Origin: Effrenium voratum
Lineage: Eukaryota > Sar > Dinophyceae > Suessiales > Symbiodiniaceae
Direction of reading: 5' to 3'
Assembly (NCBI GenBank): GCA_963377175.1
Contig: CAUJNA010002890.1
Location: 557,510-621,509 of the forward strand
DNA length: 64,000 bases
Shown: one piece after another, positions 1-64,000 of the stretch
Numbering within the stretch: position 1 is the first letter of the stretch
How the letters are laid out: each line of letters opens with the position of its first letter
Notes under the pieces: generated by a model
What the model was told of the DNA's origin: nothing
Seen by the model: the letters and a program-made list of their open reading frames with translations, nothing else
Database searches by the model: none
Translations under genes and position numbers: made by a program

Positions 1-49
1 GCATCTAGTGAAGGGATGAAGGGATTGAATCCTCTCAGAACTCAATGAA

Positions 50-118
50 CTTGGCGGTTTGCAGTGTTTAGCCCACGAAAAGTTGTCGACTTTTAGCAAG
101 GGATCAGAAAGCGGACAG
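50..118 (+). repeat. Family H fragment
   Basis: Contains the family H core (CCCACnAAAAGTT...CTTTTAGCAAGGGATCAGAAA) and ends GCGGACAG, like copies at 26556, 36415, 45990 and 58773. Confidence 0.5.
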
Positions 119-217
119 CTTCCAGTGAGCACTCTCCTGACTTAATTCCCATGTTCTCCGTGCCCCTCACCTCAGACCTCGCTGAACTGGCCTTTGTCGC
201 TTGGCTTTGACCGCCAG

Positions 218-516
218 GCAGTCAACAGCGGTATGGAGAACGGCATGCTGAAACCGGGTGCTCGGGCTGCCCAGTGTGTGCCTCCTATTCACAGGGTGAG
301 CAAAAACGGTGGCCTCCAGAGAGAAGTTGGGAGAATCATTTTGCCCCCGTGCCTGGAGTCTTTTCTAAGGACCCTTGAAAACTGGTTGGTGAATGACCCC
401 CAACATTTTGGTTGGTCATTGACCCATGTTCACAGGATAGCTACCCGTCAGAAGTGGATCGGAACTCCTCGATCACTAGCGAATCCTCCGGTTCCAATTC
501 GGATTTTGAAATTTAG
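218..516 (+). CDS. 3' end of a gene, two exons (218-295, 436-516)
   Basis: Exon 218-295 follows a CCGCCAG acceptor and ends CACAGG before a canonical GTGAGC donor. Exon 436-516 follows a TTCACAG acceptor and ends in a TAG stop at 514-516. Both are in phase 0, so the joined frame reads through ...CVPPIHR then DSYPSEVDRNSSITSES and an acidic, serine-rich tail ending DFEI. The 140-bp intron carries a degraded copy of palindromic family D'. A charged Ser-rich end is common in eukaryotic proteins and no domain is visible. An alternative is read-through without splicing, which stays open to 532 but gives a less protein-like sequence. The upstream part of the gene lies outside the window. Confidence 0.5.
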
Positions 517-610
517 CGGCAGGTTCCATTGAACCCACGACACAAGTTTGACTTTTAATCAGGGGATCCGTTGTGACAGACAACACACGACGTGGGTCTG
601 TGTGTTGTAA

Positions 611-760
611 ACATATATGTACATATATATATATATATATTATGGACCCTCCAATACTTCCCTTAAAAACAGGTCATCGCGCCAGAATTTGGGGTGAAAT
701 CCATTTTTACAGGGGTAGCTTGAGGGTCCAGGTATGTATATATATATATAAATATACACA
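611..760. repeat. Two AT-rich dinucleotide runs
   Basis: (AT)n at about 611-641 and a second run of TA/CA dinucleotides at 733-772. No gene is seen around them. Confidence 0.8.
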
Positions 761-1862
761 TACGCACATACGGCCACCAGCAAAACACATATCGCATGTT
801 CAGGCATTTGTCGCTGGCCGATCAATCCGATGCCACAAAGGACCCCGCAATTTGTGTTGCATCGAACCTTCTGAAAGGGAGCGGTTCTGACAAAAAACGA
901 TTCGGTCCCTTCTTTGGGGGTCCATGTGAGCCAAACATGATGCGTCTCTCAACAGTGCCGAAACGCAAATAGAGCAACTTTGCGCGAGGCAACCCTTCGA
1001 GAAGGCGGTTTTGGAGGGAAGCCATAAAGACCACCCACCAATTTGGAGGGTCCGAGTCCTATTTTGAGACATACCCAAAGACTTGGTGGCCCTCCGGTGG
1101 CCCTGGGTTTTCAATACTAGAAGCGCGCTCGAACAGGGCGAGTAAGAATCTCAAGATAGGAATCGGAACCCCCAAAATGCCTGGTGTCCTTTTCGTTTTC
1201 CTTTAGTCCAAGCAAAGGTCGCTCGGAAAAAGGCAGAATCTCAGAAGGACTCAGCTCCAAATGCCCTACAGGAAGTTAGCCCTTCCCGCTTTTGGCGGGT
1301 ATTTGGCTCACTTCTTTGAGCTTTTAGGGCGAACCATTAGGGCCCCCCTACTTGCCAGATTGAATGGTTCTCAGAACTCGTGTGGGTCGTGGGGGACTCC
1401 TTGAGTGTTCGGCCAAGTTAGTGAGTGTTAGTCACCTGAGTTAAGACCGGTGCTTGCAGGGCACCCGTCCAGTGGAGTTTACCTTATTCAAGGATTCCTG
1501 CCCAGGTGGCTGACCACTTACCAAGACTTGGCAACAAAGATGCAAGTGTAACACAGGTCTCTTTCGTGGTTTTGTATCATAGTTTTGGGTATGTCCTTTT
1601 TGCGCGTTCTTTGATTTTTGGGTGTGTCTCTTTTGGGCTTACATCTAATGTTTTGGCATGTTCAACTTGTCCTTCGGAGTTGGTATCCCTTTCTCGCCGT
1701 TTTTGGGGGGTCCAACCTTACAAAAGACGAGCCACCCAGGTAGGTTTTCGCCCAATGGATTTGACCCATTGGAGGCCAGCGGCATACCATCTCAGATGCT
1801 CTTGCAGATCAAGCTGCAGGCCAGGGAATCGTTATTGTTTTTTTAAAGAAAAAACATAACTG

Positions 1863-1955
1863 CCTGGAGTCTTCTTCTGACCCTTGAAACATGGGGTCAC
1901 TACCCCAAAAATGGTTGGTCATTGACCCATTTTAAAAGGGTCATGGAGACTCCAA
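1863..1955. mobile_element. Family D' foldback element
   Basis: Starts CCTGGAGTC and ends GGAGACTCCA. The two halves are nearly reverse complements (GACCCTTGAAACATGGGGTC against GACCCATTTTAAAAGGGTC), so the element can fold into one long hairpin. Confidence 0.7.
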
Positions 1956-2826
1956 GTGTTTTGCACTGTTTTTGCGTCACCGCGCACACAGGCGTTTCTG
2001 GCAAGAATCGCGAATGCGAAACGAGGTTTCTCTACAATGCGCCAAATAATGTTGTTTGTTTTACGCTGTATATCTGCGTTAAAAGGAATCGATCTTTGTT
2101 GGAAATACATTTTTTCCTGGGACTTAAGCCAACGGAGGTTTCTGCTCCCTGGGGGCGAACCGCATGCTTCAGTTCAATTCCGCTTCGAGGAAGCCAACGG
2201 ATGGACAATGGCTCCGATTTTTCCAGCATCCGCTATCTAGCACCAATGTGCGGAACACCAAGATGAACTTTTCCCCCCCCAACAAAAAGCAAACAACACA
2301 CAACATGTTCAGAGGTGTTTTTGCGCATCAGCCGTTTATAGTATGCCTAAAAAAAGCGGCCGTACTGCCCTACATATTCCTAACCAGCAGCACGGGCTCA
2401 GGATTTGCAGAGCCTCCTGGATCACGCTTGGTGCTTCATAGTGGGTTTTCGGGGACTTATTATCAAAGGCGCGATCGGGCTCGTCAGGTTGGTGAGTACA
2501 TCCGGTTATTCGCTTGGAACCTTTTGTTTTTGGCCCGCCTTTTCGCGAGCACGGATGCATTTATAAGAAGTTTTGCGTTTCGGTGTGTCTTTTTTTGAAG
2601 GTATCCTTTTTGGTTCAAAAGCAAGTCCAAAGCACCCCAGGCATGTTGGGGCCTCCCCTATTTTGAGACAAACCCATTGGGGGACGGTCCATTGGTGCCA
2701 TCCCAGACATCAAAACTCGGAAGCCGTCAAGTGCTTACTTGGGGCAGCGCGATCTCCGCTAGTTGCCGAAGGCCCCATGGCGGGGGAGGTCGAGCTTTAG
2801 TTGCCCAAATGAAAACTTTTGATATT

Positions 2827-2920
2827 TTCCATTTGCTGAAGAATCATTTTCCCTCTTGGTTGTGCAGGGAATCTATCACTACTGGAAATATTTCTTCTAG
2901 GGGGCTTAAGCAGATGGAAG
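2827..2920. mobile_element. Family B inverted-repeat element
   Basis: Ends are TTCCATTTGCTGAAG and CTTAAGCAGATGGAAG, an imperfect terminal inverted repeat. The interior has the family signature AGGGAATCTATCACTACTGG. Confidence 0.7.
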
Positions 2921-3164
2921 TATTGAACAAACAAAGCAAGCAATTTAGTGAGATAGCAGGAAACAAGCAAGCACGTGCTTGCATTTTCTGAAATTTTCTG
3001 AACAAGGACCGTTTGGCACGATGCATACCCGCTTATTACACACGCGCTCGTTACACACCCTGTTACGCAGCTTAAGCAACCCGGCATATCCCTCTGGCTG
3101 GTTTCATGCCCCCACAGTGTTCATTCCCAATCGTTCCCAGATGGCGAGGGATGCCCCACTTAAA

Positions 3165-3296
3165 GGAGCAGGGTACTTAGTACGCGGGGAATAACCATGG
3201 TTATAACCCACGAAAGCCATGGTTATAAGTCTAAGTGGGTTGTAACCACGCAACTAACCACTTGCTAAGTACCCGATCGCCCCTTTAAGTAGTGAG
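3165..3296. mobile_element. Family D palindromic element
   Basis: Begins TTAAAGGAGCAGGGTACTTAG and ends CTAAGTACCCGATCGCCCCTTTAAG; the interior repeats CCATGGTTATAA twice. Long near-palindrome, probably a foldback or MITE-type element. Related copies lie at 47908 and 52197. Confidence 0.6.
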
Positions 3297-3415
3297 TGCT
3301 GCCGAAGACTCACTTCGAACGTGTTTGAACAAATCCAGACTTGCCTTCTAAACCAGTCATACGCCTGGAACAAACAGCCCAGCATTGTGGCTACGCTCGA
3401 AGCCCTTTCTGTTGT

Positions 3416-3543
3416 CTAGGTCCCCCCAGCTAGGTGCCAACTTTTACCGTTTCTTTTTTTGGGGAGGGTTTCCCTACTAAAATAGACGTCCTGAAAAAAG
3501 AAACGGTACCCTTATTCGAACAAACCTCTACTGGAGGACCTAG
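3416..3543. mobile_element. Family A element, copy 1
   Basis: 128 bp with ends CTAGGTCCCCCC and GGAGGACCTAG. A stray right-end-like CTACTGGAAGACCTAG lies about 100 bp downstream (3639-3654). Confidence 0.75.
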
Positions 3544-4499
3544 GGGGGGGGTGCTTTTGGCTTTTCTATTTAACAAAGGTGGGTAGCAACTCCGAAACAT
3601 AGGTGTCCTTTTGGTTGTTTTGCTAAAAAAATAGATGGCTCTACTGGAAGACCTAGTTCTAGGAACTAGACGAAGCCCCTTGAACGCCGCAGACCTTCGT
3701 AGAGGTCTTCGATTCCAAGCGATCGAGTTCCTCTCGACCAGGCTACGGAGAAGAAGCTCGTGGCAGAAGCCTCAGGTCTTAGGTCAGATTTTTTCAGGTG
3801 TGCCTCTCTCCCATGTTGCCTTGGTGTCCCCAACTTGTTCCTTGTCTTCTTGATGAGGGTAGGTTTATTTCAGGTGCCTCTCTCAGTCTGTCTCATGTTG
3901 CCTTGTTTGCTCTTTTGTTTTGACATCCTGAGAAGGTACCAAGGCACCCTTAAAGGGTCAAACATCCGGACAAATCAAAAGGGAGGGTACCCAGAACGAG
4001 GCTGCCAAATGTGGCACGCTTTTTCTTTGGGTTCAGCTTCGCTTGAAGACTGGGGTGTAAAGGAAACTTGAAAGGAAAACCAAAAGCGCCATTTTGGAGG
4101 GGTCCGACTCCTGCAATTTCCCCAAAAACAACCACCACATAAAGCAACCAACATGTGAAGACCTGCTACCCAGTTGCCCAGCGGATTCCGCCCCCTTTTT
4201 TTCCCGTGTATGTTGTTTTTTTTTGTTTTTGTGGTTTGGGTTTCCCCTTCAAATTTAGAGCAACCAAAAAGGATTTGCTCTTTCTTTTTGTTTCTTTTCC
4301 TTTTTGTTTTTCTCGCATGGAAGCAGGTCTAACACATTTTGTTTCCTGGAAGCACTGGATTTTACCGCTGAGGAAGACATGGTGAAGAAGAAGATGAAGT
4401 ACGCACAGAGCGTCCAGCGAGGTTTGGTTCCTAGATCCCAATCAGGCCTCACGTACGGCCTAGCTGGGCACCCATTTTTTATGTATTTTTTTCGGTGGA

Positions 4500-4562
4500 T
4501 GTGTGTTTGTTTGCTTGTTTGCTTGCTTCTGTTTGTTTATTTGCTTGCTTGCTTGTTTGTTA
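4500..4562 (+). repeat. TTTG/TTGC microsatellite
   Basis: Tetranucleotide run of TTTG and CTTG units. Confidence 0.7.
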
Positions 4563-4830
4563 CTTTTCCTTTTTGCGGGGAGGGGGGGTCCTTTTTGTTG
4601 TGCGGGCATCACATGTTTTTTCTCTACCCCGGGATTCAATCCACCATAGCAATTTAAGCAATAAGGGGTTCACACAACCACCATTGTTTACCCAAGGATT
4701 GTAATAATGTAAGTTGGGTCAGCTATTCTTTTAATGGGTCTTGAACCCTAGGATAAGTAGGTTATAACCATGGTCAAAGGAAGTTTAACAAGAAACTTCC
4801 GTAGTACTGGAACTAAATGAGCTAGCTGCT

Positions 4831-5041
4831 TTGACATATAGCTATGACAGGTAGCTAGCATGACAAATAGATAGCTTTGACATATAGCTAGCTTGACAGA
4901 TAGAAAGCTTTCCAATAGGCCAGCATGACAGATAGATAGCTTTGACATATAGCCAGCTTAACACATAGATAGCTTTCCAAAGACTAGCATGACAGATAGA
5001 TAGCTTTGACATATAACCAGCTTGACAGATAGATAGCTTTA
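4831..5041. repeat. GATAGATAGCTTT minisatellite
   Basis: Imperfect tandem units built from AGCTTTGACATATAGC and GCATGACAGATAGAT, repeating at roughly 28 and 57 bp. First block of the satellite complex. Confidence 0.75.
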
Positions 5042-5093
5042 AGATACATGGATGTGCGCGAAAAAAGCTACGAGAAAAGCTGAAATCAGGAGA

Positions 5094-6420
5094 GCTGGGG
5101 GATAGCAAGTTGCAGAAACGTTGGTGCCATGCGTGAATTGGGCTTCCGGACAGTGCGCAAACCACCTCGGTCGCGACGCCTGTACGGAGGCGGTCTCGGA
5201 ACGGTCCCGGAACGGTCTCGGAACGGTTCGGAACGGTCTCGGAGACGGGACCATTGGCACGGCCGCGCGAAGGTTTCGCAAGGTTTGAATTGCGTGGCAG
5301 GCGCAGCACTTTCGCAAGGTCAAGTGTAGATTTCGTGACAGGCGCAGCACTTTCGCAAGGTCAAGTATAGATTTCGTGGCAGGCGCAGCACTTTCGCAAG
5401 CACTCTCTGCGAGCTGGGGGATGGCAAGATGCAGAAAACGTTGGCGCTGTGCGTGAATTGGGCTTCCGGACAGTGCGCAAACCACCTCGGCTGCGACGCC
5501 TGTACGGAGGCGGGTCGGAACGGGTCTCGGAACGGTCTCGGAGACGGGACCATTGGCACGGCCGCGCGAAGGTTTCGCAAGGTTTGAATTGCGTGGCAGG
5601 CGCAGCACTTTCGCAAGGTCAAGTGTAGATTTCGTGACAGGCGCAGCGCAGCACTTTCGCAAGGTCAAGTATAGATTTCGTGGCAGGCGCAGCACTTTCG
5701 CAAGCACTCTCTGCGAGCTGGGGGATGGCAAGATGCAGAAAACGTTGGCGCTGTGCGTGAATTGGGCTTCCGGACAGTGCGCAAACCACCTCGGCTGCGA
5801 CGCCTGTACGGCGGCGGTCTCGGAACGGAACGGGTGCGGAACGGTCTCGGAGACGGGCCCATTGGCACGGCCGCGCGAAGGTTTCGCAAGGTTTGAATTG
5901 CGTGGCAGGCGCAGCACTTTCGCAAGGTCAAGTGTAGATTTCGTGGCAGGCGCAGCACTTTCGCAAGGTCAAGTATAGATTTCGTGGCAGGCGCAGCACT
6001 TTCGCAAGGTGAAGTGTAGATTTCGTGGCAGGCGCAGCACTTTCCCAAGGTCAAGTGTAGATTTCGTGGCAGGCGCAGCACTTTCGCAAGGTCAAGTATA
6101 GATTTCGTGGCAGGCGCAGCACTTTCGCAAGGTCAAGTATAGATTTCGTGGCAGGCGCAGCACTTTCGCAAGGTCAAGTGCCAAATTCGTGGCAGGCGCA
6201 GCACTTTCGCAAGGTCAAGTACAAAATTCGTGGCAGGCGCATCACTTTCGCAAGGTCAAGTACAGAATTTGTGGCAGGTGCAGCACTTTCGCAAGGTCAA
6301 GTGCAAAATTCGTGGCACGCGCAGCACTTTCGCAAGGTCAAGTACAGATTTTGTGGCAGGCGCAGCGCTTTAGCAAGGTCAAGCACAGATTTGGTGGCAG
6401 GCGCAGCATTTTTGCAAGGT
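5094..6420. repeat. Higher-order satellite with 41-bp units
   Basis: Three near-identical blocks of about 300 bp start at GAGCTGGGGGATGGCAAG (about 5090, 5411, 5716). Each contains a GC-rich part with repeated CGGAACGGTCTCGG and a run of 41-bp units (GTGGCAGGCGCAGCACTTTC...). After the third block the 41-bp unit alone continues to about 6420 with gradual divergence. Because 41 is not a multiple of 3, long open frames across it on both strands are artefacts of low stop density. Confidence 0.85.
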
Positions 6421-7340
6421 CAACTTTCGCAGCCGGGGCTCGAAAATCGCAACTTTTAAGTACGAAAGTAGTACGCGAAGTCAACTTTCGCAGCTGGGGC
6501 TTGAAAATCGCAACTTTTAAGTACGAAAGTAGTGCGCAAAGTCCACTTTCGCAGCCGGGGCTTGAAAATCGCAACTTTTAAGTACGAAAGTAGTACGCAA
6601 AGTCCACTTTCGCAGCTGGGGCTCGAAAATCGCGACTTTTTAGTACGAAAGTAGTACGCGAAGTCCACTTTCGTAGCTGGGGCTCGAAAATCGCAACTTT
6701 TAACTACGAAAGTAGTACGTGAAGTCCAGTTTCGCAGCTGGGGCTCGAAAATCGCAACTTTTAAGTACGAAAGTAGTACGCGAAGTCAACTTTCGGGGAT
6801 TGAACATCGCAACTTTTAAGTGCAGAGAAAGATGGGTAGATAGATAGATCAATAAACAGATATAGAGATAGCTAGAGAAATAGATAGAAAGAGATAGAGA
6901 AACAGAGATAGACAGAGATAGATAGATTTGTAGATAGATAGACAAATAACTAGCTAGATAGATAGAGGGAGATAGATAGATAGGAGATAGAGAGGTAGAT
7001 AGATAGGTAGATCTATAGATAAATCGCAACTTTTAAGTACGAAAGTAGTACGCGAAGTCAACTTTCGCAGCTGGGGCTTGAAAATCGCAACTTTTAAGTA
7101 CGAAAGTAGTGCGCAAAGTCCACTTTCGCAGCCGGGGCTTGAAAATCGCAACTTTTAAGTACGAAAGTAGTACGCGAAGTCCACTTTCGCAGCTGGGGGA
7201 AAATCGCAACTTTTAACTACGAAAGTAGTAAAGTCCAGTTTCGCAGCTGGGGCTCGAAAATCGCAACTTTTAAGTACGAAAGTAGTACGCGAAGTCAACT
7301 TTCGGGGATTGAACATCGCAACTTTTAAGTGCAGAGAAAG
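6421..7340. repeat. 61-bp satellite, two blocks around a GATA tract
   Basis: Units of 61 bp (CTTTCGCAGCTGGGGCTCGA...) occupy 6424-6820 and 7020-7340, separated by a GATA/GAGA tract at 6826-7020. The junction sequence (TTTCGGGGATTGAACATC then AAGATGGGTAGATAGATAG) occurs twice, at about 6790 and 7300, showing that a segment of about 510 bp was duplicated. Confidence 0.85.
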
Positions 7341-7490
7341 ATGGGTAGATAGATAGATCAATAAACAGATATAGAGATAGCTAGAGAGATAGATAGAAAG
7401 AGAGAGAAAGAGACAGAGAAACAGAAAGAGAAAGAGAAAGAGAGAAAGAGAGAAAGAGAGAAAAAGAGAGAGAGAAAGAGAAGCAAGGGG
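7340..7490. repeat. GATA and GAAA-rich purine tract
   Basis: Second GATA run passing into AGAGAAAGAGAAA repeats that end the satellite complex near 7490. Confidence 0.8.
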
Positions 7491-8471
7491 CCAAGGACAG
7501 TTCTCCAAACTATAGTTGTTCACTGCTTTGAAACTTCCGCCCCCCGGCTCTGCCGGACCTTACTTGTAAGGAGACGAACAACCTACTTGCTAGGCAGGTT
7601 GAACATCCAATTTTTCTGAAATAGAGGGGTGCTCGATAAGTCCTCAAGCAACCACCTGTCAAGGAACCTGCCAGCCTTTTAGGGACTCACTTCTTGAGTT
7701 CATGGACTTCAGTCGCTTTTTGGAAGACAGGCACTAGGTCTCAATAGCCTCTTGGAATCCCTTCAAAGGAGGTTGATTGTTTCCTCACTCTCTGAGTTTT
7801 TGGACTCTTTTCTAAGGCTGTTTAAAATTGCTTGTTGCCCCAAAAAATCCCTTGGTACCTTGCGAGGATGTAAGTTACGGCCACACAAATACCACACCTT
7901 GTTTGCCCTGCACATAATTTGGATGAACAGTACCTCACCCCCATTCTATTGAATTATGCTCGCCCTATGAGTTTGTTCACCCCGATTTGGCCCCTTACGG
8001 TGCTTTTCTGGCCAATCCACGAGGAATGTTTCCTGTGGCCTTTGATTCGATCTATGTAGATCCCCGGATTGGGGGGATGTTTTTGGGGGCGATCCCACTT
8101 AGATGTTCAACCAACTTAGTAATCTCAGTTGCCCTGGTTACAAGCATGATTATATTCTACTTACCTGACGTGGCAACGGACATCCAAGAATGCAAGCTTT
8201 GGGATTAATCTGGAGGACCGCACTAATCAAGTCCAGTGATTAGATATTTACCCATATACTCAACAAACAGAGCCACCCTTTGAAAACCGGTCCCTTGTTC
8301 AGTAACAATATTAAGGTCAACTCCACTGAACGGGGGGCTCGTAATTATCAGGGTTAGAACCTAGGTTACCAGCAAGTTATAAAGTTGGCGAAGCGAACGC
8401 CCAAGATCGCCAGCAGCACTTGCCACGCCAAGCAAGCTCAGTGGTTGTTTTTTCCCTGACCTTTTCCCATG

Positions 8472-8581
8472 TCTCCTTAAAAGATACATTTTGCAACCAC
8501 TTGAAACATGGCTTTTCCACCAAATTAAAGGGAAACCACCATTTACAAGGCAATGTTCGGTGTACAATGTAAGGATCCCTG
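8472..8581. mobile_element. Family P element
   Basis: Shares CTCCTTAAAAGATACATTTTG near its left end and GTAAGGATCCCTG at its right end with copies at 31045 and 58394; terminal sequence CAGGGnTCCTT/AAGGATCCCTG is an imperfect inverted repeat. Confidence 0.6.
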
Positions 8582-8797
8582 TTTCCCTGTATGCTGAACC
8601 AAGGGAGCACCCTTTAAAAAAACGGTCCCTTGGCAAAACCCCACCCAGACTTGCCAAGGTCTGGGAGGGAAAGGCCACCTGGACCTCGGCGACGAGGAGT
8701 TTTTTTTTCCAGACGTGCGCGTTTTTTTTTTTTTGGGTGGGGGGTGGTGTGCTCGAGTTGGGGCATCAACCGAGTTGCGGGGGAAAAGATGCTCACT

Positions 8798-8917
8798 CCC
8801 TGAGTCTATGGATTTCAGTCGCTTTAGTCGCTTTGGTCGCACTTTTTGGGTTTGAAACGTGGGGAAACTTTGGCAAACAACAGAAATCGGAGGCGTGCTT
8901 GGCCCTGAGGAAGTGAG
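8798..8917. mobile_element. Family C element
   Basis: Ends CTCACTCCCTGAGT and CTGAGGAAGTGAG form the family C inverted repeat; the interior has AGTCGCTTT repeats. Confidence 0.6.
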
Positions 8918-9403
8918 GGACGCAAACGTCTCCCTGCCAACTCCGAGTTCTTAGGCTTTTCTTGCCACAACAACCATGGTTGTTACCCACTTACTAAGTA
9001 CCCCGCCCCTTCCAGCGGGTTCTGCTGAAGATTGGAATTTCGAGTGGCCCTGAGAAGCGCTCAACGATGCGCTTCGGAGCCTTGACCCGAAGCCATTGGA
9101 CTGGAAGATCTTCAGACTTAAACTTTTTGGTTGAAGTCAAGGGGGGGGTCCACTAAACCCCGAGAAAGTGGTCCACTTTTTGCGGGTCAACAGCAACCAA
9201 GGTTCCGACTGGCTGCTTGAACCTGCCTGGAGGTTCACGAGCAGGCTGCGTTGAGGAGCAGTTCCGAAACTCATGTGCACTGGCACCTGCGTGATCGAAA
9301 CGCGGGAAGCCTTTTGATGGAAGGTTTCTTTCTGCGCGCAACAAATACAACCCGACCATAGATTTGGGGGGGGGTTCTCCGCCTTCATTTCTTTCAGGAA
9401 CAA

Positions 9404-9506
9404 CTTCCATTTGCTTAAGAACTATGTTTTATTTTCCATTGATGGTTTTAAAGGGAATTTATGCCTACTGGATTTTTTGTTCCAGGAGTCAATCACCAAA
9501 TGGAAG
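9404..9506. mobile_element. Family B element
   Basis: Ends CTTCCATTTGCTTAAGAA and CACCAAATGGAAG. An internal TTCCAG at 9480-9485 can serve as the acceptor of the exon that follows, which would place the right end inside coding sequence. Confidence 0.7.
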
Positions 9507-9672
9507 ACAAGCACCAAACCAAACAGCTCGTGGGGATCGGGGTTCATTTTCGAAAATCCAGCGACGGGACGCGTCAGGATCTCTTGGGCTTGACGGAGGA
9601 CATGAAGTCTGCAAGCGCCTCAGTCGCTTCCAATGAGAGCGAGGAATCCCAGCGATCTTGGCTCGCCATCCG
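9486..9672 (+). CDS. Isolated exon, unknown product
   Basis: The frame reads VNHQMEDKHQTKQLVGIGV, then a serine-rich part with DLLGLTEDMKSASASVAS and ESEESQRSWLAI. Acceptor TTCCAG at 9480-9485 and donor GTTCCG at 9673 give 61 codons plus 2 bases on each side. The first 20 bases are the right end of a family B element, so this may be a partly exonised transposon end. If the true acceptor is further right, the exon starts near 9524. No domain recognised. Confidence 0.4.
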
Positions 9673-9966
9673 GTTCCGGAAGGGGCATGTTCGATCTTTT
9701 TTCTAGGTGGCACTTCCATCTTCATTCTTTCCGATCCGAATTTCTTTCCAGAAAACCATGAGAACCCCAGGGGAAACAGATCCAGCTTTTGAAAAGAAGG
9801 ATGGCTGAAAAGAATGGGGAATCAAGCCCTATATTTTTGGTGCTGAGTGGCAGTTTCCGAATTTAACCCACTAAAAGTTAGTCACTCTTAGCGGGGGATC
9901 AGAAATCGGGCAGCCCAGCTATTTCGAATTGGGGACTCCTTCGCCCAAGCAGGCGAGCACTGATTT

Positions 9967-10065
9967 GGGTGTGGCTCAAAATTGAACGATCGGAGGGGCA
10001 AACCGCAGGTTTTGGTCCATTTTTCCACTTGCCAGGGCACGTACCGGTTTTTTGAGCCACGGCCA
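9967..10065. mobile_element. Family J element
   Basis: Ends GGGTGTGGCTCAAAA and TTTTTTGAGCCACGGCCA are an inverted repeat; the interior has the family signature CGCAGGTTTTGGTCC. Confidence 0.75.
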
Positions 10066-10454
10066 CTTCCATAAAACAAATGGCAACCTTTGTGGGGACC
10101 CAACTTGGATGACAGTCCACGATAAGCAATGAACTGTGAACCCCGGCCCATGGAATTTCAATGGCTTGCACCTGGGGGGTTGAACAGCAAAATTGGGTAA
10201 GGATTGAAGTCCCGCTTTTGAGGACGTTCCGACCCAGCTGAAATTCAGTTCGGCACATAAGCTGGTTGCTCTCTGCTCTGATGTGTTCCACTTTGGCGAA
10301 GGTCTGTATGCCGGACTAGCTTCCCTTTCAACTTGGACAATGACCCGTTCCTCATTAAGTGATGTACCTTTCGAGGTCAGAGATCAGACCATCAAGATGG
10401 GCTCAAGGGGGGGGCAAACTCTACTCACTCCGCTGAGTGGATTAGATACGTACG

Positions 10455-10475
10455 TATATATATATATATATAGTG
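10455..10475. repeat. AT dinucleotide run
   Basis: Short (TA)n run. Confidence 0.8.
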
Positions 10476-11197
10476 GTATGTATGCACAGTTTCATTTTCG
10501 CACTCCCCGAGTTTCTGGACTTGAAGTTTTTCACTTGTTGGACCCCCCAAAGGGGTCCTTATTTCTGCCTTTGTACCTCTTTTTTATGGGTCAAAGGAAA
10601 GAAAAAGGGGTCCTTTGGGGGTCCAGGTTGTTGGCAAGACCGTTTGAGTGGGAAACAAGCAGTTCGGACTTTTTTGAGCACTCTCGGGACGCAAGCCCAG
10701 CTGAGTGTGCACCGAGACAGGGAGCGACAGCACATTGGTTTCGATTTCCGAGCTAGCGGTTGCCAGTTTTTTCGGGCTCTTTTGAGCTGAGCAACAGACA
10801 TAGCAGGGACATGGACATTCTTGGTGGTTCCCAGCCGTCAGTTCCTCACTTTTAGTCGGTTTCGTGGTTGGGTTTCCATTTAACCGACTGACAGTTCAAC
10901 CTGGATGTTCAACCAACATTGGTAAGTAAGTTATGACCGTGGTTATCACCAGGGCAACTGAGGTTATCTATGTACCTGATGGTCGTTGAACATAATAAAT
11001 CAAGCCCTTTGTCTAGCATGCTGATTCCGAGTACCAGCAAGTTTTGACCGCAACTTAGTAAACAAATTTGAAAAAAGAGCCCCCACATTTTCCGATGGCG
11101 GAAACTTTTTGGGGAGGAAACAAAGCCTTGGTTCTGCATCTTTTGTTTAGCTCGTCAATTCTCAAGGCCAACCAGACCAGCCAAGTGTCAGTATGAA

Positions 11198-11284
11198 GGG
11201 CCCGTGGCGTAATGGCAGCGTGCGCTTAGATAAGTCTTGAGCCTGCGCAGAGGGAGGTCATGGGTTCATATCCCGCCAGGTCCA
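11198..11284 (+). tRNA. tRNA-Leu(AAG)-like gene
   Basis: An 87-nt cloverleaf can be drawn. The acceptor stem pairs GGGCCCG with CAGGTCC (one mismatch). The D stem is GCG/TGC with loop TAATGGCAGCG. The anticodon stem is CTTAG/TTGAG with loop ATAAGTC, giving anticodon AAG. A long variable arm CCT-GCGCAG-AGG is as expected for leucine tRNA. The T stem has one A-C mismatch around TTCATAT. The internal promoter A box TGGCGTAATGG fits TRGYNNARNNG; the B box GGTTCATATCC departs from GGTTCGANTCC. Base 37 is T rather than a purine and no T-run terminator follows, so it could be a tRNA pseudogene or the head of a tRNA-derived repeat. Confidence 0.5.
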
Positions 11285-12421
11285 CTTGTGGGCACAAGTA
11301 ACTTGTTGTTTCGCTCTGCTTTGCGAAATTCTCCCAAGCCTGACGCACACGAGAGGCAGGATGGAACCACGGTCAGCTTATCAATTCAACCTCTAGGTGT
11401 GATTCTCCCCTCGAGAAGGAGAGACAAGGCTTCCTAATCACCAGAAATACTTTAAGAACTCGTCTAACTGGGCTGTTCAGAGGTAATCCTTAATCCTTAC
11501 CTGGGGTTACGCAAGGAACCGGTCCCCGTTGTAGTGGCTTTCCTTTAGGGATTATGGATTAGGATTGGCCAACCCGCCATTTTGAACAGCCCAGTCAAGT
11601 CTAAGAGCCCCTTCTGCAAAGGTTCCTTATTTTCAGGACAACACTTGAGCCACAATCAAAACGCGGGTAGATGAAGCTTGGTAAAGGACGATCCCAACCA
11701 TAGATAGATGCGGCCGCCTTCTTATTTATTTACATGGTTCTGGGTAGACCATTTTAGTACCGGGGACTCACTTGCCTTTTGCCAAGGTTTGGGCCAGTCA
11801 CTTCGGTTCAGCCGCCGCCAGCGTCTGAGCAGACGATTGTGCGGGTCAAAGGGCCACATTTGGGTCAAGCGTTTGGGCAGCGTGGGCAAATTACCGAGTT
11901 CCGGGCCTGTTATTTGGTAACAGGACCCTCTCAGAACTAAAGGCGTTTTTTATTTTTATTTTTTATTTTTTCTGGTGGTTTTAGTATTTGTTTCCTGGTT
12001 TACTGCGAGGGGGTTAGTTCTCAGAAGGCTTATGTGCTTTACAGCTATTTGGTAACATCTTTGGACTGAACAGCGTTTTTGTTCAAACTGAAAGGATTTT
12101 CCGTATTGAGCCCACATTTTTTGCAGAGGGGTCAACAGCAACCAAGATAGAAACTGATCAAACCCAAGGGTAGAACAATAGGTTTGGTTTCGTTTGGTTT
12201 CCCTTTGGGACCCTGCCAGGGTCAAAGACGGAAGCTTTCTATGTGATTGCTGGAAATTTGGTCATCTGAGTGCCATAACGCATCAGTACGCCTCCAACTT
12301 GCAGTAGAATCCTTCCGTGGCAGCTGGTTGAGTCCATTTTTCAAGTGGTGGCGTCTGAGAATAGGAATCGGACCCAAATGGCAACAGTTTTATTTTGGTT
12401 TCCCTTGCAACCAACCCAAAG

Positions 12422-12471
12422 AGGCTGCCGCGCCTGAGAAAACGGACGAGCCGCCACATGTGACTCTTCGC
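12422..12471 (+). CDS. Short candidate exon, unknown product
   Basis: The frame AAAPEKTDEPPHVTLR (16 codons) lies between an AAAG acceptor and a GTTTGT donor. Alanine/proline/charged composition is typical of a linker. The sequence before it (GGTTTCCCTTGCAACCAACC) is a dispersed repeat. Too short for assignment. Confidence 0.3.
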
Positions 12472-13361
12472 GTTTGTTTTTTTGGCAGGAACAATTTCCA
12501 GGCACCCCCCCCCTCCGCAGGGAGGTATCCCACAATGAGCCTCTTCCTCAGTTCTCCTCGACTCCTGTGTGACAAGTTGTACTTTCCTTGGTTGTCACAT
12601 TCGAGACTCGCCACATGGCTATGGTTGCCTGAATGTGAAGAATCGCACCCCCCAAAATGGCATCGGTCTTCTTTTGATTTCCCTAACCAACCAAAAAAGG
12701 GGTTCCACAAGACGCGGCGCCCCCAAATGGCTATGACCTTTAACATGGTTGTTCCTGGGAAACATTTTACATTTTTGCTTATTGTGGTTTAGTGGGAACT
12801 CCAACCACTGAACGGCTAAAATTTGAGAATGTTTGCTCCCCAAACCCAACGTCAACCAAGCTAAGGAGTTGGAACCTAAATGAGCCACACTCAGAACGCG
12901 GGTAGATGAAGCTTGGTAAAGGACGATCCCAACCATAAATAGCTGCGGATATCCGCCTTCTTAATTCTTGAAGCAGGGTTCTGGGGATCGACCTTTTAGT
13001 ACCGGGTTTTGAGCAAGTGACTCAAGTGGCGGTTGCCCGAATGTTCCAGCCTGAATGAAACGGGATGACCCAAACTTTTACTCGCGCGACACCTGCCAAG
13101 AGCACCTGATGCCGAGGTTTGGATCCCTTTCCCCTGGGATGCAATAAGCCCACACATGAGCCCTCAAATGAGCCCCCAAAAGCAACATGGGGTGTAGGAA
13201 TCCACATGAAATAGGTGTGTTGGTAGCTTTGATTTGCAGAGGTTTGTTGGTTGCCAGCCAGGGACATAGGAAGAGGCCAACCAGAACCAAGCGCCCCAAA
13301 ACTCCGATCGATGGATTTGGGGGTCAAACACTTAGGGCAGCAACAAACAACCAATCAAACA

Positions 13362-13533
13362 CCCTGGGATTCAGGCAGGAATGGCTGGGTTCAAGTAACC
13401 ACGATTGTTTATTTAGGGATTGCCATCTCAATTAGGAATTGCTGGGCTCTTATTTCACCACAATTGTTTATCTAAGGATTGTCATCATCCAAATTGGGTC
13501 CTTGCCTTTCTTTTAATGGGGGTTGAACCCTAG
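13362..13533 (+). mobile_element. Family G' element
   Basis: Begins CCCTGGGATTCAGGCAGG and ends GGGGGTTGAACCCTAGG, an imperfect inverted repeat (CCCTnGGnTTC). The internal motif TTGTTTATTTAGGGATTG occurs twice, so this copy may be internally duplicated. Other copies at 33357 (reverse) and 34944. Confidence 0.6.
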
Positions 13534-13578
13534 GTTTAGGTTTCACATGATGGACTCGGCACCTTGGTCTGGCGTCAG

Positions 13579-13743
13579 GCCTGAGAGGCGTAAGGCAAGC
13601 CCGTGAAGCTTTCGCAGCGGTATCGAAGCGACTGCGACCAGACGAGCAATGCCCAGCCAACATACCCAAATGCAAGATTTCGCCGGTCCGACCTGGAGTG
13701 ACCTATGCAGATCTCGTAGCCGTTGGAGTTTCAGCCAATGGCG
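13579..13743 (+). CDS. 54-codon exon, unknown product
   Basis: Acceptor GGCGTCAG and donor GTGAAA bound a frame of 2 + 162 + 1 bases. It reads LRGVRQAREAFAAVSKRLR, then PDEQCPANIPKCKISPVRP and GVTYADLVAVGVSANG, a well balanced, protein-like composition with GC-rich third positions. The minus frame across the same bases is also open but is cysteine- and leucine-rich and less convincing. No domain recognised. Confidence 0.5.
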
Positions 13744-14049
13744 GTGAAATATAAACCCACACATTGAACTTGAATGGAATCAACAATGGTGAAACATGAA
13801 CTCACATTGATATTTAATGGTTCTTTGAACCAACTGTTTAGCTAATGCAAGCGTTCAAACGAACAACCGAAGATTAGAGACTAAGAGCGGAAAAGAGGGA
13901 TACTAAGAGCGGAATAAAGCTGGTGGTTGTCCGTTTTGACCATTGAAGATTGAATCGTTGCAAACTGAACCCAAACTTTTCATTGCCTGCGTTTTATTGG
14001 TTTGAATTCCAAAATGGTGGTTGTCCTTTTGGTTGCTGCAACTGAACCC

Positions 14050-14202
14050 CAGGGTTTCTTGAGACAAACCCGCCTTCTGCTCGAGGTGTGGCGGAGCACC
14101 AAGTACCGAGTCCCCGTAGGTTCGGGCCTGAGCGAGCGGAGAAGGTGGTTTTGCCGGGAGATGACACGAAAATTCGCGGAAGAAGCCCAAAAGGCGGGGT
14201 GA
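14050..14202 (+). CDS. Exon with two open frames, unknown product
   Basis: Between a CCCCAG acceptor and a GTGAAG donor two plus frames stay open. One reads FLETNPPSARGVAEHQVPS and ends AEKVVLPGDDTKIRGRSPK. The other contains QTRLLLEVWRSTKYRV and CREMTRKFAEEAQKAG. Both look like protein, so coding is likely but the frame cannot be chosen by eye. A large TG microsatellite starts immediately after the donor, so it would lie inside the intron. Confidence 0.4.
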   Translation, partial: QGFLRQTRLLLEVWRSTKYRVPVGSGLSERRRWFCREMTRKFAEEAQKAG

Positions 14203-14204
14203 AG

Positions 14205-14780
<576 letters not shown>

Positions 14781-14799
14781 TTACGGGGAGGCCTTAAGA

Positions 14800-16600
14800 G
14801 TGCACAAAAAATGAACGGAATAAACTTCTTTCTTGAGGGGACCCTCCAGAGTACGCAACAAATAACGGAAGGAACTCAAAAAAGGGGGTCCAATTCGCCA
14901 GAGTGTGTGTCTCTTCTATTTATTAGGGGGACTCCAAGATGCTGGTTTTCACTTTTACACCAACCAAAAGGGTACCCTCAAAAAAGACACACCCAAACGG
15001 AATTCAATCTAGAGATGGGCTGGTTTTTGGTTTCCTTCCGTTAGTCTGTAGCAAAGTAGATCCCAGTCGAAGTTCTTGAGTCACTCTTTCCGCCGGCCTT
15101 CGCATGAGCGCGAGCGGATACACAGCTTAGGTTCAGAAAAGTAGGACAGATGTACACACCAAGGTGAGAGACACAGACACACACATGAATCTGTTAGGCC
15201 CGGAGGGTAGCACACGCTTCAGGAGTCACGCAACAACAAAGAACCCCAACACACAAGTGGCACTGCAAGCTCAGCCTGCCTGTGGTTTTGCATTAGCAGA
15301 CTCTTCTGAGATTCTTGTCTACGCATACACACGGTGCAGTCGGCAATGGCAGATGCATCTGCAGATGCTGGGTCCATCTTCGACTACAAGGTTGGTTTCA
15401 ACAGTCTGTGTTTTGCCGAGCCTGATGTGTCCTGACCTTGTGCTTCCATTTGCTGAAATGAATATTTTGTATGTTCCCCTGTTGGTTTTAAAGCGAATCG
15501 ATTTCACTACTGGACATATTTCCAGGGGGCTTAAGCAAATGGATGTGTATCTTTCCCTTGAACCCAACCCAGTTTTTGAAAAGGGTCAGGTTTTCCTCTC
15601 TTGACTAGTTAAACAATCATTGTTAGATCTTATGACCGCTTTCAGAAAGGCTCCTTAGGGATTGACAAAGTAAGAATCAATTCCACGCGTGACTAGTTGC
15701 AGCTTGGTATTTGCAACTTTAGGGTGTGCGGCCGTGTTGAAAGCAACGTGACAAAATGGTAAGACGTGCTGAGAGTGCGCGTGTTTTAATGGCTCAGAGT
15801 TGAGATAAGGTTCACTTCAGATTGATTGATCCGGAGATCCCTACTTGGATGTTCGGCCTGGCCACCTGGGGTATAGAACAGCAAAACCATCAGGGTGAAC
15901 TGCACGAAGTGGGGCTTACGAGCAGGGTATACCTTACCAACTTGGCCAAAACACCCAAGTACTAGCCAAGGGAGCTTCCCTCAGTTGGATCAATGAATCA
16001 TAGTCTTGAAAGGGGAACCATCCTTGATGAGTGCGGTCCTCCGGATGAAATCCCAAGTTTGCATTTGAAACCAATCCCAGAAAGGTCCAGGTCCTGGAGA
16101 AATCGATTCCACTTGCCAAGTTCGGTCGGGGCACCTAAGGGGCAAAAGTTCTTTGGGGTCCGTTTTACATCGACCAAAGAAACTTGTGGCCCTCTTTCTC
16201 ATGTCCCCCTGAGGCTTGGGGGGGGGATCCCCCTGAGGCTTGGAGATGGTCCCAGCCTAACCCTGAGATATTCTCAGGCCTTTACAATCTCTGGTGTTTT
16301 TTGAGGGTTATGGGTAGGGTTGAAGCTAGAGGACGCCCGAAATTCCGAAAAGGTTGCGATCCTTTGCTGAAAAAAAGGGCACGACACAAACCTATACTGT
16401 GAATGGACAAAATCCTGCACCACTTTGAATCGATTGGAAACCATTATTGGTTGCTATTTCAAAGGGAATCCTCATCATTCCAGGGTTTCTTAGGTGGTGC
16501 AGGGTGGACGAAATCTTGAGAAACCCTGGTTTTGCATGGCTTCAAAACCAAAGTGGTGCCGGATTTTTCGTCCACCCACGGAATCTTCCGCTTTCAGCGA
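14800..16600. other. Stretch without a confident gene
   Basis: Contains family K and B copies and palindromic fragments near 15840 and 15950. An open frame at 15164-15604 runs into the B copy and is not convincing. Confidence 0.35.
15443..15543. mobile_element. Family B element
   Basis: Left end CTTCCATTTGCTGAAATG, right end GGGGGCTTAAGCAAATGGA; internal TTTCACTACTGGACATATTTCC. Confidence 0.75.
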
Positions 16601-16623
16601 AGAGGTCTCTACTGACCTCTGAG

Positions 16624-17143
16624 CAGATTTCCCTCCCTCGGCTCAGGAGGCGCAAGTCTTGGCGCTGGAGGTGCCACGGGAGAATGAATGTGGAATTGCG
16701 GGACTTCCAATTGCTGAGTTCTTGATAAGTTTTTGTTATTTTTGGGGGGGTTTTGGTTCTGTTCATGGTTAGAATTGCTCAACTTCACTGTTCTTGGTAA
16801 GTTATTTTTGTTCTCTTCATGTTTAGAAGGGGCCGCAAAAAGCGACGTTGTTTGCTGGCTTATCAAGGGTTGTGAAGTTGTGTGTTTTGCTGGTTGGTTT
16901 GAAAGGGAATCTATCACTACTTGTTTTTAAGGAGGGCAAACACGCACCTACATGTAGGTGGACCAAATTCTAGCTGTGCATTGTCTTCTCTTTAGGGATC
17001 CTTCTCCGCAAGCAAGTGGGCCACACCCCTGGGACAGCTGTGTGGTTTATGACAATGAAGACAACGATGTGTGGTTGGAGAATGGACAAGGAATCAACCC
17101 TTGGACGAAATTTGTAGAAGAGGAATCAGATGACGCCCTATGA
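16624..17143 (+). CDS. 3' end of a gene, two exons (16624-16723, 16996-17143)
   Basis: Exon 16624-16723 reads DFPPSAQEAQVLALEVPR then ENECGIAGLPIAEF and ends with 2 bases of a codon. The following bases GATAAG look like a donor with GA in place of GT. Exon 16996-17143 follows TTCTCTTTAG, starts with 1 base, and reads DPSPQASGPHPWDSCVVY, then NEDNDVWLENGQGINPW and an acidic end EEESDDAL with TGA at 17141-17143. Phases agree across the GA-AG intron. No domain is recognised. The second exon starts GGATCC and contains GAATGGACAAGGAATCAACC, which match both ends of family E, so part of it may derive from a transposon. Confidence 0.55.
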
Positions 17144-17684
17144 ATACTGGGACCACGGGGTTGCTCTTGACATCAAAACCAGGACCAAACCACAACAGAA
17201 ACTAGGTAAAGATCCGTTTTTTTTTTTTAAAGTTTGCAGGGACCTGCTTTCCACCCTTGAAGGGTGTTAGGAGAAACCCGGAAAAGAGAGGGCTGAACAG
17301 TGCACCATTGAATGGAACACTCTGACAAAATGGGTGCGCATAAATCCCCCAGATTGTTGGTTATAATTCAACTTTGACTTCCCCGGAGACGGTATGATGT
17401 AGCATTTGAATTCATTCAAGCGGCAGATTTGGCCCGAACCCCTTCAAGTTGCACACCCTGTTCATGGGTATGTGTCGAAAGGGTCGCGACCCCTAAAATC
17501 AGCGGCTTCCTTTTGGTTCCCCTTTGACCCAACCCGAGAAACGGTGCCCCCGCATCAGCCTGGCGTGTTTAATCGGGGGTTGCCGGAAGGAAAACCACCG
17601 CTTCGGGTGAGCCCTATGACACATACCCGTTGCCATGGTCAAACCGTCCATCTGTGGTAGGGATGTTCACCTTCAAATGAAAAT

Positions 17685-17960
17685 CTGTTGACACAACCCC
17701 TACATCTTGTTCCCCATAGACCCATACCGATTTGGACACAACCACAACCCCTACATCTTGTTCCCCATGTACCCATACCGATTTGGACACAACCACAACC
17801 CCTACTGTACATCTTGTTCCCCATATACCCATACCGATATGGACACAACCACAACCCCTACTGTACATCTTTTCCCCATATACCCATACCGATATGGACA
17901 CAACCACAACCCCTACTGTACATCTTTTCCCCATATACCCATACCGATTTGGACACAACG
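17685..17960. repeat. Minisatellite of 51-58 bp units
   Basis: Five tandem copies built on CCCATACCGATnTGGACACAACCACAACCCCTAC, most also carrying TGTACATCTT. All frames across it are open, which explains long artefactual frames on both strands. Confidence 0.9.
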
Positions 17961-18142
17961 ACGTACCTTTTGGGGCACGGCTTTGCATCTTGTTTCGCGG
18001 ATGTTGCATGCCTGCCAGGCTCCGGAGACCTGGCTGAACGACTTTTCGTGTGGTCCATTGGCGCGGTGTCATGGTTGGAGGGGGGCGGGGGAACCCCCCA
18101 ATCACGGGACCCCGGTTTTCCTTGGTGCAGGCAGGCAACAGT

Positions 18143-18182
18143 ATATATATATATATCTATATAGATAATATATATATATAGT
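18143..18182. repeat. TA dinucleotide run
   Basis: (TA)n with one interruption. Confidence 0.8.
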
Positions 18183-18507
18183 CGAACTGTTTTTCGCATT
18201 TACCTGGAGATGTTGTTGTTTGGCTCTGAGTCTCAATAGGGAACCTCACAAGTGGACATGAATCACCACCTAAGGGTTCTCTACGATGTTCAAGCCACTT
18301 AGTAGGTTATCTCCCCGTAGTTATAACTAGGGTCATTAACTGTTTGGTTGGTTTTCAAAGATAACCATGGTGAGATAATCTGCTTACCTGGCGACAAACA
18401 TCCAAGTACCTTAAGTTATTAAGAAGGGTAGGGGGCCCCGCAAAAAGGGTTTGACCTACTACTAGGTTAGAACCCAGGCTCACCACTCGCCAACTTGGTC
18501 GACCGAG

Positions 18508-20312
18508 GAAGCCGCCGGCTCCGAAAGCGACGATGTACATACCCTGGTGGTGGACGGAAACCCGGCAGCTTGTCTTGAGCTACACTGGGGTGTCTTGTTT
18601 TCTCTTCTTCTTTTTTTTGGTGTGGGGGGGGGTGTCCGTTTTTTTTTGGGCGGGTGGGAGCAACCTTTGGCTGGTTTGAAAGGCACTGGTTCGGGGAAAC
18701 CCTCTAACATTATTGTTGTTTGGTTTGATTTGTGTTTGCTTTGATCTAGTTTGGAGGCTAGGAGATTGGTTGTGTTGGTTATGTTATCGTTTCTTTTCGT
18801 AGTGGTGTTGTTGCTTTCTCACTCGGCGAGCTGTGATAGTGTGTATGATTTTGTTGGAGGGGTCTTCCTTTGAAACCAAGTACCAAAACAAAGCGTGGCT
18901 TTTCAAATGAGGGTTCTTGTACAGGGTAGATGGGAAACAATAAACCACCCCGGAAGATCACCAAACCACCAATTAGAGGGAAGCTGATACCCCCTTGAAA
19001 GCAACTCTATACCAAAGCAAGGAGTGCCGTGTTTTCCCATGGCCACTTGGGGTTCCGAAAAACCGAGCGAGGTCAAGGTGGACAAGTTGGGCCCGCTGGT
19101 GATCAACACCGATGGGTCTATCGCACGCCCCTGGACGATGCGGCGAGGGTTGGGTTTCGGGACGGTCTTCTTCCATTTGCTTATGTTTTATGTTCCCTTG
19201 TCGGTTTTACAAGGAATTTGTCACTACTGATGTTTTATCCAGGGGTCTCAACCAAATGGAAGTCTTGTAGTACCCTTTCGTGGATCCCCACCCGCCCAAA
19301 CACCCCCTTGGGAAAGACAAATATTGACCATTTTGGGTTTGGCGTGCTTGGGGTGGTGGTGTGTTTGGTCCTAGGAAAAGTTGATGATGCGGTTTTGTTG
19401 GGTTTGAGGGGAAGGTCCTGGTCGTTTGCAAGAAGCCAAACGGAGGTTGTCAAAAGAGTGGTCAGAAGACGTTTTCCAGGCTTGGCCCAAGGGCGAAGCA
19501 GAAGCAAGCAGTCGGTTTGTTGATCAGCGGGTACCAAAAGCGAGACTTCACTCGACCCAAACTACTCAATAAGCATCTAGGTCCCCCAGTAGTGCCCTGA
19601 AAACCCTTTTTTGAGGGAGGGTTCCAGACTACAGAAAGGGTACCCTTATTCTAACCTCTCTGCTGGAGGACCTAAAGGGAATGATTCCATCGCTCGTGGG
19701 ATGTGCTCACCTGGCTTCCACCAAGTACAGCTGACATCACGTGGGCTTGGTGCATGCCATTGGGAGCTTCTCAGTTCTCCAAACGCGCCCCAGGAGTCAG
19801 CCAGGAGGTCGGTTTCTTCCATTTGCTTGCGTAAGAATATTTTTTATTTTCCCTTGTTGGTTTTAAACGGAATTTATCGGACATATTTTGTTCTACCCAG
19901 GGGTCTTAGCCAAATGGAAGGTGGCGTCAATCCGCAGAGGGATTTGAGGGGCATTTGACCGGATCGTAGGGGAGGTCCTGGTAGAAGCCCTTGTGTGGTA
20001 TTCGGAGGGGCGCCCAGCTGCCACATTGACACATTGTCCCCTTGGTTGCAGGGTTCTGCCTTTCAACATCAACCAACAACTGGGTTCCAAATCGCAACAA
20101 TGAAGAAGCGTATGAAAAGGGGGCTCATGTTCTTTTTGTCCAGACCCCCCAGAAGAGGGTGCCCGTTCTTTTCCCACGGCTCGATTGGGTTGCTAGGCAT
20201 CAACAACTGGCACGAGATGGCGGAGATCGAGAAGCAGAACACGCTGCGGGTTCTGGGCAGGAGGAACAAGCAGAGGCACGGCCTTGAGGTTTCGATCGGA
20301 CGACCAAGCTAG
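18508..20312 (+). CDS. Three-exon gene end with NTDGSIAR-INNWHEM motif
   Basis: Exons are 18508-18589, 19022-19126 and 20197-20312. Exon 1 reads EAAGSESDDVHTLVVDG and ends in phase 1 before GTGTCT. Exon 2 reads EKPSEVKVDKLGPLVINTDG then SIA and stops one base into a codon before GC. Exon 3 starts after TTGCTAG and reads INNWHEMAEIEKQNTLRVLG then RRNKQRH, with TAG at 20310-20312. The joined motif LGP-V-N-DG---RI-NW-EM-E-E--NTLR-L-RN--R is one I recall near the C terminus of many algal, plant and fungal proteins; its function is not known to me. The GC-AG intron (19127-20196) holds two family B copies and one A copy. Exon 3 could instead donate at 20289 (GAG then GTTTCG). Product unassigned. 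Confidence 0.6.
19170..19262. mobile_element. Family B element
   Basis: Ends CTTCCATTTGCTTATG and TCAACCAAATGGAAG; lies just inside the intron after 19126. Confidence 0.75.
19577..19675. mobile_element. Family A element, copy 2 (short)
   Basis: Left end CTAGGTCCCCCAGTAG, right end CTGGAGGACCTA. The middle lacks about 20 bp present in other copies. Confidence 0.75.
19816..19920. mobile_element. Family B element
   Basis: Ends CTTCCATTTGCTTGCG and TCTTAGCCAAATGGAAG; internal AAACGGAATTTATCGGACA. Confidence 0.75.
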
Positions 20313-20465
20313 GCGTAAACCCGCCCAGTACCCACGTTTGAAGTATGGTGTCGACCCGAGAAAAGGAGGTACTTGTCATGGACACCCAGGTTTATCAAAC
20401 AAATACCCTAGAAAAGGTGGGTATTAAACCCAGGGGAACCTGAAGCCCACAACTTCTGTGCTCAG

Positions 20466-20530
20466 GAAGTCTGATCGGAAGAGCGCCCGGGAAGACATGA
20501 CACCCAAGAACAAGTTGGTGCTCGGAGCGA
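20466..20530 (+). CDS. Short candidate exon, unknown product
   Basis: After a GTGCTCAG acceptor the frame reads KSDRKSAREDMTPKNKLVLG, basic and protein-like, before entering a T-rich intron-like tract. Its starting phase does not fit the preceding exon model, so it may belong to another gene or be spurious. Confidence 0.3.
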
Positions 20531-20672
20531 GTTTTTGTTTGGCTCCCGTGTCCTTGTGTCTTTGTGTTTGTGTTGTTTTAGGTGCCTGCGTTCATATGAG
20601 GGACTGCGGTTATTTACAGAAGACTACAGTAACGGCCAGGCGGAAACATGTGTTGGGTGCCATACTGAATTA

Positions 20673-20800
20673 CTAGGTCTCCCAGTAGTGCCCTTTTACC
20701 AACTTTTTTGGGGGAGGGTTCCCCCTACTAAAATAAACGGAATTAAAAAAACAAAAGGCGGGTACCAACTTATTCTAACCTCAAATCTGGAAGGACCTAG
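20673..20800. mobile_element. Family A element, copy 3
   Basis: Ends CTAGGTCTCCCAGTAG and CTGGAAGGACCTAG. Flanked by a perfect 4-bp duplication ATTA on both sides. Confidence 0.85.
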
Positions 20801-21017
20801 ATTAGTATCTAAACGAGGCGGGAGCAGCCCAAACCGAGGCAGGGCCAGGACATTTGGGTAGTTGAGATTACGACACACGTTGGACAATAACAAGGTCAAT
20901 GAGTCCAAATGGCTGGGTTGGAGAACGAGCTGGGAACATCCGGCCTTTCGATGTGGCAAGGAGCTGCCGCAGCTCATATTAACATGGGTATATATGTCTA
21001 CTGTTATGTATATATGA

Positions 21018-21050
21018 TATTACTGTATATATATATATATATATATATGT
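21018..21050. repeat. AT dinucleotide run
   Basis: (AT)n followed by a T/G-rich tract. Confidence 0.8.
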
Positions 21051-21390
21051 TTGTCTTTTTCGCTTTTGTGTGGGTGTGTGTTGTTGTCTTTGTGTATTTT
21101 CTTTTTTGGTGTTTATGTGTGTTTGTGCCTCTGTTCATGTTTGATCACATTCTGTTTGGGCATTTCGACCGCCAGTGGGCATTGGGACTGTTGAAGACAT
21201 GGGCACGAGCCAGTTTTTTTTCTCTATCCTTGAACCTTCTCTAAGACTAATCCCTTCCCCCTAATAATAAACGACGCCCCCCCTCCCTAATAGGAGCACT
21301 ACATAGGCACTACACATTTGATTCAAGGCACGCCATATGTCTTGAGCCTTCAGGCTGGAGAAGCTGAAGCAGGCGGGCCTTGGCTGAGGG

Positions 21391-21550
21391 ATGAACCCCC
21401 GGGCCCCGAAACGCGGAGAAAATCCCACGGCAGGCAGCAGTGACATGCCCCCACTCCCCGCTCTGGGGGTTTCCAATGGAATCCTCCGGTCACTGGCGCC
21501 TCTTTTGGGGCGACAAGCCACCTTTGTCTCGGGATTTCTTGGTGCCAAGG
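21391..21550 (+). CDS. Candidate exon, unknown product
   Basis: Frame reads ENPTAGSSDMPPLPALGVSN, then GILRSLAPLLGRQATFVSGF. A donor at CCG/GTCACT (21490) would leave phase 2, matching the next exon at 21865; the frame stays open to 21603. Protein-like but without a recognised domain. Confidence 0.35.
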
Positions 21551-21579
21551 TTCTTTCTCGAAGTGTGTTTCCTTGGCTA

Positions 21580-21622
21580 GCTGGAGTCTCCATGACCCTC
21601 TAAAAATGGGTCAATGACCCCA
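21580..21622. mobile_element. Family D' half element
   Basis: Only the left arm (CTGGAGTCTCCATGACCCTC...GGGTCAATGACCCC) is present. Confidence 0.6.
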
Positions 21623-21713
21623 TTGTTTGCAATTGGAGCGGTTCATTTCCCAAAGTCTGAGAACCAGCAAGTTTAAGCCGCCCGGACTCCAGCCCAAAGA
21701 GGCTGAGTTTCTC

Positions 21714-21864
21714 ACTCCCTGAGTTCTGGGCTTTAGTCACTTTTTGGGTTTGGACCATTTTAGGGTCTGGACCATTCTAGTGGCTGTCGTCACTTGGGTC
21801 TGCACCATTGTAGGCAACAGCCAGTTTGGGTACTCTTTTCTGACCAACCCACTCAGGAAGTGAG
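21714..21864. mobile_element. Family C element ending at a splice acceptor
   Basis: Left end CTCACTCCCTGAGTTC, right end ACTCAGGAAGTGAG. The final AG is the best acceptor for the exon starting at 21865. Confidence 0.7.
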
Positions 21865-23758
21865 GACGGTAGCACGTTGTGTGGCGCGCTTAAAAGCCGC
21901 GAGGTGCGGCATTTGGACGTTTGCCTTTGAGTTCTTCCATTTCGAGGGTTCCCAAGGCCTGGACGCGATGAACAAGATCAGCTCCTACTGCCAGAACCCG
22001 GGCACTCGGCGCCGCATTTTCGAGGCGAGGGCGAAGCGACGTGTTCCCCTGGAGTTGTTCTTCGGACTTCGTTTAAAGGAAACCCTGGAAACCTCCTAAA
22101 ACTTGCCCAGTGCTTCCAGTTACCTCCATGTGCGGAACCAGTGAAATTGGGGCCCGGAACCGTGTGAAAAAAGGCCCGGAACCGTGAAAAAGAGGCCCGG
22201 AACCGTGAAAAAGAGGCCCGGAACCGTTAAAGCTGTTAGACAGGAATCTGGTTCCCACTTTTTTGGGAACCAAGCCTGGTTCCAAAAAAACAGTCGCCAA
22301 CGGCCAGTTACTAGCTATACAGGTTACTAGGAGTCGCTGGGTTGGGGGGGTACAAGTTTTCTTTGACACGTGCCTGGGAATATGACGGAGAAACATGACG
22401 ACATGAGTTGCGTACCATGTGTAATCTCGAATTCAAAAGAACCTTTCAACGGTTTGGGGTTTAGGGTTTAGGGTTTAGGCTTTAGGGTTGATGCTTGATT
22501 TCTTTTCGGACGCCACGCAAACAAGGCCCAGGGACCCTCCAACACGAACTCACAGATTGTCCATCCTTTCATCAGGGCACCAAACGCAACCGAACATAAG
22601 CACAAAAGCAGCCAGCACTCATATAGTATGGGCCTTGAGAAGGGCAGCTTTCCTTTTGGGTTCCCCTTAAACCAAGACAAGGGTACCTTTCGCCTCAAGA
22701 GAACGAGGCACACTCCCATATTGTCGAATTGTTGAAGCTCAGCTCTGGCCAATTCTTTCCGTAAACAGGCTACAACGGTAGTAAGGGGACCAACCCCAGC
22801 CCTAGTTAGAACCACAGTTATAGCCTGCTTTACTGACGTTGATTGAACATCCAAGCGGAAATATGAAGCATATTGAACTTATTGGTTTCTGGGCGCATTT
22901 TGGTGTTGGGCCAAGAGGGGAGGTGGCAGAAACACAATTTCCCAAAACAACCCGATAAACAAGATGTTCTGAGAGGTGTGCGCAAACCAAAAAAACAAAA
23001 CTGCCCGAAACTGCCTGGGAACGCCCCCGTTTGAGCGATCCCGCGTTCGGGGCCGCCAATGAAGGGGCTGAGAAACTCCCTGTAATAGGTGTCCTTTTTG
23101 GATTGTTTTGGAAGAAGAACAGATGGCCCTGGTTTACCCGGCGGTTCAGTCATCTACCAGGGCCATTTAACGGTAGACCCAGAGACCCATGCAGAAATAC
23201 CTCAGGCGTCTGGCTCCTCACCAACGACACCTATGCTCCCCGTGGCATGTTTAAAGCTCAGCGGCCTTGTCGTAGGCCTTCTATGCCAACTTCGACCAGG
23301 TGGATGAGGCGCCGCCGATCGGGTTCTGTCGGCCGCTCGCTGCGAGGAGGTCAGGGCAAGGTTTGCTTGGGCGCCGAGTGTTTTTTGTTGAGGGTATACC
23401 CCAAATCGGGGTGGTTTTGAAGGGAAGCCAAGGGAAAACCAGAGTCTTTTTTGGGGGGGTCCTAGTTCAAGACAAACCCGTGTGAGCACCAACTGGCCAT
23501 TTGAGTTGGTGGTTCTATTTGGTTTATGGGGAGTACTGCAAGGGCCCGCATGAAGACCTTTACAAAGAGTTGGTAGAACCAAGGGTAAGCGGGTTTTGGG
23601 CGATCGTCTGAAATATGTTGTGGCATCCAGCTCGCGGTCTCCGCGATTGCGCTGAGACCGCAAGTCATATCGACCAGGAGATGGGCTCCACTCAGCCACT
23701 CTCAACAATTGAGGACCCCTCAAAATTTGAGGACCCCTCAGAATTTGAGGATCCCTGA
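21865..23758 (+). CDS. Five-exon 3' end of a gene, unknown product
   Basis: Exons 21865-22053, 23036-23081, 23276-23349, 23506-23584 and 23657-23758 join in phase throughout. Readable pieces are SQGLDAMNKISSYCQNPGTR and RRIFEARAKRRVPL; DPAFGAANEGAEKLP; AFYANFDQVDEAPPIGFCRP; WWFYLVYGEYCKGPHEDLYK then ELVEPR before a canonical GTAAGC donor; and TASHIDQEMGSTQPLSTIED followed by a threefold ED-PS-F-like acidic end, with TGA at 23756-23758. Donors are all GT (GTTGTT, GTAATA, GTCAGG, GTAAGC). The first intron (about 980 bp) holds repeat L and a telomere-like array; the second holds a family F element. Together about 160 residues. The Trp/Tyr-rich fourth exon suggests a folded domain, but I do not recognise it. 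Confidence 0.6.
22097..22343 (+). repeat. Repeat L, copy 1, with 21-bp tandem units
   Basis: Starts CCAGTGCTTCCAGTTACC and ends TACTAGGAGTCGCTGGG. Inside are about four 21-bp units GGCCCGGAACCGTGAAAAAGA (22152-22230), then a hairpin GGTTCCC...GGGAACC. A second copy at 51206-51534 is almost identical outside the tandem part. Confidence 0.85.
22451..22490 (+). repeat. Interstitial telomere-type repeat (TTTAGGG)n
   Basis: Four to five units of TTTAGGG, one with a C substitution (TTTAGGC). TTTAGGG is the telomere repeat reported for dinoflagellates and plants. Confidence 0.8.
23085..23235. mobile_element. Family F element
   Basis: Ends ATAGGTGTCC and GACACCTATG. Flanks CTCCCTGTA and CTCCCCGTG look like a diverged 9-bp target duplication. 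It lies in the intron between 23081 and 23276; the donor GTAATA uses the flank/element junction. Confidence 0.6.
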
Positions 23759-24407
23759 AAACGTTTACGTTAAGCGACTTTGCGGTATGTCCACGCGTTA
23801 CAGGCACTCTTGCTATTGGTGAAACGCAGGGGCTCCAATTGATGACCTGCAAGCAGACAACAGTAATGCTTTGTTGTTGATGCTGCTGGTATTTCAGAGT
23901 TCGCCGCAAACAAGTGTCAATCCTGACACACTTAATTCTAGGCAAGTGTTTGTATTTTCCTAGGCTTGTTTGCTGTCCTCTTGCTTCTTCCCCCCCACCA
24001 CCCGCCGTGTCTTTTCCCTCATACTACACATGTGCTTAGCCAAGGGACTGTTTGCATAGGGTGATGGAGTAGAGCGTTCTTGCTTTTAGGCGTCCACTTT
24101 CTGTGCATAGCCATGGGGACGGGAGTCAACCAGTTGCCACTGCACAGTATCACCTGCGTAAGCCATGATCGCTGTTGTGGGAACGGTTTGCTTTCCCAAC
24201 GACTTCACATGCCAGACCAAAGTTGCGCTTCTTGAAGGTCAGAGCGACTTCGACCCTTTCCCCCTAGAATCCTTCAAGAAGAGAGACCTACACGGGTGTT
24301 AATTCGATGCGCGTCTGACCCGATAGTGCCTTTTGAGAACAAGACGCATAAACTTGTGTCCGACCCAGTGCTGCTCGCATTTGCCACTCTACTATATAGT
24401 AGGTAAC

Positions 24408-24485
24408 CAGGAGAAACCATGCTTGGTAAAACCTAGAGGTAAGGATCCCGAAGGAATTGCTATTGTGGCTTGCCTGGAAGCGTTG
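24408..24485 (+). repeat. Dispersed repeat R
   Basis: GAGAAACCATGCTTGGTAAA...GAATTGCTATTGTGGCTTGC matches stretches at 37764-37840 and 46987-47065, so the protein-like frame over it is not trusted. Confidence 0.55.
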
Positions 24486-24725
24486 GACAAAACTGATGCA
24501 ATTCTTCAGCAAGACAGGGCCTAGGTATCACAAGTGGGAACCTCCTGAACCTGGTACACTCTCGCTTTTTGTTATGTCCAGCATGTGTTGCAAGGCTGCG
24601 CTGGAATTGCTGAGCAGGGGGCCCTAGACGCTGGCGCTTTTCTTTTTTGGGATATGGTACAAGTTGATAATTGAGGGAGGTACACACAAACACACTCTTG
24701 CTAAAATCCTCTAGTTCCCACGCAG

Positions 24726-24855
24726 GATCCAGCAGTTGTCCAGAGGGTCCATTTGGCATTCTTGGGACGTCGGGCTCGGAGATGTGTATCTCGAGATCGC
24801 CCCTCAGTGCTTTCAACTTCAGTCGTGGCCTTTAAAGGAGACCAAAGAAGGCCAC
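24726..24855 (+). CDS. 43-codon exon with canonical donor, unknown product
   Basis: Acceptor CCCACGCAG, donor GTAAGT. After 1 base the frame reads IQQLSRGSIWHSWDVGLGDV, then YLEIAPQCFQLQSWPLKETK and ends KEGH in phase 0. Trp-rich and well balanced. Family E follows at 24890. No domain recognised. Confidence 0.5.
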
Positions 24856-24889
24856 GTAAGTCTAGGGGTACCTCCCATGTCCATTCTTA

Positions 24890-24980
24890 GGGATCCGAAT
24901 CTTTCTAAAAAACCTCCAGAAACCCGGGGAAAACGAAAAGAAGGATGGTTGAAAAGAATGGACAAGGAATCAACCCCTAG
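24890..24980 (+). mobile_element. Family E element
   Basis: Starts CTTAGGGATCCGAATC and ends GAATGGACAAGGAATCAACC followed by CCTAG. Reverse copies at 36184 and 55432. Confidence 0.65.
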
Positions 24981-25529
24981 AACTTAAATCTTAAACCATT
25001 CAATCGCAGGGTGGGGGGGGTCCTGGCATTGGTTGAATTGCTTCCTTTCATTTTCTCCAAGAGTTATTGAAGTAAGCGGCCTCTTCAAGACTGTCTTCCA
25101 AAATCCATGTTCCAATGAGTTGCCTCATCAATTTGGTGGCCTAAACAGTTTTTGAACTTGTTCTGGCCAGTCAACTCAGGTGCGTCCTTTTAGGTGACGC
25201 CCCGGTTGTTTTCCCTTTGGTTACCATCCACAATTCGGGATCCTTAAGAAACACCTACCCAGTGCAGTGCTTCCAGTTGCCAGCACAACCCGTAACCAGG
25301 GCAAGCCGTCACAACAAACGAGGTAAGACACCTGAAGCGTTACCCACTATTACTGGGGAAACACTTAGAAGCTGTGGGGGCCATAGAAAGTGGTTGGACA
25401 GTTCTCTCGTGTGTCCCTTGACAACGTATCAAGTCCTAAAAAGAAGCCCTACCCACCAACAAAAACGCTTTATCACCGCCAAACCGATCTGAGACCCACC
25501 GACCCCGCCGTTTACCAAACAAAACGCAG

Positions 25530-25627
25530 AGCCCGCTCTCCGAGGGGCGCGGAAGGTCTACGCGGAGAAGCTGGGCTTCAAGAGCGGGGAGTTACGCGGT
25601 TGTTCTTCGGCGTCGCTGTGGGCCTGG
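25530..25627 (+). CDS. 32-codon exon, unknown product
   Basis: Acceptor AAAACGCAG, donor GTGAGG. After 2 bases the frame reads PALRGARKVYAEKLGFKSGE then LRGCSSASLWAW, ending in phase 0. High third-position GC. Its end phase fits the next exon at 27379, so both may belong to one gene. Confidence 0.5.
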
Positions 25628-25754
25628 GTGAGGGGTGGGTTTGGTGGCAAGCCCATGCATTCGGTTCCCTAGGGCTTTCAAGCCTTGTTTTTTATGGGGG
25701 TCTTTTGGGGGAAGTACCGTAGAAAAACCCGCTAAAGTGCATTAGGTCGTTAGG

Positions 25755-25790
25755 CCTTTTTTTTTTTTTTGGGGGGGGGGGGGGGGTAGT
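25755..25790 (+). repeat. Poly-T then poly-G run
   Basis: Homopolymer runs of about 17 T and 16 G. Confidence 0.8.
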
Positions 25791-25864
25791 GGGGTTTCCG
25801 TGTTTAACTTGCTAAAGTTGCTTAGGGCTTTAGGCTTTTTTTTGGGGTTTGGTGGGGGGGCTTT

Positions 25865-25957
25865 ACCTAGAGTCTCCATGACCCTTTGAAAATGGGGGTC
25901 ATTACCCAAAATTATGGGGTCATGACCACTTTTTCTAGGGGTCATGGAGAGTCCAGG
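25865..25957. mobile_element. Family D' foldback element
   Basis: Ends ACCTAGAGTCTCC and GGAGAGTCCAGGT; arms fold on a centre near ATTATGGGGTCATGACC. Confidence 0.7.
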
Positions 25958-26332
25958 TAGTTTTGTTTAGGGGGTTTAGCGGGGGTTTCCGTATTTAACC
26001 CGCTAAGGTTAAACTCAATTTGAGCAGGGGATCTGAGGACACGCCATCACAGAAGAACCAGAGGTGTCTCCCAGTGTTCCACCGTTTTCTTGCGGAAACG
26101 CATAGTTTTGCCCGATGCTCATGTCCCAAGCACCGTGTGGGTTTGTGTCAAAATAGAGGACCCCCCAAAAAAAAGAAACAGAAGAAGCAAACCAACAATA
26201 AAAGTAATAAAACTAATAGAAGTTGTCAAAATAGAGGCCCCCCCCAAAGAAAAAGAGAAGTGGGTTTCCTTTCGGCTTCATCTATGCGAACCCCAAAAAG
26301 GGCACATCTCTAGGTCCCCGGACTTTTGGTAG

Positions 26333-26440
26333 GAGCTTTGCGGACCTTGAGATGGCTCCACTGGCGCTGGGGAACGAGGCTGCGAGTACCGGGGGGGGGG
26401 GGAGCGGCGGGGCGTTTGATGCGCAGTTTCTTTCACTGGG
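26333..26440 (+). CDS. Candidate exon with glycine-rich run
   Basis: After TTTTGGTAG the frame reads SFADLEMAPLALGNEAAS then a Gly run and GGAFDAQFLSLGQF. The G homopolymer makes length and frame uncertain. No donor could be chosen confidently. Confidence 0.35.
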
Positions 26441-26555
26441 GCAGTTCTGTATTCCACTTTGGGCGTGTATGATATTGTTTGAGGGTTGTTTTTGTCGGGT
26501 GGTTCAAAGGGAGTTCAAAGAGAGCCCGGCTTATCCGGCGTTTTCGCCAAAACGA

Positions 26556-26662
26556 AGGGTTCCCAGCCGTCCCCTTAGACTTTTCGTTACTTTAGTTTAG
26601 TGGGGGGTTCCACACACCCACTAATTCAAAGTTAGGCTGAAAAGCAGGGGATCTGACGACAG
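26556..26662 (+). mobile_element. Family H element
   Basis: Starts GGGTTCCCAGCCGTCC and ends AGCAGGGGATCTGACGACAG, the family pattern; the final AG would be acceptor-competent. Confidence 0.6.
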
Positions 26663-26872
26663 AGGCATACTTTGCATGCCTCCGGCCCCCTTGGGGTAAC
26701 ATTTAAACAAATGGAAGCCAAGTCGAAAGTAGATTGTCTTCAAACTGCATTTCCCATACGGAGGTGTCAAGCTCAACACAGGGGTATCGGTCTTGTTGAC
26801 ATGCAGAGTGGCTTCTCCCGCATACGTTGCCTGAACGTCTTTTGGACCTTGACTCATTTTTTCAGGTGACCC

Positions 26873-26990
26873 TTACCTTTGGTGCATTTTGCTTGGATGT
26901 TAGAACTTTAACTTTTTGCCAACTAATAGTTTTCCATTTAACCACTAAAAGTTAGCCACTTCTAGCCGGGGAGCAGATTTCGCAACCGAG
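26873..26990 (+). mobile_element. Family H (subtype with GCAACCGAG end)
   Basis: Starts GGTGCATTTTGCTTGGA, contains CACTAAAAGTTAGCCACTTC and ends TTTCGCAACCGAG. Same layout as 45637, 49868 and 62262. Confidence 0.6.
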
Positions 26991-27111
26991 TTACTTGGTG
27001 CTTTGGATGGGTGATTGGGGGTTACACCACCCGCGGTTTTTGTGGAAAACATTCGATGGGAGAACTTCGAAGCCGCCGATCAATCGCCCAGAAAGGGGAA
27101 GCTGAGATGTG

Positions 27112-27206
27112 GCTGGGGCTCAAAATTAAAGCGCATGTTTTAGTCTTTGGTTCCATTTACCTTTAAGGTGCCATTTTGGGTAGCATGTTTTTGAGCCACA
27201 GTTCTG
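27112..27206. mobile_element. Family J element
   Basis: Ends TGTGGCTGGGGCTCAAAA and TTTTTGAGCCACAG; internal TTTTAGTCTTTGGTTCCATT. Confidence 0.7.
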
Positions 27207-27378
27207 TGGCGAAATGAATGTTTGTTTCCCCTGGTTTTGAAGGGAATCGATTTCACTGCTGGACATGTGTTCCAATCTTTTCCCATGTTCTTTTGGTTCT
27301 GGTCAACCCCATGTGCCTCATATTTTTTCCATCTTTCCCATGTGGTCTGTGGTGGTGAACCCCATGTGCAAACGTCAG

Positions 27379-27444
27379 GCAGCTGCCCGGAAGTTCATGG
27401 ACCAGTGCCCGGGGGCCCGAGTCACACGCGGAGAGCTTCGAGCC
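27379..27444 (+). CDS. 22-codon exon with canonical donor, unknown product
   Basis: Acceptor AACGTCAG, donor GTGAGT, exactly 66 bases in phase 0 on both sides. Reads AAARKFMDQCPGARVTRGEL then RA. High third-position GC. Continues in phase from the exon ending at 25627. Confidence 0.5.
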
Positions 27445-27859
27445 GTGAGTGAGACTTGGGATCTTCGTTGCCTAGGCCGAGGTTTTTCCCCCTCGCATAA
27501 GTTTGCTGTTGTTTCCTTCTTCTTCTTTTTTTTGGGGGGGGATGTCGAACTTACGAGTTTTCAGTATCTTGCCTTTCTTTTCCTTCTATTTGTTTCTTGG
27601 GGGTCAAACTTACGAGCTTTCAGTGAGCGTTGCAATAAGACCAGTTGCATAGTTGTGTTTGCGCCGACTGGAAGCGTTTGGGGCGTCGTTTTGGGCCCCA
27701 AAATCGGCTTGGCTTTCAGGGTTCCGGAGATTCGGTTCGGATACTGAGCCTTCAGCGGCTCCACACCTCCCCAGAAAGGGATGGTTGACCCATGTGTCAG
27801 GTGCCTAATAGAGGAAACCAGCTCTGTTTTTTTTGGGGGCACTTCCAGGCATAGGTTTG

Positions 27860-27950
27860 AGAGGTGGCGTGAATTAGAAGAGCGCTTGTGTACTTTGAGA
27901 TGTTCATTGGAAGTGTTTGGCTACCTGTGGAATATATCCCCCAACAAGGT
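27860..27950 (+). CDS. Candidate exon, unknown product
   Basis: After GCACTTCCAG the frame reads HRFERWRELEERLCTLRC then SLEVFGYLWN before AACAAG/GTTATC. Acid/base pattern suggests a helix. Its start phase does not fit 27444, so any link is unproven. Confidence 0.3.
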
Positions 27951-28805
27951 TATCTCTGTTGCCATAATGAAGGGTCATGACCCCTCCAATGACCCCTCCA
28001 ATGACCCCTCCAAGGCACACCCCCGAACCCTCCAATGGAAAACCCCGACCCCTCATGGGCCCTTGAAAAGTTTTGAGGGCCCAAGAACAATCGAGACCCT
28101 CAGGGTGGGAACTTATTTACGAAGGTCATAGCTAGGTTACTACTGTAGCTAACTTGGCGAAGCGAGTTCCAAGGAAATGCAAAAGCAAAGCAACCTGAAA
28201 GGGTTTCTGAGTTTGAGGAACAAATGGATCTCCCTCATGTATTCCATGGTCAGCCTCATGGATAGGATAGGTCTTATCCTCTTTGAACGTTCCAGACTCA
28301 AACTCACCTTTCTGCTTAAGGAATGGCCTTGGGACCCCATCTGGATCATGGCAACCCTCAAGCAGTGGTGTTGCAATATGAAGCCAATCATTGTTTTAAT
28401 GAGAACACAGTAGGTTCTTTCCCAAAACCCTTCGTTATTTCCTGAGAACCAACAATTTCCCAGGCACCTGTATGAACCGCTAACCATTGTTTCAATGGTG
28501 GCTGCCGACTAAATCGGGAGCAAGTCTTCACCGGTCGATTCGAGGCTGGCAGGATGCGCAGCCGGCTGTGAGCAAGGCCGGGTGATTGGCGATTTGTCTC
28601 CAGGCGCGGTCTTTAACAGGACTCTTGGATCAGTTCCTTTTTTTTTCTGCCTTTGACCAATAAACAAGTGGTAGGGGACCCCTTTTTGTTCTGCCTTTGA
28701 ATTATATAAAAGTGGTAGTAGGAATCAGTCCAGTTTGGGAATCCAGCTTCAAAGCTGGGGTGGATGGGCCCAAATAAGTTCTGGTTGGTGGTTTGCAGCT
28801 TTCAG

Positions 28806-28904
28806 GGAAGGGAGGGTTCCGCCTGGTTAGCTACATGGCTGGCCTGTCACGTTTCCGGAAATTCAACCCAAAGCCGCGTGACGGCAAGCGGGTCTTGGGG
28901 CCAG
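28806..28904 (+). CDS. 32-codon exon, unknown product
   Basis: Acceptor GCAGCTTTCAG, donor GTTCCT. The frame reads KGGFRLVSYMAGLSRFRKF then NPKPRDGKRVLGP, basic and protein-like. A second frame over the same bases is also open. The acceptor stretch TTGCAGCTTTCAGGG recurs near 40315. Confidence 0.4.
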
Positions 28905-29325
28905 GTTCCTCGCTTGCTGGGTTCCAGAAATGGGATTTTGTGGGGAAATGTGTTGTGTTTTTTCGTCTCCCTGGTCTACAATGCGGGCACTTGTCGAAAA
29001 TTGGCGCTTGCAAACGCAAGTCTGGGTGTAGTATACTCCATGCATGTGAAGGGGGTTGGGCCCAGTTTCTTTTTTGATGCTATACTCTAAGGGTCCTGAT
29101 AGAGTCACCAACTCGGGGTGTGGTACGAACGGGTTCCGGAGATCTGCGTACCACGCCTGATCGGACACTTGGATGGTTAGACACCTGGATAAAACGCAGT
29201 AATAGTAAGATCAACTCCACGGAACGGGAGCGTTTTTGACCGGGTTATAACCGAACAGTTACCAACAACTGACTAACTTGGCGAATCGAACAGCCAAGCA
29301 GGGTAGATTCCAAGAGTTTACCCAG

Positions 29326-29401
29326 GCAGACATCGCCACGAGCGCGCGAGGTGATCAAGAAAATGACGGAGTGGAGCCAGAAAGGCGAGGGACGATTGAA
29401 C
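29326..29401 (+). CDS. Candidate exon, two open frames
   Basis: After TTACCCAG one frame reads QTSPRAREVIKKMTEWSQK and GEGRLN before GTTTGA. Another reads ADIATSARGDQENDGVEPER and stays open to 29450. Coding is likely; the frame is not settled. Confidence 0.35.
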
Positions 29402-29809
29402 GTTTGACACAGTTTGAAACGCGGAGCTGTCCTGAGGTACTAAAGGGAAATTAAGGGGAGCGCCACTATTGTGGAGGGGTTCCCGAACAAAAGACAGACC
29501 TGTGCCATGGTTTTAACAGACCCTTTACATGGGGTTGCTAGGATAGTCATGCACCTGGTTGTAGGGATGCTCAACAACCACCTCAGTGTAATGAGCAAAG
29601 GCCATGTAAAGCGTTTTGACCGTGGCGCAACTGGCTGTGGTTTTAATGGGATTCATGATTTAGCTGGGGATTCATGTCCACCCACACCTTTTCAGAGGGT
29701 TCCCGAGTGAAATTCATAGCCGCTCATAGCCATATTATCGGCCATGGTTAGCACACTCTTTTCTTTGGGTTGCTAGGCACAGTCAGGGACCCCTTCGTAG
29801 GGGTTTTAG

Positions 29810-32800
29810 AGAACCAATGAGTGTTGTGAGCAGGTATTAGAGCAGGAAAGCAAAGAAGGCAACACCATCGTTTGCACTGATGAAGGAGATGATGTTGTGG
29901 TACCCTTCCTCCCACTAACATGCCAGCTGACAGAAAAGTACGTCAACGCACTAGTTGGTCGAAGGCAACATAGTCAATGGGTTGGACGCACAGATAGAGC
30001 CACATTTCAGCGGCTCGCCCAAAACAGTTGCTTATTGGCAGGTTGAGTAGGTAGGTCAGCTGCTACTTGGGGTCTCCTCCTATCTTTTTGTGATTTCCCC
30101 AACAGCTGAAAGCGTTTTGGGGGTCGATAGGCCCAGATAGACTCTAGGGTGGTTTGGGTTGCAGCCTTGAGGAAGGGTTCCGGTGCTGTTGGGGATACCC
30201 ACCTGGACCTGGGCCCATTGAAGCTGATAGAATCTGAACAAAGAATCTGAATCTGAACATGGCTATGAATTTGTAGAGTCGGAACCACCTCAAAAGTGGT
30301 TGCTGGACATGAGCCCCCACCGAATTTTGATGTCCACCAACAAATCCCCCAGAAGTTGTGGCGGACATGAACTCCCACCTAAATGATGTCTACCAAAGGG
30401 TCCCCCAGTGAAATTCGTGGCCATATGATGTTTCGCCCAGATTTAGATGATAGCCTCGTTTGTAGCACCGGGTTTCGACCTGCGATCCGTAGGCGCTGGG
30501 CGCAAGCAAGTCAGCCACGTGGACGAGGTGAGGCATGCAGTTTCAACCGCAGCCCTTTTCTTGGTGCTTAGAAGCGAATGCGGGTTTTTCCTGGAAGCGA
30601 ATGAGGGAAGTCCGTGTGTTTTTTCCTTCAAGGGAATTTAAGGGGATCCCTACTGTGGCATTCGAATGAGGGACTCCCTTATTGTTTTTTCCTTTAAGGG
30701 GATCCCTGCGGTTGGCTCTTAGAAGCGAATGAGGGTGTTTCCTTTAAGGGGATCCCTACTGTGAATGCTTGCAAAATGCATTTCGCACAGCCGTTCAGAA
30801 ACCCTGGAATATTTCGATTCCCGTGTACATACCAACCAACAATGGTTTCAAAGTGCAGAATTTCGTCCATCCACAGTAGGTTCATTCCCAAAACCCTTGG
30901 TGTTTTCCTGAGAACCGACAATTGTCCAGGAACTATGAACCACTGCACTCTGTTAACCGATGCAACCTGGCCAAGAACTGGGTCCATGAAAGTGAACATA
31001 AGGCGTTCCGGTTGTTTTCTTTGCATCATGGACCCCTGGGCCAGCAGGGCCCCTTAAAAGATACATTTTGCCCATTTGAAACATGGCTTTTTCCACCAAC
31101 ACAAAGGGAAACCACCATGTACAAGGCAATGTTTAGGTGTATAATGTAAGGATTCCTGGGCTATCCCTTGTTAATCCCGTGACAAGGCCCTACTACGGGT
31201 TTATCAACTTGGCTTATCCAGGGATAGCCCCCTCTAGGGCTCCATGATGCAAAGCACCCATTTAGCTCAGGTAGCCTTTGAGGATTTCACGTTGTACTGT
31301 GCAGTTTGATTCGGTTGTAACCCAGGTCTATCTTGGCCAAACATCCAAGTAGGCTAGACGAAATATGAAACCGCACCAGAACATGTGCTGTGTACCCCCT
31401 GTTTGTGGGCCAAGAAATGACGGCAGTTTTCATAAAGTTGCAGTCATGTTAATAATGGGCGCTTCTCACAAGTACGGGGTTCCTTTTGATTTTAGTTTTC
31501 TGGAGATCAACCACCTGCAGGGGTCCGTAAGTTTGAGAATCACCCAAATCATACCAAGACTTAGTTCTATTTTTTACGCATGTCCATATATATATATATA
31601 TATACGAATACCAGCATTTGGCCAACTCAGAGGGCAAGCTTTGCGAACCAATTTCTACTTGGAGCGTGGGGGAGGAGTAACTGGCGGATTGCAGCTAACG
31701 TCCAGAAAGCTTGCGGCTAGGGGCTGAAAGTCTCTCTGACAAATTGGAACAAGCGTGTCGAAGTGTCCCTTGCCTCGTCCTCATGTTAAACATCACCTTT
31801 TCGGCCAATGTGCGGACCGTCCTTTTGTTTACTCGGGATAGGTTCACAAGTGTCACTTGGATTTATGCTCATCAACCATTTTCGAGGGTATTCGCCATTC
31901 AAGTCACAGGCACACAATGAACTGGGCGCCAAAATGCCCATATCCTTCCACAACAATCCCCAAAAGCAAACCACAGGGAGATGATGAGCACCCATAGTTT
32001 GACTTTCTCTGAAAGGAATCCATAAGGAGCTGGATTTGGTGGAGTACCTTTGGGTTCCTATACATGAGATGATTGCTTTTGGGACCACCCTTGTATTCTC
32101 TATATTCTCTAAGATGATGATTACCAAGTAGCTGGATGTATTCCTCGGAAAGGAATCCACAGAGAGCTGGATTTGTTCTGTTTGTTTTTCGTTTAAACAC
32201 CTTTTTTTTAAAACAAGGAAAAACAAGCTTTCAGCTGCCCGGATGTTTCTCGCCGCGCTTCCGATAGCTTCAAGAACTCGCTGGCTGGAGGCCTTCTGGC
32301 GCGCCCTGGTCACACGAGAGGCCGACACGTGGAAGCCGGGCACCTGGAAGCTCGTCTCAGGTTGGGGCAGTGGCTGTGGGGATGGGAGGGAGTTATTAAG
32401 CCCTTAAAGCCTTCTGGGTCCCCCAGTAGTGCCCTTTTACCGTTTCATTTTTTGGGGAGGGTTCCTCTACCAAAATAGACCACAGATAACAGGGTACCCT
32501 TATTCCAACTTGTCTACTGGAGGACCTAGCCTGAGTTGGCTCTGAAAGTGGAGATGGGAGTCTTTTTTTGTTCATGGCTGGGTGGCGGATCCGGTGTTTC
32601 TTTCCTAAGGCCGGTTTTTCTAGGGCTGGGCCCCTGGTTGGGTGGTTGGGTGGGTGGTTGGTTGGTTGGTTGGTTGGTTGGTTGGTTGGTTGGTTGGTTG
32701 GTTGGTTGGTTGGTTGGTTGGTTGGTTGGTTGGTTGGTTAGTTGGCTGGCCGCATCCCCGGCATCACCAGCCTCACTTGGATGTGGTTGGGTGGCAGTTG

Positions 32801-35800
32801 GGAGTTGCTGGGGGATGGTTTAAGTTAGGAGGGCTTTTGGCTGGCTTAGATCTTCATGAGGGTGGGTCTTTGGGGTGGATTTAGGCGAAGTGAAGGGCTG
32901 ACATCCAGGCTGCTGTTGGGCGGGTTTGGGGTTGACTTTCAGTGGGTTTGGGTTGGTTTGGAATACTCATGTCCCAAAAGGGAGCCAAACCCATATTTGC
33001 TGTGTAAATGACCCACAATTTCATGTTTTTTTCCAGACTTAGCACCCAAACCATACCGAGGTTTTAACGTCTCCTGCATCCATCCCAGGCTGGCCCAGTT
33101 CCTACCTGCCGACCGGTGCATGCCGCAAGCTGAGGTTTGAGCGATGACTGTTGGGTGGACCTGGTGGTTCCCTGGGGTTCGTCCCCCCCTCTAGGGCCTG
33201 CCCCCTTTGGGGGCACTCCATGAAAGTGAGATGCTCAAGTTCAGGGGAAGGGTTGAGGGGGGATGGGTGAGTATTTCCAGCCTGCCCCTCCTTGGTTGCC
33301 ATGTGGTTAACGGGAACCTGTTGAACCCATCTGGGCATGTGGTTACCTTCTATAATCCCTAGGGTTCAACCCCCAATCAGAAGAATGGTTAACCCAATTG
33401 AGATGATGACAATCCCTAAATAGACAGTTTTATATTTCCCAGCCAGTCCTGCCTGAATCCCGGGGTGTGTTGTTTGGTTGCTTGGTCCTGCCCGAAGTGT
33501 CCTTTGACCCGACTGTTGAGGACCCAGGGAGTCCCACACCCCATCTATTTTTTCAGATCCGCGCCGCCTGGCTGTGGCTCAAGATTAAACTGGAGGGGTT
33601 ACGCGGGTTTTGGTCCATGTGTCCACTTACCAAGGTTCCATTTTGGTACCGGTTTTTTGAGCCACAGCCGCCCATTTTTCGTGCCAGGTTTTTTTTCTTT
33701 GGGACAGCGGTCCGCAGCGGCTGGGCCGAAGCTCAAAGGCCCAAGCTGCTGGAGGTGGTGGGCAAGGCCTACTCCGTGACCTTTCGAGAGGCCCTCCGAG
33801 CCCGGTGGAAGGTTGATCGATCAACCCTGGGGTCCAATTTTCCAGGTCCCCCAGCGAAAGGGGGCCCGTGGACCGTTTTGTTTTTTTGGGGGGGGGAGGG
33901 TTCCCCTATTGAAATGGACTACAGAAAAAAAGGGTACCCTTAAGCCGTCCGGGTTCAAGCACCCCTCGGCTCAGGGAGCTGAGCCCCCGGGGCAGGGCTG
34001 GGGCTCCACTGCCCGGTCCTGCGTCCAAAAAGCCATGGCTGGCAGCTCTGTCTTCAACCTGCTTCTCGTGCACCCCCTGGTCACCCTCTTCATTCGCCGT
34101 GTTAGTGATGTGTCGTCTTCGGGGAGCTTATCCGCTTGGTGACGCATTCGTTGCTGGTCCGCTTCACCCGGGAGGCATCCTGGCCTTTGGGTCAGTCCCA
34201 GCCTCGAGACACCCCCTTTCTTAGGGGGTGAAGGTATTGCTGGCCCTCTTCGTTGTGCGCCTTCGGCCCCTTTGGTTCCTCGTTCTCTTCACGCTCTGCA
34301 TCTGCTTCTCTGGGCGGGTCTACCTGAGTGTGGGTTGTGCCCTTTTGACACCTTGGGCTTCTTCGGCGGTGGTGATGCGGGCTGCCTTGCCCATCGTGCC
34401 CTTGGGTCGTTAGGGCTGCTACCTCATGGTGCTTTCCATATCCCTGTGGCGTGTGCCAGTGGCTCCGGAGGTCCCGACTTCCTTGGGCTTGCTTGTCCAA
34501 CTTCGGGCCCTACGCTTGTACAGCAGTTTTGTGCCTTCCCCCTTCTTGGGGGGTGGGCTGCATCGGCCTTGCGGCCTTGTGGGGAAAGCCTGGGTTCCTG
34601 TGCGGGGGGGCCCACGGTGCAGCGCGGCTGTTGGGCCTGTTTGGGGTCCTTTGTGCCTTGGCGTACAGTGCGCCGGTGGGCCTCCTTTTGTGGGGTGCTC
34701 ACCCGGCCTGCGGATTGAGCCTCTGGCTCTCCGAGGCGCTTTGTCGTGTCACGGCCCTGAGGGCCTCCGTTACTGGTGGTGGGGCGGCATGCCCCACTCA
34801 CCAGCGCAGCCGATCGCGGATGCGCCATGTGGCAAAAGGGTACCCTTATTCTAACCTCTCTGCTGGAGGACCTAGTATTGCAACCACCCTCATCCAGCAA
34901 TCGATGCGTTCCTTCTGGTGTTCTATGAAAACCACCCCAGAAAGCCCTGGGATTCGGGCAGGCCACCGTTAAAGCAATGGTTGGCTTCATAGTTCACCAC
35001 TTTTGTTTACCTGAGGATTGTCATCATCCAAATCGGGTCAATCATTCCTTTAATTGGGGGTTGAACACTAGAGACAAGAGAAGGTGCGCCATTCACACCC
35101 AAATGGGTTCAATGGATTCCATTAAAAGAATGGCAACCAAGGGGACCCGATGTAGATGATGAGAATCCTGAATGGTAAACAATGGTGATGCAATATGAAT
35201 CCAACAACAATTGTTTTAACGGACCTAAGCTCACACCATGGTTTTCGGTGGTTAGCTACTTTCGGGGTAACTGGAAGCACAGGAAGGTCATAGAAGTTGA
35301 CAGGTTTTGCAACAGTCTTGTAAATGCATCCTGTCCATTTTCATTGTTGTTGGAAACAGGGCAAACGGGTCTTGTCTTGAATTGGAGACCCACAAAAGGG
35401 GTGGTTTCCTTTTGGTTTTCCTGCAAACAAAGCCCAAAAAGGGTATCCTCAAACAATGACACCCAAACATGTCAAGCCCCTTCCTACGTTGGCATGTCGA
35501 AAGCGGCCAAAGCATATTTTCCGGACTACCTTTGAAGAAACCACAATGTGAGTCAACGCAGATGAGTTGGATGTGATGGGTTATGAATCCTATGGAAGTT
35601 ACCAACCCCAAGTCAAGACAAAGGACCTGTTTGGATGGATTGCAAGTCGAGTGCTTCCAGCTGCACCCTTGTTTCATCAATATTCCAATCCTGTTTGCCC
35701 CTTAAAAATCGTGAAGCTTTGGCGAACATGATCCAATACTTTGGAGCTACCCGTGCATGAAGAGTATATCGCGTGAGGGTGGTCCCTAATTTGAGACAAA

Positions 35801-36711
35801 CCCAGGTTCCCTTGAAACCATCTAGGTCCCCCAGCTAGGTGCCCTTTTACCGGTTCTTTTTTGGGGGGAAGGTTCCCCTACTAAAATAGACTACAGAAAA
35901 AAGGGTAGGTACCAACTTATTCTAAGCTCTCAAATCTGGAGGACCTAGCCATCAACCAGTTAACGCCTTGCAGGTCGGATTTGTCAGGCAACTGCGTGCT
36001 GGTTTCCCTGCTTGTTTGCACTAGGCGGACTCTGCCAACGTGGTGTCCAGATTGATCAACGGCTGGCACCGATCGGTGCAAGTCTTCGAGGCGCGTGGTT
36101 TTCTCCTTTCCTTCTTTTTCCGTGCCCAAACGGAGCTGGGTGTAGCGGTTCCGCAGGCTTCTTGGTTTGTAATTGGTTTAGTTCTAGGGGTTGATTCCTT
36201 TTCCATTCTTTTCAACCATCGGTCTTTCCAAAAAACGGATCCGTTTTCTCTGGGTTTCAACGGCGGTTTTCTAGAAAGAAGGATCCCTGGGTTCAGAATG
36301 GAAATGGGAGGTACCCGTTTGGCCCCTGCCCAAGCGGAGCAGCTTTTAGAGGGTACTGCCCGGCCTATGTGGCGCAGGGGCAAGCATGCGGCAAAGCGCA
36401 AGTCGCGCATTTTGGTCGTCTTTGTTTACTTGGTGGCTCCCAGCCATCCGGTTCCTTAGCTTGTTGGCTTTTTAGTGTTTGGTGGGGATTTCCAGTTGAC
36501 CTACTAACAAGTTTAACTTTTAGCGGGGGGTCTGAGAACAGCCCAGTTTAGGTACTGCGATATTGTGCGATATGGTGGCAACTGACTATGATTTCCATGG
36601 AGAACGTCGACTCCCTCACAGAGGTTGGTGGAGTGACGTCCAGGGTCCCCAGGCAAACAGGGATGAGGGCCATCGGGCCGCCCTGCCTTTTCACCCAGGG
36701 TCCGAGGCCAG
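29810..36711 (+). CDS. Eight-exon gene model, unknown product, introns ending in family A
   Basis: Exons 29810-30041, 32235-32360, 33708-33811, 34876-34943, 35949-35973, 36025-36092, 36297-36414 and 36542-36711 join in phase at all seven junctions. Readable pieces: [20 protein letters not shown] and [38 protein letters not shown] and [100 protein letters not shown] then a basic run; [20 protein letters not shown] and [19 protein letters not shown]. About 300 residues. Donors are GT except GC at 34944 and 36093. Introns 3 and 4 both end with the terminal GGACCTAG of a family A element; intron 7 is essentially one family H element. Exon 1 lies beside repeats and is least certain. No domain recognised. 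Confidence 0.55.
31045..31158. mobile_element. Family P element
   Basis: Starts CAGGGCCCCTTAAAAGATAC and ends GTAAGGATTCCTG; interior nearly identical to 8472 and 58394. Confidence 0.65.
31586..31606. repeat. TA dinucleotide run
   Basis: (TA)n of about 20 bp. Confidence 0.8.
32414..32529. mobile_element. Family A element, copy 4
   Basis: Ends CTGGGTCCCCCAGTAG and CTACTGGAGGACCTAG; flanks GCCTT/GCCTG suggest a diverged 4-bp duplication. Confidence 0.8.
32638..32740 (+). repeat. (TTGG)n microsatellite
   Basis: About 24 perfect TTGG units in the intron between 32360 and 33708. Confidence 0.95.
33357..33464 (-). mobile_element. Family G' element, reverse
   Basis: Starts CCCTAGGGTTCAACCCCC and ends TGCCTGAATCCCGGGG, the reverse of 13362. 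Confidence 0.6.
33569..33669. mobile_element. Family J element
   Basis: Near-perfect inverted ends GGCTGTGGCTCAAGATTA and TTTTTTGAGCCACAGCC; lies in the intron before exon 33708. Confidence 0.8.
33842..34875. mobile_element. Family A element, copy 5, split by an insert
   Basis: Left part 33842-33942 (CAGGTCCCCCAGCG... to GGGTACCCTTA) and right part 34834-34875 (AAAAGGGTACCCTTATTC... to GGACCTAG) make one complete element when the insert 33943-34833 and one target copy are set aside. Its last AG is the acceptor used by exon 34876 in the gene model. Confidence 0.8.
33943..34833. mobile_element. 891-bp GC-rich insertion with 15-bp target duplication
   Basis: Flanked by identical AAAAGGGTACCCTTA at 33928-33942 and 34834-34848. 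The insert is clearly more GC-rich than its surroundings and has no terminal inverted repeat and no poly-A. A long, variable-length duplication without inverted ends fits target-primed retrotransposition (LINE or SINE, 5'-truncated) better than a DNA transposon. Long open frames exist on both strands (for example plus 34272-34718) but no reverse transcriptase motif was seen. It could be a retroposed non-coding RNA or part of a larger element. Confidence 0.65.
34944..35072 (+). mobile_element. Family G' element starting at a splice donor
   Basis: Starts GCCCTGGGATTCGGGCAGG and ends GGGGGTTGAACACTAG. In the gene model the preceding exon ends at 34943, so the element's first GC is the donor. Confidence 0.55.
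35822..35948. mobile_element. Family A element, copy 6, ending at a splice acceptor
   Basis: Ends CTAGGTCCCCCAGC and CTGGAGGACCTAG; flanked by a perfect CCAT duplication. The terminal AG is the acceptor for exon 35949. Confidence 0.85.
36184..36291 (-). mobile_element. Family E element, reverse
   Basis: Starts CTAGGGGTTGATTCC and ends AAGGATCCCTGGG; fills most of the GC-AG intron 36093-36296. Confidence 0.65.
36415..36541 (+). mobile_element. Family H element forming an intron
   Basis: From GTCGTC through TTGGTGGCTCCCAGCC to TAGCGGGGGGTCTGAGAACAG. The 127-bp interval between two phase-0 exons is almost entirely one family H copy (compare 58773-58878). Confidence 0.65.
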
Positions 36712-36832
36712 GTGAGCACCCAAAGCATCCCAAAACCAACATGCTGTGTTGGTAGATGGTCCGACCTTCATGCGGGTTGTTCGTAAGGTCTAGATTTTAT
36801 CTTTTGCATCCACAAAACACCAACATAAATAT

Positions 36833-36925
36833 ACCTGGAGTCTCCATGACCCTTCAAAAACGGGTCAATGACCCCAAAACTTTGGGTAATGCCTCCATTT
36901 TTCAAGGGTCACGGAGACTCCAGGT
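36833..36925. mobile_element. Family D' foldback element
   Basis: Perfect ends ACCTGGAGTCTCC and GGAGACTCCAGGT. Flanked by two diverged copies of GGTAGATGGTnC...TTTCATGCnGTTG, at about 36751 and 36930. Confidence 0.8.
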
Positions 36926-37117
36926 ATCGGTAGATGGTTCTACTACCTTTCATGCAGTTGCTATCAAGCGCAGACTCGAGCCCCGAGCTCGGCGTCAGGT
37001 CACAGATGGGCCGCCGTCCACGGCCGGCGACTCAGGGTTCTTACTCAAAGGGGTCGCGGCCAATGTCAACGAATGGGAACCCCGGATTCACAAACCTCTA
37101 GGGTTCAACCCAGTATA

Positions 37118-37217
37118 CTCACTCCCTGAGTTCCTGGACTTTAAACTTTTTGGGAAGACCATTTTAGTGGTGAACAGAAAGTTTGACTTTTTTTGGCCCA
37201 TCAACTCAGGAAGTGAG
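37118..37217. mobile_element. Family C element
   Basis: Ends CTCACTCCCTGAGTTCC and AACTCAGGAAGTGAG; compact, intact copy. Confidence 0.75.
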
Positions 37218-37308
37218 ATATGGACACCCATTGCTTTGGGGGTGATTTGAGTCCCAGGGTTGGGAACAAGGATTTGGTACACCCCTGAAACCCAAACGCT
37301 GTGGTGAG

Positions 37309-37377
37309 GTTCGGCAAGAGGGGAGCAGAGGCCTGCTCGGATACGTCTACCTCGATCTCTACCGAAGGACGCGGAGA
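37309..37377 (+). CDS. Possible M3 metallopeptidase exon (GLLGYVYLDLYRR)
   Basis: After GTGGTGAG one frame reads VRQEGSRGLLGYVYLDLYRR then TR. The stretch G-LGY-Y-DLY-R is, from memory, a conserved strand just before the zinc-binding region of mitochondrial intermediate peptidase-type M3 peptidases. A candidate HELGH exon lies on the same strand at 44550. Against it: another frame here (EACSDTSTSISTEGRGDES) is also open, and the intervening M3 segment was not found. The likely 3' edge is a GC donor near 37370. Confidence 0.35.
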
Positions 37378-38318
37378 TGAAAGCTTTGAAACATGTTCTT
37401 CACATGGGGGTTGATGGTCCAAAAATGACCATGGATAACTTGTCCCATGTGGTGAAGGTCAAATCTGTTTCGGGGCTTTGCCTGGTCACCCCATGCATGC
37501 CCAGTTGTGACAGGTGAAAAAGGTCCTGGAAACGTCCCTGCCCCAAAGTGCACTGAGCCATGAAAGCCGCGCCCGCCAGTTCCATGTTGGTGCTTTTGCG
37601 AGAGGAGAAGAGAAGGTTGGGGACAGTCCCTTGGGTCATAGTCGACAGATTGGTTTTGGCTTGACCCCCAGGTTGCGATTTTCTGCACCGATCAGACAAG
37701 TCAAGATGGGTTCCTAAAACACAACACGAGGTGATTGATCTGCATGTTCGTGCTGGCAATCAGGGGAAACCATCCATGGTAAAACCTAGAGGGAAAACTA
37801 CCAAAGGGGTGCCTCCCACAATGGTAACTGGAAGTGCTCGGAGATGAAAGGTAAGTACCTTCTCCTGGCTGATGTCTCATTCCATTTCTGTGGCGTATTT
37901 TTGCATTCCGCCGTTCGGCTCCTCAAGATGTGCAGAGGGAATCGCGCCACGAATTGGTTGAGTTGGATCCCTCGCAAAGCATGGGTTCTGCTGGAGCATC
38001 AGTGTGCTCAGGTGACAACTAATCATTCCATGGTTTCTCAACGGTCAACGGTGGAGCGAATTGGTTCTCGCAACAATCCACAGTAATTCGATAGAAACCG
38101 ACAAAACAACGACAGGCCAAGTACTTTCAAAGGGACGATCGATCCGGTTGTAACCCACAAAAGCCATGGTTGTAAGTCTCTAGTCGGTAGGTGGAGGGCC
38201 AGGCACCGGAGCAGTAGCTCAGTAGGAACACGTCCAAGTTAGCGCCAGCTATAGTCCCTGACAGAGATAGCACAGGCAAAGGTAGGGTTCTGTGTCACCC
38301 TGATGGTTACAGTATGTT

Positions 38319-38383
38319 GAATGACCCAAACAAAAATGGGTAACGACCAACCATTTTTCAAATGTCAGAAGGAGACTCCAGGT
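38319..38383. mobile_element. Family D' right arm
   Basis: Only the right arm, ending GTCAGAAGGAGACTCCAGGT. Confidence 0.6.
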
Positions 38384-38500
38384 AGGGTCTTACAGCAGGC
38401 TTTTTCAGCATTCCATTTGCTTAAGAATCTTTCTTACTTTCCCTTGTTGGTTTTAAAAGGAATTTATCACTAGACATATTTTCTTATTTTTTCCAGCTAC

Positions 38501-38704
38501 TGGCAGAAACCAACAAGCCCCCGCGGGGTCCGGGGCGGCCTGGGGCGAGGACCAGCTTGATCGGCCGGCCCTTGGTGGACCTCCCGGGCGCCATGCGCCT
38601 CTGCCCGGGCCACGCCTACGTGGGCCCAGGACTCGGCGAAAAGGGAAAGAAACCGAAGGACGGCCCCGGGGTTCGAGACGAATGGAGCCCCAAAAAGTCA
38701 GGCA
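38501..38704 (+). CDS. GC-rich candidate exon, unknown product
   Basis: Follows TTTTTTCCAG of a truncated family B copy (38410-38500). The frame reads LLAETNKPPRGPGRPGARTS, then IGRPLVDLPGAMRLCPGHAY and EKGKKPKDGPGVRDEWSPK. Markedly GC-rich. A second plus frame is also open. Donor perhaps GCAGGT at 38702. Confidence 0.4.
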
Positions 38705-38997
38705 GGTACCTGTGCAGCCGTTTTTTTTCCCCCGGTCTTTTCAAACAACGAACAGCGACCCACATTTGGTGCGTTGCGCTCGAAGGCGTTTGTTTTTCTT
38801 CCCCCGCACACATGGGCTTCGGAGGTAAGAACCATGGTAATATGTCCCACAAAGCCCATGGTGATAAGTCTTAGTTCAGTGGGTTATGACCACCACACGG
38901 GTGCCTCGCCATCATGCTTTTGAGGCGACCCCTTTCGATGTTTTTTTCCTTCTCGCATTTGAAGGGAAACAAACAGGAAACTGACCATTTGGGAGGA

Positions 38998-39225
38998 TTT
39001 TCCCACATGGCTGTGGTTGTCCAAACCGTTTTGGGATGCCATTTTGGTAGGTGAATTCACCACCCATTTTGGAACCTTTGTTGCGTCAAAACCAATGGGA
39101 TCCCATTTTGGTTGGTAGGTGAATTCACCACCCATTTTACCCATGTTGGAACCAATTTTAGTGGTTGGATTGGTTGATGTTCACTGGGAGTACGATTTGG
39201 ATTTTGACCCATGGCCAAATGGGTA
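38998..39225. repeat. Repeat Q with internal duplication
   Basis: GGTGAATTCACCACCCATTTT occurs twice about 67 bp apart inside a repeat that recurs at 58612-58752. The right end has TTTTGACCCATGGCCAAATGG. Confidence 0.6.
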
Positions 39226-39334
39226 ATGGAGCTCAACAATCTTTCTCACTCCCTGCGTTCCATGGTGATAAGTCTCCGCAGTGCGTTATGACCAGGCTTA
39301 CGAAAGCGCTTCCTGTACCTTTAAGTAGGACCTG

Positions 39335-39434
39335 GGTATGGGTCAAAATTAAACCACCATGGACCGCAGGTTTTAGTGCTTGGTTTCACTTGGCAGGGTA
39401 ACCCATCTTGGGTACATCATTTTGACCCACAGCC
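39335..39434. mobile_element. Family J element
   Basis: Ends GGGTATGGGTCAAAATTA and CATTTTGACCCACAGCCA; variant of the family with GGGTC in place of GGCTC. Confidence 0.7.
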
Positions 39435-40530
39435 AAATGGAGCCCAAAAATCGGATGGTTTCGAGTTTCTCACTCCCTGAGTTCTGTTTCGGGTTTGGCT
39501 GCCATTTATAGTTCCTGGGCAGGATTTGAATTCGTGTCCCCAAGAATCAGCAAAACCTTCTGGAATGCCAGGGGTTCTCAAAGAGCTCTCGCGCAATATA
39601 GCTGTGGCTGATAACATTGTACAAAATGGCACCTTGGTAAATGGAACCGAAGACAAACACCTCAGTAGCCCTAGCCCTGTATTTTTGAGCCACACCCATA
39701 TTAACCCTGTGTTTTCATGTGTACTTAATGGGGGAGGGGTTATAGTCACCATGTGTTATTGACCCCAAGTGAATAAACCATTGAATAATTTTGATCGAGG
39801 GAGTTTTGGGGGGATGTGTTCCTTTGTAATGTTGGCGACTTTGATCGGGGGCGTGTCCCTTCAGTGGGGATTCATCAAGCTGCTTCATGCCATGGGCGCC
39901 TGAAAATAGTTAGAAGTGGAATCCATACTGTTCGTCCAGATTATATAAACATGCCGCAACAGTGAGCATACAAGTGCCATGTTACCAGCGAAGTAATTGA
40001 CTATCCCTTCAGACAAACTTCTGCTGCCATTTTTCATGAAGCCAGCAAGGCAAGTTCCTGAGCAGCAGAAACTCGCATATTGACTGAGTGTGAGAAGAGG
40101 AGACACTGTAGAATTGATCCTGTGTTCGGCTCTTACCTTCAGTGCTTTCAGTTGTTATAGGAGGCAACCAGGGAAAACCATGATTTAAACCTAGTAAATC
40201 ACTGCTTAGCCTTTCTTTCGTGCAATCTGGTTCATGAACCATCAATACCAACTGCTGCGGTCTTTTCGGCTACAGCTGAAAGCTTAGGGGTTTCTAGGCG
40301 ACAAAGGGGTGGTTGGGTTGCAGCTTTCAGGGAGGGTTCCAGAGATTCGGTTCCAGGGGATCCGGCTGGGGATACTTCTTCGGATTTTCTCCAACGGCTT
40401 TGAAAGGGGCGATCGATCGATTCGGTACATCAGACCAGTTGGTAAGAACCAACGTATGGTTATAAGTCTCCGTTCAGTGGGTTCTAACGAGGCTGACGAA
40501 AGCGCTTCCTGCACCTTTAAGTAGTACCTG

Positions 40531-40633
40531 GGTATGGGTCAAAATATAACCACCAGGAAATGGATCGCACGTTTTAGTCGTTGGTTCCATTTACCAGGGC
40601 AACCCATTTTGGGTTCGCATTGTTGACAGCCAC
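40531..40633. mobile_element. Family J element
   Basis: Left end GGGTATGGGTCAAAATATAA; right end TTGTTGACAGCCACC is diverged. Confidence 0.65.
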
Positions 40634-40735
40634 CTCCCCCCCCTTTTCCGCTTCCAGCGGCCGAAAGCGAGGCTGTAACTTGGAGAAGCCGGGCCTTAGC
40701 CAAAGCGGGGGGCCCAAGTAGGTTTCGGGCGAGGG

Positions 40736-40855
40736 GTGGGGGTGGGGGTTGGGGAGGCAGGGGGGTGGGTGGGGAGGTGGGGAGGCAGGGGGGTGGGTGG
40801 GGAGGTGGGTGGGTGGGAGTGGGGGGGGGGGGGTGGGGGTGGGGGCGGGGGTCTT
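40736..40855 (+). repeat. G-rich minisatellite
   Basis: Tandem GGTGGGTGGGGAGGTGGGGAGGCAGGG units followed by long G runs; dense G-tracts could form G-quadruplexes on the plus strand. Confidence 0.85.
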
Positions 40856-40882
40856 TGCAGTGTATGTAATGCATGTATATAA

Positions 40883-40983
40883 CTTCCATTTGCTTAAGAA
40901 TATGTTTTCACTTGTTGCTTTTAAAAGGAATGCATCACTACTGGATTTTTTTATTCTTTCCAGGCACCTGAACCAAATGGAAG
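40883..40983. mobile_element. Family B element
   Basis: Ends CTTCCATTTGCTTAAGAA and GCACCTGAACCAAATGGAAG. Confidence 0.8.
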
Positions 40984-43080
40984 ATAACGTATGTGATGCT
41001 TGAAGTCCAACTCCGACCAGCGTCGCTCAATGTGGCGGCCTCACATGGATCGCTGTAGCTTGGGGCTGTGGTGGGAGGAAAGGTTGAGGAGGAAAGCCCC
41101 CTTCAGTCCTAGTTCAGCAATAACAAATGGGTAGTTGAAGGTAATTGTCTGAACTTTTGTTGAAGGAGTTGTTGGTTGTCGTTTGGCCTTTCGTTCTCAT
41201 AAACTTCCCTTGTTGGCTTGAGGCCGCCCCATTTTTTGAAGGAACGCCACTCTCGCAACAGGGTTTGCTTGTTCTCTTGGTCACGTCTTTCTTCTCGACT
41301 CTTCTCAGTTTGTTGTAAATGCTGGCGCATCACTGCCGAGGCCACTCTACCTGGACCTTGCATTGATACCTCTCTTTTTTTGGCTCGCTTCTTTTTTTCT
41401 GCTCGAACACACAGTTTGTGCCCGAGTCTTCAATTTCTGCCCGAGCAAGGAACAAGTGCCCGAGGTTTATATTTTCAGTTGAGCACTTTTTCAATTTTGC
41501 GCTCGTTTGCGGGTTTTTGCGCTCGTTTTGCGGGCCGTTGCGGGCGTTTTTGCACACCATTTCTGCTCGAGTAGGTCATGTTAGGACCTGACAGCCCGCA
41601 TGCCTCCAAAAACTGCTCGAGGTCCAAAAAAGAGGACAAGCCAAGAAAACAAGGTACGAATTGCAAAAACCAGCCGATTGACACGGGAGGCATAAATTTC
41701 AGGTACGTTTGAAGGTCCAGACATGTTTCTAAACCTGATGACAAGTATGAGTGAAATGGCCCTTTGGTAGGCTTGCAGGCAATTGCACGAGGTCCATATT
41801 CTCTGTTTTTTACTAACTGAGTCGCACTGGCACGCGCAGTTTCACCTTTTTTGACCCCTACCAGTAAGATTTCATTGGTAGGACTTTTTCAAGCGGACGC
41901 TCCCGCGCTCGTTTGGCTCAAGAATCTTGATAGCGAGGAAAACAAGTTTGGAGGTCCGAGCGCCATAGCGAATCTTCTGGGTTCCGCGTTGCTACACTTG
42001 ATCTTCTACCTGCTCACGTTTTTGTATCTCTGTCGATCCTCGCTCCACGCCCATCGGACGCGGTTGGTAGATTTCTTGTCAAGTCCGCCCGCCCGCCAAA
42101 TGTCAGTTGGCCAGGATTGGCAAACAAACAACTCTTGCTTTAATTTGTTGGCTTGCCAAAGACATGGGGTTGCCACATATCACATCGTGCTACGTGTCCT
42201 TTATTTTGATCGTAGCCTTGACAACTTGCATTTTGCTACCAAAAACAGGACATGCAAACCACAACGCCTGCCAATCAATACAGCACGGCAAGCCATCCTG
42301 GCAATGAGCTCCAGTCTTGTGCGCGTAGTGCGTCCACTGACGGTGCAGCCGATTCGATCTCCTGTGCGTGTTACATCCTGCATGTGTTCCAACATCTTCT
42401 AGTGACGCGATTGCGCAAGTACCTATGATAGCAACGTGCATTACGGTTCAACAGCCCGATTTCAGTCCTGTGTGCTTTTCTGCCCGTATGCTAACATGTA
42501 TCGACAAAGCCTTTGTGCCAGCAATGTAGAGATTATCCTGTGAATGTCTTTGGCAAGCTGTTGATGCTGACGATGCGTACAGTTATTGTGGACTACATTC
42601 GCCTTTGCAACGAAAAAGCCGGCGGACCGTTAAACCGTGCCCGCGAAAGTGCAATTTGTACAACGCTCTCTCAAATGGCAGGCGTGGGGCTGGTGCACGC
42701 TCTACACGTTTACTTTTTCATCAGGACATAATGCCCAAGCGCAGGGCGCCTTAGCCACTGCACGAACACCAGTTTGTTTTGCCCGAAATGTTGGAATATA
42801 GAAGAACTCAACTGACACCAAAAATGCCAAGCAGAGGATTCTGGTACAAAGCATCAAGCTCGGAGCCCGAGCATGTGAAGAAAGGCTCCACATCTTCACG
42901 TTGCAGCCATAGCCCGACATTCGAATCAGAACTTGGGTAAGCGGATGGACGGTCTTTTCTACATGGGCCATAGTGTCTCGCATGAGAAGACATTCTGTGT
43001 TCTCTGTGTGTATTTGTCAGCACGCGTGTTTATGTCCCAAACACGTCAGCATAAACAAATAGACGCAGTGGATACACAGA

Positions 43081-43287
43081 ACATGGATAGGTAGATAGAT
43101 AGATAGATCTATAGATGAATAGCCAGATAGATAAACAGAGGAATCGATTTGGATAGAAGGTGCAAAGACCGACATAAATGATGACGGATGATTTTGTGGC
43201 TGAAAAGTTGACGGGTAGGCGGGTAGTAGGTAGGTAAGTAGGCAGTGAAGTACAGGCAGACTGATAGCTAAATAGATAGATAGATAA

Positions 43288-43324
<37 letters not shown>

Positions 43325-43360
43325 TAGATAGATAGACAGACAGACAGAGAGATATATAGA
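43081..43360. repeat. GATA and GACA microsatellites
   Basis: GATA runs at 43085-43135 and near 43265; CAGA run of about ten units at 43290-43322, then mixed GATA/GACA. Confidence 0.9.
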
Positions 43361-43370
43361 AAGTGAGACT

Positions 43371-43666
43371 CGGGCGAGTTGCCCGAAATCAAGGCCAGAC
43401 TGCTTTGCTACGCGCTGGCCCTGATGGCCGCGGTCTTCGCGGTTGTGCGACGCAGGCAACCGGCGGCTCAGGAGCCATCCTCTGCGGAGTGCTTTCTTGC
43501 TTTGCAAAACCGCGAAGACTGGCGGGCTGTCAAGGCAGCCCAGCAGTCAGGCGCGCAGGCAGAGGCAGCAGCGCTACCACAACGGCTTTTGGCAAACTTT
43601 CTGTGCGCCGAAACAGAGACAGAATTTGAGAGGGGCACAGAGGAGTACCGGAAGGCAGAGGACTAA
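43371..43666 (+). CDS. Uninterrupted frame with one membrane segment
   Basis: The frame from about 43371 reads LPEIKARLLCYALALMAAV then FAVVRRRQPAAQEPSSAEC and LALQNREDWRAVKAAQQSG, ending ETEFERGTEEYRKAED with TAA at 43664-43666. It has one hydrophobic segment followed by arginines (signal anchor) and then an Ala/Glu-rich part. No ATG lies at the start of the hydrophobic part (first codons TTG CCC), so an upstream exon or a non-standard start is needed. About 97 codons without interruption, unlike the rest of the window. Confidence 0.45.
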
Positions 43667-43865
43667 GCGTGTTGCTGGCTGAGGCGACCGCGCAGTTCAA
43701 GGCGGGCGTCTTTTGCCCGCCTGGCTGCGTCTGCTGCCGCGCGTGTGACAGAATTCTGACGCGCGAGAAGAACACAACAAAACTGCAAAACCTCTGACCA
43801 GTTGACGCCTCGACAACAGGGCCAGCTGATAACGCCGGCTCACGCCACATAGTAGAGGGGCGCAG

Positions 43866-44123
43866 ATGCTGCAAAGCCGCAGTTCTGAATATACAACAAT
43901 GCAGTGTTTCAAGAGTGAGACAATGTCGGTGGCGCTTCTTGATACATGCGTGTTCCATTTTTTGGCAAGATACAAAGCAGTGCATGAAGACTTGTTTTCT
44001 ACCTCAAGCTCCAACTCAGGGGCCAGAGCAGGAGGGGCACCTGGCGAGCAGGCGGAGGAAGCAGCGGCCCGACTGCAACCACCTCCTCACCCAGCGCCTC
44101 AACCGCCCCACAAGCAACTTTGA
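43866..44123 (+). CDS. Candidate frame, unknown product
   Basis: Reads ALLDTCVFHFLARYKAVHED, then a Ser/Gly/Ala-rich linker and a Pro-rich end, with TGA at 44121-44123. In the element-free island. Could be an exon end or chance. Confidence 0.3.
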   Translation: MLQSRSSEYTTMQCFKSETMSVALLDTCVFHFLARYKAVHEDLFSTSSSNSGARAGGAPGEQAEEAAARLQPPPHPAPQPPHKQL

Positions 44124-44454
44124 ACAACATCCACAAGCGCACGCCTCTTGAGCATCACGGGCGGGCTGGCAACCTTACAGACCTTTGAATACGTGCAGTT
44201 TGCTTGTGGTTGTTTTTGGTCTGAACTAGCTAGGAGGGCCTTCTTTTGATGTTTGTGTCTCTGTTGTGTTTTGATGGTCTCGTTGCTACTTACTACTCGG
44301 TGTTATCTATTCCTTTTGGATGATGCTGGTGATGATAGCGGCGCAAAGCGCTTCGAGCTCGGCAGGTGTTTTACCCTTCTTCTCCTTGCCTTTCTTTTCT
44401 TCCTCTTCCTGTCACTTTTCCTGTGTCCAAGCCCGAGGGTCGAGCAGCTTGCGG

Positions 44455-44520
44455 GTGGTGGGAAGTGGGTGGGGGTTGAGGGGGGTGGGGGGTGGAGGTG
44501 GGTGGGGCGGGGGCGGGGCT
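44455..44520 (+). repeat. G-rich tract
   Basis: GGGTGGGGG-type runs just upstream of the next exon. Confidence 0.75.
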
Positions 44521-44549
44521 GCTTTTGTTTCTTCAAGAGAAAATTTCAG

Positions 44550-44636
44550 GGCGACGGCCCGAACGTCTTGGAAGCGTCCGCAGACAAGCTGCTGAACCCG
44601 GAGGAGCTGGTGAGCGTGTCCCACGAGCTGGGACAT
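44550..44636 (+). CDS. Zinc-metallopeptidase exon with HELGH
   Basis: Acceptor AAATTTCAG. The frame reads GDGPNVLEASADKLLNPEEL then VSVSHELGH. HExxH is the zinc site of gluzincin peptidases, and LL-x-x-EEL before HE-GHA is the arrangement I know from M3 (mitochondrial intermediate peptidase/oligopeptidase) enzymes. The bases after CAT are GCGCGCC, a plausible GC donor; without splicing the frame continues ARLPDR and on to 44723. Only a short piece of the domain is visible and the third zinc ligand was not located. Confidence 0.45.
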
Positions 44637-45013
44637 GCGCGCCTCCCAGATCGAGTTTCCATGGCAGTCTCTGAAGAGAAACCACCCCTGGGCTTAGTTA
44701 TGCCCATATGGTTTTTAATTAACTAGTTGGTTGGACATCCACGTATGGCATTCTTGAACAAAAGTGGGTATTTGGAGTAGGGGGTGTGTCCCAAGACCTT
44801 CACACGCGTGTTCCTGGCGCAATGCGGGTTGAGGGTATCAGGGGCTAGTCCCCTGTAACCATGGTTATATCCTACTTACTTACCTGATGTTGTTCGAACA
44901 CCAAGCAGGAATCAACCGATTCCCATGAAAAGGATGGCCTCCTTGGAGGCCGGACCCAAGTTAGATGACAATCCGTTCGAACGCCAAATGGTGGTGAAAT
45001 ATGGAGCCAACCC

Positions 45014-45217
45014 TCACTTCCTGAGTTCCGCTTCGGACTTTCAACTTTTTGGGGTTGGACCATTTCCTAGGTGCCCCAGTAGTGCCCTTTTACCTTTTTT
45101 TGGTGGAGGGTTCCCCTACCAAAATAGACTACAGAAAAAAGGGTACCCTTATTCTAACCTCTCTACTGGAGGACCTAGATTTCAGACTTTTGACCCATCC
45201 AGTCGATCGGAAGTGAG
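45014..45217. mobile_element. Family C element interrupted by family A
   Basis: Left end CTCACTTCCTGAGTTCC and right end GATCGGAAGTGAG belong to one C element; an A copy sits inside at 45067-45178. Confidence 0.75.
45067..45178. mobile_element. Family A element, copy 7, nested in family C
   Basis: Ends CTAGGTGCCCCAGTAG and CTACTGGAGGACCTAG; flanked by ATTTC on both sides. Confidence 0.9.
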
Positions 45218-45636
45218 AGCCTTCGAATTTTTATGGTGGCCGGCCCACGGCACGAACGGACACGGAAGGGGCTAGATTTCGGGTATATGTCAACAAAGGG
45301 GTCGGAATCTCCAAAATAACATGTTTCCTATTTAACACACAACACGGGCATGTTTTTCATTTTTATCCAGGCCTCCTATTTGGGTGTCACAACAGAGTTC
45401 GAAACCCCAATACTCTTTGGCTTCTATGGCCAAACCAAGCTAAAGGTACCGAGACTCAAAAGAAAAACACCTCCCAACCAACACAGAAACCAAGAAACAC
45501 CGTTGACACAGAAACACGGGCGCCGGTGGTTTTTGTTTTCGTCCCCGGCCAAAAAAAATCCGTGGGAGCCTTGGACTGCTTCGTCCGGCGCCTTCCCGGG
45601 GCGCGCTTTTGATGAGTCTCATGGAGCCTTTGGGAG

Positions 45637-45757
45637 GCATTTTGCCCAGGGCTGTTAGGACTTGAGAACTTTTTGCCAACTGATGGATTGGTTTTCCGGA
45701 CTAAGCCACTAAAAGTTAGTCAAACTTTTAGCAGGGCTTCGCAGATTTCGCAACCGA
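45637..45757 (+). mobile_element. Family H (GCAACCGAG subtype)
   Basis: Starts GGCATTTTGCCCAGGG, has CCACTAAAAGTTAGTC and ends TTTCGCAACCGAG. Confidence 0.6.
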
Positions 45758-45989
45758 GGATTTTCGGGGTCACTGAGGTTGGTACAAAACTATGTTTTTG
45801 ATATATTTTTTGTAGGGGTGTCAAGTTTGATCACCATTCGAGCCAAGTTTCGAGGACTTCCGCCTTGTCAAACTTCCGAGTTGGAAGTATGGGGGAAGGC
45901 CCACAAGGTCCCAGCAAGAAGCAGCACATGGACATGGTTTCAGGGGGGGGGGGGCTCCAAGGGAGGCTCCACGGCTTATGTTTCTTGGC

Positions 45990-46102
45990 AGTTTCCATTC
46001 CAGCCGTCAGGTTCTTGCGGTGTTTGGTTTTTAGATGGTTTAGTGCGGCTTGCCATTTAACCCACAAGTTTGTTTTTGGGCAGGGGAACTCAAAACGGAC
46101 AG
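45990..46102 (+). mobile_element. Family H element
   Basis: Starts near CCATTCCAGCCGTCAGG and ends CAAAACGGACAG. Confidence 0.55.
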
Positions 46103-46256
46103 TCCAGATTTTTGAACAAATGATGCGCCCTTTTCAATGGAGGGAAAGGGGGCTGCTCCGGAAAGTCTCTTGAGAGGTGAAATCTGGGTCAACGTTGCCC
46201 ATGTGACATCTTTGCTGACAGTGGCTCGATTTCAATCCCCGGCTTTTCCATTGAAC

Positions 46257-46364
46257 TCACTCCCTGAGTTCATGGACTTTTTTTGTTTTGGGTTTGGACC
46301 GTTTTAGTTGGTACACAAAAAGTTCCAGGGCTCCTTTTGCCAACCCACTCGATCGGAAGTGAAG
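46257..46364. mobile_element. Family C element
   Basis: Ends CTCACTCCCTGAGTTC and CTCGATCGGAAGTGAAG. Confidence 0.65.
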
Positions 46365-46404
46365 TGAACCTACAACACCTGATGCGCCTTTGGCTGAAGA
46401 AAAA

Positions 46405-46600
46405 ACACAACGAGCGGAGGGAGCGGGCGCCCAGAGTCACGGCGTGGCCATTCGCCGCGAAGCGCCGCGTGGCCCGCAGGCGGTGCACATCCTTTGCCAC
46501 CAAGGCGCCCCCGGAGATTTCGATGCCCGCGCCTCAGAGTCGTCAGAGCCCAAAAAGTCGTCGGAGCCGAGGGAGGCGTTGCTCGTGTTTTCTTTTTTGA
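46405..46600 (+). CDS. GC-rich candidate exon, several open frames
   Basis: One frame reads RAEGAGAQSHGVAIRREAPR, GPQAVHILCHQGAPGDFDAR and ASESSEPKKSSEPREALL. Another is Arg/Ser-rich (RVARRRCTSFATKAPP). High GC keeps all frames open, so coding is plausible but the frame is unsettled. Confidence 0.35.
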
Positions 46601-46609
46601 GTTGGTATG

Positions 46610-47900
46610 CCTTGGTCGGTGGTTGTAAGGCTTGAAACCCACAGGAAAGCAACGGTTTTGTGGGGCTTCCCTCAAAAAAAGACAGACCCAAATGTGAGCA
46701 AGAACAAAGCAAAGAAGGAACCGAAACACAGAAACCCTGGGGTTCAGCACCAGGGAAACAAGGGGGTAAACAAGGGTGAACGGTGGTTAATAAGAACCCC
46801 TTGGTTTTAATGGATTGAATCCTTTCCAGTGCTTACCCTGGCGTTCAGTTAGAGCTATCAAAAGAATGGTTGGGTTCATATATGTCACCATTGTTTGCCG
46901 TTCAGGAGTATCAAATTGGATTGAACCCTGGGGCAAACACAAACACAGTGTGGGTCAACGTTTGGAACCATCTTACGTTGCCCTTTCCCAGGGGAAACCA
47001 TCCACGGTAAATCCTGGAGATAAACATGCCAAGGGATTACCTACTATAGTGGCTTGCTTTTTTGAGCACTAAACAGTCATCCTTTGGTCACCGAAGTTAT
47101 GTCTTAAGTTACTCCAGGTCCTTTGAAGTGAGTTGGCCAATTGTTTGTGGAGGTTTCCTTTAACAACGGACCAAAGCTGGGTCGACGCTTGGGGCAAAAT
47201 CAAAGCACCATGAATAGCCATGAAGGTCCTTGGGGGGACTTAGATGGCTATGAACTTGAATAGGTAACCACCTCAAAAGTGGTTGGTGGACATGAATCCC
47301 CGCCAAAATGATGTCCACCACAGGGTTCCCATGACAGCTGCGATCTCCATGACTCTCCAAACATGACCCACAGGATCAGGACATGCTACGTAGCCCATTT
47401 TTAGGTCACTCTCAAGGACACCAGAAGGGGATGGTCTATTTGAGGGTTGATCAATATTTTCTTCGGCCCCAAATGACCATGGGTAACTGTTCCCCTTTAG
47501 TGATGGAAATATCTATGTAATCGTTTCGGTGGTGCTTCCCAATGGTCATCCCATGTTTATCGGACCTGTTGATCAATCTCCAAGTATACCCAACAGCCCC
47601 GGAACCCCCGGGAACGCTCCGGAACTTCTTAGAGTTGCGCCGGAGAGTGTGACCAGAACCCCTTAGAGTTGAGTAGTGAATAGTCCGGAACTCACCATTT
47701 CGATGTGACTCTTTGGGATTTGGAACTGCCAGAATGGCTTCGGATTTTCCCAGAATTCGCTTTTCACCAGTCTGAAAAGGGTATCGAGCCGCAACACCCA
47801 CCCAACCAAAAGGTTGTCCTTGTTCCTTTTCGCACACGTTCCTTTGAACCAAACTCAGACAGCTATCCATCTCGCACAACAACGCAACTCCATTTGACAC
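46610..47900. other. Stretch without a confident gene
   Basis: Contains a family G'-like fragment near 46861, repeat R at 46987-47065 and further fragments. A frame at 47705-47908 overlaps repeat sequence and is not trusted. Confidence 0.35.
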
Positions 47901-47907
47901 CCACTTG

Positions 47908-48018
47908 AAGGGGCAGGGTAGTTAATAGTAGGCCTGGTTTTAATCCACTTGACAGACTTGTAACCTTGGTAGTAAGTGGGTTATAACTGTGGTTATTACC
48001 CACTTGCCTGACGTAATT
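47908..48018. mobile_element. Family D palindromic element
   Basis: Starts GAAGGGGCAGGGTAGTTAATAG and ends TGACGTAATTACCCTGCCTC, with TTATAACTGTGGTTATTACC inside. Confidence 0.6.
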
Positions 48019-48045
48019 ACCCTGCCTCGATCAAGTTAAGTAGGC

Positions 48046-48117
48046 CTCATGCTCCAGGAGCTTCCTCTTGATGTACTGGAGCTGCTGGTCGCTCAGAGCT
48101 TGCTTCGAGTCGGCTCC
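48046..48117 (-). CDS. 24-codon minus-strand exon, unknown product
   Basis: On the minus strand, acceptor GGAAACAG and a GC donor (GAG then GCCTAC) enclose exactly 72 bases in phase 0. Reads GADSKQALSDQQLQYIKRKL then LEHE, a strongly helical, charged sequence. The plus frame over the same bases is Cys/Ser/Leu-rich and less protein-like. Confidence 0.5.
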
Positions 48118-48197
48118 CTGTTTCCATTGCCAGCTCCGTTTTTTTTGCACCATTTTTGTTTTGCGTCGATCTGACAAGCCGTTTATGGAAAAGGTGA

Positions 48198-48312
48198 CTA
48201 GGTCCCCCTGCTAGGTGCCCTTCTCGCCCCTTTTTGGGGGGAGGGTTTCCCTTCTAAAACAGACTACACAAAAAGGGTACCTTTATTCTAACCTCTCTAC
48301 TGGAGGACCTAG
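48198..48312. mobile_element. Family A element, copy 8
   Basis: Ends CTAGGTCCCCCTGCTAG and CTACTGGAGGACCTAG; flanks GTGA/GTGG suggest a mutated 4-bp duplication. Confidence 0.85.
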
Positions 48313-48785
48313 GTGGTGTGTGGTCGTTTGGAGTTGGATTTCAACCCTCTGGGAGGCCAACAATCTGGAGAAACAGCAAGGCCAACTAAGATTGTTGCCT
48401 TGTGCGACTGGGGGGGGGGGTAGCGTTCTGGAGGCGGGTTGTTGGCCGCGGGGGAATCAATACATAGGAAACCCCAATAGATCTTGTGTATAGGTGTCCT
48501 TTTAGGTTACTTTGTTTAGAAATACATGAATTCCACTGCTTTTGATTGGTTTAATTCCATGTATCAGGGCCATCTAGTTGACCAAACAAAACCACCTATG
48601 ATTTTGGGTTCAGCTCGGTTATTGGATTTCCCCAAGTATCCCGGGTCACAAGCAGTTCCTTTGCCCGTTCAGGACATGCATTTTGGGTCGAAGGGGTCAT
48701 CAGTCATGGCTGGACTCTTTGTGAACGCATCGCAACACGTTTTTCAGGACTGCGCAACGGGTCCAAGTTCCTCACATGTGCGGTG

Positions 48786-48877
48786 TTGGGTTTGATGAAA
48801 AGGAATCCGTCCACGGGAGTCTCCGGGCTGGTTTTCCAAATGAACTCAAAGGCTGATGGCGACCTTTTTCTCGTTCG
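48786..48877 (-). CDS. Candidate minus-strand exon
   Basis: Minus frame reads SAFEFIWKTSPETPVDGFLF then IKPNTAHVRN. The plus frame (FDEKESVHGSLRAGFPNEL) is also open, so the strand is not certain; the neighbours at 48046 and 49246 favour minus. Confidence 0.35.
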
Positions 48878-49245
48878 GGGGTTCATCTTGCTGGTGCTCA
48901 GTAGGGAATGATCCTATACACCATCCCCTCTGGTTTCCTTTAACCAGCTTTGCAGTTTTGCAGTTTCCCCATAGGCGGTCAGCCGTTCATTTTGAACAGC
49001 CCGGCAGAATCCAAAACCCCCTTCCGCTACTCCCCCTCCCCCGCGTGTCCTTCACCCAATTAATGAGGTCTTGTTCCAGGTCTTATTTTTGGAAAGTCAA
49101 CTCCATTGGCTGAAGATATCAGATGATTTGCAATTACCCTTGCCGGTTTTAAAAGGGATGTATGACCACTGGACACACGTTCTAATCTTCTTCCGAACGA
49201 AAAACGGAGATTGGAGGCTTGGACTTGGAATCCTATAAAGTCAAC

Positions 49246-49401
49246 TGCCCACGGAACATTGGGTTGGCAACGCTTGTGGCGATGAATATTGCGCGCTTGG
49301 ACTCGAATGTGATGTCCCCAGCAGTGGCTTTCCATTTGGGTGTTTCCTCAAGGGTTATCATCGGTTGGTCCTTGCCGAAGTTCCATTTGCCCAGCCAAAC
49401 C
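49246..49401 (-). CDS. 51-codon minus-strand exon, unknown product
   Basis: On the minus strand after a GAAAGAG acceptor, 1 base then VWLGKWNFGKDQPMITLEET, PKWKATAGDITFESKRAIF and IATSVANPMFRG, ending with 2 bases before GTTGAC. Balanced, globular-looking composition. The plus strand over the same interval is also open (NIGLATLVAMNIARLDSNV). No family recognised. Confidence 0.45.
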
Positions 49402-49409
49402 CTCTTTCA

Positions 49410-50780
49410 GCGCAGTCATAGGATCTCCAATCCTTGCAGATTGGAACTGAACAACTCATCATTTGGTAGAGGAGGAAAATAAGGGGTAATTGTGGGGTCC
49501 CATGTTGAACAAGCAGCGGAGTACATCTAAAGAAGCACCTTCAGCTGTTGCTTGTGTGAGGTTTTGGCCGAGAGCTTTTGGCCTTAACGAAGTCACGGTT
49601 GTAGAGGATACTCCCTTTGGGCGCGGCAATTGCGGGGTTCCTGTTTTGTAATTCGAAGGGGGTTAAGCTTGAGGCCGTAGTGTCTTGAGTCAGACAGGCC
49701 CGGGGTCAAACGCACCATGGAAACCCAGGCCTTCCACACTGGCCGAGACCATTGCCATCCAGCCGGAATGCATGACACAGGAGCCGTCGGTTTTTTTTTT
49801 GTTGGCTTCTTGGGACCGAGCTCGCTCCGACGTTGCAATTTAATAATTTAACCAATGGTTGCTTTGGTGCATTTTGCCAAGGGATGTTAGGACTGAATAT
49901 ATTTTTGCCAACTCATGGGTTTTCCATTAGTTAAACTAACAGAAAGCAACCGAGGTTGCCTAGGATCTCAAGACCCGAACAAAAATGAGGCCTTTGGGGC
50001 CTTTTTGGCCCTCATATTTGAGGTCCTGGGATCCTAGATTTAGGGGTATGTTTCACCATTTGTTGGCCTTTTGAGAGAAGCTACTGGATTTCAGTTGCCA
50101 AAAACTTCCCGAGTTCTGTTTCTTGCTTTCACTTCTCGGGTCTAGCTGCCATAGTGGCATTCAAGAAGTTGGGAGGCCATTTTTCATCATTGTTTCTCTA
50201 CTGGAAATATGTCTATTTGTTCCAGGTGTCTTAAGCAAATAGAAGCAATGGTTTCAACCATCGTTTCATAGTGATGCGAACGGATTTCGTCCATGCACCG
50301 AAAACTTCATGGGGCAGGGTTCTTAGCAAGTGGGTGAGAACCATGCTTACATCCCACAGAAGCCACTGGAAGTATCGCTGCCCAATCGCCCCATTTGAGG
50401 TCTTACCCTCCCCTTGAAGTAGGTTACCAACTCCTCCCCCAGACGACTTCCATGGAATCCCCCAGTTCTTAGGAAGACTTGGTGACCCAAGTGGGAAGGA
50501 GCCTGAGGGAGTCCTGACGTGCATCGATTGTACTTCAATCTGTCCCAGTCAACCAGGGCCCGTCACCCTCCCACCAACTAACCTGGAAGTGCAAAAAACG
50601 GCCCTTGTCAAGAGGAAGCTCGTCTTTCTTCAGGGGTTTGTGCACACACCCATGTTAGCTGGTGGGAGGGTTCCAGTATAGGCAACCCTTCCGTTTGTCG
50701 TTTGTTTTCCCCAGGTTTGACATGATGGTTTTCGGTGGTTACTTACTGTAATTAACTGGAAGCACTGGGGTCAGTAACCA
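49410..50780. other. Stretch without a confident gene
   Basis: A family H copy, a right-half family B end at 50195-50245 and fragments of palindromic families. Minus frames at 50231-50524 are weak. Confidence 0.35.
49868..49955 (+). mobile_element. Family H (GCAACCGAG subtype), shortened
   Basis: Starts GGTGCATTTTGCCAAGGG and ends AGAAAGCAACCGAG; lacks part of the core. Confidence 0.55.
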
Positions 50781-50784
50781 AAGT

Positions 50785-50886
50785 ACCTGGAGTCTCCTTC
50801 TGACCCTTTAAACATGGGTCAATGACCAACCAAATTTTTGGGTCCTGACCAACCATTTTTCAAGGGTCCTTAGGGAGACTCCAGGT
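50785..50886. mobile_element. Family D' foldback element
   Basis: Ends ACCTGGAGTCTCCTTCTG and GGGAGACTCCAGGT. Confidence 0.8.
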
Positions 50887-50921
50887 ACATCCAACCCATT
50901 CAAACGAACTCCCAAGGTGAA

Positions 50922-51135
50922 ATCCACTGGAAGTCCTGGAGTCCTTTCATGTGCCATACGTTGCTCCCTCCGGCCCGGCCCCCGAAACACGCAGTCTTGT
51001 TTTGAGGGAACCCTTTTTACGTATGCAGATGACTCGCTCCAAACTCGCAGTACGCGCAGCACTGGGAGTCCTCCAGTTTGCCGCGGGGCGACCTGCTCCG
51101 CCCGGGGCTCGGGCGAAACCCGGGCGGAGATGAGC
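50922..51135 (+). CDS. GC-rich candidate exon, overlapping open frames
   Basis: One frame reads EVLESFHVPYVAPSGPAPET then RSLVLREPFLRMQMTRSKLA and AALGVLQFAAGRPAPPGAR, stopping at 51131-51133. A second frame is Ser/Thr/Arg-rich. Coding is plausible; frame and limits uncertain. Confidence 0.35.
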
Positions 51136-51140
51136 GTCAG

Positions 51141-51196
51141 AGATGCCCGAAGTGCGGGCCGTTTGGGACGCCGATGCGTTGGACAGAAACGGATTT
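51141..51196 (+). CDS. Short candidate exon, unknown product
   Basis: After GAGCGTCAG, 2 bases then MPEVRAVWDADALDRNGF before GTTGGA. Good composition. Repeat L begins about 10 bases after the donor, so it would lie in the intron, as its other copy does at 22097. Confidence 0.4.
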
Positions 51197-51205
51197 GTTG
51201 GAAAC

Positions 51206-51534
51206 CTAGCCCAGTGCTTCCAGTTACCTCCATGTGCGGAACCAGCTTGGTTACCTGCCATATTGGTAACAGACCGCTGGTTCCAGGAACCACAAAAAAA
51301 GGGCCCGGAACCGTGAAATTGGGGCCCGGAACCGTGAAAAAAAGGCCCGGAACCGTGAAAAAGAGGCCCGGAACCGTGAAAAAGAGGCCCGGAACCGTGA
51401 AAAAGAGGCCCGGAACCGTTACAACCGTTAGACAGGAATCTGGTTCCCACTTTTTTGGGAACCAAGCCTGGTTCCCAAAAACACAGTCGCCAACGGCCAG
51501 TTACTAGCTATACAGGTTACTAGGAGTCGCTGGG
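51206..51534 (+). repeat. Repeat L, copy 2, with 21-bp tandem units
   Basis: Same ends and hairpin as 22097-22343, with about six GGCCCGGAACCGTGAAAAAGA-type units (51302-51421) and an extra TTGGTTACCTGCCATATTGG segment before them. Confidence 0.9.
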
Positions 51535-51536
51535 TA

Positions 51537-51648
51537 TGTTTTCCAGTAGTGCCCTTTTGAAACTGGGGGGAGGGTTCCCCTACTCAAATGTTCAAATAGA
51601 CTACAGAAAAAAATGGTACCCTTATTCCAACCTCACTGTAGGACCTGG
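51537..51648. mobile_element. Family A element, copy 9, degenerate
   Basis: Left end eroded (TTTTCCAGTAGTGCCC), right end CTGTAGGACCTGG; middle typical with a short internal duplication (TCAAATGTTCAAATAG). Confidence 0.75.
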
Positions 51649-51719
51649 AAACAAATGGATTGTCCGAATTTGAAACCTAGTAGGTGCTTAGTTGGAAGCC
51701 AATTTGGATTTTGCGAAAG

Positions 51720-51878
51720 GTTACAAAAGACGATCGAGTGATCGACCCTTTGCTCGTTCGGGGCCTTGGAGGGAGCATCCCAGCTTCGAGGGCGGCCGCT
51801 GCCAAGTCTGCCTTTCGGGGTACCCGTTTTGGGATTAGGGAAGCCCATCATTTTGGGACCCGGTCCGAATCCTTTTGA
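51720..51878 (+). CDS. Terminal exon, unknown product
   Basis: After TTGCGAAAG the frame reads VTKDDRVIDPLLVRGLGGSI then PASRAAAAKSAFRGTRFGIR and EAHHFGTRSESF, with TGA at 51876-51878. The stop codon lies inside the target duplication of the family F element that follows, so the original 3' end may have been altered by the insertion. Confidence 0.45.
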   Translation, partial: VTKDDRVIDPLLVRGLGGSIPASRAAAAKSAFRGTRFGIREAHHFGTRSESF

Positions 51879-51880
51879 CA

Positions 51881-52003
51881 CATAAGTGTCCTTTTTGGTT
51901 GTTTTGGTACACCGTAGAGAACTTGATGGCGATTCCTGGTTGACCTGATGGTTTAATCATCTACCAGGGAAACCCATCTATTTCCCTTAAAAGGACACCT
52001 ATG
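51881..52003. mobile_element. Family F element with perfect 9-bp target duplication
   Basis: Ends CATAAGTGTCC and GGACACCTATG; CTTTTGACA is repeated exactly at 51872-51880 and 52004-52012. A 9-bp duplication with short TIRs fits the Mutator (MULE) superfamily. Confidence 0.85.
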
Positions 52004-52084
52004 CTTTTGACACTTACCCTTCCGCCACCCTTTAAGAGCATCTGGGTAGACGCTTGACACCGGAAAAGCGAACGCACTCCTGAG

Positions 52085-52199
52085 GCTCTTGCCAGAGGGA
52101 CGCGCACTTCTTCATCAGGGTACTGCAGACTGCGAGCGTCTCGCTGGGACTGCATTCACAGGAGAATCAGATCTTGCGGCATCTATCAGTCGCTGCTTA
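52085..52199 (+). CDS. Candidate exon, unknown product
   Basis: After CTCCTGAG, 1 base then LLPEGRALLHQGTADCERLA then GTAFTGESDLAASISRCL. Ends at the start of a family D element. Protein-like; donor not clear (possibly GC of GGGGCAGG). Confidence 0.45.
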
Positions 52200-52316
52200 A
52201 AGGGGCAGGGTACTTTCTAAGTGGTCAGTATGCCTGGTTGTAACCCACTTAGGAGACTTATGACCATAGCAAGTGGACATATCCATGGTTATTCCCTACT
52301 GACTAAGCACCCAAAG
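52197..52316. mobile_element. Family D palindromic element
   Basis: Starts TTAAAGGGGCAGGGTACTTTC and ends TACTGACTAAGCACCC, with TAACCCACTTAGGAGACTTA inside. Confidence 0.6.
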
Positions 52317-52528
52317 GCTCATGGCTGGCCATTAAAAAAGAAGCTTTGTGAGGGCCCTGGCTTGGCCAAACACTCAAGCTATCACTGGCGCCAGAGAATA
52401 CGTGTCGTTTTGCTTTCTCTCTGATTTCCCTCAAGGCTTTGCCTTTTAACCACAAGGGATATTTTCCTAACTGGTCTCCCAGAAAGGTTTCCTTTACACG
52501 CCAACCGAAAGTCGGGAAAGACCCCCCC

Positions 52529-52732
52529 ATGCGGCGCATGAGTTGCGTGGCGCCACCGGAGGACTTTGATCCGTTCGGGGCCACCGCGGCGGATGTGCGG
52601 AAGCGCTCGGTGTCCATGTGGGGAATCCCATTATTCTTGATCAGCCGCGGAGTGTTCGGAGTGCTCGGAGTGTTCGGAGTTCTTGCGATTGGCGAGATCG
52701 GGATTTGTGGGAAACCCGCAAGTTCCCCTTGA
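52529..52732 (+). CDS. Exon with hydrophobic segment, possible start codon
   Basis: From ATG at 52529 the frame reads MRRMSCVAPPEDFDPFGAT, AADVRKRSVSMWGIPLFLIS and a repeated GVFGVLGVFGVLAIGEIG, with a stop at 52730-52732. One membrane-type helix of about 20 residues follows a charged stretch. The hydrophobic repeat comes from a short tandem duplication in the DNA (GTGTTCGGAGTGCTCGGA). The exon probably ends before the stop; a GA donor near 52701 is possible. No family recognised. Confidence 0.45.
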   Translation: MRRMSCVAPPEDFDPFGATAADVRKRSVSMWGIPLFLISRGVFGVLGVFGVLAIGEIGICGKPASSP

Positions 52733-53001
52733 TGGAAACCACAAGTTGAATGGTTTATCGGGGCCATGCCACGGACGGAGTCTAGGTCCCCCAGCGAAAG
52801 GGTGCCCTTTCTCACCCAAATCTTTTTGGGTTGGGAGGGTTCCCCTACAAAAATGGGCTACAGCAAAACGGGTACCAAATTATTCTAACCCCTCTACTGG
52901 AGGACCTAGGAGTGGTTCTTGCGATCGGTGCGAGAGTGGGGAATGAGCCAACAAATTCCCTGAAAGGAAACCACAAGTTGAATGGTTTATAGGGCCCATT
53001 C
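52674..53001 (+). repeat. Imperfect 95-bp direct repeat flanking a family A copy
   Basis: 52674-52770 and 52909-53000 share GTTCTTGCGAT-GG-GAGA near their left ends and GAAACCACAAGTTGAATGGT at their right ends. The family A copy lies between them. Confidence 0.65.
52782..52909. mobile_element. Family A element, copy 10
   Basis: Ends CTAGGTCCCCCAGCG and CTACTGGAGGACCTAG, flanked by a perfect GAGT duplication. Confidence 0.9.
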
Positions 53002-53749
53002 CATTTCTCATTCCCTGCTGAGCACCAGCAAGGGTTGTGGGATTGCCTGTATCCTTCTTGCCTTTTTGACGATTGGGGTCTTACTATGAATGTTACGGAT
53101 TTCGCACCACCGTTCAGAAACCCTGGAATGATTCGATTCCGCCGTAAATACCAACCAACAGTGGAATCTCATGGATTCAAAGTGGTGCAGGAATTTGTCC
53201 ATCCACAGTAAGTTGCCACTTTCTGTGGGAATCCTTGAGATGAGAAACTAGTCATAGGGATCCCGTGGTAACACGCATTTGGGGTTGTTTCCCACAAGCA
53301 TGTATAAAAAGGCTAGGGCTCTCGTGCCGGAGATCACGAAGTTGGCTGCTTTTGGGGGTATAGGTTTAGGGTTTGGGTTACGCCAACTACACACTCACTT
53401 GTCCAATCCCGACCTTTTTGACCTATTGAACTTCCTTTTTTGCGGTCCATTCCTAAAGGTCCCAACGGGTTTTCCGTGTATTTCTGTTCACTTGCCCTTA
53501 GGGACACAATTCAAGCGCAAGGGTCCCGCAGATTGGTTTGGTTTTTTGTTTGGTTTCCTTTCCTGTGGTCCACCCACCAGAATTTTCTCGGGGCCCATGA
53601 TGCGGGGAGTTGGCCCTGTGTGGCACCCTGACGCGTTCACGGGAACCCCATCAAACACCTGCGTTGGATTGGAGAGGCGTCTTATTTAGGAGACCCGGTC
53701 CACTTCGACACCCCCCCCCAGAGGTTTGGAAGCCAACTGAGATACGCCT

Positions 53750-55325
53750 ATGTTGCGAAGGGATCTGCTTTCTGTTACGCCTGCGCATCCCAAGCCCCCG
53801 ACAAAAGTGAGGTGGCAGCGCTACTCGGCCATCCCGGCGGATCCGTCTTTCACGCCTCTGGGCCCCGATGCGGGCATCAACGTGGGCAACGGCGCCAACC
53901 ACGTGGCATACCTCCTGTGCTACTTGCGCCCGGCCGCCCAAAACGGGAGAGAAACCCCAGGGGGTGAGTGGGAGCATTTGGGTAATGGCCCGGGTTTTCA
54001 TAAACCCGTGTTTTTTTCTTCTGGGGAGTTCCCCTCCACAATTGATGATTCACTAAAACCAGAGCACCCCCCCTTGATATACTGGGGTTGATTAATCTGG
54101 GGTCAACATTATGTGTCAAAATCGGGAACCCTAAAAGCTAGCGGGTCACCCAGGCCAGCCACTTGCCAAGACTTGGCAAATCTTGGCAACGAACCTCCAA
54201 GTAAGAACAACATATGGTTTCCCTCTAAACCCAACCAAAGGGGTCCCCCCGAAAAAACAACAACTACGCACACACCGCACCCAGTTGCCTTTTGGTTGAG
54301 GGAATCCTTGCTTGGATCATTTTGCTTGGCTGGCCTGTGCGACCGAATCGCCCAGAGAGGCCTTTGGAAAACCACTGGCTTTTGGAAAGGTGATCCATTG
54401 GCTTCGGGGGGGCCCAGTTTTGAGGGAAACCAACAGGAAGACCAGCAAAATGTGGGGTTCTCTTGCGAGACAAACCCATTCCTGGGCCCAGTTTAAAGGA
54501 AACCAAAAGGAACACCAACAAAATGTGGGGTTGTTTGCTGAGACAAGGCCATATGTGGGTGCGACTGAACGAAGTCCAAGAGCGAGGGAATGCGAGGATC
54601 CAAGTCAGGGTAGACTTATGATACATGTTATATTTTACCCATGTGACGCAAAGTGAAGCAAACAAGAAGAAAGTCTAAAACTGGGCCTAACTCTAATCAT
54701 ACCACCGTGTGGGAACTATAAGTTCTGTCCAAAGAACATGCCCTTCATTGTACAAGCCGAAGGGGGCGACCCAGTGATTAGTGACAACTGGAGTTGCTGG
54801 GAAAAGCAGAGCTGGTTTGCGCAAGCGCTGTTTTGACCCATTCTATTTATATGCAACGTGTCCTGTTGGTCCCTTTGTTATTGTTTGGTACTCTTGGCCC
54901 TTTTGTTGTGATTGTTTGGTACTCCGTTCATATCCTACAGGGGTGGATCCACAGATTTGCCGCATCCTCACTCTTTTCCAGAGGGACAGGACGCTGCTTA
55001 TCCATGGGAGCAAACTCGCACCCAGAAAGTCGGACCCTGATATGATCCCCATTGGGGTTGACTTGGGGAAGCCATGGGTCAAAATTTAACCAGGGTAGCG
55101 CAGGTTTTAGTCCTTGGTTCCATTTACCAGGGCAACCCATTTTGGGGTTACCCTAAGCCACCCAGTGATTCTATTTTTCCCGGCAAGACCCCGGCCGGCT
55201 TCTTGGAGAGTCCCCAAAAAACGGAACCTCTGTCTAAGCCACAGCCATATCTTCAGCTTCCTGGGTCCCCTGGTTGCCGGCCTGCTTGAGCATGAAGGCT
55301 CTCCCGCCTCTTTGACCCCAAAAAA
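53750..55325 (+). CDS. Three-exon chain, unknown product (53750-53963, 54941-55067, 55257-about 55325)
   Basis: Exon 1 begins at or upstream of an ATG and contains VTPAHPKPPTKVRWQRYSAI, PLGPDAGINVGNGANHVAYL and NGRETPGG, ending one base into a codon before GTGAGT. Exon 2 after TCCTACAG completes that codon and reads VDPQICRILTLFQRDRTLLI, HGSKLAPRKSDPDMIPIGVD, ending 2 bases into a codon before GAAGCC, a GA donor. Exon 3 after TATCTTCAG completes the codon and reads FLGPLVAGLLEHEGSPASL. The last intron is largely a family J element. Another frame at 53689-53860 (DPVHFDTPPQRFGSQLRYAY) is also open, so the 5' part may be spliced differently. No domain recognised. Confidence 0.5.
54410..54560 (+). 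repeat. 75-bp tandem duplication
   Basis: GGAAACCAACAGGAAGACCAGC...GAGACAAACCC is followed by a diverged second copy (GGAAACCAAAAGGAACACC...GAGACAAGGCC). Confidence 0.65.
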
Positions 55326-55431
55326 AAATCGCGCCAGCTGGAGCCGGAGGCTTGGTTGTAGAAGGCCCCAGCCATGTCCAGTGCTTGGCAAGGGAAGCCT
55401 CTCAGACAACACACACACAGCGGATTTTTTT

Positions 55432-55550
55432 TAGGGGTCGATTCCTTGTCCATTCTTTTCAAGCATCGTTCTCTCCAAAAAAAAACTGGGCGTTTTCGAC
55501 CCGGGTTTCCGGATGTGTTCTGGGTTGAAGGATCCCCCTAGAATATTAGG
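55432..55550 (-). mobile_element. Family E element, reverse
   Basis: Starts TAGGGGTCGATTCCTTGTCC and ends GAAGGATCCCCCTAG. Confidence 0.65.
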
Positions 55551-55798
55551 ACGGCCTGAGCCGCAATCAAAAGCTGGTCTAATTGAGGATACTGGTGACC
55601 CCTGATGGCTAAGCCCCCCACTGCTATTAATGAGGGGAACCCCTGTTTTAGTGGGGAATCCTTTCTTTTTGGGGGGATTACTATCAGTGGTCAATATGTT
55701 GGCAACCATGTTCAGTCATTTTGATCAGCCCAAAAGGTCACCCTCACCCCCACTAACATAGCACCTGACGTGTGGTCCCTTGACCAAACTGACCTTCC

Positions 55799-55955
55799 AG
55801 GTATGGTTAACCTTTGATTTCTGGGTTCCCGGGGCAACCGACCCGATTCTGACTCCCTCACCTGAGATCCTGCTGTTGGGCAACATCCGAGGTGTGGCTA
55901 GCATGCTGCAGAGCAAGAGCAGGAGCCGGTCGAAGTCGAAGTGTCTCGCTCCACT
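55799..55955 (+). CDS. Candidate exon, unknown product
   Basis: After GACCTTCCAG the frame reads VWLTFDFWVPGATDPILTPS, PEILLLGNIRGVASMLQSKS and an Arg/Ser/Lys run RSRSKSK. Likely between the exon chain ending near 55325 and the one starting at 56102. Ends are uncertain. Confidence 0.45.
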
Positions 55956-56101
55956 TTTAGACTTGAACAACAGAGGTCCCTATATTTCCCTTTTTGGTTT
56001 TAAACATCACCTTTTTGGCCCATGAAAGGTGAGTGTCCTTGGTGGGGGGTGATGTTTTAAGGGGAACTATAGGGAGCTCTGAACAATTTTGGCAAGATCA
56101 G

Positions 56102-56346
56102 GTTTTAGTGACAAACACGAAAAAGATGCACTTTTTGGCAAGCAACTGGCTGAGGAGATTAGTTTTCATGTCGTTTCTTGGTGGGAGGGGAAAGGGGGAA
56201 GGGGCGGAGTGGTTGCCCTGCGTGGTTTTCTCAGGGTTGCTTCGGATCCTGGTGAAATTCAGCGGTATTCCCAAGGGCCCGTGTCTTTTGGTTTGCCCCT
56301 GCCTGTCCTGGCAAGTTGGTTGACCAATGCGGTTGCCGCCTTGGGC
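56102..56346 (+). CDS. Two-exon piece with a 54-bp GT-AG intron (56102-56180, 56235-56346)
   Basis: Exon 1 after GGCAAGATCAG reads FSDKHEKDALFGKQLAEEIS then FHVVS and ends 2 bases into a codon before GTGGGA. A short intron ends TTTTCTCAG. Exon 2 completes the codon and reads VASDPGEIQRYSQGPVSFGL then PLPVLASWLTNAVAALG, ending before GTGTCT. The intron is the shortest convincing one in the window and contains no element, an older-looking structure than its neighbours. The second donor coincides with the left end of a family K element. No domain recognised. Confidence 0.6.
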
Positions 56347-56441
56347 GTGTCTTTTTTTGGAGGACCCCAAATTTGCACTTGTTTTCCTTTTGGTTGACTT
56401 TTAAGCGAGAAAAATAGGGGTACCAACTCCCAAAAAGACAC
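56345..56441. mobile_element. Family K element starting at a splice donor
   Basis: Starts GCGTGTCTTTTTTTGG and ends CCCAAAAAGACAC, an inverted repeat; the GTGTCT at 56347 is the donor of the exon ending at 56346. Confidence 0.6.
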
Positions 56442-56828
56442 ACACACACATATATATTGAGGTTCAAGTGATGCCACAGCCGAATCCTTCGCGTGTGGGC
56501 TAGGCATTCATGGATGCTGAGAAGCTTCAAGGGGGGCCAAAGTTTTGTTTTCTTTGGACAAAATCCTGCACCGGTGGGGACGGATGAAACCTATGAATCC
56601 CTGAATACTGGATGCACGACTACCAACTAAGTGTGTCTGCTTCTGAGGGTATCAAGCAGGTTCTGTGGTTTTAAAGGGAAACAGAAAGGATTCTTTTGGA
56701 TGCAACTGGTAGGGGTTTTGTCCACCCTAAGCTGTGGGGACCCACAAGTTCGGTGGATTCCGATCAAGTTTTGTCCCTGGGTGGGGTCTGCCGAAATGAC
56801 CCATAAAGCTGGAACAGACCAAACAGGG

Positions 56829-56943
56829 TCCTTTTGACCCTTGAATGGTTGGTCATTGCCCCCAAAAGTTATGGTTGGTCATGACCCCTAAATTCTGGTT
56901 GGTCATGACCCCTTTTTCTAGGGGTCAGAAGGAGACTCCAGGT
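56829..56943. mobile_element. Family D' element, expanded
   Basis: Left terminus lost; three GGTTGGTCAT units in the middle; right end GTCAGAAGGAGACTCCAGGT. Confidence 0.7.
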
Positions 56944-56959
56944 ACACACGGCTCCTTTC

Positions 56960-57144
56960 CGGGGGTTCCCCTTTCGGGTTGCTCGCGCTGGCCGAGTCGG
57001 GGCCGATGGCCGGATCAGACCCACGCAGGAGCCCGGGGCGCGACAAATGGTCAGATGCCCATGGGATCTTGGGAGGTGGCATTGAGCTTTGTCCAAGACG
57101 GCCGAACAATTCCACTTACGCTAAGAAGCGGGTTATATTTGTAG
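56960..57144 (+). CDS. GC-rich candidate exon, unknown product
   Basis: One frame reads SRWPSRGRWPDQTHAGARGA then TNGQMPMGSWEVALSFVQDG and RTIPLTLRSGLYL to a stop at 57142-57144. Another reads LALAESGPMAGSDPRRSPGR. The first is preferred because of its globular second half; limits are unknown. Confidence 0.35.
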
Positions 57145-57149
57145 CAACT

Positions 57150-57790
57150 TGACTTGGCCGATCCACCCAAGTAGGAGCATTCGCACACCCCTCCAAGTTA
57201 CCCGTAGCTCAGGGTATAGTCAAGGGGCCCGTCCAAGTACCGAACTAGTATTCGCCGGATTTGAGTGTCTGGCAAATTCTCGAAAGAACCAAACCCACCG
57301 GACACATATGGGGCCCGCATCTGGGACGTGGGTAAGGCTGGGTTTCCGAGCCATTTCCCGTGTTGGACCCTCCAAATGTTGCGATCGTTTCAATGGTCAC
57401 CACCTGTAAATTGATCAACTTTTGATTTGGGGAAATCCAGCCTGTTTGTCCAACACTCATGCCCAAATAGGTTCAACCGATTCCCATGAAAAACGAATGT
57501 CAACCAAGGAGACCTAATTAAGATAAATCCCGAATGATAAACAAGGGCGGTTCTGTTTTAATGGTTTCCTTCCCATTTTCCCTGGGACTCTGCTGCCGCC
57601 ACTAAACCAATGGTTGGGTGCTTGTTTTGACCATTGTTTGCGGCTTAGGCTTGTCATCTGAAGTAAAATCCCCCTTGGTTGCCATTTTTTTTCACGGGGT
57701 GGAACGAATCCTATCGTCGAAAAGGAACGAAGTCAATCCTATCAGCCCTCTCGCCAGCTTCCATGCAGGCAGGATCCAGAAATGCCCATG
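57150..57790. other. Stretch without a confident gene
   Basis: Fragments of families with TTTAATGG and CCGATTCCCATGAAAA motifs. Nothing else seen. Confidence 0.4.
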
Positions 57791-57894
57791 TGGGTGTGGC
57801 TCAAAATTAGACAGGGGGGGCAAACCGCGGGTTTTAGTCGTTGGTTCCATTTACTAGGGCTCCATTTTGGTACCGGTTTTTTGAGCCACAGCCA
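57791..57894. mobile_element. Family J element
   Basis: Ends GGGTGTGGCTCAAAATTAG and GGTTTTTTGAGCCACAGCC. Confidence 0.8.
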
Positions 57895-58033
57895 TGTATT
57901 TGTTCAGGTCTCCAGTCGTAGGCTGCCTATTTTGATGGGTTCCAGCTCACCGATTCGGAGGTGAAACGGGCAAAATATTCATGACAAAGGTTTGGAATCC
58001 CTGGGAGTCCTGATTTCAGGCTTCAGATTTATG

Positions 58034-58137
58034 ACCTGGAGTCTTCGACCCTTGAAAAATGGGGTCATGACCCCCAAATTTTGGGGTCGTCGACCCATTT
58101 TTAAAGGGTCAGAAGGAGACTCCAGGTACCTGAGTCA
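58034..58137. mobile_element. Family D' foldback element
   Basis: Ends ACCTGGAGTCTTCG and GGAGACTCCAGGT; long, nearly continuous hairpin arms. Confidence 0.8.
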
Positions 58138-58177
58138 ATATCCCTACCTTACAAATGGAACTTGGAGTGGAGTTAGG

Positions 58178-58315
58178 GGGACCCCCCCAGCCCCTCTGAA
58201 GGCTCACAGTTCCACCGGCGAGGCTGCAGCCAGACTTCGCAAGGCGACTCAGAGCTCAGCTGCCGCCAGCTTAGACGCCTCCGAATTGGCAATGGGCAGA
58301 ACACACTGCAATGAA
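58178..58315 (+). CDS. Candidate exon, unknown product
   Basis: After CCCCCCCAG the frame reads PLKAHSSTGEAAARLRKATQ then SSAAASLDASELAMGRTHCN, an Ala/Ser-rich helix-like sequence. It runs into the left end of a family D' element, so a donor near 58312 is expected but not identified. Confidence 0.45.
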
Positions 58316-58542
58316 CCTGGAGTCTCCTTCTGACCTTTGAAAAATGGTTGGTCACCACCCAAAATGATGGTTAGTCATTGACCCAGTTTTACACAGGGCT
58401 CCTTAAAAGATGCATGTTGCCCATTTGAGACATGGCTTTTTCCACCAAAATAAAAGGAAACCACCATTTCCAGGGCAATGTTCAGGTGTATGTACGGATC
58501 CCAGTTGACCTATGTTTGATTCGGGTCAGAAGGAGACTCCAG
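58315..58542. mobile_element. Family D' element split by family P
   Basis: Left arm 58315-58391 (ACCTGGAGTCTCCTTCTG...) and right terminus 58523-58542 (GGGTCAGAAGGAGACTCCAG) surround a family P copy at 58394-58503. Confidence 0.75.
58394..58503. mobile_element. Family P element nested in D'
   Basis: Starts CAGGGCTCCTTAAAAGATGC and ends TGTACGGATCCCA. Confidence 0.75.
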
Positions 58543-58611
58543 GAAGGTTTCCGGGATTTTGGGTGGGGAAAGGTAGAAGAGACCTGGGAATCCGGTTAGC
58601 GCAGAATCAAT

Positions 58612-58752
58612 TTGGCTGTGGTGGTCGAAACCGTTTTGGGATCCCATTTTGGTTTGTTTGGTGAACTCACCACCCATGTTAGAACCCATTTTAGTGTTTG
58701 GATTGGGATGTTCACTGGGGGCTAACCGGGGTTTTGACCCATGGCCATTTAG
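58612..58752. repeat. Repeat Q, second copy
   Basis: GGCTGTGGTGGTCGAAACCG...GGTGAACTCACCACCCATG...TTTTGACCCATGGCCATTT matches 38998-39225, without the internal duplication. Confidence 0.6.
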
Positions 58753-58772
58753 ATGATGAGAATCCTGAGCAA

Positions 58773-58878
58773 CTTGGTGGTTCCCAGCCATCCGGTTCAA
58801 CCTAGGTTGCAGCTGGTTAGTTGGTTGAGTGGGAACCCACAAGTTAAACTTTCATCAGGGGATCTGAGGACACTTCAG
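58773..58878 (+). mobile_element. Family H element
   Basis: Starts CTTGGTGGTTCCCAGCCATC and ends CAGGGGATCTGAGGACACTTCAG; the closest intact relative of the intron at 36415-36541. Confidence 0.7.
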
Positions 58879-59156
58879 TTAACTCCAACCTGTTTGCCCG
58901 TTCCTTTTGGCAAACCTCGTTTTCTCTTGGACAATCAGCATCCGTTTGACCCGTGGTTCAACCGATTCCCATGAAAATAACACATTAACTCTGCTTTTTC
59001 CTTGCAATGTTGACCCCAGATGAACAAACCCCTGGTTGATGAATAGGGTGGGTGTCCCTTTTAGTGGGGATTCAGACGGCATTTGGAGGGAACACCCCCT
59101 ATTAATTGGACGGGTTCTACTTAGATCCAGGGTCGACATTCACCAGCAAACAATGG

Positions 59157-59259
59157 GGTATGGTTCAAAACTAAACCACCAGGATATGGACCGCGCATTT
59201 TAGTTCTTGTTTCCATTTACCAGGGCAACCCATTTTGGGGCCATGGTTTGACCTGCAGC
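59157..59259. mobile_element. Family J element
   Basis: Left GGGGTATGGTTCAAAACTA, right GGTTTGACCTGCAGCCA. Confidence 0.65.
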
Positions 59260-60274
59260 CAGACCACCACTCTCCAGCGTTAAAGTGACATCCAGCCGAA
59301 GGGTCTGGACGTCACACCAGCGGGGCATGTTTCTTTGCTGAGGTGAGGGTTTTCCCAGGTTTCCCCCACCAAAAAACCCAAAAGGGGCTTGGCCAGGAGA
59401 GGCCCGTGATGTGATGGCTGGGGGGCCTTATTGCTTTTGGCTGATACATTTTCACAGTGTAGAAAGCCCTCGGGTCATAGACCCGCAGAGAATAGTCAGG
59501 GCCATTTTCTGTGTAAGCCAACCCCCTTTGAAAAAGTATATAGCTATGAGAATGACCCACTTTTGGGATCACAGAAACGGTTATCTCCCTCAACCTTCTT
59601 TTTTGGGGCCAGTTGCCAGCCACTCGGGGGTCCTGGTTGTGGCAGATCCATGTATAGTAGGTAACCAAGGGCTTGGCGCCCGATATGAAAACCAAACGGA
59701 AAGTAGCGCAGGGGTACCTACCAGCAGGGTTTGCCCACTGGGCCCTGTTTAGACCTTCGAATGCAAAGTTGCTGCAAACAACTATGCTTAAACGACCAGC
59801 CCCTGGCACTTTCTACAGGAATCTATCACTACAGGAAATAGTGTTATTTGTTCCAGGTGGCGTATGCAAATGGAAGCCCATACGTCCCTTTAAGCAGCAG
59901 ATGACCAAAGAAACTTCTAAGCCAATGTTGGTCAAAACAAGATGAGATTTAACGCAAGGGCCACAGGGAAGCCAAAGCAGGTTGTTGAAACCGTCTCAGT
60001 GGCCGACCAGATTTGACCTTTTGGTGTCCTGGTTTGTTTCAAGAGGTGATCACCTTTCATTTCCGGGTCCCTGCGGGGCAAGTGAGTAGTTGCAGTTTTC
60101 CATTTCCAGATATGAATCTTGATATATATCCTTACGTACCACCAATATAAGCTTGAAAGGCGGTATATACCATTCATGCGGTATATAATCACATAACCTC
60201 CATATCTCCAACACCCCGTGCCTGAAAATTCCCTTCATGATGATTTCATGCTGAACCCATTTTGGTTGGGCCCA

Positions 60275-60352
60275 GGCTTGACCAACACTTCCCTGCGGAT
60301 CGCATGGCCGTGATCTTCCCCACCCTCGCCCAGTCCGAAGGCGGGGTTTGGA
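60275..60352 (+). CDS. Candidate exon, unknown product
   Basis: After GGGCCCAG, 1 base then LDQHFPADRMAVIFPTLAQS then EGGVWIKG before GTCGAC. Good composition with high third-position GC. The minus frame (DPNPAFGLGEGGEDHGHA) is also open. Confidence 0.45.
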
Positions 60353-60456
60353 TCAAAGGGTCGACTCTTTTCATGGGATGACCTGAGGGAAAACCAGTCC
60401 TTTACAGCGAAACAACCCGCTTTCAGCTGAGAAAAAGAGGTGCTCTTTGGGTTGGT

Positions 60457-60559
60457 ACCTGGAGTCTCCTTCTGACCCTTGAAAAATGGGGTGGCCATTA
60501 CCCAACATATTTGGGGTCATGAACCCATTTTTTAAGGCTCAGACTCGGAGACTCCAGGT
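60457..60559. mobile_element. Family D' foldback element
   Basis: Ends ACCTGGAGTCTCCTTCTG and CTCGGAGACTCCAGGT. Confidence 0.8.
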
Positions 60560-60798
60560 AGGATCATGGTGATACCGGATGAATAAGAACGTTTCTTATT
60601 GATGCATTGGGGGGGTTCCAAGGTCCAAACGTGTGGAACCCCCATTTGCAGGGTAGTTTTTTGGTTCAAGGGAAAACTTCTCTCAAGATAGCCCAAGCTT
60701 CCCCCGACACCCGCTGAAACCGAAGGAAGCGGAAGGCAAACCACCCAAACCACGCCGAGACCACAGAGCTTCAGCTGGGGTGCCATGCTTTGCCACGA

Positions 60799-60936
60799 CT
60801 AGGTGCCCCAGCAATTGGTGCCAACTTCTCTCCCGTGTCCAATTTTTTGGGTTGGGAGGGTTCGGGACCCTACTAAAATGGACTACAGAGAAAAGAAATG
60901 GTACCCTTATTCTAACCTCTCTACTGGAGGACCTAG
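60799..60936. mobile_element. Family A element, copy 11
   Basis: Ends CTAGGTGCCCCAGC and CTACTGGAGGACCTAG; slightly longer because of a TTCGGGACCC insertion. No clear duplication. The preceding sequence (60710-60798) has a protein-like frame (EAEGKPPKPRRDHRASAGV) that could be spliced across it. Confidence 0.85.
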
Positions 60937-61146
60937 ATACCCTCCTGTCCACTAACGTGGAACCTGATTGAGCGATCCTGGAAGGCTATGTTCAGTTGAA
61001 GGGTTTCCCATGGGTTCCATGGCAAAAAGGGACAGGAGTGTAAATGCCAAAACTTGCCCATTGGTCGGTCCCCAAATGCCAGCATTCTAGACATTGAGGG
61101 GATTCGTTGAACCGGTGCAAATAAGCACGTTCCGATCGTTTGCTCC

Positions 61147-61213
61147 AAAGTTTCAAAGGGCGCCGGAAGGAGCGCATTTGTTAGAGCCCGTTCAACGGGA
61201 CACCCAAGTTAAG
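61147..61213 (+). CDS. Short candidate exon, unknown product
   Basis: Frame FQRAPEGAHLLEPVQRDTQV lies between CTCCAAAG and AAG/GCTTCC (GC donor). The frame stays open beyond, so limits are tentative. Confidence 0.3.
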
Positions 61214-61929
61214 GCTTCCATTTGCACAAGTCACTTCCCCCTAACAACTCCTATAAATGGTGATTTTGCAAATGATGCATGCTCCAACTCTAATCACTCC
61301 CCCCAAATGATGCATGTTCCGCTGAATACATGATATATTCATTCATGGTGTCCCGCTCAAGCCTTCACTATCCATTTGAGTCCCCGCCCATGGCTGGAGA
61401 TAAAGTGCAAGTTTTTGGGGGACCCCCTGAAAATTGCTTTGGAGGTCCTCGTGGCTTCCCTTTAAAACCCTCAGAAAACGACATACCCATGTATGCAACT
61501 CAGCTGCACCCTCTACCACTCTTGGACCTATCGGAATGGTCAATTGTGCAACAAAAAAAACGAGAACCGTTTCTCATCACACTTCCCGAGTGGATGGGCT
61601 AAAACACTTCCAAGCTTGCTTTGTGCCACGGAAATGGCCTTCCCAAGAAGTATCAAGTCCGGGAACGCAGAGACTGAGCCCTGGTCAATTCACTACAAGT
61701 TGAGTAGTTGATTGATGCCGCATAGGGATTCATACCAGGGCAATGGACGCATTCATGCGTTTGAAGCGGGCCCAACTAGAAACCATCCATGTTGAGAGAA
61801 CGCCCTCCCCTCTGCAAGAAAGGAACGCGTTTTTTCAGTCCTTCTGTGAATCAAGCAAGATGTTGCAAACGTGAGCCTTACCCTGCGGCCAACTAAGCAC
61901 TGTTGGATTGCGCGGACGCCTTTTGCACG

Positions 61930-62060
<131 letters not shown>

Positions 62061-62099
62061 TTATAACCCGCTTAGAAGGAGGTTAGCTCCACTTGGGAG

Positions 62100-62248
62100 G
62101 ACTAAGAAACGGGCTGTAACTTGGGCTACTACCCGAGTAAATGGTGGGTCGCTCAGCGGCTCCGCTCCCCGCACTCGAAATCCAGTGACTCGACTCGAGG
62201 CGAAAGCAAGCCGCACCCTTTGCCACCGTCCGGGCCTGAGGTCGGAGC
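62100..62248 (+). CDS. Candidate exon, two open frames
   Basis: One frame reads GCNLGYYPSKWWVAQRLRSP, HSKSSDSTRGESKPHPLPPS and GPEVGAP; another reads ERAVTWATTRVNGGSLSGSA. A family H element follows at 62262 and would be the intron before 62369. Confidence 0.4.
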
Positions 62249-62261
62249 TCCAGGCATTGAA

Positions 62262-62368
62262 TGCTTTGGTGCATTTTGCTTGGACTTTGACTTTTTGCCA
62301 ACTCATGGGTTTTCCGAATTAAACCACTACAAGTTAAACTTTGAGCAGGGGAGCAGAAAGCAACCGAG
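62262..62368 (+). mobile_element. Family H (GCAACCGAG subtype) between two exons
   Basis: Starts GCTTTGGTGCATTTTGCTTG and ends AGAAAGCAACCGAG, with AG directly before exon 62369. Confidence 0.65.
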
Positions 62369-62460
62369 AATGCTTGGAGCTTCACCCCTTAATCGTAGAA
62401 ACAAGGTGAACCAAAGGGAAGCCGCCCAGTTGGGGGCCTTCAACTTGGTCGGCGTTGAGT
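62369..62460 (+). CDS. Terminal exon candidate
   Basis: After GCAACCGAG the frame reads MLGASPLNRRNKVNQREAAQ then LGAFNLVGVE, with TGA at 62458-62460; a donor GTGAGT also overlaps the stop (GAGTGAGTGA), so the exon may continue in another. Confidence 0.4.
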
Positions 62461-62536
62461 GAGTGATTCGGAGCTTTCGGAGAGGTCCAGGTGCTTCTCT
62501 TGGGTTGGAGATGGGCCAAGAATGTTTCTGCGGCTT

Positions 62537-62751
62537 CCATTTGGGTGTGGCTCAAAACTTTAGAACTAGGGTTACGCAGGTTTTAGTCTTCTGGGTGTCC
62601 CAGTAGTGGCCTTTTGCCCTTTCTTGGGGGGGGTTCCCTTACTAAAATAGACCACAGAAAAAAGGGTACCGGGTATCTCCACTGGAGGACCTTGTCTTTC
62701 TTGCCACTTGCCAATGCCACTTTGGTCTCCATGTCCTTGAGCCACAGCCAT
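62537..62751. mobile_element. Family J element interrupted by family A
   Basis: Left TGGGTGTGGCTCAAAAC and right CCTTGAGCCACAGCC are one J element; A copy 12 sits in the middle. Confidence 0.75.
62591..62694. mobile_element. Family A element, copy 12, nested in J
   Basis: Ends CTGGGTGTCCCAGTAG and CACTGGAGGACCTT; TCTT is repeated on both sides. Confidence 0.85.
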
Positions 62752-63170
62752 GTGAAATGAACGTTTGTTCGTTAGTCCCTGGTTTGAAAGGGACTCAATT
62801 TCATTAATTTGCGGACATTTTCCAGGGGATGAACACACACATGAAGGGCAGGTGGTTCCCTCTGAATTAAGAAGGGGAATCGATTTCACTAACTACTGGA
62901 CATTCTCCAGGGGACGAAAGCGCAAATTAAGCGGGGAGCTTGTTCCCTCTAAATTAAGTAGTGCCAGGTAGTGATTAGTCAGCACCTCCCTCAAACAACC
63001 TGGAGAGGTCAATACAGGAAGACCTAAAACCAAATTAGGGTCAGAGTGGGGCCTGCTGAAGTAGTCTCCCCCAGAAAGCACTGCTTAGGGGTTTAGAGTT
63101 GGAGCTTGGGCGAGCTCAGCCAGATTCCAGCGAGGTTTTACCATGGATGGTTTGCCCTGGTTACCTACTA

Positions 63171-63296
63171 CTAGGTCCCCAGCTAAGTGCCACTTTACCA
63201 ACTCTTTTTTTTGGAAGAGTTCCCCTGCTAAAAAAATGGACTACAGAAAAAATAATGCGCACCAAAAATCCTAACCTCTCAAATCTGGAGCACCTA
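63171..63296. mobile_element. Family A element, copy 13
   Basis: Left end CTAGGTCCCCAGC, right end CTGGAGCACCTA is diverged. Confidence 0.8.
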
Positions 63297-63777
63297 TGGC
63301 AAGCGCCTGGAAACACCGGGTTCACCAAAAGTGGAACCCAGTGAACCGGCCCAAAAGAGATTGGTCGTCAGAGGTTGACCATGGACAGAGGCTTCACAAC
63401 CTGGTTGATTCATAAAGCGTCTCCCATTGAAGAGGGTCTAAGATGGTCTCTGCTGCCCTTAAGCCACTACCCTCAGTGGTCAAGAATATAAGTGCCGTAT
63501 AATTGCAATTTCCTGCTGGGGGTGCTGGTTTGAGGGTGGCAGAGAGGGAATCCTGAACGCTTTTTAGATTTCGGCAAGCCTCGTTTGGTGTCCCTTCGGA
63601 AACGGTGAGTCACAAATGGAAGGAGGCGGACACTTGAAAAGTGGCAGACAGGAATCTCCCTAAATGATGCCCACCAAAGGGCCTCCAATTCAAATTCATT
63701 TGGAGGGTATCAGTTTTTTTGGGGGATGTAAGGGAAAGCCCAAAGGATCACCATTTTGGGGGTCCCCCAAAAGAAGC

Positions 63778-63855
63778 GACACCGATGTACAGACGATAGA
63801 AACACCAAGGCTGCCCAGCGACACCTCGCTTCTCTTCCGGCAAGTGGCGCATTGA
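63778..63855 (+). CDS. Terminal exon candidate, unknown product
   Basis: Frame DTDVQTIETPRLPSDTSLLF then RQVAH with TGA at 63853-63855. Protein-like and acidic. The frame continues upstream into repeat-like sequence, so its start is unknown. Confidence 0.3.
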   Translation, partial: DTDVQTIETPRLPSDTSLLFRQVAH

Positions 63856-64000
63856 GCCGAATCGTTCCAACAGGGACCGATTTTAGGAGTCCAATCATCA
63901 AGCAAATGGGACAGCAGAGCTGTGGTTCCGCATCTAACGTTGGAAGGTTAACAAATCATTGTGTGGCAAGGACAAAACTGGATGCATTCAGTTGGTTTAC

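Follow-up and report, generated by a model that had tools for sequence, protein, structure and literature searches.

Family A, a short repeat of the dinoflagellate Effrenium voratum, resides in introns of unidirectional gene blocks and lies there almost only in the sense direction, an unusual one-way orientation. It is best read as an intron-resident MITE that is built like published dinoflagellate introners and does not define splice sites where this was tested. The window analysed here is a stretch of 64,000 nucleotides on contig C2888 (GenBank CAUJNA010002890.1, positions 557,510 to 621,509) of a 1.156-Gb genome in 3,699 contigs. Further regions were chosen for family A copies, for filling a gene gap, or for kinesin exons, so that the density of family A in them is biased. 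Across 305 kb, made up of an earlier 276 kb and six more loci, 88 of 91 family A copies run along the gene block, and the three antisense copies (one full length, two weak fragments) are all found in the 10-kb locus L018. The 276 kb gave 89 matches, which are all plus in the window (14/14) and in C3 (27/27), all minus in C2 (29/29) and C1 (15/15), and three plus and one minus in L018. Among the first 100 genome places listed, on three contigs, neighbouring copies agreed in orientation in 92 of 97 cases, and the best of 10,000 shuffles reached 71.

Family A is non-coding and about 114-116 bp long (114 bp in the consensus of 62 full-length copies). By inspection of this consensus, it carries 16-bp terminal inverted repeats (TIRs), in which 15 of the 16 end bases are complementary. 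A 4-bp target site duplication (TSD) is perfect in 17 of 60 copies, where 0.61 would be expected, and at least three of the four positions match in 32 of the 60; no motif common to these duplications that would set the orientation was seen by inspection. MITEs are short, non-coding, high-copy elements with TIRs and a TSD, and usually have no strand preference. Family A has the same build, including TIRs together with a TSD of fixed length, but almost all of its copies are sense. The copies diverge from the consensus by 3.8 to 26% (median 11.6%). Genome-wide, 20,426 exact matches to the 13-base end were counted, a total that may include a few copies twice, once for each end, against 67 for a control, and in the window the 13-mer CTGGAGGACCTAG with at most two mismatches occurs 22 times against 1.4 expected, a number reached in none of 100 shuffles. 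Such many similar copies throughout the genome are also characteristic of introners. Family A is quite probably a non-autonomous DNA transposon (MITE) present at high copy number in this dinoflagellate genome, a grade that applies jointly to the whole of our best explanation, and presumably arose by cut-and-paste transposition. Its sense 3' end resembles a splice acceptor, with a CTRAY motif within the final 60 nt in 39 of 62 copies (antisense, 1/62) and a pyrimidine fraction of 0.71 at -35 to -13 (antisense, 0.26), and in some genes or isoforms this end could act as an acceptor.

The window holds 13 family A elements, all on the plus strand, which account for the 14 matches (one element is split in two, one is degenerate). 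They are about 100-138 bp long and bounded by CTGGAGGACCTAG and its inverted partner CTAGGTCCCCCAG. The split element (33842-34875, 128 bp without its insert, flanks TTTT/TATT matching at 3 of 4 positions) contains an 891-bp insert with a GC content of 63% (33943-34833, no strand assigned), with 15-bp direct repeats AAAAGGGTACCCTTA at 33928-33942 and 34834-34848, and it is followed by a full-length copy at 35822-35948 (TSD CCAT/CCAT). The other plus-strand copies are located at 3416-3543, 19577-19675 (99 bp), 20673-20800 (TSD ATTA/ATTA), 32414-32529, 45067-45178 (duplication ATTTC/ATTTC), 48198-48312 (flanks GTGA/GTGG, the sole candidate in the window for a whole-element intron of the GT type), 51538-51646 (degenerate), 52782-52909 (TSD GAGT/GAGT), 60799-60936, 62591-62694 (TSD TCTT/TCTT), and 63171-63297. 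A copy of the short repeat F19 is present at 33569-33669 on the minus strand, which is the strand of an arbitrary model. Rfam and tRNA scans and a comparison with viral contigs yielded nothing useful for the window.

The direction of the blocks corresponds to that of the genes. With a coding score built without use of block direction, the best non-overlapping coding-like open reading frames (ORFs) agree with the block in 20 of 20 cases, and the agreement is 29/30, 37/40, and 50/60 as more are included. Pfam matches were obtained in eight of 20 coding-like ORFs, representing five genes, namely carboxypeptidase S10 and RCC1/ubiquitin (C3, plus), kinesin and ankyrin (C2, minus), and methyltransferase (C1, minus); all 20 were submitted on the block strand, so these matches are no blind test of direction. 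The kinesin match is below the curated cut-off, and the kinesin exons are colinear on the same strand in the homology mapping. In a further 10-kb region, L035, the eight best ORFs listed lie on both strands (five plus, three minus).

Family A is not the only oriented repeat. Counted with and against the block and excluding L018, the de novo families F25 (24:0), F18 (29:1), F17 (28:1), F11 (11:0), F10a (13:0), F10b (10:0), F7 (15:0), and F5b (6:0) are polar, the F5b counts being weak because this family is small and its model also matches TA repeats; F5 (66:0) is family A again. By the same count, U26 (19:19, all copies in plus blocks), P26 (20:16), U14 (8:11), U13b (9:13), U9 (8:8), and U8 (7:10) are unbiased, and F19 (5:19) and U13 (13:3) are intermediate; F6 gave 6:9. 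In genes whose direction was fixed by homology, polar families number 43 sense to 1 antisense in the defining loci and 4:0 in five further kinesin loci, where the four include one family A copy, and two of family A's 18 matches are pieces of one element. Non-polar families in homology-fixed genes number 28:26, including U9 (5:0) and the palindromic P26 (7:7). In L035, which was picked for its two known plus-strand family A ends, the other polar families are plus in 5 of 5 cases, and the non-polar ones are two plus and one minus. The end pattern of F17 occurs 4,306 times forward and 4,195 times reverse with the strands mixed, but because either end of the element fits this pattern, it is uninformative on orientation.

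Several features of the elements were considered as the cause of polarity and rejected. F11 is polar yet ends in CTG, and U14 is unbiased yet has CTAG near its ends, which argues against an AG at the 3' end. The unbiased U14 may also have a 4-bp TSD, and the mainly-sense branch-point motif is restricted to family A. Palindromy of the control families does not explain their balance either, for only P26 is clearly palindromic and it contributes 7:7 of the 28:26.

According to the preliminary description of the window, two family A copies supply the splice acceptors of two introns of one gene, at 34875 and 35948. The terminal sequence CTGGAGGACCTAG is indeed exact at both positions, and the claimed exons are open in one frame when reconstructed. 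However, none of four homologous proteins matches 34876-34943 or 35949-35973 (the query, a possible exon peptide, did not include the peptide of 35949-35973), and the two ends read AG|T and AG|C, not AG|G, so both exons were rejected; family A probably supplies no splice site at these two places. The four proteins were collected at E up to 1 and comprise one strong homolog, P0001 (E 2.3e-5), and P0002-P0004 (E 0.09 to 0.19). Placed on the window, they match at 33716-33793 or 33737-33808, at 36028-36093, and weakly at 33084-33122; the matches are short, with E values of 9e-6 and 8e-5 at window scale. On the plus strand, a possible coding exon (LAQFLPAD...) at 33089-33115 rests on the weak match to P0004, a coding exon with a 17-letter peptide at 33739-33790 (start inferred) is matched by P0001-P0004, and a coding exon with a 22-letter peptide at 36025-36090, followed by GC, is matched by P0001.

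Conserved coding sequence stops at 33790 (GAG|GC) and resumes in phase at 36025 (CACTAG|G); the joined peptide of 26 letters reads through as in P0001, which has TFRE and later VDPPTWATRLISGWHKSVQVYE. On this gene model, drawn from sequence with boundaries taken from P0001, the two exons are probably separated by a single GC-AG intron of 2,234 nt (33791-36024, plus strand) that contains both family A elements. The two copies would then be passengers in one long intron and would be spliced out with it at an acceptor 76 nt downstream of the second copy. A short stretch of P0001 also aligns within the proposed intron, at 35976-36011, and we can only guess that this is intron sequence read through in P0001. 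Nor does the single-intron model account for the matches of P0002-P0004, which continue for some six residues after its donor. Pfam searches of the plus strand of 29000-38000, of three homologs, and of two window-gene peptides, a PDB sequence search, and a search for longer proteins yielded nothing useful.

Element ends and splice sites were also compared in a serine carboxypeptidase gene of C3 (about 269-303 kb), the sole gene for which good proteins allowed exon-by-exon mapping. It was located by five homologous proteins, one of them named from Symbiodinium natans, and its best matches include S. natans SCPL48. One homolog served to bound eleven introns (561-5,014 nt), with donors limited to GT, GC, or GA and acceptors to AG; intron 1 skips an unmapped small exon, and intron 10 is poorly scored and bounded. 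The donors are GC in nine introns, GT in one, and GA in one, and 10 of the 11 acceptors are AG|G; together with the S. natans match and the genome size, long introns of this kind suggest a dinoflagellate. The gene carries 13 family A copies, all sense, 11 of which lie within the eleven introns, and a polar element is present in nine introns. None of the 11 acceptors coincides with the end of any of the nine polar families, the nearest 3' end being 233 nt away. Elements starting close behind donors were noted alongside this comparison.

The flanks of family A agree with this result. A donor-like left flank (G followed by T, C, or A) is found in 8 of 60 full-length copies, against about 11 by a rough guess from base composition, and half of these eight match at no fewer than 3 of 4 TSD bases; the next base after the element is G in 9 of 60, against about 15 by a similarly rough guess. 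The expectation that family A ends generally coincide with splice sites was not supported, and neither was the supply of the two window acceptors. The reading as a MITE-like DNA element is supported, by the TIRs, the 4-bp TSD, the AG end, and the near-strict sense orientation in genes. Family A was not filed as an introner because the splice-boundary test failed where it could be made; related copies may act as introners.

Introners of Polarella and other dinoflagellates were reportedly treated by Roy et al. 2023. According to the Fig. 2B legend of Gozashti et al. 2022 (PMC9860276), the TSD of Symbiodinium microadriaticum introners gives the donor and the element itself is the intron. As described there, these introners resemble family A in being short, in having TIRs, a 4-bp TSD, and a 3' splice site (in family A, the terminal AG), and in their dinoflagellate host, and the published example spans 115 positions, close to the length of family A. 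Unlike them, family A has left flanks that are mostly not donor-like, and those of its copies that were mapped are enclosed in larger introns. On the likeness in description, a relationship between the two is possible. Dinoflagellate introners have been cited as intron-creating elements with many families per genome (PMC11453091), and the genome studied here likewise contains many families; the passages on Polarella-type introners in that source do not mention polarity away from splice sites, which family A has. The introner elements of Amoebophrya (PMC7789003) are described with inverted repeats and 3-5-nt direct repeats, there at intron borders, and in this they resemble family A, but their splice sites are non-canonical and their inverted repeats are not specific to a family, whereas family A has one fixed TIR. 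The description of introner-containing introns of Prorocentrum cordatum (PMC10666404) also gives inverted repeats in long dinoflagellate introns, but there the inverted and direct repeats are near intron ends, where the mapped family A copies are not. Among the open-access matches listed, which do not include Roy et al. 2023, no title or abstract start mentions a polarity of this kind.

It is unlikely that family A is a true introner, each copy with a working 3' splice site and with 34875 and 35948 in use. The features shared with S. microadriaticum introners as described (PMC9860276), the branch-point-like CTAAC and pyrimidines of the sense strand, and the open frame of the claimed exons would fit such an element, but the mapped acceptors away from element ends, the flank counts, the AG|T and AG|C ends against a prevailing AG|G, and the claimed exons unmatched by homologs (for 35949-35973, with a query lacking its peptide) all speak against it. 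It is very improbable that the long same-strand runs are an artefact of assembly or family definition. The labels of polar families other than A were assigned after the data had been seen, but family A was fixed beforehand, the runs occur on four contigs and both strands, the other polar families agree in L035 and in the five kinesin loci (3/3), and other families are unbiased in the same sequence.

As a feature of an intron-resident MITE, the polarity would arise from transcription, by oriented insertion or by removal of antisense copies. Insertion both ways followed by loss of antisense copies that harm splicing or transcription is plausible, if short of probable. The full-length antisense copy with a perfect TSD at 4722-4833 of L018 means that antisense insertion can occur. 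However, such a loss would need to remove almost every antisense copy even far from the ends of introns several kb long, the same genes contain other short asymmetric elements that show no bias, and 16 of the 17 family A copies with perfect TSDs are sense. Perfect duplications serve as a coarse clock, and the single antisense copy among these 17 leans slightly towards oriented integration. Sense landing, through transposition coupled to the direction of transcription or replication or through an RNA copy, is just as plausible a cause and equally short of probable. It would agree with the near-absolute bias in several unrelated families and with target duplications that share no orientation-fixing motif, but elements with TIRs are normally orientation-blind, and U14 is unbiased though it may have 4-bp TSDs. 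The methods of PMC9860276 also allow for introner copies in opposite orientation. Only tentatively do we propose that several short DNA elements, unrelated to one another, already insert in one orientation relative to transcription and do not merely survive so.

It is debated if the spread of introner-like elements proceeds as DNA or by way of RNA (PMC9860276). Copies that are almost all sense although they lie inside introns and away from splice sites offer a direct test of the two routes, because at such positions splicing is expected to impose the least selection. Should the polarity extend to the whole genome, transcription units of dinoflagellate assemblies could also be mapped from repeat orientation, with no need of RNA, and if oriented integration is true, repeat orientation alone would read the direction of every transcription block.

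The family A copy at 33842-34875 is interrupted by an 891-bp GC-rich insert with 15-bp direct repeats, which together span 33928-34848; a Pfam search of the insert region on the plus strand returned no match, and no second copy of the insert was found in the loci searched.

In the carboxypeptidase gene mapped at loci L013-L015, elsewhere in the genome, polar elements (family A and eight other sense-oriented short repeat families) often start 30-95 nt past the donor (four of the nine introns with any polar element). Similarly, in the window gene model, a polar element begins 51 nt past the donor.

The sole antisense full-length family A copy found, flanked by perfect TAGA duplications, lies at 4722-4833 of L018, a 10-kb locus elsewhere in the genome, which also carries two weak antisense family A fragments.

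Tandem arrays of 41-bp and 61-bp units are present at 5774-7259 of the window; two arrays of a 21-bp unit resembling GGCCCGGAACCGTGAAAAAGA (22124-22252 and 51275-51444) are located about 29 kb apart.
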